Origin: Ignavibacteria bacterium
GTDB taxonomy: Bacteria; Bacteroidota; Ignavibacteria; Kapaibacteriales; UBA2268
Length of the DNA: 46,437 nucleotides
Assembly: GCA_026416955.1 (NCBI GenBank)
Contig: JAOAEE010000025.1
Span: forward strand, 1 to 46,437
Direction: 5' to 3'
A program made the position numbers and the translations under genes. Under the pieces are notes generated by a model. It had not been told where the DNA came from and made no database searches. It saw only the letters and a list, made by a program, of their open reading frames with translations. This document shows positions 1 through 46,437 of the stretch, piece after piece; position 1 is the first letter of the stretch; every line of letters starts with the position of its first letter.

Positions 1-20
1 AATTATTTTTGGAGGGTGAT

Positions 21-260
21 ATGCCGGAACCGTTGTGTTCACAAAAGTCTCCTTATCAAATTAAGTTAATTAATGGCAAATATTTTTGGTGTGCTTGTGG
101 GGAATCGAAAGCCCAACCCTTTTGCGACGGCTCGCACAAAGTAAAAAGAGAATTTACTCCCCTTCCTTTCGAATTGCCAGAAGCAAAAACAGTTTGGCTT
201 TGTGCTTGCAAAAGAACTTCAAATCCCCCATTTTGCGATGGCACACACAAAAAATTGTAA
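21..260 (+). CDS. Dual CDGSH iron-sulfur protein (79 aa)
   Basis: Small soluble protein with two complete CDGSH-type [2Fe-2S] ligand sets. Cys24, Cys26, Cys35 and His39 lie in CACGESKAQPFCDGSH, and Cys61, Cys63, Cys72 and His76 in CACKRTSNPPFCDGTH. The three-Cys one-His pattern is diagnostic of the family, which binds redox-active clusters and can pass on electrons or clusters; the partner cannot be told from sequence. I chose the ATG at 21 over the TTG at 9 because GGAGGG at 11-16 is a good ribosome binding site that would fall inside the longer reading. Only 2 bases separate the stop from mnmE, so the two are probably co-transcribed. Family assignment is secure, role unknown. Confidence 0.9.
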   Translation: MPEPLCSQKSPYQIKLINGKYFWCACGESKAQPFCDGSHKVKREFTPLPFELPEAKTVWLCACKRTSNPPFCDGTHKKL

Positions 261-262
261 CT

Positions 263-1612
263 ATGGCTGAACCAATTGTGGCTCTTTCTACTCCGCCCGG
301 GATATCTGGTTTGGCAGTTGTTCGCCTCTCGGGCGAAAATGTATTTGATATTGTCGACAAATGTTTTATTGGGAAAGTTAAGATTTCAGAAGCAAAGACA
401 CATACAATTCACTACGGAGAATTTCGAAACAAAGACCGTCTTGTCGACTTCGTTACTGTTGCAGTGTTCCGAGAACCAAATTCTTACACTGGGGAAGATG
501 TTGCTGAAATCTCTTGCCACGGAGGCTACTTTGTCGCTGAATCGATAATTGAAACTCTAATAGAAAATGGCTGCCGGCTTGCCGAGCCGGGTGAATTCAC
601 AAAACGTGCATTTCTCAACGGTAAATTAGATTTAACCCAAGTCGAGGCTGTTGCCGACATCATCCACTCTTCATCAGTTTTGGGCTACCAAACAGCAGTG
701 CGACAGCTTTCTGGCGAGTTTAGTAAAAGAATTGCAGAATTAAAGAAGAAACTACTCGATGCAGCCGGCTTGCTTGAATTGGAACTGGACTTTGCCGACG
801 AAGGCTTCGAGTTCATCGACCGCTCGCTAATCCTTAAATCGATTGACGAAACAATTTCATATTGCGAGGATTTGGCAGCCTCGTACCATTCCTCCGAGAT
901 ACTTCGTTCGGGATTTTTTGTTGGTATCACTGGTTTCCCAAATTCGGGAAAATCAACATTATTTAATTCGCTATTAAAAAGAAAAAGGGCTATTGTTAGC
1001 GAAATCCCGGGAACAACAAGGGATTACCTCGAAGAATCGATTTATATCGATGGTGTTCCAGTTCGATTAATTGATACTGCTGGATTAAGAGAAACCGAGA
1101 ACACAATCGAAATCGAAGGAATAAAAATGGTCGAATCGCTATTGGCACAATCGAATTTAATACTTGTTATCAACGATTTGACCGCTGGACAATTTCACTC
1201 CGATGCTTTGTTCTTTGAGTTAACCGAGAGATACAAAACTTCGAAATTAATTTTAGTCCAAAACAAAAAAGACCTTGTAGAAGTTATTCCACCAAAAAGA
1301 GAATTTGAACTTTTTATTTCTGCGAAACACAATCTTGGATTGGAACAGATATATGAACTTTTCCGGAAAGAAATCCGAAGCGAAACAGAGCATATCAAAG
1401 ACTTTTTAGTTAACCAAAGGCATTATATATTGCTAAAGCGAGCAGCCGAGGAATTGAAAAAATCGCGGCAAAGTTTATTGGAAAATTATGGGAACGAACT
1501 TGTTGCCGACGATTTGCGCAAGGCTGTCAAAACACTCGGCGAAATTGTTGGCGATACATTCAGCCAAGATGTTTTGAATAATATTTTTTCTAAATTTTGC
1601 ATTGGTAAATAA
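263..1612 (+). CDS. mnmE: tRNA modification GTPase MnmE (449 aa)
   Basis: MnmE acts with MnmG to install the carboxymethylaminomethyl (or related) group on wobble U34 of certain tRNAs, using a formyl-THF-binding N-domain and a potassium-dependent GTPase domain set inside a helical domain. All landmarks are present: G1 GFPNSGKS at residues 224-231, TTRD at 251-254, DTAG at 271-274, NKKD at 334-337, and the invariant C-terminal FCIGK with the catalytic Cys. The ATG at 263 begins MAEPIVALSTPPG, the usual MnmE start, and gives a normal length; the longer in-frame reading would overlap the CDGSH gene. MnmG is not in the window. A parS site follows 3 bases after the stop. mnmE commonly lies near the origin in bacteria, consistent with the replication signals described here. 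Confidence 0.98.
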   Translation: MAEPIVALSTPPGISGLAVVRLSGENVFDIVDKCFIGKVKISEAKTHTIHYGEFRNKDRLVDFVTVAVFREPNSYTGEDVAEISCHGGYFVAESIIETLIENGCRLAEPGEFTKRAFLNGKLDLTQVEAVADIIHSSSVLGYQTAVRQLSGEFSKRIAELKKKLLDAAGLLELELDFADEGFEFIDRSLILKSIDETISYCEDLAASYHSSEILRSGFFVGITGFPNSGKSTLFNSLLKRKRAIVSEIPGTTRDYLEESIYIDGVPVRLIDTAGLRETENTIEIEGIKMVESLLAQSNLILVINDLTAGQFHSDALFFELTERYKTSKLILVQNKKDLVEVIPPKREFELFISAKHNLGLEQIYELFRKEIRSETEHIKDFLVNQRHYILLKRAAEELKKSRQSLLENYGNELVADDLRKAVKTLGEIVGDTFSQDVLNNIFSKFCIGK

Positions 1613-1615
1613 CAA

Positions 1616-1631
1616 TGTTCCACGTGGAACA
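1616..1631. promoter_or_regulatory. parS: parS centromere-like site (ParB-binding palindrome)
   Basis: TGTTCCACGTGGAACA is a perfect 16-base palindrome. It fits the widely conserved bacterial parS consensus TGTTNCACGTGNAACA and closely resembles the Pseudomonas version. It is intergenic, 3 bases after the mnmE stop and 20 bases before the next start. I saw no other copy in the window. ParB loads on such sites to organise newly replicated origins, and parS sites cluster near oriC. The parAB genes are not in the window. Alternative: an E-box-like CACGTG operator for a local regulator, which I think less likely given the full 16-base match. Confidence 0.85.
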
Positions 1632-1651
1632 ATTTTGTAATTGATTGATTT

Positions 1652-2497
1652 ATGGAACATTACGACATTGCTGTTGCATACAGAATCTATCCCGGAATTG
1701 GAAAACCACTCGCAATCTTTAATAACGACAAATTAAAACTTGTCGAGTTTGCCTTTAAATCTTTCCTCTATTCTCTTGGTAATCTAAAAATTTCTTTGTT
1801 CGTGATACTTGATACTTGCCCACAAAAGTATAAGGAAATAGTACTTTCTAATGCTCCAACGGCAAAAATTATCGAACTTAATAAGGCTGGCAATTTTAAA
1901 ACTTTCGAAATGCAAATCGAACTACTCTTAAGCCAAACAGCAAGCGATGTTGTTTATTTTGCCGAAGACGATTATTGCTACCTTCCAAACGCTCTCGAAA
2001 CGGCACTAAATTTCTTCCTTGCGCAAAAACCTAATTTCCTCACTCTCTACTACCACCCCGACTATCTTAATTGGGAAATTCATAATTTGTCTGAAAAACA
2101 AGAAATTGCTTTCCAAGACATTTTGTGGCAAAAAGTAGGTTCAACTACTCTTACTTTTCTTACTAATAAGGAAAATTTACAGAAGGCAAAGAAGGTATTT
2201 TTAACCTTTGGGAAAAAGAATTACGATTCCTCTCTTTGGTTTTCTTTGACTAAACTTGGGGTTTTTAACCCAAAATTTCCATTGCTTCCATTCGTGTCGA
2301 AAAGGAAAAAATTTTATACTAAGATGATTGGCAAAATGTTAATCTACAATCTAAAACAAACACTGTTTGGTCCGCAATTCTCTCTCTTTGCTCCCATACC
2401 TTCGCTTGCCACTCATTTGGAAAAAGATTCTCTCGCACCAAACATTCAATGGAACAGTTACTTTAACGAATTAATCAAAAAACTGAATATTGATTAA
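1652..2497 (+). CDS. Glycosyltransferase-like protein (GT-A fold, 281 aa)
   Basis: Soluble protein with no signal peptide or membrane segment. The early part (residues about 5-100) alternates strands and helices as in GT-A nucleotide-sugar transferases and ends in VVYFAEDDYCYLP near residues 93-105, where the acidic EDD could be the metal-binding DxD-type motif. The rest is rich in aromatic and basic residues and matches nothing I recognise. Its start codon is 20 bases after the parS palindrome, and a 126-base gap separates it from the TPR gene, so it may be a single-gene unit or read through from mnmE. The glycosyltransferase call is an inference from fold pattern and one motif; the substrate is unknown. 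Confidence 0.5.
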   Translation: MEHYDIAVAYRIYPGIGKPLAIFNNDKLKLVEFAFKSFLYSLGNLKISLFVILDTCPQKYKEIVLSNAPTAKIIELNKAGNFKTFEMQIELLLSQTASDVVYFAEDDYCYLPNALETALNFFLAQKPNFLTLYYHPDYLNWEIHNLSEKQEIAFQDILWQKVGSTTLTFLTNKENLQKAKKVFLTFGKKNYDSSLWFSLTKLGVFNPKFPLLPFVSKRKKFYTKMIGKMLIYNLKQTLFGPQFSLFAPIPSLATHLEKDSLAPNIQWNSYFNELIKKLNID

Positions 2498-2623
2498 TTC
2501 TTTAAAATCGTACTTACGCATATTAAGCAAATACTCTTAAAAAAGTTTGTATTTTATTTTCGCTTATATTCATTTGAACAAAGGCAAAGTTCCAACTGCT
2601 ATTTAATTCGTATTTTTGCATTT

Positions 2624-5600
2624 ATGAGTAAAAACAAAAAGTGTATAATTGTGAGAAAAGCAATTTTCTTCCTTGGTTTGGTTGTTTGGCTTTTGTTAAC
2701 CTTCGAAAGTAGGGGGCAACTTAACTTAGACTATATCGATTATCCAACGCAAAGATATTTCGAAAGTAGAGACTTTTTCGAAAAGGAATTACTTAAACTT
2801 TCGGAGCAAAAAATTAACAAGGAAACAAATTTCGATTGGCTACCCATCGAAGAAAAAACCGTTCTACTACAATCGGAACTGGAATTTTATTATGGTCGAA
2901 CTGAATTTGCAATGAAAATCCTATCCGACTATGTTGCGAACAACCCAAATTCCCTTTACAACCCAATTTTTTACGAAAGAATTGCACAATTTTCCTTCGA
3001 AACTAAAAATTACCAGCAAGCCACAAAGAATTTCGAGAAAGCAATAGAGACTGGTAAAAAAGAACTGCAAGTAAGAAACGACAATTTTTACAAGGAGTTA
3101 ATAGCCCGTTCTTACTTTTGGAACGGAATATCATTATTGCTTTCTGGTAAAGTCGATTTAGCACGCGAACCACTTGAACAATGCTTTCGCCACTACTCCG
3201 ACTCGAAAACAGCCGACGATGCTTTGTTCTATCTTGGATTAATTGCCGAAATGAAAGGAGAAGAGGAAAACGCTATAACTTACTATAGAACACTGCAACG
3301 CACCTATCCAAGGTCCAATTTCCTTGTTGCTTCGAAAATTCGGGAAGCAAGCAACTATATCACTTTGAAGCAAGATGCCCAAGCCCTTGTTGCTTTGGAT
3401 TTTGCCGAAAACACCCTAACCAAAATAAAATTACGCGACTCGCTGGGATTGCTATACGAAAAACAAACTGGTATAGATAATATTGAGGAGAAAATCTACT
3501 TCTTACGAGCCGAAGCACTTAGTATTTCTTCTCGATACGACGATGCAATATCAACATACAAGAACTTCCTCGAAAATTTCCCAAATTCACCCTACAGATT
3601 CGACGCTCGACTGGGATTGGGACTTTCTTTTATGGAAAAAGGAGATTTCCTTAAAAGTGTAGAAATTTTCGACCAAATCATTAACGAAATTAATGAAGAT
3701 ACCAATCCCCAACAGCAACTTGCCGAACTTTATAAAGCAATGGCAAACCGCCGTCTTGGCAGATTGTCCGAGGCTCAAACTTTACTTTCGGAACTCCAAT
3801 CCAAGAGTAATTATCCTTATCAATCTATTGTCCTACTTGAACTTGGTATGATTTACTACGAGAAGAAAGAGTTCCAAAAAGCTGCAAAAACATTCGAACG
3901 AGGGCTTCGGGAATCTTCGGATAATTTGGTTTCTGCCAAAATAAACCTTATGCTTGGTGCCTCTTATCTTGAATTAAAACAATGGGATAAAGCAATAGTC
4001 TCGTATAAAAATAGCGAGGAACTCGCAAAAAGAGCTACCATTGTCCAATTGCCGAATAAAAACTTGATGATTGTTGAAGCAAGGTTGAAACAAGCAATTG
4101 CCCAAATCCAAAGCCATAAAATCGGCGAGGCTATTCAAAATCTTTTGTATGTAATTGGAAATTTCCCGAATGATTCACGCGCCGAGGATGCTTTGTTTTG
4201 GCTTGCCGAAGCTTACTATCGTTCCGATATGCTCCGCAATGCTATTGATAAATATGAATCCTTGCTATCTAAATACCCAAACTCTTTGTACCGCGAAGAT
4301 GCACTATATGGCTTGGGCTGGTCCTATTTTAGATTTAAAAATTTCCGTAAATCGAGTGAAATTTTTGCACAATTAGTAAAAGAATTTCCAAATACAAAAT
4401 ACGGTGCCGAAGTTTGGCTTCGCCAAGCCGACGGATACTTCGTCTTGAAGGATTTTCGCAATGCTATATCAAGTTACAGAAAAGTAATGGAGTTGAAACC
4501 TCGCTCCGAAGAAGCCCAATACGCAAATTACCAAGTTTGCCATTCCCTTTATAAACTCGGCAACTTAAACGATGCATACAATGAAGTTTTAGAGTTTATT
4601 AAACGTTTCCCCAACTCTCAATATGCACCAAATGCTTTGTATTTAAATGGATGGATTAGATTTCAACAAAAGAACTATCCCGAGGCAATAAATAGTTTCA
4701 ACTTCTTAATCGACGCATACCCAAACAGTCTACTTATTCCACGAGCCAAGTATGCAATTGCTGATGCATTGTATAATATGAACAAATTTGACGAAGCTGC
4801 CCAAAAATATAAAGAAATTATTGATGATTACCCAACAAGTCCATTAGTCGCCGATGCTTTACGAAGTTTGCAATATTGCTACATCGCTTTAGGCAAAGAA
4901 CAAGAAGCCTTTCAAATTGCCGAAGAATATGTTAGCAAAAACCCAGAATCCCCATTTGCAGCAGATTTTACTTTTAAAAAAGGGGAATTATTCTACACTG
5001 GCAAAAACTTTAAAAATGCAATTGCAGAATTCCAAAATTTTGTACAAAAATTTCCCGACAACGAAAGAAAACCCGAAGCCTTGTATTGGATGGCTAAAAG
5101 TTACCAAAGCTTAGGCGACAACGATAATGCTATTAATATCTACAAGGAAATAATCCAAAAGTATTCTGAAAGCGACTATGCTCCCGAGTCCCTTTTAGAG
5201 TTAGGCTTGATTTACAAAAACCTTGCAAACATCAATTCAGCAGATTCGATTTTTACCCTTTTGCAAGAAAAATACCCCGACGACCCAGCCTCGGCACAAG
5301 CTGGTTTCGAGCAAGCAACAATTAAATTTACTTTCGGAGATACAACAACAGCAATCAAAATTTGGCAAAAAATAGCGACCAATTTCGAAGGAACCGAATT
5401 CGGAGACCAAAGCCTTTACAAAATTGCAATGTATTATAGACTGTCCGGACGACACGACGATGCAATTCGCGAATTCTCTCGAATTGCAAATTCATCGGTC
5501 GACCAAAATCTTGCTGCCGAGGCACAATATCGTATTGGCGAAATATACTACCGACGTGGCAACCTTGAAAAGGCTATCGAAGAATTCAACAAGGTTCGGG

Positions 5601-5791
5601 ATAAATTTCCCAATATCGAAGATTGGCACACACTTGCTCTTTTGAACCTTGGCGATTGCTACGAACAAATTGGGAATTTCGACGAGGCTGTTAACTGCTA
5701 CCGCTCTATTATCGCTATACGCGAGGTAGACGACTATTCTAAAACAGCAAAAAGAAGATTACAAGTTTTAGAACAAAAAATGAAAAATTAA
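2624..5791 (+). CDS. Large exported tetratricopeptide-repeat protein (1055 aa)
   Basis: Begins with a basic stretch and a hydrophobic core (AIFFLGLVVWLLLTF, about residues 13-27), a probable Sec signal. The remainder is almost entirely TPR-type helical repeats, with recurring signatures such as A-x2-YYR-x-LQ-x-YP-x-S and FA-x4-K-x3-NY-x-A. The spacing of FPNS or YPNS loops every 35-40 residues resembles BamD/YbgF-type repeats. It is probably a periplasmic scaffold for outer-membrane assembly or envelope complexes. It heads a tight set: 16 bases to the beta-barrel gene, which itself overlaps the SPOR gene by one base. A TATTTTTG matching the Bacteroidota -7 element ends 5 bases before the ATG, so the message could be leaderless, or translation could start at the GTG at 2651, which keeps the signal peptide. 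Confidence 0.8.
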   Translation: MSKNKKCIIVRKAIFFLGLVVWLLLTFESRGQLNLDYIDYPTQRYFESRDFFEKELLKLSEQKINKETNFDWLPIEEKTVLLQSELEFYYGRTEFAMKILSDYVANNPNSLYNPIFYERIAQFSFETKNYQQATKNFEKAIETGKKELQVRNDNFYKELIARSYFWNGISLLLSGKVDLAREPLEQCFRHYSDSKTADDALFYLGLIAEMKGEEENAITYYRTLQRTYPRSNFLVASKIREASNYITLKQDAQALVALDFAENTLTKIKLRDSLGLLYEKQTGIDNIEEKIYFLRAEALSISSRYDDAISTYKNFLENFPNSPYRFDARLGLGLSFMEKGDFLKSVEIFDQIINEINEDTNPQQQLAELYKAMANRRLGRLSEAQTLLSELQSKSNYPYQSIVLLELGMIYYEKKEFQKAAKTFERGLRESSDNLVSAKINLMLGASYLELKQWDKAIVSYKNSEELAKRATIVQLPNKNLMIVEARLKQAIAQIQSHKIGEAIQNLLYVIGNFPNDSRAEDALFWLAEAYYRSDMLRNAIDKYESLLSKYPNSLYREDALYGLGWSYFRFKNFRKSSEIFAQLVKEFPNTKYGAEVWLRQADGYFVLKDFRNAISSYRKVMELKPRSEEAQYANYQVCHSLYKLGNLNDAYNEVLEFIKRFPNSQYAPNALYLNGWIRFQQKNYPEAINSFNFLIDAYPNSLLIPRAKYAIADALYNMNKFDEAAQKYKEIIDDYPTSPLVADALRSLQYCYIALGKEQEAFQIAEEYVSKNPESPFAADFTFKKGELFYTGKNFKNAIAEFQNFVQKFPDNERKPEALYWMAKSYQSLGDNDNAINIYKEIIQKYSESDYAPESLLELGLIYKNLANINSADSIFTLLQEKYPDDPASAQAGFEQATIKFTFGDTTTAIKIWQKIATNFEGTEFGDQSLYKIAMYYRLSGRHDDAIREFSRIANSSVDQNLAAEAQYRIGEIYYRRGNLEKAIEEFNKVRDKFPNIEDWHTLALLNLGDCYEQIGNFDEAVNCYRSIIAIREVDDYSKTAKRRLQVLEQKMKN

Positions 5792-5807
5792 CAATCAGTG
5801 GAGAGTT

Positions 5808-7382
5808 ATGTATAAATACTTTTGGTTGGTTTTAGTTTTTCTTACTGCAATAAAAACATATTCACAAACAGCATCTCAACCATTAGAATTGCCAAACTTC
5901 ATAATCGAAGGGAAGGAGCAAATCGATGTTCAAGTTGGAACAAAGCAAATGCCTTCCTTTCCGACAACCCTTTCCCGAGCAACTATGGATTCATTGATTA
6001 TTGTTGGTAAACCTCGGAATTATATTGTATTCCCAATAACTTTCCCAAATACAATAATTTCGAAAAAATTTCCCGATGGTTTTATTAGCGGGAACATAGG
6101 TAGTTTCCTTTCTGCTAATATCTCGGCTGGATATAAAACTTCTTTCAAGGAATACGAGATTTATCCATTTGGTGAGCTTAATTTCAGCAAAGGGCATTTA
6201 GAAAACGCAAATTATACTAAACTTCGACTAGGCGTTCAAACAGACTATCTTGCCCCGGAAAAGTTCTATATTTTCGGTGGTAGCAAAACTACAACTTTTA
6301 TCAATTTCGAATACAAAAACTATAAACTCTACGCAATTAGCTCTCCCCCCGATAGGAACCAAATCAATTTCGAAGGAAAAATTGTGTCGACTGGACACTT
6401 CGAAGGTTTCGACTTCAATACTGGTGCAATTCTTTATTCCACCAACCAAACGGGCGGCGGAGAATCTCTTGGCGAAAACACTATTGGTGGTTTCCTTGAA
6501 ATAAAAAATCGAACAATCTACAACAATTTTGGTGGAAGAATATCTCTCGACCTACGCTCTTTCGAAAACAACTCGGCTCCATTTTTCGAAACATATACCT
6601 ACGGTGAATTTATTTCTGGAAATTTTAAAATTGTACCCGAACTTGGTTTCCAATTCGCTAAATCCAGTAGAGGGAAAAATCGCCCAATGGTGTTGATTGC
6701 TGCAAAGGGGCAAATCGAGATTAATCCACAACTTGCTTTATTTGCAAAAATTTCAAACAAACTGCAAAACTATTCTTTTCGCGACTTTTTGAAACGAAAC
6801 CCTTACCTCGATGATTCTATTTCGCTTGATTATGCCAATATCTCCGAACTACAAACCAACATCAAGTACCAACCAACTAAGGATTTAACTATTGTTTTGG
6901 GAGCCAACTTGTCCATTTACAAGAGATTACCGACATTCACCGTTTCGAATTACGGCTATTTCAATATTGAATACTTAGATGCAACAATTTTCTCCATCAA
7001 TGCCGAAGGCTTTTGGGTAAACGAAATTTTTGGCAGAATATCTGCAATAGCAAAAGTTACTTCATCTTCGCAAAATAGCAATAAAAAGGACGTGCCTCTT
7101 ACTCCTTTGCTTAACTTTCGCACAGACTATTCAAGAAATGTATTTGATAATATTAGAACTGGTATCTTCTTCGAGTATGTCGGGGAACGCTTTGCCGATG
7201 TTGAGAACAAATTCTCGCTTTCGAACTACAAAAACCTCGGATTTTTTGTAGAGTATGAACCAAATTCATCGTTAATCTTTTCTTGCAATATTGAAAATTT
7301 GTTAAATTCGAATATTGTATATTGGTATGGATATAAAGAGTGGGGATTTAATTTTAAACTTGGTTTAACTTATAAATTTTAA
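5808..7382 (+). CDS. Outer-membrane beta-barrel protein (524 aa)
   Basis: Signal peptide at residues 1-19 (YFWLVLVFLTAIKTYSQ core) followed by a short N-terminal segment with NFIIEGKEQIDVQ, a phrase like those at the start of TonB-dependent-receptor-like barrels of this phylum. The rest is a long run of amphipathic strands with alternating aromatic and polar residues, ending FNFKLGLTYKF; the terminal Phe is the classic recognition signal for the BAM complex. No plug domain or TonB box is evident, so a porin-like or assembly barrel is more likely than a full TonB receptor. GGAGAG precedes the ATG. Its stop overlaps the next start (TAATG), implying translational coupling to the SPOR protein. 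Substrate unknown. Confidence 0.7.
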   Translation: MYKYFWLVLVFLTAIKTYSQTASQPLELPNFIIEGKEQIDVQVGTKQMPSFPTTLSRATMDSLIIVGKPRNYIVFPITFPNTIISKKFPDGFISGNIGSFLSANISAGYKTSFKEYEIYPFGELNFSKGHLENANYTKLRLGVQTDYLAPEKFYIFGGSKTTTFINFEYKNYKLYAISSPPDRNQINFEGKIVSTGHFEGFDFNTGAILYSTNQTGGGESLGENTIGGFLEIKNRTIYNNFGGRISLDLRSFENNSAPFFETYTYGEFISGNFKIVPELGFQFAKSSRGKNRPMVLIAAKGQIEINPQLALFAKISNKLQNYSFRDFLKRNPYLDDSISLDYANISELQTNIKYQPTKDLTIVLGANLSIYKRLPTFTVSNYGYFNIEYLDATIFSINAEGFWVNEIFGRISAIAKVTSSSQNSNKKDVPLTPLLNFRTDYSRNVFDNIRTGIFFEYVGERFADVENKFSLSNYKNLGFFVEYEPNSSLIFSCNIENLLNSNIVYWYGYKEWGFNFKLGLTYKF

Positions 7383-9199
7383 TGGCTTTAAAAATAGACA
7401 AGAAATTATTCGACGAAAAAGTTTACGGTGGTTTTGAACCAACCGACCCGGACGACGATACATTTTTGCTCGAAAAATTAGGCAAATATCCCGACGAACT
7501 TCCATACGAAATCGAAACATCCACCTCGCAAAGCGAATATTTAGATAAATTTGGAACTAATGATACGATTAATGAAGTAAACCAAGAAGTCCCTTCTAAA
7601 TCCCAACAAACAGCGGAACCTTTCCATCTTGAATCTACTTCTAAATTCGAAGATAGTACTGAACCTTCCGATTTTGAAGGAAGAACAACTGTTCCATACG
7701 AGAAATCAGGTATAGAAAAAGAAAAGCACGAAAGCATACCCTATCAAAAATTAGGTTTAGTGGAATCCGAACCCGTTGTTCCTTTCGAACGCTCTGGAAT
7801 TGAAAGGGAAAAGAAAAATATTCCCGAAGCTGTTGAATCGAAGCCAGTTGGCTCGATTTGGGAAATTTTCGAAGAAGGAACTTCGCAATCTGCTTCTGAA
7901 ATATCACCCCAAGTAACTGCCGAGGATCAAACCGTTGATATCAAAAAGGAAAGCACAGAGGAACCTTCGGCTGGCGAAGTGCCGAAAGAAGAAAAAACCC
8001 AAACTATATTAATCGGAACAGATAGCATAGTCGACATACCTCTCGAAATAAAAGTTCAAGATATTAGCCCAGAAGAAATTTCAAAAATATTCGACGAAGA
8101 TTTTAGAAAGACAATAATTGATGACTTAGAAAAGAGCCAAAAAAGAAGAGCAGCAAAAACATCTATCGAAGAGGCCATCATTTCCACCCGCGAAAAAGAA
8201 GAATTGCAAGAGGAGCTCGACAAACTCGACGAAGTTGTACCGCAACCTTCGAAAACAGTTGAAATCGACATTAGTGCGTTAGAATTAGCAAAGCCTTCCC
8301 AAATTATTGCAAGCGATTTGATTGCTTCTGGTGAATTGGAAAAAAAGAAGAAAAAGAAAAGAAAAAAAGAAAAGAAAATTGAAAAAGAGGCACCCAAAGC
8401 ACTTCCAACCGAAACAGAACAAACAAGCTTACAAGAAATCGATACAGAACCCTCCGTCGTTGAATTCGAAACAAAGGAAGAGGAAACTACTCCCGAAACC
8501 AAACCCGACGAGGAGAAGAAACGGCGCAAGGTACCTTTCCTTTGGTTTGCAATCGCTGGGGGGCTTGCTCTAATCATCTTGGTTATAGGTGGTTATTTTG
8601 CATATCTTTCATTTTTTAAACCCAAGGAAAAACCAAAAGAAATTGTTAAAAAAGAAGTTCCACCTAAAAAAGTCGAAACCAAACAAGAACAACCTAAAAT
8701 AGCACAAGAACCTAAACCCCAAGTTCCAGAGGATGTTCCCACCAAACAACAAACAACAGAAATAATTAAGCCAAAAGAGGAAATAATAGATAAATCACAA
8801 AAGCAAGTACCCCAAACAACAGTAAAGGAAGAAAAAACACCTTCCCCAGAAACTACCGAAAAACAAAAAGATACTAAAATAATTCTTTCAAAAAAAGAAA
8901 AGGAACAAGAGCAAAACCAAAAAGAGAAACCCAAGATAATTCCACAAGAAGTTAAAATCGTAGAACTTCCCCAAGAAGAGTACTCAATAGAAATATTCTC
9001 GACAGCGGACCCCGACGAGGCAGGTTACTGGTTAAATCAACTTCAAAGCCGGGGCCTAAATGCTTACCAGAAAGTGCATAAAATTCGGAACATTCAATAC
9101 TACAAAATCCGTATCGGTTCTTATCGTTCGATAGATGAAGCCAAAAGCGTTGCCCGTGCTCTTGGTTTCAAAAAAATTTGGATTGATAGAGTAAAATAA
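7382..9199 (+). CDS. SPOR-domain inner-membrane protein with Lys/Glu-rich linkers (605 aa)
   Basis: One transmembrane helix near residues 386-410 (VPFLWFAIAGGLALIILVIG), preceded by the stop-transfer-like KKRRK, with the C-terminus placed in the periplasm. The C-terminal 75 residues (YSIEIFSTADPDEAGYW to IWIDRVK) form a SPOR domain, which binds denuded peptidoglycan glycans, typically at division sites. The cytoplasmic part is acidic and low in complexity, with three related short motifs: VPYEKSGIEKEK (104-115), IPYQKLGLVE (119-128) and VPFERSGIEREK (133-144). A Lys/Pro/Glu linker of about 120 residues spans the periplasm. It is coupled to the barrel gene upstream, so a wall-to-outer-membrane role is plausible. 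The cytoplasmic repeat partner is unknown. Confidence 0.8.
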   Translation: MALKIDKKLFDEKVYGGFEPTDPDDDTFLLEKLGKYPDELPYEIETSTSQSEYLDKFGTNDTINEVNQEVPSKSQQTAEPFHLESTSKFEDSTEPSDFEGRTTVPYEKSGIEKEKHESIPYQKLGLVESEPVVPFERSGIEREKKNIPEAVESKPVGSIWEIFEEGTSQSASEISPQVTAEDQTVDIKKESTEEPSAGEVPKEEKTQTILIGTDSIVDIPLEIKVQDISPEEISKIFDEDFRKTIIDDLEKSQKRRAAKTSIEEAIISTREKEELQEELDKLDEVVPQPSKTVEIDISALELAKPSQIIASDLIASGELEKKKKKKRKKEKKIEKEAPKALPTETEQTSLQEIDTEPSVVEFETKEEETTPETKPDEEKKRRKVPFLWFAIAGGLALIILVIGGYFAYLSFFKPKEKPKEIVKKEVPPKKVETKQEQPKIAQEPKPQVPEDVPTKQQTTEIIKPKEEIIDKSQKQVPQTTVKEEKTPSPETTEKQKDTKIILSKKEKEQEQNQKEKPKIIPQEVKIVELPQEEYSIEIFSTADPDEAGYWLNQLQSRGLNAYQKVHKIRNIQYYKIRIGSYRSIDEAKSVARALGFKKIWIDRVK

Positions 9200-9348
9200 T
9201 CTCCTATTTGCCAAACATCCTTTCCCTTATTCTAACCCAATTAATGTTTTTACCAACAATTTATTAATATTTTTTATCATATAATTTTGTTATCCTTGTA
9301 CTTTTGCTAAAAATTATTATCTGGCTCTTTCGTTAAAATGTAGATAAT

Positions 9349-9762
9349 ATGAATATTGTGATGAACTTGCTTTTTTTGGTAAATGGTAATTCGAGCAATA
9401 TCTTCAAGGCACATAACCTTAATCCCGAAGTATTTGAAATTGTTAAAATTGACGAAAAAGTACTTGCCAAACCCAGGAGTATTTTGGAATACACTCGGAA
9501 GAAGTTCGAAAGCATATATTTCGGTTGCATTTCTATCGATTTTCAGCGTTTCATTCCTTTTATGCTTATATACATTCTCCTTTCCAAATGCAAAAAAGGT
9601 GGAGTAATCGACGAAGATGGCAAAAAGGTAAGGTTTTCTATACCCAAGACCTTATTTTTTACAATTCCTATGTTAATTTTTGAGTTTATAGCAAGTATAT
9701 TCATAGTAATTTTTTCTTATGTATACTACTTTGTATGGTGGAAATTCAAAACGAAAAATTAA
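9349..9762 (+). CDS. Small hypothetical membrane protein (137 aa)
   Basis: Unrecognised. The first two thirds are soluble and mixed; one long hydrophobic stretch near residues 104-131 (TLFFTIPMLIFEFIASIFIV onward) forms one or two C-terminal membrane helices ending in the basic WWKFKTKN. Another weakly hydrophobic patch lies at about 68-80. The last 28 bases overlap the GT4 gene downstream, which suggests coupled translation and a shared job in glycoconjugate synthesis. The start could be the ATG at 9349 or at 9361. A TACTTTTG at 9299-9306 resembles a Bacteroidota -7 element, but I found no matching -33 TTTG. Existence as a gene rests on the overlap arrangement and normal codon use. Confidence 0.6.
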   Translation: MNIVMNLLFLVNGNSSNIFKAHNLNPEVFEIVKIDEKVLAKPRSILEYTRKKFESIYFGCISIDFQRFIPFMLIYILLSKCKKGGVIDEDGKKVRFSIPKTLFFTIPMLIFEFIASIFIVIFSYVYYFVWWKFKTKN

Positions 9763-10943
9763 GAATTGCCTTCTGGCGAATCGACTATGCTGGAGCCTTA
9801 GTTGACGCTGGCATTAATAGCACAATAAGAGGCTTAATTACAGAATTAGTAAAAAGCGGGCACAAGGTTTTCCATATTTCTGGGAGTAGGGCAAAATTGC
9901 CAAACGAAGTCGAATCTTTCCACATTCCTTTTAGCAAAATTTTTAGAAACTTTCCAGAAGTGTTTTCTTTTCCATACCAATTCAAATCGGTTTCTTTGGG
10001 GAAAAGGATAATAAAAAATCTCGAACCTATAAATTTTATTTACCAAGTTATCCACGACTTTAATTTTTCTGGTGCCGTCGTAAGAAAGAACCTTGGTATC
10101 CCCTTGTTTCTTCAAGCCGATGGAATTCAAGTTTGGGTCAAACAAAACTGGGGCAAACTTTATTTCAAGTCCCTACTTCGATGGGCAGAAGAAATTCAAT
10201 GGTCGTTTGCCGATAAGATTTTTACTTTCTCCTCGCAATTAAGGGAGCAGTTGAAATCCTACGGAGTACCAGAAACAAAAATCGTAATCAATCCTTGCGG
10301 TTTCAACCCCGAGGTTTTCCATCCAAACATTGATTGCAAGGAAATCATAAATCAACTTAACATTGCAAACAAATTTGTTGTCGGATTTTCGGGCACTTTC
10401 GGATATTACCACGGAATTTCCTTCCTTGCTAAGTCGATTAAAATGGTTGCAAAGGCAATTCCAAATGTAGTATTTCTATTTGTAGGCGATGGTTCCTATC
10501 GGGCACAATTAGATGAAATCATTAAGCAAGATAATGTTGAAAAATTTACAATTATCACTGGTTTCGTACCTTTCGAAGATGTCCCGAAGTATCTTTCTTG
10601 CTGCGATGTTTTAGTTTCCCCTTGTATCAACAACGACGATGGAACAGAATTCTTCAATAGCCCATTGAAAAATTTCGAGTATATGGGACTAAGAAAACCA
10701 ATAATCGCTACTGCTGTTGGTCAACAAAAGGAGATTTTTAAACATCGTTGGAGTGCTCTATTAGTCGAAGAACGCAACCCAGAAGCAATTGCAGAAGCGA
10801 TTATCGAACTTTACAACAATCCCGACCTATCTGCAACCATTGCAATCAATGCATTCAACGAGGGAATTTCGAAACATACTTGGCGACATAGAGCGGAAAA
10901 TTTGTTAAATTCTTACTTCGAATTAATCAATTCTAAAATATAA
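9735..10943 (+). CDS. Glycosyltransferase family 4 protein (402 aa)
   Basis: GT-B fold retaining glycosyltransferase. The N-terminal half starts LRIAFWRIDYAGALVDAGIN with the glycine-rich acceptor-side loop. The C-terminal half has the donor-binding features FVVGFSGTFGYYHGISFL, VFLFVGDGSYR, ITGFVPFEDVPKYLSCCDVLVSP and a Glu-containing NSPLKNFEYMGLRKPIIAT, equivalent to the E-x7-E region of GT4 enzymes. No membrane segment, so it is cytoplasmic. It starts inside the preceding small membrane protein gene and is followed 43 bases later by a radical SAM gene; the three may build or modify a surface or lipid-linked glycan. The sugar donor and acceptor cannot be read from sequence. Confidence 0.85.
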   Translation: MVEIQNEKLRIAFWRIDYAGALVDAGINSTIRGLITELVKSGHKVFHISGSRAKLPNEVESFHIPFSKIFRNFPEVFSFPYQFKSVSLGKRIIKNLEPINFIYQVIHDFNFSGAVVRKNLGIPLFLQADGIQVWVKQNWGKLYFKSLLRWAEEIQWSFADKIFTFSSQLREQLKSYGVPETKIVINPCGFNPEVFHPNIDCKEIINQLNIANKFVVGFSGTFGYYHGISFLAKSIKMVAKAIPNVVFLFVGDGSYRAQLDEIIKQDNVEKFTIITGFVPFEDVPKYLSCCDVLVSPCINNDDGTEFFNSPLKNFEYMGLRKPIIATAVGQQKEIFKHRWSALLVEERNPEAIAEAIIELYNNPDLSATIAINAFNEGISKHTWRHRAENLLNSYFELINSKI

Positions 10944-10986
10944 CTACATATTTTGCGTAATTTATCTTACAAGATTTGGAGGAACT

Positions 10987-12261
10987 ATGGATTTAGGTTT
11001 TTCTCCACAAAATCTCTTTCGTTTACCTTGGAACCTTGCCGACAATGCTATTTCTTGGTTAGAACCTACTTATGCTTGCAATTTATACTGTGATGGTTGC
11101 TATCGGGAAAATCGAAAAGCATCGCACAAGTCTCTCGAAGAAATTAGTCGCGAATTGGATTTATTCGCTCGCCTTCGTAAATCGGATAGTATTTCAATCG
11201 CTGGGGGCGACCCTCTTGTCCACCCACAAATTGTTGAAATTGTTCGTATGATAAGAAAGAAAGGGTGGAAACCCGTCATCAACACCAATGGTCAAGCTCT
11301 TACCAAAGAATTACTCCTCAAATTAAAAGAGGCTGGTGTTTGGGGCTTTACTTTTCATATTGATAGCTACCAAAACCGTCCTCATTGGAAAGGGAAAAAT
11401 GAATTGGAATTGAACGAGTTGCGTCTTTATTACGCAAAAATGCTCGCAGAAGTTGGTGGTATTACTTGCTCCTTCAACGCTACTGTCTATCCCGAAACGA
11501 TTAGATATGTTCCCGAACTTGTTCGTTGGGCACAAGAACATATCGATATCGTCCACATTATGGTCTTTATAATTTATAGAATCGCAACTCTCGATGGCTT
11601 GTACGATTACTACATTGGCAATCAAAAAGTAAATTTCGACAATATTACTTATGTCCGCGAAACAGAAACTCGCCGCACAGATGTCAAATCCGAAGAACTT
11701 GTTGCCGAAATTAGGAAAATTTATCCCGACTTTATGCCTTGTGCTTTTTTAAATGGAACACATCTTCCCGATTCCTACAAATGGCTGCTTACGGGAAGGC
11801 TTGGGAATCGACACCAAATTTTTGGCTACGTTGGTCCAAAATTTATGGAACTTGTCCAAAATGTAAATCATTTTGTTACTGGAACTTACCTTGCATATTC
11901 AAATCCAAAAGCACAACGAAGAGGTTTGTTGTATTTCCTTCTTGCTCCTTTCGACAAAGGCGTAAGGCAAGCAGCAAAGAACTATTTTAAATCACTTTTT
12001 AGTAATCCAAAAGCCTTTTTCAGCAAAGTTCATTATCAGTCAATTATGATTATCCAACCAATCGATATTTTACCAGACGGCGAGACAAATATGTGCGATG
12101 GGTGCCCAGACATCACTGTTTGGAAGGACCGTTTCGTTTGGTCTTGTCGGATGGAAGAGCAATTGAAATGGGGTCAGCAAGCGCGAGTTGTACCAAAAAA
12201 TTTAGAATTTTCTATTTTTGGGGACAATTCTTTTCAAAACCAAGCCAATACAGTTAAATGA
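10987..12261 (+). CDS. Radical SAM protein with extra C-terminal Cys cluster (424 aa)
   Basis: The canonical 4Fe-4S/SAM motif CNLYCDGC (Cys31, Cys35, Cys38) is followed by AGGDP at 72-76, a variant of the SAM-binding GGEP motif, and by TNGQ strands of the partial TIM barrel. A second Cys group near the C-terminus, Cys370, Cys373 and Cys387 in MCDGCPDITVW...SC, could hold an auxiliary cluster as in SPASM/twitch enzymes, or zinc. GGAGG lies 4 bases before the ATG. The SW-x-EPTYACN opening recalls radical SAM enzymes acting on lipids or peptides, but the substrate cannot be assigned. It ends the plus-strand block, 45 bases before a hairpin. Confidence 0.85.
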   Translation: MDLGFSPQNLFRLPWNLADNAISWLEPTYACNLYCDGCYRENRKASHKSLEEISRELDLFARLRKSDSISIAGGDPLVHPQIVEIVRMIRKKGWKPVINTNGQALTKELLLKLKEAGVWGFTFHIDSYQNRPHWKGKNELELNELRLYYAKMLAEVGGITCSFNATVYPETIRYVPELVRWAQEHIDIVHIMVFIIYRIATLDGLYDYYIGNQKVNFDNITYVRETETRRTDVKSEELVAEIRKIYPDFMPCAFLNGTHLPDSYKWLLTGRLGNRHQIFGYVGPKFMELVQNVNHFVTGTYLAYSNPKAQRRGLLYFLLAPFDKGVRQAAKNYFKSLFSNPKAFFSKVHYQSIMIIQPIDILPDGETNMCDGCPDITVWKDRFVWSCRMEEQLKWGQQARVVPKNLEFSIFGDNSFQNQANTVK

Positions 12262-12305
12262 GATAATTTTTATTTTCTTTTTTTACAATTTGAAATTTTC
12301 GTTAA

Positions 12306-12331
12306 CCACAAAATCGACAGCTATTTTGTGG
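12306..12331 (+). terminator. Hairpin after the radical SAM gene, possible terminator
   Basis: A perfect 9-bp stem, CCACAAAAT paired with ATTTTGTGG, around an 8-base loop. It lies 45 bases after the radical SAM stop in the gap between convergent genes. The stem is AT-rich and a T-run (ATTTTTTC) begins only about 9 bases further on, so it is an imperfect intrinsic terminator for plus-strand transcription. The minus strand lacks a T-run after the stem. Confidence 0.4.
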
Positions 12332-12468
12332 GACTTATTAATTTTTTCATTAGACAATTACTTTATCTTACTCCTTACGGTAGTTAATACTAATCTTGCA
12401 ATGTTGCACAAGGATTAAGAATAATATTGAATTTGCAAAAAATACTTTCAAAAACACTAAGTATCTTA

Positions 12469-14958
12469 TTAATTTGAATGAAAAACAATAAAACTTTTAA
12501 AAATATTGCCAATTTTTACAAAAAATATTCCCGAATTAAAGTTTGAAACATCGATATGTATTTGTTCGGTATTGTTACCTTTTAAACAAAAAATTTCATT
12601 CCCCAATACATCAAATATTGAAACATCGCGATTTAAGGATTCGTCCATTTTCCCTTTAAAGGAAATTTTAACAAAGTCTTGGCAAGGATTAGGATGAATA
12701 GAAATATTTTCCTTACCCTCCGGAGTATAAATCGAAGATGTTTTTCTAAGAAACCAAGGGGTAGCCGTTTCGTCTGTGCTAAAGAACTTTAACAAAAGAT
12801 TTGCAACCTTCAACCTTCCTTTATCCGATGGATGTGTACCGTCGGAACCAAAGTCGTCTCGTTCCCATATTAAGCCATCGGACCTTGGGGTTGTCCCTTT
12901 TGCCCAAAGGTATGGTCCCCAAGCAAGCCAAGGAGCCTTGGTTTCTTTCCCTTTGTATGATAGCAATGTGTCGCCATTTATTTGGTCTTCGATAAGCCAT
13001 TTGACAGAAAAACCAGTCTCGTAAGCATATGGTTCTGGGTTTAAAGTAGTGGTTGCATAACCGCCATACGTTCTGCTCGAAATGTAAGTCAACTTGATAT
13101 TTGGAAATTTTTGTTTTAAAATTTGAACTATCTTTTTGAGTTGTTCTTTTAAAATTAATGCGTGTTCTGGAAAATCTTCTTTTGGATTTGCATTAGCCTC
13201 CTTCAACCAAACTACCTGAACTTGCTTTTCGGAAACACCAGCAGTAGCAAGACGTTGTTTTACTACATTCCAAAAATTGGCGTCTGGATTGGAAATAATG
13301 CTTGCAGTTTGGCCACCTTGCGCACCATCGACTATCGTTAGATAGGGATTTTTTAAAGAAAAGGTATCGGCAATTCTTTTGAAAACTTGAAATTCTTGGG
13401 TGCAATTCGACATACCAATTGAAAGGAGAACTATTTTCCCATTAGGACTTGGATTGCCCATTGTATCTAATGGGATTATTGATTGAGCTAAATTAATTCC
13501 ATCCATATTGTGTTTAATAGGCCTTTGATTAATACCATTTGGATAAAGTCCCCCTTCGAAACCTTTCCATTTATCCAAACCGAGTTCTGTTAATGGAATA
13601 GTGTCTTGTTTAGTTATTTTTATCCGCTTTAAATGAACGTACTTGGATTTTTTTAGTTCTTCTATATATTTGTTCAAAATATACTGATTGTTTTGTATTC
13701 TTGCATCACCCCAGTTTGGATAGGCACTTTCGGGCCACTTTGCATTAATATAATTAAACCCTTTTATTTCTATATGCTTATCGATTAATTCGAAAAACTT
13801 TTCAAACCAATTTTTCCAGTCTTCCACTCCATCGAGAGAGTCCGGGCTAATATTTATTCCTTTTGCGGTTGTTTCATTAATATAAACTGGCTTCCCTTTC
13901 TCTCTTGCAAAAGCAAGGAAGCGTTCGGTCTTCCCTTTTTTGGTGATACCTCTTCTATCGTAATTAGGTAACATCTGGTCGAAATGATTCACATCAAATA
14001 CATCCAATCCAAACCAATCAACATATTCGTCGCCGGGATACCATCTTGCTCCCCGGGAATCCACAGAATCAAAATCATTGGGCGCATCGGGTTCGTAGCA
14101 CCAAACTGTTGCTATTGAATCCCGAAACCCTCTTTCACGATATTTATCAACTATTTTCTTGAACATCTTTACATAATAATAAGGATGGTATCCACCTCCG
14201 TTCCAACCCGGTCCCGCACCATTAAATTCACCCCCAATACGAAGAAACATACTTTTGCCATAATCCTTGCAAATAGTAATAATACTGTCGATTATCCTAT
14301 CGTAAATATTCGATACTGCAATAATACTGTCTGTTGAAACATCTTTGCCTATAAAAAACAAACTTAACTCGGGAATAAAGCCAATCGAATCGGCATTCTT
14401 GAAAAATTGTTTTAACCCTTTTAATCCATTTTCCGGTCCTCTTTCCCCGGGGATTGTCATAAAATAACTTCTTACCGCTGGGTGGATTGTACTATCTTTT
14501 AGCGCTTTAAGATATGGACCTAATGGGTCGCTACCACTTTCATATGTCATTAGGCAAGCTCCGTGGTAGACTTTCCCATCCTCTGGTTCTAATAATGATA
14601 AATTCGATTTTTCTTTATTCACTTTTTTGATTTTTATTGGTTCTCTTACCAAATTCTTTTTAAATCCCCAGCCACATTTTGAATGATTATCCATATTCCG
14701 CATAAAATACAAATAAGCTACCGAATCTGTTATTGTAAAACTTATGTCAGAGACAAGAGCTATACTATCTTCTGTTCTAATTGCGTGGGCATATACATCG
14801 GGCAAATCATATTCAACACAGCGGTCAGTATCGTAATTAAAAACTACTTCCTCTTTCCCTAATTCAAATTCAATTGCACCAGTCCACTTTTGGGAAAAAA
14901 TTGGAGTTGAAACAATAAAGATAATAAGTAAAAAATAATAGTAAAAATAACTTCCCAT
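12469..14958 (-). CDS. T9SS-secreted GH26-like/SGNH-domain fusion protein (829 aa)
   Basis: Signal peptide GSYFYYYFLLIIFIVSTPIFSQ, then a TIM-barrel-like region resembling GH26 beta-mannanases: FLRIGGEFNG near residue 245, matching the acid/base Glu context, WYPGDEYVDWFGLDVFD, and VYINETTAKG near 360, matching the nucleophile Glu. A second module starts near 509 (ILLSIGMSNC), has GAQGGQ, and ends SDGTHPSDKGR near 706, the Asp/His block of SGNH/GDSL esterases. The last 75 residues (ISIHPNPCQDFVKI to SFIVF) are a type A T9SS sorting domain. It is probably a secreted or surface-attached enzyme that cuts and deacylates an acetylated polysaccharide. I chose the ATG at 14958 because the longer reading starts at a TTG. 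It follows ispG by 52 bases. Confidence 0.75.
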   Translation of the reverse strand: MGSYFYYYFLLIIFIVSTPIFSQKWTGAIEFELGKEEVVFNYDTDRCVEYDLPDVYAHAIRTEDSIALVSDISFTITDSVAYLYFMRNMDNHSKCGWGFKKNLVREPIKIKKVNKEKSNLSLLEPEDGKVYHGACLMTYESGSDPLGPYLKALKDSTIHPAVRSYFMTIPGERGPENGLKGLKQFFKNADSIGFIPELSLFFIGKDVSTDSIIAVSNIYDRIIDSIITICKDYGKSMFLRIGGEFNGAGPGWNGGGYHPYYYVKMFKKIVDKYRERGFRDSIATVWCYEPDAPNDFDSVDSRGARWYPGDEYVDWFGLDVFDVNHFDQMLPNYDRRGITKKGKTERFLAFAREKGKPVYINETTAKGINISPDSLDGVEDWKNWFEKFFELIDKHIEIKGFNYINAKWPESAYPNWGDARIQNNQYILNKYIEELKKSKYVHLKRIKITKQDTIPLTELGLDKWKGFEGGLYPNGINQRPIKHNMDGINLAQSIIPLDTMGNPSPNGKIVLLSIGMSNCTQEFQVFKRIADTFSLKNPYLTIVDGAQGGQTASIISNPDANFWNVVKQRLATAGVSEKQVQVVWLKEANANPKEDFPEHALILKEQLKKIVQILKQKFPNIKLTYISSRTYGGYATTTLNPEPYAYETGFSVKWLIEDQINGDTLLSYKGKETKAPWLAWGPYLWAKGTTPRSDGLIWERDDFGSDGTHPSDKGRLKVANLLLKFFSTDETATPWFLRKTSSIYTPEGKENISIHPNPCQDFVKISFKGKMDESLNRDVSIFDVLGNEIFCLKGNNTEQIHIDVSNFNSGIFFVKIGNIFKSFIVFHSN

Positions 14959-15010
14959 TGTGTAAATTCCATTTACAAATGGCAAAATTATTAAACAAAT
15001 AGTTTGATTT

Positions 15011-16093
15011 TTAGCTTTTAGGATTTTCCTTTACTTCGAAATCTATTACTGCTTGGTAGACAGCGTCGACAATCTCTTCTTCTTTCACTTTGCGAACTAT
15101 TTCGCCATTAATGAAAAGCAATCCACCACCTTTGCCGGCTGCAATTCCAATATCGGCTTCTTTTGCCTCGCCCGGTCCATTGACCGAACATCCAAGGATA
15201 GACACTTTTACTGGTTTTCGTATGTTCTTTAATTTCTTTTCCAGCTCCTCTGTGATTTTAAACAAATCCACATCCAATCTTCCGCAAGTTGGACAAGAAA
15301 TTAACTCCACAGTCCTTTGTGCAAGCCCCAACGAACGAAGTATCTCTTTCCCAACCTCAACTTCCTTTTCGGGTGGTGCCGTTAACGATACGCGTATTGT
15401 GTCGCCAATTCCTTCGGCAAGCAATGTCCCAATTCCAACCGCAGACTTAATCGTTCCGACACTTTCTCGCCCAGCCTCGGTTACTCCTAAATGCAACGGA
15501 AAATCTGTCTCTTGTGCAATCAATCTATAGGCTTCTATCATTAAAGCCACATTTGTACTCTTGACCGAAATAACAATATCCTCGAAACCCAGTTCGGTGC
15601 AATATTGAACGTGTCGCATTGCACTTTCGAACAATGCCTCGGCCGTTGGATATGAATGCTTCTCCAAAATGTCCTTTTCAAGTGAACCACTGTTAACTCC
15701 AATTCTAATAGGAATTTTTCGCTTCTTAGCAGCCTCGATAACTTCTTTAATTCTATCCTTCGACCCGATGTTCCCCGGGTTAATCCGCACTTTTGCTACC
15801 CCAGCTTCTATCGCTGCCAGAGCAAAAATGTGGTTAAAATGTATATCCGCAACAATTGGTACATCCACCCGACGAACGATTTCCCTAATTGCCTCCGCCG
15901 CTTGTTTGTCGTTGACTGTTACGCGAACAATGTCTGCACCAGCCTCTTGGCAACTTTTTATTTGTGCAACTGTTGCCTCTACATCTGCTGTCTTGGTCTT
16001 CGTCATCGTCTGGACTGAAATCGGAGCACCCCCACCAACTGGTATGCCCCCAACATATACTTGGCGCGAAATTCTTCTTTTATATTTAACCAT
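15011..16093 (-). CDS. ispG: 4-hydroxy-3-methylbut-2-enyl-diphosphate synthase IspG/GcpE (360 aa)
   Basis: Penultimate enzyme of the MEP isoprenoid pathway; it reductively converts MEcPP to HMBPP with a 4Fe-4S cluster. The N-terminal TIM barrel carries VGGIPVGGGAPISVQTMTKT and VADIHFN, and the C-terminal reductase-like domain carries cluster ligands Cys267 and Cys270 (SCPTCGR), Cys302 (GCSVNGPGE) and Glu309. The 360-residue length is the short form, lacking the large insertion seen in plants and in many Bacteroidetes. Its product feeds polyprenyl synthesis, relevant to the UbiA-family enzyme elsewhere in the window. It lies 24 bases after the rhomboid gene on the same strand. Confidence 0.97.
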   Translation of the reverse strand: MVKYKRRISRQVYVGGIPVGGGAPISVQTMTKTKTADVEATVAQIKSCQEAGADIVRVTVNDKQAAEAIREIVRRVDVPIVADIHFNHIFALAAIEAGVAKVRINPGNIGSKDRIKEVIEAAKKRKIPIRIGVNSGSLEKDILEKHSYPTAEALFESAMRHVQYCTELGFEDIVISVKSTNVALMIEAYRLIAQETDFPLHLGVTEAGRESVGTIKSAVGIGTLLAEGIGDTIRVSLTAPPEKEVEVGKEILRSLGLAQRTVELISCPTCGRLDVDLFKITEELEKKLKNIRKPVKVSILGCSVNGPGEAKEADIGIAAGKGGGLLFINGEIVRKVKEEEIVDAVYQAVIDFEVKENPKS

Positions 16094-16117
16094 CGCTTAG
16101 ATTACTTGTGAAACAAA

Positions 16118-17068
16118 TTACAATCTTTTACTCAATTCAAGAAGTATTCTCTTCTCTTTTTCCGTTAGACTTTGATAACCTCTTTCTGCAATTTTGTCCA
16201 AAATTCTATCTATCATCTCTTGGGTTATCTCTTCTCCATCATAAGTCAAATAACTTTTTCGAGTTTCCTTTTTGGGTGTATCTATGATTTCATAATACTC
16301 TGGCTCTTCTTCATCATAATATGAACTTACGGGCTTTCTTCTTTTAAAAATAGACGAAGGTCTATAAGTATCGTATACATCATAAGCGGAACCACCAGTA
16401 AGTCGGTTAATTAACCTATACAAACCGATTTGGTCGCCAAACCTATATAGAATGAAACCAGTAAATGCACCGCCTAAGTGTGCTATATGGGCAACATTGC
16501 CCGCTGAACCAGTTATTCCTAAAAGAAATGCTAAGCCAGCATAGAGTATTACAAAAAATTTCGCTGGTATTGGAATGAAAATTGGGAACATAAATACTGG
16601 GCGGTTCGGAAAAGTAAAGCCAAAAGCAGTCAATACTCCAAAAACAGAACCCGATGCTCCAATCGTTGGTAATGGCTCGGAAAATATTGGTGCAATGAAT
16701 AGTTGGAACAATCCAGCTCCAACCCCCGAGAGCAAATAAAACGAAAGAAACTTTCTGCTTCCCCAAATAGATTCAAGTTCTACTCCAAACATCCAAAGCG
16801 CAAAAAGATTAAAAAACAAATGCCATATTCCCCCGTGGATAAATTGATATGTTATCAATTGCCATATATAAAAGTTCCCACTTTCTATCGGTTGTAGATA
16901 AAAGTATTTGGCAAAAAAAACTGAAAGCGGTACATTTTCTATATGATATATCCCAAGAAAGAATGCATCGAACAAAAACACAACAACGTTGATTATCAAC
17001 AACGACTTTATTACTGGTGGGAAAAACGAAAATCCACCAAATCCATTTCTAACAAATTGTTTATTCAT
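16118..17068 (-). CDS. Rhomboid-family intramembrane serine protease (316 aa)
   Basis: Six-helix rhomboid core. FIHGGIWHLFFNLFALWMFG gives the conserved HxxxN oxyanion region, GASGS at 137-141 supplies the catalytic Ser139, and HIAHLGGAFTGF supplies the catalytic His197. The last 90 or so residues are a soluble cytoplasmic tail rich in Tyr, Glu and Lys, with YDVYDTYRPSS, SYYDEEEPEYYE and a helical end; tails of this kind occur in rhomboids of this phylum and may recruit substrates or regulators. It cleaves membrane proteins within their helices; substrates are unknown. It follows the 130-aa hypothetical gene by 49 bases and precedes ispG by 24. Confidence 0.93.
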   Translation of the reverse strand: MNKQFVRNGFGGFSFFPPVIKSLLIINVVVFLFDAFFLGIYHIENVPLSVFFAKYFYLQPIESGNFYIWQLITYQFIHGGIWHLFFNLFALWMFGVELESIWGSRKFLSFYLLSGVGAGLFQLFIAPIFSEPLPTIGASGSVFGVLTAFGFTFPNRPVFMFPIFIPIPAKFFVILYAGLAFLLGITGSAGNVAHIAHLGGAFTGFILYRFGDQIGLYRLINRLTGGSAYDVYDTYRPSSIFKRRKPVSSYYDEEEPEYYEIIDTPKKETRKSYLTYDGEEITQEMIDRILDKIAERGYQSLTEKEKRILLELSKRL

Positions 17069-17117
17069 AAAGCACCAAAATATTCAGTAAAGACGCAAAA
17101 TATCAAATAAAATTGAC

Positions 17118-17510
17118 TTAATTTAAATAAAACTTGTAGAAATCGAAAGGTTCCAAGGATTTCTTTATGTAGGTATAAATTTTTTCCCAAACATCAAGAA
17201 ATTCATTCCAATATTGCAAAAACTTTTCTCGGTCTTTATCGAAGTTTTTCCAAGCCTCTATCAATTTCGTCAATGTTTCTTCGAACGAAACAAGTAGGTC
17301 GAAATCCAAAGATGCATTCTTCTTTACTTTGAAATAAAGTGGTAAATACCCCGAAACTTGATGCAGAAACATTAGAACAAGGGTAACACTGATAAACAAA
17401 CTGGAATGTTTCTCCTCTTCTTCATACAATTTTTGTATGATTTCATCCGAACGCTGTATAATGTTGTTTATCAACTCAAATTGTTTCTTATCGTCGATTA
17501 TGTGCTTCAT
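17118..17510 (-). CDS. Hypothetical helical protein (130 aa)
   Basis: Unrecognised. Predicted to be largely alpha-helical, with many Glu, Lys and aromatic residues and a mildly hydrophobic segment near residues 38-60 (LFISVTLVLMFLHQVSGYL) that could be buried or membrane-associated. No motif or cysteine pattern is seen. It is the first gene of the minus-strand group leading into the rhomboid and ispG genes, and the 545-base noncoding stretch lies upstream of it. Codon use, including TTC before GA-codons, matches its neighbours, which supports it as a real gene. Confidence 0.6.
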   Translation of the reverse strand: MKHIIDDKKQFELINNIIQRSDEIIQKLYEEEEKHSSLFISVTLVLMFLHQVSGYLPLYFKVKKNASLDFDLLVSFEETLTKLIEAWKNFDKDREKFLQYWNEFLDVWEKIYTYIKKSLEPFDFYKFYLN

Positions 17511-17681
17511 AAACCACCAAACTCAAAATATATAAGAATAACTATTTAACATTTTATTTTAAAAAGCAAATTCTATGCCTTTCTTTTTTTGAATATACTA
17601 TTTTTCAATCCACCTCTTCAAATGGACTTAGCACCCCCTTAAGTATTACAAAAGCACGGATGGTCTTGCTACTTCGAATTA

Positions 17682-17864
17682 TTGTGTGCGTTTATACACT
17701 TGTTGATTGTTTATTGCAAAAGGGAATTGTTGCGTCCTTTCGTTCCATCATTTTGGAATTTCTGGGTCAACAGCACGTATTATCCCCTTTGCATATTCCA
17801 GAAAGTAATCATCGAAATCGTTGTAAATGTTGCCAATTTGTACTTGTCAATCTGGCAGACTAAT
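17682..17864 (-). pseudogene. Possible decayed gene fragment
   Basis: On the minus strand, 61 codons run between a TAG (17865-17867) and a TAA (17679-17681), broken by two in-frame TGAs (17847-17849 and 17748-17750). Between the breaks the translation is protein-like, for example QIGNIYNDFDDYFLEYAKG and IIRAVDPEIPK, then WNERTQQFPFAIN after the second TGA. Both TGAs sit where Trp (TGG) would fit, as expected of a decaying gene. TGA is a true stop elsewhere in this genome (lspA, trxB, the NSS symporter), so recoding is unlikely. Family not recognised. Confidence 0.3.
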
Positions 17865-18020
17865 CTACGAGCGAAAATGCCAAAAGTACAAAAATCAAGT
17901 GAAAGCAAACGAAAGAAAAAAATTTTGGTTATTGCTCTTCTTTCGGGAGAAAAACAAGAAACGAGACTTATCCCTTGGGTTTCATTAACACACATAATAT
18001 CACAGCAAAATTAAGTTAAG

Positions 18021-18035
18021 AATTATTAATTTTGC
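18021..18035 (+). promoter_or_regulatory. Probable -7 promoter element of pyrB
   Basis: AATTATTAATTTTGC contains TAATTTTG (18027-18034), matching the Bacteroidota sigma-A -7 consensus TAnnTTTG, and is identical over 15 bases to the element ahead of ileS (30679-30693). No clear TTTG lies 17-23 bases upstream, so the -33 part is weak. The TTG at 18032 lies inside this element, which argues that pyrB starts at the ATG at 18056. Confidence 0.45.
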
Positions 18036-18055
18036 AAGAATTTATTAAGGAAAAT

Positions 18056-18994
18056 ATGCAAAGAGAAGTTCTTTCGAAACCGTATTTATTGTCCTCCGAA
18101 GACCTTACGGTAGAAGATGTTAATTTAATTTTCGACCGAGTTCGATATTTTGAATACCACTATTCGCTTGGTGCAAGTTTCAACGATTTAAATGGTTACA
18201 CAGTTGCTCTTGCTTTTTTTGAACCTTCGACACGAACTCGAATTTCTTTCGAAATAGCAACCCAAAGACTTGGTGGTAAAACTATTCTATTTTCTTCGGC
18301 AACAAGTAGTTTGACCAAGGGAGAATCGCTAATAGACACGCTTCATACCATCGAAGCAATGGACGTGCAGATTTTCGTTGTTCGCCATTCCGCAAGCGGT
18401 GTCCCTTTGCTTTTGCAAAGAAATACAAGCAAAATAGTCATTAACGCAGGTGATGGAAAACACGAGCATCCAACACAAGCCCTACTTGATGCTTATACCA
18501 TACAAAAGCATTTCGGTTACATTAATGATTTGAAAATTTGCATAGTTGGCGACATTCTCCATAGCCGTGTTGCCCGGTCCAATATTATTCTTTTGAAAAA
18601 ACTTGGTGCACAAATTGCATTTTGCGGACCAGGAACTCTAATCCCACGCCACCACTCAATTTGGAATGTGAACATTTTTAAAACTATTGATGAAGCGATA
18701 GAATGGGCAAATGTCATTATGTTGCTTAGATTACAAAACGAAAGGATGGATTCGGGTCTGGTTCCTTCGTTGGCTGAATTTTCGCACCTTTATGGTCTTA
18801 CCTTAGAAAGAATTAGCCGAAAGCCCGAACTTGTTGTCCTTCATCCCGGCCCAGTAAACTATGGAATCGAACTGCAATACGAAGTGCCTATGTATCCAAA
18901 TGTGCTAATACAAACACAAGTAACTCACGGAGTTTTTGTTCGTATGGCTCTTCTTTCCCTTCTTGTTAAAACCTATGAATCGTTACGAAAGTAA
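18056..18994 (+). CDS. pyrB: Aspartate carbamoyltransferase catalytic subunit PyrB (312 aa)
   Basis: Joins carbamoyl phosphate and aspartate in the first committed step of pyrimidine synthesis. The carbamoyl-phosphate loop STRTR is at residues 58-62 inside FFEPSTRTRISFE, HPTQ is at 138-141 in HEHPTQALLDAY, and the aspartate-domain signatures GDILHSRVARSN and LHPGPVNYG follow. Length is typical. I chose the ATG at 18056, which has AAGGA just upstream, over the TTG at 18032, because the TTG overlaps a promoter-like -7 element. No pyrI regulatory-subunit gene is near, so it is probably an unregulated trimer-type enzyme or pairs with genes elsewhere. Its 3' end overlaps prmC by 20 bases. Confidence 0.95.
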   Translation: MQREVLSKPYLLSSEDLTVEDVNLIFDRVRYFEYHYSLGASFNDLNGYTVALAFFEPSTRTRISFEIATQRLGGKTILFSSATSSLTKGESLIDTLHTIEAMDVQIFVVRHSASGVPLLLQRNTSKIVINAGDGKHEHPTQALLDAYTIQKHFGYINDLKICIVGDILHSRVARSNIILLKKLGAQIAFCGPGTLIPRHHSIWNVNIFKTIDEAIEWANVIMLLRLQNERMDSGLVPSLAEFSHLYGLTLERISRKPELVVLHPGPVNYGIELQYEVPMYPNVLIQTQVTHGVFVRMALLSLLVKTYESLRK

Positions 18995-19844
18995 TCGGAA
19001 CTGGACTATTTCGGAAATTATTCATTGGGGTACAAGTTATTTAAACAAAAAAGGTTGCGAATCGCCAAGGCTTTCCATCGAATTGCTCCTTTGTAGCGTT
19101 TTAAATACAACACGCCTGGATTTATATCTTAACTTCGATAAGCCTTTGAAAAAGAAAGAGCTAGACGAATTAAAGTCAAAAATAAACCTTTTGTTACGAA
19201 ACGAACCTATTCAGTATATTCTTGGCTGGACGCAATTTCTTGAATTCAAGCTATCCCTAAGTCGGAAAGTCTTCATTCCTCGACCCGAAACCGAGCAACT
19301 TGTAAAATTTATCATCAAAAAAAACGAAAGCAAACAAGAGAGAAAAATGAGCATATTAGATATCGGCTGCGGGAGTGGGGCGATTTCGATTGCTCTTGCT
19401 TCTTTTTTTCGGAACTCGCAAGTTCTTGCGATTGACATAGATACAAACGCAATTGAGCAAACCAAAGAGAACGCATTATTAAACAATGTTTCGAACATCG
19501 AGACTATGGAACTGGATATTTTTAAATGTGTTCCCGAAGGTTCTTTTGATATTATCGTCTCCAATCCACCATACATTCCAATTTCTGAATACAGCGAACT
19601 TCCACCCCAGCTACAAAATGAGCCTAAAATTGCTCTTACAGACGAAAAGGATGGACTATCTTTCTATAAAAGATTTGCAAAAATCTTTCCCAGAATGCTA
19701 AAAGAAGATGGTTCCTTCTATTTAGAAGTTGGTTGGAACCAAGCAAATTTAGTTTCGGAAATTTTTGCTAAAGAAGGTTTTTCCGTCCAAATAGAAAAGG
19801 ATTTTCAAGGTATTAAAAGAATTGTTTATTCTATTCGTTTCTAA
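18975..19844 (+). CDS. prmC: Release factor glutamine methyltransferase PrmC (289 aa)
   Basis: Methylates the Gln of the GGQ motif in peptide release factors RF1 and RF2, improving termination. It has an N-terminal helical substrate domain, then the Rossmann SAM-binding motif ILDIGCGSGAISIALA, the acidic VLAIDID strand end, and the catalytic NPPY at 197-200 (VSNPPYIPISEY), which contacts the target glutamine. I placed the start at the ATG at 18975 (MNRYESNRN), giving the usual length of about 290; the longer frame reads back into pyrB. The 20-base overlap with pyrB implies coupled translation. alaS follows after 23 bases. Confidence 0.95.
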   Translation: MNRYESNRNWTISEIIHWGTSYLNKKGCESPRLSIELLLCSVLNTTRLDLYLNFDKPLKKKELDELKSKINLLLRNEPIQYILGWTQFLEFKLSLSRKVFIPRPETEQLVKFIIKKNESKQERKMSILDIGCGSGAISIALASFFRNSQVLAIDIDTNAIEQTKENALLNNVSNIETMELDIFKCVPEGSFDIIVSNPPYIPISEYSELPPQLQNEPKIALTDEKDGLSFYKRFAKIFPRMLKEDGSFYLEVGWNQANLVSEIFAKEGFSVQIEKDFQGIKRIVYSIRF

Positions 19845-19867
19845 AATACTTAACAAAAAAGAAAATT

Positions 19868-22417
19868 ATGAAAGCAAAAGAAGTACGACAATCATTTTTA
19901 GACTTTTTCGAAAAAAAAGGGCATAAAATTGTACCAAGCAGTCCAGTAATTCCACAAGGCGACCCTACGCTTTTGTTTACTAATGCTGGTATGAACCAAT
20001 TTAAAGATGTTTTCCTGGGAATAGGAAAACGAGAATACACTCGAGCAGCCGACACTCAGAAGTGTATACGCGTAAGTGGAAAACACAACGATTTAGAAGA
20101 AGTTGGGTTCGATACATACCACCACACTTTTTTCGAAATGCTTGGTAATTGGAGTTTTGGCGATTACTATAAAGAAGAAGCAATAGAATGGGCTTTCGAA
20201 CTTTTGACAAAAATTTGGGGACTCCCAAAAGATAGATTATTTGCAACTGTTTTTAGAACAGACGACGAAGCTTTCGAGATTTGGAAAAAATTCTTGCCAG
20301 AAAGTAGAATATTCCGCTTCGACGAAAAAGACAATTTTTGGGAAATGGGTGAAGTTGGTCCTTGCGGTCCTTGCAGCGAAATACACTTCGATAGAACCCC
20401 CGACAAAAGCGGCGCCTCGCTCGTCAATGCTGGTAACCCAGATGTAATTGAACTTTGGAACCTTGTTTTTATCCAATATAACAGAAACGAAGATGGTACT
20501 CTTACTGAATTGCCAGCAAAACACGTCGATACGGGGATGGGTCTTGAACGTGCCGCAGCAATCCTACAGAATAAAACTTCGAACTACGACACAGACCTCT
20601 TTTCTCCTTTGATAAACAAACTCGAAGAACTTTCGGGCAAGGAATACCCAAAAGAAGTTTCGCACCCACACGGCATTTCTATGCGTGTCATTGCCGACCA
20701 CATTCGAACACTTGCATTTGCTATTGCAGATGGAGCTTACCCCAGCAACGAAGGACGGGGCTACGTTCTACGTCGTATCCTGCGACGAGCTTCAAGGTTT
20801 GCTCGTAATCTTGGTTTCCGTGAACCTGTCGTTTTCAAACTTGTTCCAACTCTTATCGAGATAATGGGCGAATTCTTTACGGAACTTACCACAAGCAAAG
20901 AAATAATCGAAAGGGTTATAAGGTCCGAAGAAGAAAACTTTATTCAAACGCTCGACCGTGGAATAGAAAAGTTCGAGGAAATTGTCGAAAAACAAAAACA
21001 AAGCAATATATATGTAATTCCGGGTGATTTGGCTTTTCTTTTATACGACTCGTTTGGTTTCCCCTTAGATTTAACACAACTGATGGCTCGGGAAATAGGT
21101 TTCGTTGTCGATGTCGATGGTTTCAATAAAAAAATGGAGGAGCAAAAAGAAAGAAGCCGGCAAAGTGCTAAATTCCAAAATATAGAAGTCTTTTCCTTCC
21201 AACAAGATTGGAAAACTATTTTCACTGGTTATGATGAGTTCGAAACAGCTGCCAAAGTCCTATTTGTTGAAGAAAACAAAATTGTTACAACTCATTCCCC
21301 TTTCTATGTTGAAAGTGGTGGGCAAGTCAGCGACACTGGAAGAATAGAAATCAAGGAACGGTCCTACCGAGTGGTGGACTTACTAAAAGTAGGAGATGTT
21401 ATAGTTCATATTTGCGAAAGCAATATTGATGCTGAACCTGGCGATAACGCAAAGTTAATAGTCGACATTTCCAGAAGAAGAGATATTATGAGAAACCATT
21501 CAGCTACACATTTGCTACACGAGGCTTTAGTCCAAGTCCTTGGCCGCCACGTACGCCAGTCGGGTTCCTTGGTTGCACCATCATACCTTAGGTTCGATTT
21601 CAACCATTTCGAAAAAGTAAGCGAAGAGCAACTACACCAAATCGAACAAATTGTCAACGAAAAAATTTTCGAAGCACTCGAAGTTAGAACACAAATTATG
21701 AGTTTAGATGATGCCCGGAACAAGACAAAAGCCAAAATGTTTTTCGGCGAAAAATATGGCGATATTGTCCGTGTTGTATTTATGGGTGATTTTTGTGCAG
21801 AACTTTGTGGTGGTACCCACGTCCGAAATACAAATGAAATTGGTATTTTCAAGATTACTTCCGAACAATCCATTGCTGCTGGTATTCGCCGAATCGAGGC
21901 TGTTTCTGGCAGAGGTGTCTACTCCTTTATTTACGACTTAAAGAAAGAAATAGACAACTTAAAAGGCTCTATTTTTTCATTAGAAGAATCTATTAAAACA
22001 CTTAGAAAGGAACTCCACAAATACGAAAAAGAACGGATTTACACTTTGGTAAAGCAATGGATAGAATCGGCAAAAACTTTGGACAATTTCAAAGTCGTTG
22101 CCGAAGAAGTTTCGGTTCAATCGCTCGACGAACTTAGAGATATTGCAGAAATTGTTAGAAATGCTATTGGAAACTCTGGAATTGCCTTCCTTTTTTCTCC
22201 AATCGAAGATAAACTCTACATTGCTTGTTCAGTGACAGACGACCTACTTTCGAAATATCCCGCTGGAAAGATTGTAAACTTGGTTGCACAAAAACTTGGC
22301 GGAAAGGGTGGTGGTAAACCACATCTGGCAACTGCTGGGGCAAAGTTGTCTTCTGATTATAGAGAGTTTATTAAAGATATTAATAATATTACTTCTATAT
22401 TTAATCTATTTAATTAA
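19868..22417 (+). CDS. alaS: Alanyl-tRNA synthetase (849 aa)
   Basis: Charges tRNA-Ala. The N-terminal class II catalytic core is recognisable from FFEKKGH and TLLFTNAGMNQFKDVFLG through GLERAA. The editing domain has the zinc-binding HSATHLLHEAL (His544, His548) and CAELCGGTH (Cys647, His651), which clear mischarged Ser and Gly. The C-Ala domain ends with GGKGGGKPHLATAGA. Length is near the family norm and there is no sign of disruption. All 12 Phe codons that precede Asp or Glu codons are TTC, illustrating the codon-context bias of this genome. It is last in the pyrB-prmC-alaS series and abuts the DnaA-box cluster. Confidence 0.98.
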   Translation: MKAKEVRQSFLDFFEKKGHKIVPSSPVIPQGDPTLLFTNAGMNQFKDVFLGIGKREYTRAADTQKCIRVSGKHNDLEEVGFDTYHHTFFEMLGNWSFGDYYKEEAIEWAFELLTKIWGLPKDRLFATVFRTDDEAFEIWKKFLPESRIFRFDEKDNFWEMGEVGPCGPCSEIHFDRTPDKSGASLVNAGNPDVIELWNLVFIQYNRNEDGTLTELPAKHVDTGMGLERAAAILQNKTSNYDTDLFSPLINKLEELSGKEYPKEVSHPHGISMRVIADHIRTLAFAIADGAYPSNEGRGYVLRRILRRASRFARNLGFREPVVFKLVPTLIEIMGEFFTELTTSKEIIERVIRSEEENFIQTLDRGIEKFEEIVEKQKQSNIYVIPGDLAFLLYDSFGFPLDLTQLMAREIGFVVDVDGFNKKMEEQKERSRQSAKFQNIEVFSFQQDWKTIFTGYDEFETAAKVLFVEENKIVTTHSPFYVESGGQVSDTGRIEIKERSYRVVDLLKVGDVIVHICESNIDAEPGDNAKLIVDISRRRDIMRNHSATHLLHEALVQVLGRHVRQSGSLVAPSYLRFDFNHFEKVSEEQLHQIEQIVNEKIFEALEVRTQIMSLDDARNKTKAKMFFGEKYGDIVRVVFMGDFCAELCGGTHVRNTNEIGIFKITSEQSIAAGIRRIEAVSGRGVYSFIYDLKKEIDNLKGSIFSLEESIKTLRKELHKYEKERIYTLVKQWIESAKTLDNFKVVAEEVSVQSLDELRDIAEIVRNAIGNSGIAFLFSPIEDKLYIACSVTDDLLSKYPAGKIVNLVAQKLGGKGGGKPHLATAGAKLSSDYREFIKDINNITSIFNLFN

Positions 22418-22641
22418 TCATATAGCCTTTGTGGAAATGTGGAAAACTAATGAATTTTCCTTTCTATCTTCTTTAAATGTAATGGTTTATTATTAATTAC
22501 TTTCAAGTAATTTTTTGTGGAAAAAAAGTAGAAAATTTGTTTAAATTAGATTTTGTTTGCAAAGTTTTCACAAAATATTAACATCAATTAACAATTTATC
22601 AACAGCTTTCTACCCACTCTTCCACAATTTTTCCACAGAAA
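22418..22641. other. oriC: Candidate chromosomal origin oriC (DnaA-box cluster)
   Basis: A 224-base AT-rich gap between convergent alaS and a glycosyltransferase gene. It has three exact copies of TTTTCCACA, which fits the DnaA-box consensus TTWTNCACA: two on the minus strand (22438-22446 and 22516-22524) and one on the plus strand (22629-22637). One-mismatch copies lie at 22430-22438 (ATTTCCACA, minus), 22564-22572 (GTTTTCACA), 22596-22604 (TTATCAACA) and 22618-22626 (TCTTCCACA). AT-rich runs suitable for unwinding lie between and beside them. Sampled plus-strand composition changes from C-rich to G-rich across this gap, and a parS site lies about 21 kb away. dnaA itself is not in the window. 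Confidence 0.65.
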
Positions 22642-23808
22642 TTAGGGTTTTTCGCTATTCAAACACACTTGAATTGAATTTATTATTTTTTTTGCTATAA
22701 TACTCCAATTCATAGTTGTAACAAATAGGTCATAGGAGTTTTTACACAAATTATAGTAATCTTGTTTGTTTTCGTAAAGTTCCAAAATTTTGTCGACTGC
22801 GTTTGAAATACCAGATTCATCTGTTAGATGGAATAAGAAGCCGTTCTGTCCGTTTGTCACGGCGGAAGGAATACCCCCAGTTGCATTTGCAACGACGGGA
22901 ACACCGAAGGCGTTGGCTTCGGGGACGACGTGGCCGTAGGCTTCGGCTCGGGAAGGGAAAAGGAAAAAGTGGGTTGAACTTAGTATGCTTGAAAATAGAT
23001 TTTGCCCAGCTTGGCTGGTTTTATCGATATATTCAATAATTTGCAAACCTTCGAGATTGATTTTATTTGGAGGCCGACAACCAATAATTGTCAAAGAACA
23101 GTTTGGAATATGCTTTTTTATTCGACTAAAAATTTCAATTGAAATGTCTAAACCTTTTTGAAACCAAAGTTTTCCAATAGAAGTAAGTTTTAATGGAGCA
23201 AAAAGTTTATTTTCGATTATCCTTTCCACTTCTTTTTGCGAGGGGAAAAAATCAATATTTGCACCAAGGTGGGTGAATTCAATCTTTTCTTCGCTTATGT
23301 TGTAAAATTGAGTTAAAGAATTTTTTGCCCACTCGCTCGAAACAAATATTTTACTTGAACTTTGAAAAGCATTTTGTTCGATTTTTATATTGTGTTCGAT
23401 GTAAGAAGTTGGAAAGTTTGTGTGGTGGAAGTAATAATCCAAAAGATTTTGAAATGTGGCATCGATGATTAAAAATAAGGGTTTGGAAGTAGACAAGTAC
23501 CCCGGAATTATGGAACCAAAACAAAACACAAAATCGGCATCTGAGTTGTTTATCTTTCGATTAATTACTTTCATTGAAAAACCGAGTACAGATTTATCGT
23601 ACATAAGCAAGTAGTTCCTTTTCAATAAGTGTTGGTAAAGAATTTTCTTATAGGCAAACAAATATTTTAGAAACTGGTTGTTAAAATAGGCAATTTCAAT
23701 CTGAGTTTCATTTTTATAAAACTCAGTAAGCAAATAATCAACAATCATCTTTTTTGCGCGGATAGGATTAGTTGGGTCGGAGGCAAGAGCTGGATAAACA
23801 AGTTTCAT
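22642..23808 (-). CDS. Glycosyltransferase family 4 protein (388 aa)
   Basis: GT-B fold glycosyltransferase. The donor-binding C-terminal half contains LTSIGKLWFQKGLDISIEIF, LTIIGCRPP and the strong GT4 signature FPSRAEAYGHVVPEANAFG followed by VPVVANATGGIPSAV, with the paired Glu residues of the E-x7-E motif. The N-terminal half includes HHTNFPTSYIEHN, where acceptor contacts would be expected. No membrane helix or signal. Downstream it runs directly into the DnaA-box cluster; upstream 106 bases separate it from the UbiA-family gene. The specific glycan is unknown. Confidence 0.87.
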   Translation of the reverse strand: MKLVYPALASDPTNPIRAKKMIVDYLLTEFYKNETQIEIAYFNNQFLKYLFAYKKILYQHLLKRNYLLMYDKSVLGFSMKVINRKINNSDADFVFCFGSIIPGYLSTSKPLFLIIDATFQNLLDYYFHHTNFPTSYIEHNIKIEQNAFQSSSKIFVSSEWAKNSLTQFYNISEEKIEFTHLGANIDFFPSQKEVERIIENKLFAPLKLTSIGKLWFQKGLDISIEIFSRIKKHIPNCSLTIIGCRPPNKINLEGLQIIEYIDKTSQAGQNLFSSILSSTHFFLFPSRAEAYGHVVPEANAFGVPVVANATGGIPSAVTNGQNGFLFHLTDESGISNAVDKILELYENKQDYYNLCKNSYDLFVTTMNWSIIAKKIINSIQVCLNSEKP

Positions 23809-23914
23809 CTGAAAAAAATTCTAACAATAAACATAAAGAATGCAAATTACATCATTTCTTTGCAAAAGGATGTATATAAGACTTTTTCTTTTATATAGAA
23901 AGTAGAATAAACTT

Positions 23915-24919
23915 TTAATGAATTACATATTTTAAAAAGATTTCAATTACAAGAGCAAGGACCAAAAGAGTACCGAACCTTCTATTATACAAGAAAGCGA
24001 AGTAGACAAAATAGAGTGGCCAAGCCAATTCCAATTCTTTTGGTGGTGAACTTGGGCGAGGCTTGGAGAAGATTATAATGGACTTTATCAATTGGGGAAG
24101 CGAAAGAACAACCAAAAGAACTGAATAGGAAAAGAAGTTTATCGATAGGAGGTAAAATAACAAAATGTATTGAGCAATCCAAAGAAAAATAACCAGATAG
24201 CGCGAGGCGGTTTCACCAAGAATTACTGGTAATGTGTGTATCTTTTTTGCTCTGTCTTTATCGGATTTGTCTATGTGCTTACCAATCAGAACAGAAGTTG
24301 GACCAATCGAATATAGGAAACTACATATTACGACATTCCAATTCCAGTGTCCACCAGAGATTACATAATAAGAACCACCAATCATCAATGGACCCCAAAC
24401 AATTAGAACGGTAAGTTCGCCAAGACCAAAATACTTCAATGGCCAAGTATAAAATGCAATAAAGAAAATTCCCAAGGCAATAAGATAAACAGTTATTATT
24501 GGAGTTGTAAGAGCCAGATAAATTCCACAAGCCAGTGCTATTAGGAAACTTGCAATAATATAGCCCCACATTTGGTTCACCGAAAGCAATTGTTGTTCTA
24601 ATGGGTGGGGACCATATTGATTGCGAAAATAATTATCTTTATCCACTCCTTTGATGAAATCAGTTAAATCGTTAAGCAAATTGTTGGTGGCGTGGGCAAA
24701 AATTAAGCCAAAGAAGGCCAAAATAAAAGGAAGCGGATGGAACAAACCGTCCCGGATTGTTAGTAAAGCAGCAAAAATTACAGAGATTGCAGTCATAACG
24801 AAAACTGCTGCACGCGATGCAATTAACCAGCGGGAAACTATGTCCAATTCTTTCCATTCTTCTTGCGATATTCTTGGAATAATTCTTAGTGCGTCGTACC
24901 ACATTTTTAAGTTTACCAT
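23915..24919 (-). CDS. UbiA-family prenyltransferase (334 aa)
   Basis: Polytopic membrane protein with about eight or nine helices. It carries the two Asp-rich motifs of the UbiA superfamily that bind the Mg-prenyl-diphosphate: NNLLNDLTD, with Asn80, Asp84 and Asp87, and HIDKSDKD, with Asp217, Asp220 and Asp222. Members prenylate aromatic rings for quinones (UbiA, MenA), heme O or chlorophylls; the second motif and the overall layout look most like the MenA group, but I would not assign the substrate. The ATG at 24919 has AAGAGAG upstream; the in-frame ATG at 24904 is possible. It lies 75 bases after the histidine kinase and may be read from the same transcript. Confidence 0.85.
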   Translation of the reverse strand: MVNLKMWYDALRIIPRISQEEWKELDIVSRWLIASRAAVFVMTAISVIFAALLTIRDGLFHPLPFILAFFGLIFAHATNNLLNDLTDFIKGVDKDNYFRNQYGPHPLEQQLLSVNQMWGYIIASFLIALACGIYLALTTPIITVYLIALGIFFIAFYTWPLKYFGLGELTVLIVWGPLMIGGSYYVISGGHWNWNVVICSFLYSIGPTSVLIGKHIDKSDKDRAKKIHTLPVILGETASRYLVIFLWIAQYILLFYLLSINFFSYSVLLVVLSLPQLIKSIIIFSKPRPSSPPKELELAWPLYFVYFAFLYNRRFGTLLVLALVIEIFLKYVIH

Positions 24920-24994
24920 AATAAGTCTCTCTTAAATTTGAATTTCAAATTTATTAAAAAGAAAAAAAATTTTTTTGGTAATGAAAAAATAAAA

Positions 24995-26713
24995 TTAAAC
25001 CAGTTCTGTATTTTCCTTCACTGGAAGTACGATTGTAAAGGTAGAGCCAACACCAACAAGACTTTCGACTTCGATTGTCCCACCGAAGCTTTTGATAATA
25101 TTGTAACTAACGGATAGTCCAAGTCCAGTTCCTTTTCCAACGGGTTTAGTAGTGTAAAACGGAAGGAAAATCTTTTCCATTTGCTCTTTCGAAATTCCGC
25201 TACCGGTATCTTTAACCGAAATTAAAATGTTTCTGTCTTTTTGATTAGTAGTAATTGTGATTTTTCCGGGCGGGACTATTGCGTCTCTTGCATTGGTGAG
25301 TAAATTAACAACAACTTGCTTTAAAGAGTTTGGGTCGACAAGAGCTTTTGGCAAATCTGGTTGGAGGTTGACTTCGAGTTTGATGTTGGAAACATAAAGT
25401 TCTCTGTCGACAAAACCTTCGACTAATTCCTTGATAATTGCATTAACATCGTAATAATCCAATTTAATGTCGTCTTTGCGAACGAAAGTTAGAAGTTTGC
25501 GGGTAATATCCCTTGCCCGAAAAGCACTATTTTGGATGTTATCCAAATGTGGAATTAGGTCTTCGAATGTAACAAATTGGCCGAATTCAGGGTTTATCAA
25601 GTCTTTTATCAAACCGGCTTCGCTAGCAATAATAGCAAGAGGGTTGTTGATTTCGTGTGCGATACCAGCGGCAAGTTCACCAACAGCGACAAGTTTACTG
25701 GCGTGTTCCAATTGTAGGCGTGCGATATTTTTTTCTCGTTCGGCAATTTCCTTTTCGCGTTCGTATTGCACTATCTTCTTGGCTCTTAAATAAATTACTA
25801 CAAGAAACAGAATAAATGTTCCAATCGAAAGAAGAGTTGATGTTTGGCTAATACTAAGAGCAACATAAGTTTCTGGTGTTTGCGAAAAACAAATAACGCA
25901 CCAATCTTTTATATCGAGCCAACAAAAACCATAGGAATGTCTTTTGTTTTTAATGTGAGTAGTTAAAACCCCAGACTTTGGCTTCCTTGGAGGCGAGAAT
26001 TTCGATAAACTGTTTTCCTTGCCTAATTGAGTTTTATATAGATACTTATATTTATTATCAATCAAAGCAATGATTACATTTTCTTTCTTTATCTTGGAAG
26101 AAAGAAGCTCGTTGATAGAGGATAAATCAATATGAGAGCGAAGGAAAATCAATTTGTTTTCGAAGTACCCTTTTATGGTAATAGCAAAAGCATTGTAACT
26201 AGGGGTAAATAAAGGTTCGGAGAAAAAGTATTTTCCAGTGTCTGCAATGGATTTCAAAGGACTTACATTATCGAATTTCGTAGAAAGCAAATTCAAAGAT
26301 GATGAATTGGCATAGGAAATAATTTTGCCCGATGTATCAATTATTGCAATATCAAGGAAGTGGGGGGATTGTGTTTTTAAATGTTTCAAAACTAAGCTTG
26401 TGTTCTCGTTGTTAATTTTTTTAAAGTTAGATAATTCATTAAGGATAAGGAACAAGTCGTTTACTCTTTCCTCAAGATAGTGCTCCAATTCTTCGCACTT
26501 TGTAACAGCCCTTAAATGGAGATTATTTTGAAGATTTTCTTTCTGGTTTTTATAGTATTCGATTTGGAGTAGAACAATCAAAATCAACAAGGGTAGGATA
26601 TAAGTAACAGCAAGGCGAACAAATTCCTTTTTGAAAAGTATTTTATACTTTTTCTCGTCGAGTTCTGGTTCGTTTTTCGATTTATTATGTGATTCAAAAA
26701 AACTTAATTTCAT
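24995..26713 (-). CDS. Membrane sensor histidine kinase (572 aa)
   Basis: Transmembrane helix at about 34-52, an extracytoplasmic sensor region of about 235 residues with Cache-like features (DIAIIDTSGKIISYANSSS), a second helix at about 293-310 and a cytoplasmic coiled coil. HisKA follows with phospho-acceptor His353 in GELAAGIAHEINNPLA, then a HATPase domain with NLLTNARDAI (N box), DTGSGIS (G1) and GKGTGLGLS (G2). This matches NtrB/DctB-type kinases that sense small molecules outside the cell. It is the last kinase/regulator gene of the operon with the two receiver-domain proteins, and is their likely phosphodonor. There is no DNA-binding regulator in the operon, so the output is probably transport activity or a partner elsewhere. 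Confidence 0.93.
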   Translation of the reverse strand: MKLSFFESHNKSKNEPELDEKKYKILFKKEFVRLAVTYILPLLILIVLLQIEYYKNQKENLQNNLHLRAVTKCEELEHYLEERVNDLFLILNELSNFKKINNENTSLVLKHLKTQSPHFLDIAIIDTSGKIISYANSSSLNLLSTKFDNVSPLKSIADTGKYFFSEPLFTPSYNAFAITIKGYFENKLIFLRSHIDLSSINELLSSKIKKENVIIALIDNKYKYLYKTQLGKENSLSKFSPPRKPKSGVLTTHIKNKRHSYGFCWLDIKDWCVICFSQTPETYVALSISQTSTLLSIGTFILFLVVIYLRAKKIVQYEREKEIAEREKNIARLQLEHASKLVAVGELAAGIAHEINNPLAIIASEAGLIKDLINPEFGQFVTFEDLIPHLDNIQNSAFRARDITRKLLTFVRKDDIKLDYYDVNAIIKELVEGFVDRELYVSNIKLEVNLQPDLPKALVDPNSLKQVVVNLLTNARDAIVPPGKITITTNQKDRNILISVKDTGSGISKEQMEKIFLPFYTTKPVGKGTGLGLSVSYNIIKSFGGTIEVESLVGVGSTFTIVLPVKENTELV

Positions 26714-26757
26714 TCAGAAATTTAAAAAAGTCGACTAACCAACACAAAAAAAGCAAA

Positions 26758-27159
26758 TTACCTATTTGGGTCGAAAATGTTTTGCTGAACCAATTTATAT
26801 GCTTCGAACAATAAACGAACAAGTTCTTCAAATTCATAGGGCTTAGGCAAGTATGCATAAGCCCCAAGTTTAAGGCATTCATTTGCAGTTTCGTCCGAGC
26901 CGTGACCAGTTAGAATTAATACTTCGATATTTCGTTGGTTCGATTTCAAGTATTCAAGTATTTGTTTTCCGTCGACATCTGGCATTTTTAAATCGACAAT
27001 AGCTAGGTCGTAGTTCTTGTAACTTGCCAACTGAATAGCAGTAGTTCCCGATGGAGCTTTATCCACTTCGAAGCCACGAAGTTCAAGTCGCTTTGCGATA
27101 GAATCAAGAAAATGTATTTCGTCGTCTACGACTAAAATTTTTATTTTGTTCTCCGACAT
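26758..27159 (-). CDS. Stand-alone response-regulator receiver domain (133 aa)
   Basis: A single REC domain with no output domain. The acidic pair is in LVVDDE, phospho-acceptor Asp56 in DLAIVDLKMPD, Thr84 in LTGHG and Lys106 in YLPKPYEF, all intact. It closely resembles the receiver at the start of the upstream transporter gene (shared LRGF, DLKMPD, LTGHG, and matching spacing), so the two look like duplicates. Its ATG directly abuts the stop of that gene (TAAATG on the minus strand), implying strict co-expression. It could serve as phosphate sink, shuttle or competitor for the kinase encoded 44 bases downstream. Confidence 0.93.
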   Translation of the reverse strand: MSENKIKILVVDDEIHFLDSIAKRLELRGFEVDKAPSGTTAIQLASYKNYDLAIVDLKMPDVDGKQILEYLKSNQRNIEVLILTGHGSDETANECLKLGAYAYLPKPYEFEELVRLLFEAYKLVQQNIFDPNR

Positions 27160-28926
27160 TTAAAATCCAATTAGGGGCCAATAAATCGAAACAACCAATG
27201 CATAGATGAAAACACAAGAAAAAGACCTTAACAGAGAAACTTTAAGGAAGTCCATTTGCGAGAAGTAGCCAGTGCTGTAGGAAATCAAAGTCGGTGGGCA
27301 CCCAATCACAAGCCAGACAAAAGTTGTTGCTGCTGGAAGTATCAAAGCAATGTGTTTGACGTTAATGCCCAAGGTTTGTGCCAAAGGCAACATAATTGGC
27401 AAGCAAAGTGCTGTTGCTGCTGTATTGGACATAAAACTTGTGATAAAGGAGCCAAAAATTCCAATGCCAAAATATTGAATAAGTTTACTCTGACCTATTA
27501 ACAATGGAGCAAATTGGTCGGCAAGCCATTTCCCAGCGCCCGTGTCGAGCATTGCAGTTCCCAAAGAAACACCAGCACCAAAGACCAACCAAGCTTCCCA
27601 AGGAAACTTGCTTGTAATTGTCTTGAATTTCACATATCCCAAACCACATATTAAAGCAAGAGCAAGAGCAGAAACCACGCTTACGTGTAGTTTAGTAATA
27701 TCGCCAACTGCCCAAAGAATGAAGCATATAGCAAAGATGATAGCTACTCCCTTTTCCTTTTTGCTCATCGGGGGTAATTTAGTTTGGATTTCAAACGGAA
27801 TTTCTTTCATTCTTGGTGGAAACATTAAATATATTACCAAGTAAGTAGTTAGAGAGAGAAAAATAACAGTTGGAAATTGGCAGACCATATACTCGACGAA
27901 ACCAATGTGGACGCCAGTGTATTTTTCGAGAAAATCGACAGCAACTGGATTTCGTCCACCACCAAGGATTGTTCCGTGGCCGCCAGCACCAGCGCTCAAA
28001 GGAATAAGAATTGTAAAGAATTTCGATAGATTATTGCTATTCTGTGGGGTTATATTTAATTTGTGGAAAACTGGCATCATCGAGAATAGAAAGATGATTG
28101 TAATAGTTGCATCGTGGAATACAGTGGACAAAAGAGAAGAAACAACGCAAAGAAACAAGGAAAAAGGTATTAGTTTGCGTCCACCCATTTTTAAGATGCC
28201 AACAAGAATTCGATTTGTTAGACCAACTTCGTTAATAATAACACCAAACATAATAATCATCATAACAAACATAACTGCGGGCGAAGCAAAAGGGACCCAC
28301 GCAGCTTCTGGTTTCTGAATATTAAGTATAACAAGACCAGCACCGACAAGTAAAGCGGTAATACCAATCGGAATTACCTCGCTTACCCAAAGAATAACTA
28401 CAGTCATAAGAAAAGCAAGGAAACGATGTCCTTGGGGCGAAAGGCCTTCGGGCGTTGGCAACAGATAGATAATCAACCCAACCCCAAAAGCAAGTACTAA
28501 TTGAAAGATGATAGATTTTGTGGATTTGGCTCCCTTCTCCTCGTGTTCCGCAATAAGGAACTTTGCTTTGGTACGAGCGTTGTTGAGAACATCGACAAGT
28601 TTTTCGATATCTACTGGTTTTTGCAAGTAATTGAAAGCGTCCAATTTAGCCATTTGGGTTGCGCTTTCTGTATCGCCGTGACCAGTAAGAATAACTACTT
28701 GGACTTCGGGGCGAGTGGCTTTAATTCTCTTCAAAACATCTTCACCGCTGATATCGGGCATTTTTAGGTCGAGAAGCACAACGTCGATTGCCTTGTCCTT
28801 TGTAATTAATTGTTCAACATCTTTCCCCGAGGTTCTTGTAACCACATCGAAACCACGCAACTTAAGTTGTTCCGAAATGCTGTTTAGAAAAAGTTCTTCG
28901 TCGTCGATAATTAATAATTTGCTCAT
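27160..28926 (-). CDS. Receiver domain fused to SLC13/DASS-type anion transporter (588 aa)
   Basis: Residues 1-120 are a complete receiver domain (Asp53 in LLDLKMPD, Thr81 in LTGHG, Lys103 in YLQKP). After a charged linker (about 121-135) comes a 12-helix-like permease. Its SLC13/DASS features are GHGTILGGGRNPVAV (318-330), SFMSNTAATALCLPIMLP with the second SNT motif at 500-502, and GYFSQMDFLKV near the C-terminus. The first SNT motif of the family appears replaced by HDAT at 271-274, so ion or substrate specificity may differ from Na/dicarboxylate carriers. The frame is uninterrupted, so this is a true fusion. It sits 2 bases after the CBS gene and directly before a second receiver. Phosphorylation of Asp53 probably gates transport; that is inference. 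Confidence 0.88.
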   Translation of the reverse strand: MSKLLIIDDEELFLNSISEQLKLRGFDVVTRTSGKDVEQLITKDKAIDVVLLDLKMPDISGEDVLKRIKATRPEVQVVILTGHGDTESATQMAKLDAFNYLQKPVDIEKLVDVLNNARTKAKFLIAEHEEKGAKSTKSIIFQLVLAFGVGLIIYLLPTPEGLSPQGHRFLAFLMTVVILWVSEVIPIGITALLVGAGLVILNIQKPEAAWVPFASPAVMFVMMIIMFGVIINEVGLTNRILVGILKMGGRKLIPFSLFLCVVSSLLSTVFHDATITIIFLFSMMPVFHKLNITPQNSNNLSKFFTILIPLSAGAGGHGTILGGGRNPVAVDFLEKYTGVHIGFVEYMVCQFPTVIFLSLTTYLVIYLMFPPRMKEIPFEIQTKLPPMSKKEKGVAIIFAICFILWAVGDITKLHVSVVSALALALICGLGYVKFKTITSKFPWEAWLVFGAGVSLGTAMLDTGAGKWLADQFAPLLIGQSKLIQYFGIGIFGSFITSFMSNTAATALCLPIMLPLAQTLGINVKHIALILPAATTFVWLVIGCPPTLISYSTGYFSQMDFLKVSLLRSFSCVFIYALVVSIYWPLIGF

Positions 28927-28928
28927 AC

Positions 28929-29501
28929 TTAGTCTCCATTTTTATTTAACTTTCCACATTCGGTCAAGATGCAGTTTTCAATTTCATTTATTAAATCGGA
29001 AGTTCTTAGAATACCAACCACTTCGTTCCCGCGTTTAACTAGGACAGAAAGGCATTGCCACATAAGTATTTTATGGATAGCAAGGGGAAGTGTCTCGTCT
29101 TCGTCGACGCTTTCTTCAACGGACTGCATAATATCTTCGACTTTGATTTTTGAAGCAAGGGAGCATAGATCTATAGTGGGTTCTTGCCAAAGAGAAAATT
29201 TTTCGAAAAGAGTTTCGATAAAATCTGGACTAAGGCTGACACGGGAAAGTTTGTCAATATCGAAAAGGTCTTTGTATTTTGGCTCCAACCCCTTTAGAAA
29301 AGCAAAGTGCCCGACTTTACCTATTACCTTATTGTTTTCGTCCAAAACCAAAACAGCCCTATATTGCGGAACATTAGGTGGGGCATTTTTTACCGCTTCA
29401 TTCAAACGAACAATAGCATCCAACATCGAGGCGCCTTTTCGGATAGTTGGATACATTTCGATAGGAACCATAATGTCTTTAACTTTCTTTTGGCTAATCA
29501 T
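28929..29501 (-). CDS. CBS-pair domain protein (190 aa)
   Basis: Two CBS motifs: one after VKDIMVP near the start, with AVLVLDENNKVIGKVGHFAFLKG, and one after VEDIMQS, with CLSVLVKRGNEVVGILRTSDLINEI. CBS pairs bind adenine nucleotides or SAM and often regulate transporters and channels. A long central insertion (about residues 70-120) lies between the halves. It is the first gene of the operon and is followed 2 bases later by the receiver-transporter fusion, so an energy-state input to transport is a reasonable inference. No DNA-binding or catalytic domain is attached. Confidence 0.88.
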   Translation of the reverse strand: MISQKKVKDIMVPIEMYPTIRKGASMLDAIVRLNEAVKNAPPNVPQYRAVLVLDENNKVIGKVGHFAFLKGLEPKYKDLFDIDKLSRVSLSPDFIETLFEKFSLWQEPTIDLCSLASKIKVEDIMQSVEESVDEDETLPLAIHKILMWQCLSVLVKRGNEVVGILRTSDLINEIENCILTECGKLNKNGD

Positions 29502-29662
29502 TTTTACCTCAAATAATTAATAATGTAGAAACAAAATAATTAAATAGAATTTTGCATTGCAATTATAGAAAACAAGTTGTATTCTTTGTGTTGTTTGCTT
29601 TTTTGGAGATTGTTTGAAAAAAATGTTTAAATTGCATTGAGATATTTATTATTAATAAATTT

Positions 29663-30592
29663 ATGAGTATTAAATTTTTACCACCTTTTGGTGTTTTGTT
29701 TTGTTTTTTGAGTTTCGTTTTGTTTAGTTCACATTTGAACTGTAAATCATACTTAGCAAACGAGAGCAACTTAAGAATCGAATCGGATACATCGTTGCAA
29801 ATAAGTACAAGCCAATTTTACAAGTTTGTTTTAGTCGACGATAGCGAGATAATTGGTAGATTGGACAGTACTAAAAACGATATTCACTACGTTTCGACAC
29901 AAACGGGGATAGTTATCCCAATTCCAAAGGACAAAATCAAGAAAATAGTGAAATTGCGAGGAGAGTTTATCGAAGGCAAGTTTTGGAGGTACGACCCAAA
30001 TCGAACCCGACTTTTGTTCGCCCCAAACGGAAGAGCACTTGAAGGTGGAGAAGGTTATTTTTCTGTTTATCAAATATTTTTCCCTATGGTAACTTATGGA
30101 GTAACAAATTTTTTGGCATTAAGTGGTGGGGTAAGTCTTTTCCCGGGGCTCGAGAAACAATTGGTCTATGGGAATATAAAAGTAGTACCATACCAAGCCG
30201 AGAAATTCAGCATTGCTGTTGGAGGTTTTATTACAACGGGGTTCGAGGAATTCACTGGTGGAATACTTTATTCTTGTGCTACCTATGGAACAAACAACAA
30301 TTCCATTACTGTCGGGGTGGGGCTTCCGTACGAAGAGTGGAAGACCGGCAAAAGCCCAATTATACTTCTTGGCGGGGATGTACGCATTTCGAACAGTTTG
30401 AAGTTCATAACAGAAAACTGGATTGTAACAAGTAGTTACAAGGAGTTTGTTTTTTCTGCAGGTATTCGATGGTTCGAAGAGCGATTAAGCGCCGATTTTG
30501 GTTTCGTGTCAACTTTAGAATTGATAAAAAGTTCTTCTGGGCTTCCAGCAATTCCTTGGATTGGTTTTGCTTACAATTTTAAGTTAAAATAG
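29663..30592 (+). CDS. Hypothetical exported envelope protein, beta-rich (309 aa)
   Basis: Signal sequence at about residues 5-27 (FGVLFCFLSFVLFSSHLNC). The Cys at its end could be a lipobox Cys, though the context is not strong. An N-terminal SH3-like stretch (FVLVDDSEIIGRLDSTKNDI) is followed by strands with Gly and aromatic alternation (GVTNFLALSGGVSLFPG, FSIAVGGFITTGFEEFTGG) ending in GFAYNFKLK, as in small outer-membrane barrels. Family not recognised. It is divergent from the CBS-led operon and stands alone, 125 bases before ileS. Confidence 0.65.
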   Translation: MSIKFLPPFGVLFCFLSFVLFSSHLNCKSYLANESNLRIESDTSLQISTSQFYKFVLVDDSEIIGRLDSTKNDIHYVSTQTGIVIPIPKDKIKKIVKLRGEFIEGKFWRYDPNRTRLLFAPNGRALEGGEGYFSVYQIFFPMVTYGVTNFLALSGGVSLFPGLEKQLVYGNIKVVPYQAEKFSIAVGGFITTGFEEFTGGILYSCATYGTNNNSITVGVGLPYEEWKTGKSPIILLGGDVRISNSLKFITENWIVTSSYKEFVFSAGIRWFEERLSADFGFVSTLELIKSSSGLPAIPWIGFAYNFKLK

Positions 30593-30661
30593 AAAAAAAT
30601 TTAAGTTTCTAATTTTTTAACAAGAAAATCCAGTAAAACTCTATTCTTCCTTAAAGTTGTT

Positions 30662-30692
30662 TTTGTTAAATCCTTAAAAATTATTAATTTTG
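30662..30692 (+). promoter_or_regulatory. ileS promoter, Bacteroidota sigma-A type
   Basis: TTTG at 30662-30665, a 19-base spacer, then TAATTTTG at 30685-30692: a full match to the Bacteroidota housekeeping consensus TTTG-N(17-23)-TAnnTTTG. Transcription would begin some 5-8 bases downstream, leaving an untranslated leader of about 20 bases before the ATG at 30718. Confidence 0.65.
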
Positions 30693-30717
30693 CTGTCTAT
30701 TTTTAGCAGGTTTCGTT

Positions 30718-33700
30718 ATGTTTGAACCGTTTCCGGAAAAATATAATTTTTCTGAACTTGAACATAAGATATTAGATTTCTGGGACAAAGAGAAAATTTT
30801 TGAAAAGTCTTTGGAATTGAGAAAGGACGCACCATTTTTCAGTTTCTACGAAGGACCACCTACGGTAAATGGAAAACCCGGTCTTCATCATCTTATGGCT
30901 CGGACAATAAAGGATACAGTTTGTCGATACAAATCGATGCAAGGGTATTACGTTCGCCGTCAGGCTGGATGGGACACACACGGCCTTCCAGTTGAACTTG
31001 CTGTTGAACAATTGCTTGGTTTTAAAGTTAAGTCCGATATAGAAAAGTTTGGAATTGATAAGTTTAACCAAAAATGTAAGGAATTTGTTTACTACAATAT
31101 CGAAATGAACCAAGGATGGCGCGATTTAACCCGGCGGATGGGGTATTGGCTCGACTTAGATAGAGCATATATTACTTGTACGAATGAATACATCGAATCT
31201 CTTTGGTGGGCATTGAAACAATTCTTCGACAAGGGTTTAATTTACAAAGGGTTCAAAGTTGTACCGCAATCCCCGACTATCGAAACGCCTCTTAGCAGTC
31301 ACGAACTTTCGCTTGGATACAAGGAGGTTCGAGACCCAAATTTGTTTATTATCCCGCGCATTGTGAGTTCGCCAATTAAAAGCATTGTTGGTGCGCATTT
31401 GCTTGTATGGACAACAACGCCTTGGACTTTGCTTGCTAATGTTGCAATGGCAGTTGGCGAGGATATCGATTATGTTTTTGTTGAAAATCGAAGGAAAGTA
31501 AAAGAGCAAGAAGAAACTTTCCGTCTTGTTCTTGCTGAAAGTAGATTATCCGTACTCGATGGGGAAACAAAAGTTATCGAGACTTTCAAAGGGAAAGAAC
31601 TTGTTGGAACAGAGTATGAGCAAATTTTCCCATATGCTAAATTGGATAAAGAAAAATATCCACAAGCACTAACAGTTTTGCCGGGGGACTTTGTATCGAC
31701 AGAAGAAGGAAGCGGAATAGTGCATATCGCACCAGCATTTGGCGAGGACGACTACGAGATGCATAAAAAATTCAAAATCCCGTTCGTACAACCAGTTACT
31801 CCCAATGGACATTTCACCGAAGATATGGGAGAATTTGCTGGAAGAGCAATAAAGGACTTTGTCTATCCCGACCACAAGGAAGAAGGAGCCGACCGCGACA
31901 TAATTCGGGCATTGAAACAGATGGGCAAAGTCTACAAGGCCTCGTTCGACTATGTTCATAGTTATCCACATTGCTGGAGAACTGGGAATCCAATAATGTA
32001 TTATGCGCGGGAATCTTGGTTCATAAGATCGCCCCAATATCGAGATTTGATGATAGAATTGAACAAACAAATAAATTGGCAACCACCCGAAATTGGTTCT
32101 GGTCGGTTTGGGAATTGGCTTGCAGAAGTCAAGGATTGGTCGCTTTCCCGCGATAGATATTGGGGAACGCCGCTTCCAATATGGGTCTCGGAGGATGGAA
32201 CCGAAAGTTTTGCTATCGGTTCTATTGCTGAATTGAAGGAAGGATTTATTCTCGACGAAAATGGAAATCGAATTTATTTAAAAGATGCAGAAATAGAAAT
32301 CGATTTGCATCGCCCCTTTGTAGATAAAGTATTTTTCGAGCGAAACGGCAAAATATTCAAAAGAGTATCGGAGGTAATCGACGTTTGGTTCGATTCTGGG
32401 GCAATGCCTTTTGCACAATTCCATTATCCTTTCGAAAATCAAGAACTTTTCGAAAAAAGTTTTCCCGCAGACTTTATAGCAGAAGGAGTCGACCAAACTC
32501 GCGGCTGGTTCTATACTTTGCACAACATAGCGACAGCAATTTTCGGAAAGCCAGCCTTTAAGAACATTGTTGTAAACGAACTTATTCTCGACAAAACCGG
32601 CGAGAAAATGTCGAAATCGAAGGGAAATGTAATCGACCCCTTCGAGGTTATGGAAAAGTATAGTGCAGACGCAGTCCGCTGGTATTTACTTGTAAATAAT
32701 CCACCTTGGAAAGCTACGCTTTTCAACGAAGATGATATCGAAAAGAGTATACTTTCGGACTTTTTCCGTTCGTTGGTTAACTCCTATTCATTTTTTGCAT
32801 TGTATGCAAATATCGACAAATACACTGGCGAAGAACCACAAATACCTATTGATAAACGATTAGAAATCGACCGTTGGATTATATCGCGTTTGAACACACT
32901 GATTCGCAATTATAGAAAAAATATGGACGAGTTCGAGTTGACTCGTTCCTTCCGTTCAATTCAAAATTTTGTTATCGATGAACTTTCGAATTGGTATATT
33001 CGGCGCAACAGAAGAAGATTTTGGAAAGGGGAGAACGACGAGGAGAAACTTTCTGCTTATCAAACTTTGCACTATGTTCTTTTGAATGTAGTAGCGTTGA
33101 TGGCTCCTGCTGCGCCATTTATTTCGGAAATGCTTTATAGAAGATTGCGCCGACCGGAGCAACCCGAATCGGTTCACTTGCTCGATTTACCCTTTGCCGA
33201 CGAAAGCCTTATCGATAGCGAACTCGAAGAAAAGATGGGGCTCGCACAAACTATTGTGAAAATAGTTCGTTCTTTGCGAGAAAAAGCAAAAATCCGTACT
33301 CGCCAACCTTTGCAAAGAATTTTGGTTCCAGTTCTTAATCCCCAACAACGAAGGAATATTCAATATTTCGAAGAGATAATCAAGGAAGAAATAAATGTTA
33401 AAGAGATTGAGTATGTTTCGGCCGATACGGAAATAGTGAAGAAAAAGGCAAAACCAAACTTTAAAGTGATTGGAAAGAAATTTGGAAAAGCCACACAATC
33501 TGTTGCCGAAGCCATCAAGAATTTATCGCATCAAGAAATTGTGAAACTCGAAACAAGCGGAGCTCTCGAAATTGATGTTCAAGGAACAACACAAACCATA
33601 CAACTCGAAGACATAGAAATTTATAGCGATACACTCGAAGGTTGGCTTGTTGGAACAGAGGATAATATTACAGTTGCTCTCGATACACAAATTACAGAAG

Positions 33701-33966
33701 AGCTAAGGAACGAAGGGATTGCACGAGAGTTTATCAATAGGATACAGAAACTACGGAAGGACTCGGGATTTGATGTAACCGATAGGATAGAGATATTTGC
33801 AAGCGTACCAGAGGAATTCGTTCGGCCTTTGACAATGATGAAAAGTTACGTTTCTTCGGAAACCCTTGCCGAGAAATTCGAGTTGGTCAATCATTTGGAA
33901 AATCCAGCAGAAATCGATATCGATGGTAAAATTTTGCAAGTAAAAATAAACAAAATAAATAATTGA
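30718..33966 (+). CDS. ileS: Isoleucyl-tRNA synthetase, IleS2-like (1082 aa)
   Basis: Charges tRNA-Ile and edits valine. The HIGH position reads GLHH (55-58) within PTVNGKPGLHHLMAR, the form usual in Bacteroidota and close to the eukaryotic-type IleRS, which is often naturally mupirocin-resistant. GWDTHGLPVE follows, then the CP1 editing domain with LLVWTTTPWTLLANVA, KMSKS at 630-634, and the anticodon-binding domain and C-terminal extension. The length is as expected and nothing is broken. A well-formed Bacteroidota promoter lies upstream; the DksA-like gene follows after 46 bases and lspA next, a familiar order in this phylum. Confidence 0.97.
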   Translation: MFEPFPEKYNFSELEHKILDFWDKEKIFEKSLELRKDAPFFSFYEGPPTVNGKPGLHHLMARTIKDTVCRYKSMQGYYVRRQAGWDTHGLPVELAVEQLLGFKVKSDIEKFGIDKFNQKCKEFVYYNIEMNQGWRDLTRRMGYWLDLDRAYITCTNEYIESLWWALKQFFDKGLIYKGFKVVPQSPTIETPLSSHELSLGYKEVRDPNLFIIPRIVSSPIKSIVGAHLLVWTTTPWTLLANVAMAVGEDIDYVFVENRRKVKEQEETFRLVLAESRLSVLDGETKVIETFKGKELVGTEYEQIFPYAKLDKEKYPQALTVLPGDFVSTEEGSGIVHIAPAFGEDDYEMHKKFKIPFVQPVTPNGHFTEDMGEFAGRAIKDFVYPDHKEEGADRDIIRALKQMGKVYKASFDYVHSYPHCWRTGNPIMYYARESWFIRSPQYRDLMIELNKQINWQPPEIGSGRFGNWLAEVKDWSLSRDRYWGTPLPIWVSEDGTESFAIGSIAELKEGFILDENGNRIYLKDAEIEIDLHRPFVDKVFFERNGKIFKRVSEVIDVWFDSGAMPFAQFHYPFENQELFEKSFPADFIAEGVDQTRGWFYTLHNIATAIFGKPAFKNIVVNELILDKTGEKMSKSKGNVIDPFEVMEKYSADAVRWYLLVNNPPWKATLFNEDDIEKSILSDFFRSLVNSYSFFALYANIDKYTGEEPQIPIDKRLEIDRWIISRLNTLIRNYRKNMDEFELTRSFRSIQNFVIDELSNWYIRRNRRRFWKGENDEEKLSAYQTLHYVLLNVVALMAPAAPFISEMLYRRLRRPEQPESVHLLDLPFADESLIDSELEEKMGLAQTIVKIVRSLREKAKIRTRQPLQRILVPVLNPQQRRNIQYFEEIIKEEINVKEIEYVSADTEIVKKKAKPNFKVIGKKFGKATQSVAEAIKNLSHQEIVKLETSGALEIDVQGTTQTIQLEDIEIYSDTLEGWLVGTEDNITVALDTQITEELRNEGIAREFINRIQKLRKDSGFDVTDRIEIFASVPEEFVRPLTMMKSYVSSETLAEKFELVNHLENPAEIDIDGKILQVKINKINN

Positions 33967-34012
33967 AAAATAAATAGTTTTTTTTATTATTGCATTTTTA
34001 TTCGAGGTTGTT

Positions 34013-35146
34013 ATGCCAGCAAAAAAACAAAAAAAGGACGTTGAACAAGATTCTTCCAGTTTGAATGCCAAGCCGAAGAGAATGTGTAAGCCAAGAAAGA
34101 AGGTAGAAGAAACACCGACGGAGGCGAAAGTCGAACTTGCTGCCAAGTCGACAAACGAAGTTACTGTCGTTGAAAAACCCAAAAGGGGATGCAAACCTCG
34201 AAAGAAAGTCGAAGAGATAAAAACCGAGCCAATGGAAGAAACAAAAAAAGCAAAATCGAAAAAAACCAAAACGACAGTAGATTTGAGTGAAAAAATTGAA
34301 ACTACCAAGAAAATAGAAGAACCAGAAGTAACAAAAAAGGGCAAAAAAACTTCGTCCAAAGTTTTAGCAAGCGAAACAGATATCCAAGTGGAGACAAAAG
34401 AGAAAATAAAAGCCTCTGGGAAAAAGGGAACCTCCAGAACAAAAGAAACGGAAATAGAAGAGAAAAAAGAAGTTAAAAAAGGAAAGAGCGCAGCAACAAA
34501 AGCCAAAGCCAGCAAAGCCGAAAGTTCTGTAGAAATTGAAACTGCCGAGATAGAAAAAGAAGAAAAGACCGCAAAGAAAGAAGAAAAAAGTTCTGCAGAA
34601 ACAGTTGTCAAAGTGAGCAAAGTGAAAGGCAATCGGAAGTTGACAGAAAAGGACCGCAAAGAAATCGAACAGCAATTAGAAGAAGAGAAGGCAGCCGAGA
34701 AAGCAAAGAAAGTTTCTGCACAAAGACCCCCAGTTCGATATTCCGACGAAGATTTAGAGATTTTCCGAAAAAGAATTCTGGAAGTAAAAGCCGAGGCGTT
34801 GGAAGAATTGAATATGCTAAGGGAAAGGCTCGAGGATTTGAATTCGTACGACTTGGCAGAGGAAGGTTCGATATACTCGATGCATATGGCAGAACAAGGT
34901 TCCGAGATTTTCGAAAAGGAGAAGGTTTATGCTCAAATACAAAGGATAAACGAATATATCAAGAAACTCGATGAAGCATTGAAACGAATTGAAGACAAAA
35001 CATATGGGATTTGCCGTGTGTGCGGAATTTTAATTGCAAAAGAGCGGTTGCTTGCCGTTCCAATTACAACTCTTTCGGCATCCTACAAAATTCATAAGAA
35101 ATGTCCAGAAGACGGTATCGATAGAATTGAACCTCTTGGCAAATAA
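34013..35146 (+). CDS. DksA/TraR-type zinc-finger protein with long basic N-terminal tail (377 aa)
   Basis: The C-terminal 150 residues match DksA/TraR: two helices forming a coiled coil (YSDEDLEIFRKRILEVKAEA onward) and a zinc finger with Cys334, Cys337, His361 and Cys364 (CRVC...HKKC). The third ligand is His instead of Cys and the loop is longer (23 residues) than in Escherichia coli DksA. The N-terminal 230 residues are low-complexity Lys/Glu/Thr/Ala with two copies of a basic motif, KPKRMCKPRKKVEE (20-33) and KPKRGCKPRKKVEE (55-68), which resemble histone-like or AT-hook tails. Related proteins bind RNA polymerase and tune transcription; the tail may add DNA binding. It sits between ileS and lspA. 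Confidence 0.8.
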   Translation: MPAKKQKKDVEQDSSSLNAKPKRMCKPRKKVEETPTEAKVELAAKSTNEVTVVEKPKRGCKPRKKVEEIKTEPMEETKKAKSKKTKTTVDLSEKIETTKKIEEPEVTKKGKKTSSKVLASETDIQVETKEKIKASGKKGTSRTKETEIEEKKEVKKGKSAATKAKASKAESSVEIETAEIEKEEKTAKKEEKSSAETVVKVSKVKGNRKLTEKDRKEIEQQLEEEKAAEKAKKVSAQRPPVRYSDEDLEIFRKRILEVKAEALEELNMLRERLEDLNSYDLAEEGSIYSMHMAEQGSEIFEKEKVYAQIQRINEYIKKLDEALKRIEDKTYGICRVCGILIAKERLLAVPITTLSASYKIHKKCPEDGIDRIEPLGK

Positions 35147-35285
35147 TTATTATATGAATTTAGTTCATCAATAAATGAAATACAAAAACATTTCAAGGGG
35201 AATTTTCAATTCACAAAGCAAAGGAAAATCCTTGTTAAATAAAGAAAGACCTCGAAGGCAAAACTAAGAAAAGAAGAGAGTCTGT

Positions 35286-35903
35286 ATGGATAAGAGAACG
35301 AAAATTGTTTTTATTATTGTTGTATTATTAATTGCCTTGGACCAAATATCGAAATTGCTAATTTACGACCATTTTCAAGTGAAGCACATTGGCAACGATT
35401 TTTACACAATTTCGCCAGAAAGAAGCGAAATTAATATTATAGGTGAAGTAGTAAAGTTTGTTTATGTCGAAAATGCTGGAATGGCTTTTGGTATTCAATT
35501 CGGCGAGTTCAAGATTATATTGAGTCTTTTTTCAATTTTTGCAAGCATATTATTGGTAATTATTATATATAAATTAGCGCAATTTCCATTTGTAATTCAA
35601 TTTGCCTTTGGATTGATTTTGGCTGGAGCAATTGGTAATCTAATAGATAGAGTATTTTATGGGGTGATTTTTGGCTATGCTCCACTCTTTTACGGCAGAG
35701 TAATAGATTTTGTTCAAGTCGATATTCCCGACATAAAAATTGCCAACATAATAAATTATACTCATTGGCCAGTTTTTAATGTTGCAGATTCTTGTGTTTC
35801 TATTGGCGTTGTTTTGTTAATCCTTTTCAATAAGCATATTCCAAACTTTTCTGTTTTATTTGGCAAAAAGCAACAAGAAACAACGCCCAATGGAACAGTA
35901 TGA
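35286..35903 (+). CDS. lspA: Lipoprotein signal peptidase LspA (205 aa)
   Basis: Inner-membrane aspartyl protease that removes signal peptides from prolipoproteins. Four helices, with the N-terminal LIALDQISKLLI, then VYVENAGMAFG, and catalytic aspartates Asp121 in GNLIDR and Asp168 in FNVADSCVSIG. It is longer than the usual 160-170 residues, because of a loop with DHFQVKHIGNDFYTISPERS after the first helix and another around the YAPLFYGRVIDF segment. Insertions here are common in Bacteroidota. GAGAG precedes the ATG. Its last 14 bases overlap the pseudouridine synthase start, so the two are translationally coupled. Confidence 0.95.
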   Translation: MDKRTKIVFIIVVLLIALDQISKLLIYDHFQVKHIGNDFYTISPERSEINIIGEVVKFVYVENAGMAFGIQFGEFKIILSLFSIFASILLVIIIYKLAQFPFVIQFAFGLILAGAIGNLIDRVFYGVIFGYAPLFYGRVIDFVQVDIPDIKIANIINYTHWPVFNVADSCVSIGVVLLILFNKHIPNFSVLFGKKQQETTPNGTV

Positions 35904-36975
35904 CAAAGTTATTTCTACTGATGGAGAGTTTCAAATTGTTGAGCATAAAATTATTGTACCGCCGGGAAAAATACCCGAGCGAATAGATGCTTTCCTTGCC
36001 CGTCACTTGCGAAATGTTTCGAGAACAAAGGTTCAAAATGCAATATCGAACCAGGATGTTCTGGTTAATGGGAAAGCTGTAAAAGCGAACCACAAAATAA
36101 AACCAAGCGATGTAATTGTTTGTCGACTAAGACGACTTCCTCCTTTGAAGCTTATTCCCGAGAATATCCCTTTGGATATTGTTTACGAGGACGACTATTT
36201 GATGGTTGTGAACAAACCCGCTGGTATGGTTACGCATCCGGGTTATGGGAACAGAACTGGGACACTTGTTAATGCCGTTTTGTATCATTTAGGCTATCGT
36301 GAAGAAATTGAGATTTCTGGGGAAGAACTTGAAGAAATGGACGAAGAGCAAGACGAAGGCAAAATATTTTCGAGTGCATTAATAAGGCCGGGTGTGGTGC
36401 ATCGCTTGGATAAGAATACTACTGGTTTACTTTTAATTTCTAAGGAACCGAGTATCCACCAGCAACTTGCTGAGCAATTTTCTACAAGAACGGTCGAAAG
36501 ATACTATTATGCATTAGTTTGGGGCGAATTCCAAGAAGATAACGGAACTTACGAAGGCGATATTGGCCGTTCTCCCAAAGATAGAAAGTTGTTCGCAGTA
36601 GTGAAAAAAGATGGCAAACCAGCAATTACAGATTATTGGGTCGTCGAACGCTTTAATTATCTAACACTTGTTAAAATAAAACTACGAACTGGACGAACCC
36701 ACCAAATCCGTGTCCATTTCTCGCACAATAAGCATCCGGTTTTTGGCGACCCATCTTATGGCGGAAACAATGTTGTTTATGGTGGACACAATGTACGCTT
36801 TAAACAATTTATTACCAAATTATTGAAGGCAACAACAAGACAAATGCTCCACGCAAAGACATTAGGTTTTTACCATCCAGTTTTAAAGACGAACCTTTCT
36901 TTCGATTCTCCATTTCCTATCGATTTCGAAATTGTTTTGCAAGAAATTAGGGAATTTACCTATCGCAATTTATAG
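35890..36975 (+). CDS. rluD: Pseudouridine synthase, RluA/RluD family (361 aa)
   Basis: Isomerises specific uridines in rRNA (RluD acts on 23S helix 69). It has an N-terminal S4 RNA-binding domain (IDAFLARHLRNVSRTKVQNA), then the catalytic domain with the invariant HRLDKNTTGLLL, whose Asp174 is the nucleophile, and the late RTGRTHQIRVH motif. An acidic insertion (ISGEELEEMDEEQDEG) between the first strands is characteristic of this lineage or clade. I chose the ATG at 35890 over a TTG at 35860. Overlap with lspA gives coupled translation. RluD is the likeliest subfamily, but RluA/RluC types are not excluded. Confidence 0.9.
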   Translation: MEQYDKVISTDGEFQIVEHKIIVPPGKIPERIDAFLARHLRNVSRTKVQNAISNQDVLVNGKAVKANHKIKPSDVIVCRLRRLPPLKLIPENIPLDIVYEDDYLMVVNKPAGMVTHPGYGNRTGTLVNAVLYHLGYREEIEISGEELEEMDEEQDEGKIFSSALIRPGVVHRLDKNTTGLLLISKEPSIHQQLAEQFSTRTVERYYYALVWGEFQEDNGTYEGDIGRSPKDRKLFAVVKKDGKPAITDYWVVERFNYLTLVKIKLRTGRTHQIRVHFSHNKHPVFGDPSYGGNNVVYGGHNVRFKQFITKLLKATTRQMLHAKTLGFYHPVLKTNLSFDSPFPIDFEIVLQEIREFTYRNL

Positions 36976-37224
36976 TCAACTTTTTGGATTAAGTGCAAGG
37001 GAATAATTTTTTTCAAGTAAAAAGCTGAGAAATTTCATTTTTTTATCAAAATTTGAGAACAATAAAGTTAATAATTAGTTAATGGCTTGTTTTAAGTGCC
37101 CAAGATTTGTTCTGTATGTCGATGAAAATTTCCCTTTTCCCGAAATATAGAAAACCAAGTTTTTTATTTTCCTACTTTTTTGGTAATATTATATTTTTGT
37201 GTTTATCAAAAATTTAGAAAACGA

Positions 37225-38184
37225 ATGGAACATTACCAAGTTGCGATAATAGGTTCCGGACCTGCGGGGTTTACTGCCGCTATCTATTCAAGTCGTGCTC
37301 TATTGTCGACAATAATTTTCGAAGGAATTCAACCTGGTGGTCAATTGACGATAACAACCGAGGTCGAGAATTATCCGGGTTTCCCCGAAGGAATTCAAGG
37401 CCCCGAGATGATGGAACTTTTCCGCAAACAAGCACAGAAATTTGGGACAGTTACCCGTTTCGAGACGATTAAAAAAGTGGATTTCAGTTTGCACCCATTC
37501 CGACTTTGGGCAGATGGGGGGAAGGAATATACTGCCGATGCAATAATAATTGCAACCGGAGCTTCTGCGCGCCGTTTGCACGCAAAGGGCGAGGATAAGT
37601 ACTGGGGCTTTGGTATTTCTGCTTGTGCAACCTGCGACGGCTTTTTCTACAAGAACCAGAAAGTTTATGTTGTTGGTGGTGGCGATTCTGCAATGGAAGA
37701 AGCGATGTATTTAACCCATTTTGCTTCGAGCGTAACAATAATTCATCGGCGGAAGGAGTTTCGTGCCTCGAAAATTATGGTGCAAAGGGCAAAAAACAAC
37801 CCCAAAATTGATTTCCTATTGGATACTGTCGTCGAAGAATTTATTGGCGAAGAGAAAATGGGGCTAAAGAAACTTACCCATATCCGTGTTCGCAATGTTG
37901 TAACCAACGAGGAGCAAGTTTTACCAGCCGATGGTGTTTTCTATGCAATAGGACATACCCCAAACACAGAAATTTTTAAGCCGTTTATCGAGACCGACCC
38001 AAATGGGTATATTATTACCAAAGGAAAAAGTTCATACACAAACATACCGGGCGTGTTTGCTTGCGGGGATTGCCAAGACCCAACGTATCGCCAAGCAGTA
38101 ACAGCGGCTGGAAGCGGTTGTATTGCTGCTATCGACGCAGAACGTTGGCTTTCGGAACATTTTCCACAACAAAAAACAAATTGA
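37225..38184 (+). CDS. trxB: Thioredoxin reductase (319 aa)
   Basis: Flavoenzyme moving electrons from NADPH to thioredoxin. The FAD-binding GSGPAG is near the start, the redox-active disulfide CATC is at Cys134 and Cys137, GGGDSAMEEA binds NADPH, and the C-terminal FAD motif GVFACGDCQDPTYRQAV is present. I took the ATG at 37225 (MEHYQVAIIGSG); the longer frame adds a non-homologous leader. A TATTTTTG resembling a -7 element lies at 37192-37199 with no clear -33 box. The S9 peptidase gene follows after 2 bases. Confidence 0.96.
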   Translation: MEHYQVAIIGSGPAGFTAAIYSSRALLSTIIFEGIQPGGQLTITTEVENYPGFPEGIQGPEMMELFRKQAQKFGTVTRFETIKKVDFSLHPFRLWADGGKEYTADAIIIATGASARRLHAKGEDKYWGFGISACATCDGFFYKNQKVYVVGGGDSAMEEAMYLTHFASSVTIIHRRKEFRASKIMVQRAKNNPKIDFLLDTVVEEFIGEEKMGLKKLTHIRVRNVVTNEEQVLPADGVFYAIGHTPNTEIFKPFIETDPNGYIITKGKSSYTNIPGVFACGDCQDPTYRQAVTAAGSGCIAAIDAERWLSEHFPQQKTN

Positions 38185-38186
38185 TT

Positions 38187-40928
38187 ATGGGCAAAAAAGT
38201 TGTTATTGTTGCTGGTCTGGTATTTTTGTTTATTTCTGGAGTAATTTATACTGCCGAAAAGCAAAAGTTTACATTTCTCGATGCAATGAAGTTCCCTCGG
38301 ATACAGCACCAAACGATATCTGATAATGGGCAGTGGGTTGGGTATTCTCTTATACCAGAGCGAGGCGACCCAATTTCGTATGTTGTTTCGACCGAGGACA
38401 CAACAAAGTTCAAGTTCGAAAGGACCCGAACCCCAGTTTTCTCGCCGAACTCCGAGTGGGTTTTGTTGCGATTGCTTCCGAAAGCAATAGAAGTAGAAAA
38501 TGCCGAAAAAGATAAACCATCCGAAGGGCTACTATTATTCAATTTGGTACAGCAGAACAAATTTACTTTCGAAAAGACGAAAAGTTTTGCTTTTTCCGAG
38601 GACTCCCGATGGTTGGCTATTCATTTCAAGGCAGCGGAGGAAAAGTCCAAGGATACTGAAACAAAAGAAATAGGAACTGCATTAACTTTGTTCGACCTTG
38701 CTTCGAAAAACCAACTCGACTTGCAGTTTGTCACTGAATTTGCTTTTGATACATTGTCGCAATATTTTGCATATGCTGTATCCGAACCCGAAGGGAAGAA
38801 AAATGGCTTATATCTTATTAATTTAAAAGGGGAGTTTTCGCTTCCAGTGAAATTGGATGTCGATTCTGGTGTTTATATTTCTTCGCTTTCTTGGAACAAA
38901 GTAAAGCAAAGTTTGTGTTATATTAAATCCTATGAAAGAAAGGGGACAAAGATAGATTCGTCTATGATATGCAATGTGCCAATGGCTGTTCTTGTCCCTC
39001 AAATTCTTTTGTCTAATTCCGATTTACCTACCGATTGGTATTTGCCAAGGAAAAATGATTTAAAATGGACAGAAGATGGGGAGAGGTTGTTCTTCGGGAT
39101 TAAGCCAAAAATGGACACAAGCGTATCGAAGGATAAAATAAAGTTCAACGATACAAATTTTTTCGATACAAAGACAATTTTGAAGAAAGCAGATTACACA
39201 CTTTGGCATTGGAACGACCCAAAAGTAAAAACCCACGAACGAACTTGGTGGGAAAAAAATAAGGATAGGACATTTAAGTGTGTTTACCATACAAGCACAA
39301 AGCGTTTCATACAATTAGAAGATTTTGAAGTATCGAGTGTCGACTTTGTTGACAACCCAACGTATACAATTGGGTACAATTCAAATCCTTATTCGAAAGA
39401 GGCAACTTGGGAAGGAGATTATTTCGATTTGTACTTAATCAACTTGAACACGGGGGAAAGGAAGCAGATTGCCAAAAGAATTAACGAAAAAGCGGTAATA
39501 TCTCCGCAAGGCAAATATTTGGTGTTTTTCAAAGATAAGAATTGGCACCTATACGACCCACGCTTGGATACTCTTGTAAACCTTACTGGAAAGATGAAGT
39601 ATGCTTTCTACGACGAGGATTACGATATGCCTTCCCCGCCCCCAAGTTACGGCTTTGCTGGTTGGTTCGAAAACGATAATTCCTTCTTGTTGTACGATAA
39701 GTATGATATTTGGAAGTTTTTTTCCGAAAACTATGGATATGTTTGTCAAACTGTAGTATATGGTCGCGATTTAAAGCAAACATATAGAATAATTAACCTC
39801 GACAAAAACAAGAAGTTTTTTAAGAATAGCGATTCGGTTCTAATTTCGGCTTACTACAACGAAAAGAAATATTCTGCGGTTTATTTGCTTGAGTTTAAAA
39901 TACTTGGACCTTTGGCTCTTTTGGACGAACCAAAGAACTTCAAAATTTTGCAAAAGGCTCGGTATTCCGATAAAGTTTTGTTTACGCGCGAAAGTTACGA
40001 TGAATTTCCAGACCTTTGGGTGGGAAACTTTTCTCTAAATAAAATAAAACGACTTACAAACCACAACGAAGAATTGCTTGCGAAATATAAATGGGGAACA
40101 ACCGAGTTGGTCCGATGGACTAATAGCAAAGGCGATACTCTTGATGGCTTTATCATTAAACCGGCGGATTTCGACCCGAAGAAGAAATATCCTCTTGTGG
40201 TTTACTTCTACGAAAAGTTTTCCCAATTGATGTACAATTTTCAATTTCCATATATCGGACATAGGCCTTGCTTCCAAATATATGCAAGCGAAGATTATAT
40301 ATTTTTCCTTCCAGATATAAAATATCAAATTGGTAGCCCCGGAAATTCTGCTTTGGACTGTATTGTGAGTGGGGTCAAACATCTCATTGCAAAAGGATTT
40401 GTCGACACAACGGCAATTGGAATTATGGGTCATTCTTGGAGTGGCTACCAAACTGCATACATTATTACACAAACGAATATGTTTTCGGCAGCTGTTGCTG
40501 GGGCTGCGGTTGGGAATATGACAAGTGCCTACAGCGGGATTCGGCTTGAATCGGGTTTGGCAAGGCAATTTCAATACGAAAGATACCAAAGTAGAATTGG
40601 TGGAAATCTTTGGGATTCTTTGTCGAGCTATATAAACAATTCTCCCGTTTTCAAAGCCCAATCTGCGACCACTCCTTTGTTCATAATGTTTGGCGACGAA
40701 GACCAAGCCGTCCCTTGGCAACAAGGAATAGAACTTTATCTTGCTTTCAGAAGATTAAATAAAACAGTGTTTTTCCTACAGTATCACAAGGAGAAACATT
40801 GGCCCGAAAAGTTTCCGAACAAATTGGATTATGCCATTAAAATCAAAGAATTTTTTGATACCTACTTAAAGAAAAAGCCGGCTCCCGAATGGATTTTAAA
40901 AGGAGAAAACTTAATAATTAAAGAATAA
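38187..40928 (+). CDS. S9-family (prolyl oligopeptidase-type) serine peptidase (913 aa)
   Basis: N-terminal hydrophobic signal (VVIVAGLVFLFISGVIY, residues 4-20) implies export to the periplasm or anchoring there. Residues about 30-620 fit a WD/PD40-like beta-propeller, as in dipeptidyl peptidase 4-type enzymes. The alpha/beta-hydrolase domain follows with catalytic Ser750 in GHSWSGY, Asp839 in GDEDQAVP and His871 in KEKHWPE. It is larger than typical POP proteins, consistent with the acylaminoacyl-peptidase or DPP-like subgroup of Bacteroidota. It is co-transcribed with trxB (2-base gap) and followed by the GNAT-like gene after 10 bases. Substrate not predictable. Confidence 0.88.
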   Translation: MGKKVVIVAGLVFLFISGVIYTAEKQKFTFLDAMKFPRIQHQTISDNGQWVGYSLIPERGDPISYVVSTEDTTKFKFERTRTPVFSPNSEWVLLRLLPKAIEVENAEKDKPSEGLLLFNLVQQNKFTFEKTKSFAFSEDSRWLAIHFKAAEEKSKDTETKEIGTALTLFDLASKNQLDLQFVTEFAFDTLSQYFAYAVSEPEGKKNGLYLINLKGEFSLPVKLDVDSGVYISSLSWNKVKQSLCYIKSYERKGTKIDSSMICNVPMAVLVPQILLSNSDLPTDWYLPRKNDLKWTEDGERLFFGIKPKMDTSVSKDKIKFNDTNFFDTKTILKKADYTLWHWNDPKVKTHERTWWEKNKDRTFKCVYHTSTKRFIQLEDFEVSSVDFVDNPTYTIGYNSNPYSKEATWEGDYFDLYLINLNTGERKQIAKRINEKAVISPQGKYLVFFKDKNWHLYDPRLDTLVNLTGKMKYAFYDEDYDMPSPPPSYGFAGWFENDNSFLLYDKYDIWKFFSENYGYVCQTVVYGRDLKQTYRIINLDKNKKFFKNSDSVLISAYYNEKKYSAVYLLEFKILGPLALLDEPKNFKILQKARYSDKVLFTRESYDEFPDLWVGNFSLNKIKRLTNHNEELLAKYKWGTTELVRWTNSKGDTLDGFIIKPADFDPKKKYPLVVYFYEKFSQLMYNFQFPYIGHRPCFQIYASEDYIFFLPDIKYQIGSPGNSALDCIVSGVKHLIAKGFVDTTAIGIMGHSWSGYQTAYIITQTNMFSAAVAGAAVGNMTSAYSGIRLESGLARQFQYERYQSRIGGNLWDSLSSYINNSPVFKAQSATTPLFIMFGDEDQAVPWQQGIELYLAFRRLNKTVFFLQYHKEKHWPEKFPNKLDYAIKIKEFFDTYLKKKPAPEWILKGENLIIKE

Positions 40929-40938
40929 AGGACAAAAA

Positions 40939-42072
40939 ATGAATTTTGAAATTAAAGAAATTTCGAGTAAGCGAGACAAAATTCGCTTTATTAAATCGCA
41001 AGCTTTGTTCTACGAAAACGACCCCAATTTTGTACCACCGTTAATTAGCGACAGATATAAGTTGATAGATACGGAGAAAAATCCATTCTACAAGCATTCC
41101 GAGTTGAAACTTTTTATGGCATATGATAATTCGGGGACAATACTTGGAAGAATTGCTGGAATAATAAATTATAATCATAATAAAACACACAACGATAAAG
41201 CTGGATTTTTTGGTTTCTTCGAAAGCGTTTACCATCTTGATGTTGCCAAGAAATTATTCGAAGCGGTCGAAAATTGGCTTTACAAGAAAGGGTTCGATAC
41301 AGTTCTTGGGCCGGAAAATCCATCGATGAACGACGAGGTTGGCTTGCTAATCGACGGGTTCGATTCTCCCCCAGTTATTATGATGCCCTACAATCCAAAA
41401 TACTACATTCATTTAATTGAAGGTTCTGGATATACAAAGGCAAAGGATTTGTATGCATACTTGCTCGAACCTCATACGTTTACATCCGAGAAAATGTTGC
41501 GCCTTTTGGATTTGATTCGACAAAGATACCAAGTTACAATCCGAGAAGTAGATTTTAGCAACAAGAAAAACTTTTGGCGCGATGTTGAGATTTTGAAGGA
41601 TATTTATAATTCTGCTTGGGTGCCGAATTGGGGATTTGTTAAATGGACAGACGAGGAGTTTAATTACATTGCAAAAGATTTGAAGTTGATTGCCGAACCA
41701 AAGCTTGCTTTAATTGCCGAAGTTAAAGGAAAAGTTGCTGGTTTCGGGCTTGCTTTACCCAATATTAATGAATGTCTAATTTATAACAAGAGTGGTTCAA
41801 CACTGGGAGCCTTATATCATATATTAACAAAAAAGAAAAAGGTTCAATTTGTAAGAATTATTGCACTTGGTGTGAAGCCCGAGTTTCAGAAGTCTGGGAT
41901 AGATTCGGTTCTATATTATGAACTTGGTACACGGGGTGTGCAATTAGGATATCGATTTGGCGAAGCTTCGTGGGTCTTGGAAGATAACGAAATGATGAAC
42001 AAAGGTTTGACCTCGACTATGCAAGCAAAAGTTTACAAGACTTACCGAATTTACCAGAAAAAACTAAGTTAG
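40939..42072 (+). CDS. GNAT-like acyltransferase (377 aa)
   Basis: Two-part protein. The N-terminal half (LGRIAGIINYNHNKTHNDKA with an FFGFFES strand, then LFEAVENWLYKKGFDTVLGP) has the layout of an acetyltransferase fold that keeps a recognisable arrangement but lacks the usual Q/R-x2-G-x-G/A loop. The second half ends with RIIALGVKPEFQKSGIDSVLYYE, closer to a GNAT acyl-CoA-binding segment. This double-GNAT size occurs in uncharacterised Bacteroidota proteins. No signal or membrane helix. It lies between the S9 peptidase (10 bases) and the NSS symporter (21 bases), so it is probably in their operon. Acyl donor and acceptor unknown. Confidence 0.65.
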   Translation: MNFEIKEISSKRDKIRFIKSQALFYENDPNFVPPLISDRYKLIDTEKNPFYKHSELKLFMAYDNSGTILGRIAGIINYNHNKTHNDKAGFFGFFESVYHLDVAKKLFEAVENWLYKKGFDTVLGPENPSMNDEVGLLIDGFDSPPVIMMPYNPKYYIHLIEGSGYTKAKDLYAYLLEPHTFTSEKMLRLLDLIRQRYQVTIREVDFSNKKNFWRDVEILKDIYNSAWVPNWGFVKWTDEEFNYIAKDLKLIAEPKLALIAEVKGKVAGFGLALPNINECLIYNKSGSTLGALYHILTKKKKVQFVRIIALGVKPEFQKSGIDSVLYYELGTRGVQLGYRFGEASWVLEDNEMMNKGLTSTMQAKVYKTYRIYQKKLS

Positions 42073-42093
42073 TGGGTAAAAAAATTTTGAATT

Positions 42094-43641
42094 ATGAGCG
42101 AAAGAGAAAGGTGGGCAACAAGAATAGGATTAATCCTTGCTGCGGCGGGAAACGCTGTTGGGCTAGGTAATTTCCTTCGTTTCCCGGTGCAAGCAGCACA
42201 AAACGGCGGCGGTGCTTTTATGATTCCCTACTTTATTGCATTTTTATTGCTTGGTATTCCTTTGATGTGGGTCGAGTGGGCAATAGGAAGGTATGGAGGC
42301 AAATATGGGCACGGGCATTTGCCGGGAATGTTTGATGTGATTTGGCGCAATCCTATTGCAAAATATGTTGGTGTGCTTGGCTTGTTTGTTTCTTCGATTA
42401 TTATGATTTACTATTGCTATATCGAATCGTGGACACTTGCTTTTAGTTTTTTCTCGATTACAAGAACATACTTTGGTATGACAGATTTTGCGTCGATGTC
42501 TGGCTTTCTAAAGAGTTACCAAGGAGTTCAAACTGGATATTTCGACTCGATACTTCCAGCATATATTTTTTTAATCATAACTCTTGCAATAAATTTTTAT
42601 GTTCTAAAAAGAGGTATCTCGAAAGGAATAGAGTTATTGGCAAAGGTTGGAATGCCTTTGTTGATAGTTTTGGCAATAATTTTGGCAATACGAGTAATAA
42701 CACTTGGGACGCCCGACCCGGTAAACTTTCCGGAAAGGAGTGTTGAAAGTGGTTTTGCCTTTATTTGGAATCCCAATTTTTCGATGCTAACCGACGCAAA
42801 GATTTGGCTTGCTGCTGCTGGGCAGATTTTCTTTACATTAAGTGTTGGGATGGGAACATTGGAAGCCTATTCAAGTTACTTACGCGAAAAGGACGATATT
42901 GCTTTGAATGGTTTGTCGACCGCCTCGACCAATGAGTTTGTCGAAGTAATTCTTGGTGGTTCGATTGCGATACCCGTTGCAGTTGCATTTTTTGGGATAC
43001 CAGCAACACTGGAAATAGCAAAAGGTGGAGCTTTCAATCTTGGTTTCGTTTCTATGCCATTGATTTTCCAAAAGTTGCCCTTTGGTGAATTTTTTGGTTG
43101 TATTTGGTTCTTCTTGCTTTTCATTGCTGGAATTACTTCTTCTGTTGCTATGGTTCAACCATTAATTGCTTTTTTAGAGGAGCAATTCAAAATTTCGCAC
43201 AACAGAGCAACTTTGTATGTTTTTATTGGAACGGTAATTTCTGCCCATTTAGTTGTCTTCTTCCTTCAATACGGCTTTCTCGATGAACTTGATTATTGGG
43301 CTGGAACTTTTTTCCTTGTAATCATTGGTTTCATAGAAGTCGTAATTTTTGCTTGGATTTGGGGAATGGATAAAGGCTGGGCGGAAATCAACAAAGGAGC
43401 CGACATTAAAATCCCAAAGTTCTTCTATTATGTAATAAAATACATTACTCCTTTGTATCTTTTGATAATTCTTGTTTATTGGGCTCTTACAGACGCAATT
43501 CCAACACTTTTGATGAGCAATATTCCAAGCGAGCAAATACCATATCGCTGGTTAGCAAGGGTGTTTATGGTTTCCGTTTTTGCGCTTCTTTCGTTTCTTG
43601 TTTACAAAGCTTGGAAGTTAAACAAACCAAGGTATGAATGA
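42094..43641 (+). CDS. Sodium-dependent NSS/SNF-family amino-acid transporter (515 aa)
   Basis: LeuT-fold sodium symporter with 12 predicted helices. Helix 1 carries the family signature GNAVGLGNFLRFPVQAAQNG, which lines the Na and substrate sites, and GIPLMWVEWAIGRYGG follows. Long hydrophobic segments continue to the C-terminus. The family imports amino acids or related solutes with Na. Its stop overlaps the start of a 41-aa gene encoding a one-helix protein, the arrangement of MetP-MetS methionine/alanine symporters, so this is probably a MetP-type carrier. It is last but one in a plus-strand run beginning at trxB. Confidence 0.93.
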   Translation: MSERERWATRIGLILAAAGNAVGLGNFLRFPVQAAQNGGGAFMIPYFIAFLLLGIPLMWVEWAIGRYGGKYGHGHLPGMFDVIWRNPIAKYVGVLGLFVSSIIMIYYCYIESWTLAFSFFSITRTYFGMTDFASMSGFLKSYQGVQTGYFDSILPAYIFLIITLAINFYVLKRGISKGIELLAKVGMPLLIVLAIILAIRVITLGTPDPVNFPERSVESGFAFIWNPNFSMLTDAKIWLAAAGQIFFTLSVGMGTLEAYSSYLREKDDIALNGLSTASTNEFVEVILGGSIAIPVAVAFFGIPATLEIAKGGAFNLGFVSMPLIFQKLPFGEFFGCIWFFLLFIAGITSSVAMVQPLIAFLEEQFKISHNRATLYVFIGTVISAHLVVFFLQYGFLDELDYWAGTFFLVIIGFIEVVIFAWIWGMDKGWAEINKGADIKIPKFFYYVIKYITPLYLLIILVYWALTDAIPTLLMSNIPSEQIPYRWLARVFMVSVFALLSFLVYKAWKLNKPRYE

Positions 43642-43760
43642 TGGAAGGACTACGCCCCGATGGAATTGCCTTTATGGTGGTAGCATATTCGGTTATTATT
43701 TCATTAGTGGTTTTTTGCTTTGCAAAGGTATTAAACAAGAACCGCGAGCAATCAGAGTAG
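43638..43760 (+). CDS. MetS-like small subunit of the NSS transporter (40-41 aa)
   Basis: Short gene overlapping the symporter stop (ATGATG around the TGA). The protein starts MMEGLRPDGIAFMVVAYSV, has one helix rich in Val, Ile and Phe and ends KVLNKNREQSE with a TAG stop. Size, single helix and position match the MetS-type small subunits known to accompany NSS transporters such as MetP. Starts at 43638 or 43641 are both possible. Its last 9 bases overlap the 3' end of the convergent VWA gene. Confidence 0.75.
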   Translation: MMEGLRPDGIAFMVVAYSVIISLVVFCFAKVLNKNREQSE

Positions 43761-45932
43761 GCCTTTCTTTCGGCGGAAAAACCATTCGAGCGAAAAAAAG
43801 GCAATCGAAAATAAAAGCAAGTATAAAGAATTCCAAATATTTACTTCCCTTTTTTGTGTTACTACTCGTTCCTCTAAATCGAGATTATAGAGTTCTTCTT
43901 TGAACTTTGTCATTTCGTTCCACAAGTAAAATTTTCCGCCAGTGGATTTTGAAATGTATCTTAAAAAATCGAAACGCGAACGAAAATCGATAAGTTCTAA
44001 ATTGCTTTTTTCGACAATGAAACGGCCAGCGACCTTTCCAATCTGTTTGTTGCCAACATATGCTTCGCCAACATAGTTGTAGTCGCCTTCGGCAAAAGAA
44101 CCAAAAGCAACGGAATACAAGCCACTGGAAACTTGTTGCAATTGGCGCTCGTAAACTTCGTTCCCTTTTGTAATTTTCACTATTACATTTGCATTATCAA
44201 CTGGGTTCATCGATTCGTCGTAAATTTGAGCATTGAAAACGACAGGTTCTGTCGAAGTAAATTTTGGTTTCGATGGTCTAATTCTTACTTTGGCTGTCTC
44301 GTCGGTAACAGTAAGCCATTGTAAAAGTTTAGACATTAGTTCCGAGCCAACATCGATATCCTTTTTTTCGCCACCAATAATTTCTTTCAACGAGAAACCC
44401 AAGAGCCGCCATCGAAAAAGACCATAGCCAAGAATTGCCGCGGATTTTCTGTTCTGGAAATTGTTCAACAGAAGGAAAGGTTCTCGCATCTCTACATTGT
44501 TTACTTTAATAAATGCAAGAATTTCGCTTTCGGGTTTTGTTCGAACGAATAGTTCTGTTCTAAATAGTGGGGGAAGTTGGTTCAATAGTTTCAAATTGTC
44601 CTCGCCCGGAACAATGTTCAGCAAAGGATTTCCTATTTGGCTTGGGTTGAAATTTGCGACAAAAGTGTATTCACTAACGGTATTGCTTACAAAATTGAAT
44701 GGCAAAAATTCTTCGTAAGGTTTTAGTTTGCGGTAGTCTGTTTCGAGTTGGGAAATGAAAAGCACCGATTTGCCCTTTTGCCATTCTTCTTTTATCCAAT
44801 CGAGAATTTGGGTATTGCTCGATGCTATTGGAAAACCAATTAGGATAAAGATTTGTGCTTCTTCGAAATCTTTTCTGGTTGGGGGTGGGTCGTAGAATTC
44901 CCCACGAAATTTTTGGATAAAGGTAATAACTTCGGAGCCTACTTCTTGCGAAATTAACGACTTGATGTATGAAATATCGGGATTTGGATAGCCAGAAACG
45001 ATTACATATTTTTTCTTGCTTTTAATAACTTTTACAATTTGGCTTTGGCTATTGTTTTCGATAGAGAATTCCTCGTCGAGCGGTTTGGTTTTCGCTGTTA
45101 ATTTAGCAAAACCTTCGGTTTTTGGAGTAAATTCGAACATTATGCTGTAATCTTCAATTCCTTTGTCCAGTTTGACAGTTTGTTCGCCAACAAGATTTTG
45201 ACCATCGAAAAGTTGGATATTTAATGGTTGGTTTGTATATCCAAAAGATTTAATATTTACTTTTACAGGCAATGTTTTATCGACAAATGCTATTTCATTT
45301 GTAGTTATCGAAGTAACGACAATGTCTTTCGGAGGGACAGAATCACCAATTCCAATTGTATAGATAGGGACGCCAAATCGTTCTGCAAGATATGCTGGAT
45401 TTTCTCCGCTGTTTACAATTCCATCGGTAAAGATTACAAGTGCTTGAATATTTTCTGCTTGCTTAATTTCGTAAATTCTTTGCAATGGTATGTGGAGATT
45501 GGTTTCTGTTCCATCGAATTTCAAGGAATCGAATTTGAAGTTATCAATAAATTTTATCTTAGTATCGAATTTTGCAAAATCGATGGGATACTTTGTAAAT
45601 GAATTTAAATCTGCACTTTCGAGGGCATTTTTTGTTTGGGAAAATTTATCGACCCCTTGCCATTTCAATTTCATCGAAGCAGAATTATCGATTAGAGCAA
45701 CGATTTTGGGTTTTTGGAACTTGTTCGAAATGAAGTTGGCAATAGGTTCGGAAAAAGAGAAGAAAAGAAGAAGCAAAGCAAGAAAACGAAGTCCGCCAAG
45801 AAACAACTTGCTACGCAAATCCACTTCTGGGTTTGTCCTTCGGTAGTAAAGATAGGTAATAAAGAAACTCGCAAGTAAAAAAATCAACAAAACCCAAAAT
45901 GGAATACCGAACCCAAGCGAAAATTTTTCCAT
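43752..45932 (-). CDS. VWA-domain membrane protein (726 aa)
   Basis: Two N-terminal helices (about residues 11-30 and 44-60), then a von Willebrand A domain with an intact MIDAS motif DNSAS (Asp82, Ser84, Ser86) and a TDG block (VIFTDGIVNSGEN). Ig-like and glutamine-amidotransferase-like stretches follow (VIVSGYPNPDISYIKSLIS, IFILIGFPIASS), and a final helix (LYLLLFSIAFFSLEWFF) precedes RRKKGLL. This is the layout of BatA-like or large VWA proteins of Bacteroidota that may assemble surface or envelope complexes. I chose the ATG at 45932 over the TTG at 45941. It is convergent with the NSS/MetS pair. Confidence 0.8.
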   Translation of the reverse strand: MEKFSLGFGIPFWVLLIFLLASFFITYLYYRRTNPEVDLRSKLFLGGLRFLALLLLFFSFSEPIANFISNKFQKPKIVALIDNSASMKLKWQGVDKFSQTKNALESADLNSFTKYPIDFAKFDTKIKFIDNFKFDSLKFDGTETNLHIPLQRIYEIKQAENIQALVIFTDGIVNSGENPAYLAERFGVPIYTIGIGDSVPPKDIVVTSITTNEIAFVDKTLPVKVNIKSFGYTNQPLNIQLFDGQNLVGEQTVKLDKGIEDYSIMFEFTPKTEGFAKLTAKTKPLDEEFSIENNSQSQIVKVIKSKKKYVIVSGYPNPDISYIKSLISQEVGSEVITFIQKFRGEFYDPPPTRKDFEEAQIFILIGFPIASSNTQILDWIKEEWQKGKSVLFISQLETDYRKLKPYEEFLPFNFVSNTVSEYTFVANFNPSQIGNPLLNIVPGEDNLKLLNQLPPLFRTELFVRTKPESEILAFIKVNNVEMREPFLLLNNFQNRKSAAILGYGLFRWRLLGFSLKEIIGGEKKDIDVGSELMSKLLQWLTVTDETAKVRIRPSKPKFTSTEPVVFNAQIYDESMNPVDNANVIVKITKGNEVYERQLQQVSSGLYSVAFGSFAEGDYNYVGEAYVGNKQIGKVAGRFIVEKSNLELIDFRSRFDFLRYISKSTGGKFYLWNEMTKFKEELYNLDLEERVVTQKREVNIWNSLYLLLFSIAFFSLEWFFRRKKGLL

Positions 45933-46296
45933 CGAATCCAACTTAAAAAGAACTAAAACGAAATAGAGGAAGATTTAGTAAACACCACTGTAAAATAATT
46001 CAAGTTTTTTGGGCTTAAATCAAGAGGAAAAGCGGAATATTAAGAATTAACAAGATATTTGCTTTTTTCGAAAATTGGAACAAATTTTTGCTTCCGTTTC
46101 AATATAAAAATCATAGATTGAACCCAAGTTCGACTAATTCCACCTTGAATTTTCACTCCAGTAGACAATAGCGTTAGGAAATAAAAACCAATTTTGTGCA
46201 AAAATCTTGTATGCAAAAGAAGTAGCGGGCAAAATTGTCGCTGGGAAGCAAGGGCACGGGTTCCCTTCTCTTTTGTTGCATTGTTTGTGGTTATTG
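45933..46296. other. 364-base noncoding gap upstream of the VWA gene
   Basis: Lies between the VWA start and the stop of the partial T9SS gene, both on the minus strand, so it should hold the VWA promoter. I found no full TTTG/TAnnTTTG pair there. The open frame at 46040-46402 on the minus strand begins inside the T9SS gene in another frame and looks like a shadow. A weak GGGAA/TTCCC stem lies just after the T9SS stop. Confidence 0.5.
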
Positions 46297-46437
46297 CTAT
46301 TGGTTGAGGAGTAATTTGCGGGGTTTGCCAGAACTTACGATTATATACACTCCTTTCGGGAGGGCTTCGGGACGCAACTTCGTGAGGCTCTCGCCTTCCC
46401 ATACCTTTTGCCCCAACAGGTCGTAGACTTCTACCTT
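46297..46437 (-). CDS. C-terminal end of a T9SS-secreted protein (partial, 46 aa visible)
   Basis: The gene runs off the right edge of the window. The visible end reads VEVYDLLGQKVWEGESL, then LPKGVYIIVSSG, then KLLLNQ and a TAG stop. This is the closing half of a type A Por/T9SS C-terminal sorting domain: the VxVYDLLGQ strand, the LPKGVYI strand and a basic last strand. The full protein is therefore a probable secreted or surface-attached product of the type IX system. Its function cannot be seen from this fragment. Confidence 0.8.
   Translation of the reverse strand, partial: KVEVYDLLGQKVWEGESLTKLRPEALPKGVYIIVSSGKPRKLLLNQ

Follow-up and report, generated by a model that had tools for sequence, protein, structure and literature searches.

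Clusters that join DASS transporter genes to two-component and CBS-domain genes are already known from Desulfobacteraceae and, in total, from 26 sulfate reducers; the DASS sulfate transporters there are described as formed abundantly and constitutively, and WalR-type transcriptional control is proposed for them (PMC11887813). Two other groups of proteins come close in architecture: CbrA-type SLC5-STAC histidine kinases, which also hold a carrier and a two-component module in one chain (PMC13022988, PMC7096432), and receivers fused to metabolic enzymes, where a receiver likewise sits directly on a working protein (PMC5847659). Here we describe a gene that places a response-regulator receiver (REC) on a carrier of the SLC13/DASS type. 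It lies in a 46,437-nucleotide stretch of DNA from an Ignavibacteria bacterium (contig JAOAEE010000025.1; hereafter the window), and its surroundings resemble the clusters of PMC11887813 in that DASS, Cache-type kinase, receiver and CBS genes stand together in a probable sulfate reducer. Unlike in those clusters, receiver and carrier form a single covalent chain, and the organism belongs to another phylum; and whereas WalR-type transcriptional control was inferred there, the free regulator here is a 133-aa protein consisting of a receiver only. CbrA carries a kinase, the input side, on an SLC5 carrier, whereas our protein carries a receiver, the output side, on an SLC13 carrier, so that information should run from the kinase to transport. 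It differs from the receiver–enzyme fusions of PMC5847659 in having a secondary transporter as its working part. With clusters of DASS, CBS and two-component genes in sulfate reducers already published, the covalent receiver–carrier fusion is the new part, and no new class of system is claimed. We found no description of a receiver–SLC13 fusion in the open-licence PMC literature, which agrees with the initial annotation, where the architecture was not recognised as described; domain databases (InterPro) or reviews may list it.

The initial annotation had read this region as one unbroken frame encoding a receiver and a carrier, and a 588-aa open reading frame with both Pfam domains bears this out (Table 1). 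The coding strand is the minus strand, the plus-strand reading of 27160-28926 containing many stops. The phospho-acceptor residues that the annotation had singled out, Asp53, Thr81 and Lys103, are intact: D8, D9, D53, T81 and K103 are invariant in all six aligned fusions of the window's kind, which we call type A, and by eye the same set is present in 11 fused receivers. The receiver is conserved to the same degree as the carrier in these six proteins, with mean pairwise identities of 73% and 71%, respectively, and it is predicted to accept phosphate from a kinase. For the carrier, Na+-coupled transport of a divalent anion is the predicted function. The fusion scores 186 bits against NCBIfam TIGR00785 (dass), below the curated cut-off of 198.6, and is therefore assigned to Pfam Na_sulph_symp and placed outside the TIGR00785 subfamily. 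A PHROGs search matched the receiver only, and Pfam finds no SPX, RCK_C, kinase, SLC5 or STAC domain in the protein.

Table 1. Features of the REC-DASS operon and its divergent neighbour in the window
Feature	Coordinates	Strand	Description
REC-DASS fusion gene	28926 to 27160	-	ATG start, one open frame, 588 aa: receiver, helical linker and SLC13-type carrier
Receiver (REC) domain	28585..28914	-	Residues 5-114; PF00072 (Response_reg) 89 bits, cut-off 30.2; D8 D9 D53 T81 K103
Juxtamembrane helix	28522..28608	-	Residues about 107-135; last helix of the receiver, extended
DASS/SLC13 carrier domain	27166..28509	-	Residues 140-587; PF00939 (Na_sulph_symp) 156.4 bits, cut-off 27; profile 4-470 of 472
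CBS-domain protein	28929..29501	-	190 aa; heads the operon; PF00571 35.5 bits
Stand-alone receiver	26758..27159	-	133 aa; PF00072 96.9 bits; first base directly after the fusion's stop codon
Membrane sensor histidine kinase	24995..26713	-	572 aa; HisKA and HATPase_c over cut-off; Cache-like sensor
Divergent neighbour	29663-30592	+	309 aa; transcribed away from the operon; matches nothing in Pfam or NCBIfam at 0.001

An AlphaFold2 model built on a 24-row alignment (mean pLDDT 84.4, pTM 0.73) shows the receiver, a helix at 107-128, a second helix at 136-155 and a carrier that begins at 136. Foldseek relates the receiver part to structure 3jte, and its best carrier matches are VcINDY (E 6.5e-16), NaDC3, the plastid DiT1 of plants, NaS1 and Pho90; matches 1-39 are all structures of the SLC13/DASS type and match 40 is ArsB, indicating an INDY-like fold. 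Carriers of the DASS family work as dimeric elevators whose N-terminus lies in the cytoplasm, and receivers commonly dimerise or dock when phosphorylated. The two S-N-T motifs of DASS carriers are a signature of the binding site. The second is retained, as SNT in the window protein and as SNS or SNA in relatives, and the position of the first is occupied by H271-D272-A273, a replacement shared by all 17 clade proteins that were aligned. What had been annotated as a full permease with DASS motifs can therefore stand as regards the whole-carrier Pfam match, the fold and the second motif, but not as regards the first. Among SLC13/DASS carriers such as VcINDY, human NaS1, LaINDY and yeast Pho90, with which it shares the fold, Na_sulph_symp and the second S-N-T, the fusion is set apart by H-D-A in place of the first motif, by its N-terminal receiver and by having neither SPX nor RCK_C. 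Pho90 carries SPX, and some DASS proteins carry RCK_C.

The joint between the two domains is itself conserved. Residues A117, K120, A121, L124, I125 and E127 of the linker are invariant in the six aligned type-A fusions (a further copy, in G328, deviates by eye at positions 121 and 127), and linker length is near-constant, two copies (L011 and L012) differing by an additional residue ahead of TM1 and one fewer behind it. A joint spaced in this way would be appropriate for a signalling helix.

On the minus strand the CBS gene is followed after 2 nt by the fusion, after 0 nt by the stand-alone receiver and after another 44 nt by the histidine kinase. Pfam detects no family besides PF00072, and no output domain, in the stand-alone receiver, and no DNA-binding or enzymatic output domain in any of the operon's regulators. 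The Cache-like sensor of the kinase matches dCache_1 at 34.4 bits in the window, under the cut-off of 45, and at 45.5 bits in G320. The nearest paralogue of the fused receiver in its own genome is the adjoining stand-alone receiver (45% identity, E 1e-24; the next is at 9e-14). The order CBS, REC-DASS, response regulator (RR), histidine kinase (HK) persists in relatives with fusions at 58-77% identity, with an extra 438-aa open reading frame between RR and kinase in G328. Every fusion with readable upstream sequence is preceded by a CBS gene, except that of G595 (the type-A copy of G320 being unreadable there), and a stand-alone receiver adjoins every fusion whose downstream side was read. Promoter-like sites number 18 against 12.9 expected (sd 3.2), and terminator-like sites 3 against 4.2.

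Searches of related genomes detected the fusion in 11 genomes overall, as type A, type B or both. Type A is present in nine genomes of the window's family in the Kapabacteria (G000, G313, G314, G315, G320, G328, G331, G344 and G346), one of them assembled as a complete chromosome (CP058732); in the G320 copy the receiver half is partly masked by a stretch of N. This recurrence means that the fusion is neither a chance event nor a frame error, and it disposes of the annotation's own counter-reading of two separate genes. An assembly artefact that joined two genes, for which the unfused RR gene of G548, 18 nt ahead of a DASS gene, might be cited, can be dismissed for the same reason.

A search for related loci by short peptide patterns, which favours close relatives, returned 17. 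Five are fused, four of them titled Kapabacteria or Kapaibacterium and the fifth (L010) the Bacteroidetes/Chlorobi bin MS-B_bin-24, and all five show the operon order given above, the sequence of L012 ending inside the RR. These five (L009, L010, L011, L012 and L013) have the same dsrA places and scores as genomes G313, G315, G331, G344 and G314 and are counted once. The other 12 loci (L014-L025) hold a carrier 50-56% identical to the window's, unfused in 11 and, in L018, beginning at a contig edge and so outside that count. A CBS gene lies immediately upstream of the carrier in 7 of the 12; RR and kinase genes lie downstream of the unfused carrier in L021 and L023, and an RR gene lies near the contig end in L022. 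No RR match was found in the loci of the unfused carriers L014-L016, L019, L020 and L024. In L014, a Rhodocyclaceae contig, a Usp gene (PF00582 in two stretches; 1700-2569, plus strand) replaces CBS directly 5' of the unfused DASS gene, and by eye the upstream genes of L015 and L016 resemble it.

Wider sampling covered 119 relatives, 24 of which have a DASS match at E 1e-12, and three phylum draws with the window protein as query: 296 genomes of the window's phylum (100 matched at 1e-20), 297 of the phylum of a Desulfomicrobium locus (79 at 1e-30) and 299 of that of a Rhodocyclaceae locus (86 at 1e-30). With no more than four candidates scored per genome, the draws yielded no new full-length fusion; because G595 was in the Desulfomicrobium-phylum draw and was nevertheless missed by this query, these zeros are no evidence of absence. 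A phmmer check of 169 DASS open reading frames in 164 loci gave receiver matches on 28 rows; several of these rows repeat the same gene with another locus id, and the row for L002 is a 25-residue fragment at a slice edge. By phmmer there is no receiver in the 1021-aa frame of G462 or in the 562-617-aa frames of G469, G442 and G633.

Type B comprises REC-DASS proteins of 695-697 aa in two genomes of the window's family, G320 and G322, again in the order CBS, REC-DASS, RR, HK. Their carrier is about 28% identical to that of type A and has about 100 extra residues after the first TM helix. When a type-B query was run against the phylum of the Desulfomicrobium locus, 22 of 247 genomes matched at 1e-45, two of them across the receiver. 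G595 encodes a 692-aa type-B fusion (PF00072 92 bits, PF00939 137 bits) with an RR and then a kinase downstream, preceded by a REC-kinase fusion instead of CBS and with an RR-CBS fusion farther on. G548 has the parts as two separate genes: CBS is followed by a 122-aa receiver whose end lies 18 nt ahead of the DASS gene, and after DASS come kinase and RR. In G588, G439 and G590 unfused type-B carriers stand amid kinases and short receiver proteins. The DASS group Cii of PMC5840216 spans 474-691 aa, and its longest member might be a type-B fusion; the available text of that paper does not mention the terms response regulator, CBS, two-component, histidine kinase, fused or TrkA.

Two further arrangements deserve mention in their own right. 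In G320 the type-B kinase is followed by a second CBS gene and a plain DASS gene 28% identical to the window's (L091, 2645-6439, minus strand), so that one carrier module directly follows another. In L155, three clustered DASS genes are accompanied by a receiver-CBS fusion (225-1133, minus strand) and a receiver-Cache-histidine kinase fusion (9454-11499, minus strand), which indicates that the parts of the module recombine.

In a quick DASS tree of 58 rows with SH-aLRT support (rows under 300 aa or under 60 bits were left out, and any X letters stripped), type-A and type-B fusions fall in well separated, non-sister clades, each with unfused relatives. In the receiver tree, from which distant own-genome receivers on long branches (L003-L006 and L008) were left out, a branch with support 87/97 (not starred) has all 11 fused receivers to one side, and the free receivers from their operons stand separately (98/98). 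In an earlier tree with 10 fused rows, which left out receivers containing X and hence the type-A fusion of G320, the corresponding branch had 88/90. Related receivers on two unlike carriers would imply either two fusions or one fusion followed by an exchange of carriers, a conclusion we hold with moderate confidence. The separate receiver beside DASS in G548 does not group with the fused ones, so that it need not represent the split ancestor of the fusions. Within the type-A clade (99) there is also an unfused carrier on a long branch, in G316, a genome of the window's genus that has no dsrA; no CBS, RR or HK gene was found in the 10.5 kb read around it, and its placement makes loss of the receiver the simplest reading.

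The metabolic setting points to sulfate. The window genome carries sat, aprB, aprA, qmoC, dsrA and dsrB in one run, and its organism is probably a dissimilatory sulfate reducer. The Kapabacteria family UBA2268 has been placed among organisms with a reductive Dsr pathway (PMC10591310); a study of Thermonerobacter, whose bin MS-B_bin-24 (RCNO) corresponds to L010 (G315, the window's genus), reported that the transcript of a 'predicted sulfate transporter' tracked sulfur-metabolism genes (PMC6338057). In all 18 genomes with a close DASS relative, the window genome included, dsrA is over cut-off, whereas 14 control genomes gave eight weak matches and none over cut-off. Among the 119 relatives, dsrA is present in 14, and a fusion of either type was detected in 10 of these and in none of the other 105 (Fisher p 9e-12, relatedness ignored); the dsrA genomes without a detected fusion, which weigh against the link, are G332, G337 (84% complete), G354 and G359. 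In a search for other sulfate transporters that covered the SulP family, none of the 9 type-A genomes gave a match, against 4 of the 5 remaining dsrA genomes (p 0.005, relatedness ignored). The window genome has two Na_sulph_symp genes: besides the fusion there is a shorter gene on C11. Taken together, the association with dsrA and the absence of SulP matches from type-A genomes suggest that REC-DASS probably imports sulfate for dissimilatory reduction, and that this uptake would be gated by phosphorylation. The carrier is not general among organisms with dsr genes: in the family draw around the Rhodocyclaceae locus, dsrA was over cut-off in 25 of 91 genomes and a close carrier at 1e-90 was found in one, the centre genome. 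Separately, an 84-aa open reading frame in L142 (11146-11400, minus strand), between dsrB and a cobB-like gene, occupies the dsrD position in Thermonerobacter; it has no Pfam match at 0.001 and one sub-threshold match at 10, and with none over cut-off we do not name it DsrD.

We propose that the fusion is the main importer of sulfate, a divalent inorganic anion, in sulfate-reducing Kapabacteria and carries its own phospho-switch, a proposal we consider reasonably probable as a whole. The adjoining Cache-type kinase would sense an extracellular cue, perhaps sulfate itself, and pass phosphate to Asp53 of the fused receiver and also to the stand-alone receiver. Through its elongated last helix, which heads to TM1, the fused receiver would then alter carrier activity, shifting or braking the elevator with an effect in either direction. 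The stand-alone receiver may serve as a phosphate sink or be another docking partner, free to diffuse, and the CBS protein may supply a second input reporting the energy or adenylate state of the cell; PMC11887813 speculates that CBS proteins are adenylate/APS sensors reading APS/ATP. The same source describes the DASS transporters as constitutively abundant, which fits control of activity better than control of expression. Domains, operon, phospho-site conservation, the dsr link and the failure to find SulP are established at the level of sequence. The initial annotation's idea of direct phospho-control of transport gains support from the kinase and receiver in the operon, the equal conservation of both domains, the two carrier lineages and the lack of a DNA-binding domain, and gating as such stays a prediction; it is the substrate, the acting kinase and this gating that we infer. 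That annotation overlooked which strand is coding, and likewise the operon, its setting in a sulfate reducer, the loss of the first S-N-T and the DASS/CBS/two-component clusters already in print (PMC11887813).

The substrate is one point of doubt. DASS carriers also move dicarboxylates, and the presence of a second DASS gene in the window genome likewise counts against our proposal. If the carrier handled another anion (a dicarboxylate, thiosulfate, sulfite or molybdate), or exported its substrate, the dsrA link would reflect lifestyle only. The missing first S-N-T motif fits that reading, as do the many anions carried by DASS members (PMC5840216) and the relatives in Rhodocyclaceae. These last, with their close unfused carriers, count against our proposal, since import would be odd there; we take these bacteria to be, probably, sulfur oxidisers. 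We nevertheless regard a different anion or export as unlikely, given dsrA in 18 of 18 close-relative genomes, the reciprocal pattern with SulP and the abundant sulfate transporters that DASS proteins form in comparable sulfate-reducer clusters, a likeness drawn from the descriptions in PMC11887813.

Two further readings keep sulfate but change what the receiver does. The flow might be reversed, with the carrier sensing sulfate, by binding or moving it, and its receiver modulating the kinase or, as a phosphate sink, the stand-alone receiver, the output lying elsewhere in the cell. Transporter-type sensors such as CbrA are known (PMC13022988), a stand-alone receiver adjoins each fusion with its downstream side read, and H-D-A in place of the first motif in 17 aligned proteins could mean altered transport. 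Yet a receiver is an output-side domain, the operon shows no DNA-binding or enzymatic output, SulP, the one family searched, was not found in type-A genomes, and close unfused relatives occur in loci with no RR match; we think this reading improbable. Alternatively, the receiver could be a passive tether or phosphate sink that recruits the kinase or buffers phosphate, with regulation being transcriptional. This would agree with the WalR-type regulators proposed to control transporter formation (PMC11887813) and with a DASS cluster, in L156, that also holds a regulator of 453 aa, long enough that DNA could be its target. It sits poorly with the window operon, where the sole other regulator is 133 aa of receiver alone, with a near-constant helical joint whose several invariant residues suit mechanical coupling, and with the retention of the receiver on two DASS lineages, and we give it a slim chance.

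Direct phospho-control of the importer, the reading we prefer, would matter beyond this locus. A receiver on the carrier would let energy-costly sulfate uptake be switched at once to match supply, and the kinase with the fused carrier offers a two-protein system for direct measurement of phospho-control in a secondary transporter. The fusion also hints at a role for the free single-domain receivers in the DASS clusters of sulfate reducers, as a natural indication that such receivers act directly on the carrier. A broader version, held tentatively and at somewhat less than even chances, is that in dissimilatory sulfur organisms generally, receivers dock on DASS carriers, whether as free proteins or fused to them, and adjust the influx of sulfate at once by phosphorylation, the Kapabacteria fusion being the covalent form of a widespread non-covalent RR-DASS complex. 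If so, two-component systems there would control transporter activity and not DNA, a mode of signalling so far unrecognised.

DASS carriers occur in other fused frames as well. In L136 (1477-4110, minus strand) a DASS carrier (192 bits) is preceded, in the same frame, by a radical SAM domain (PF04055 at 31.2 bits against a cut-off of 29.5), and the frame in L138 resembles it by eye. Counting L136, 55 match rows of the Rhodocyclaceae-phylum draw have frames of 834-939 aa, all but L136 judged by length.
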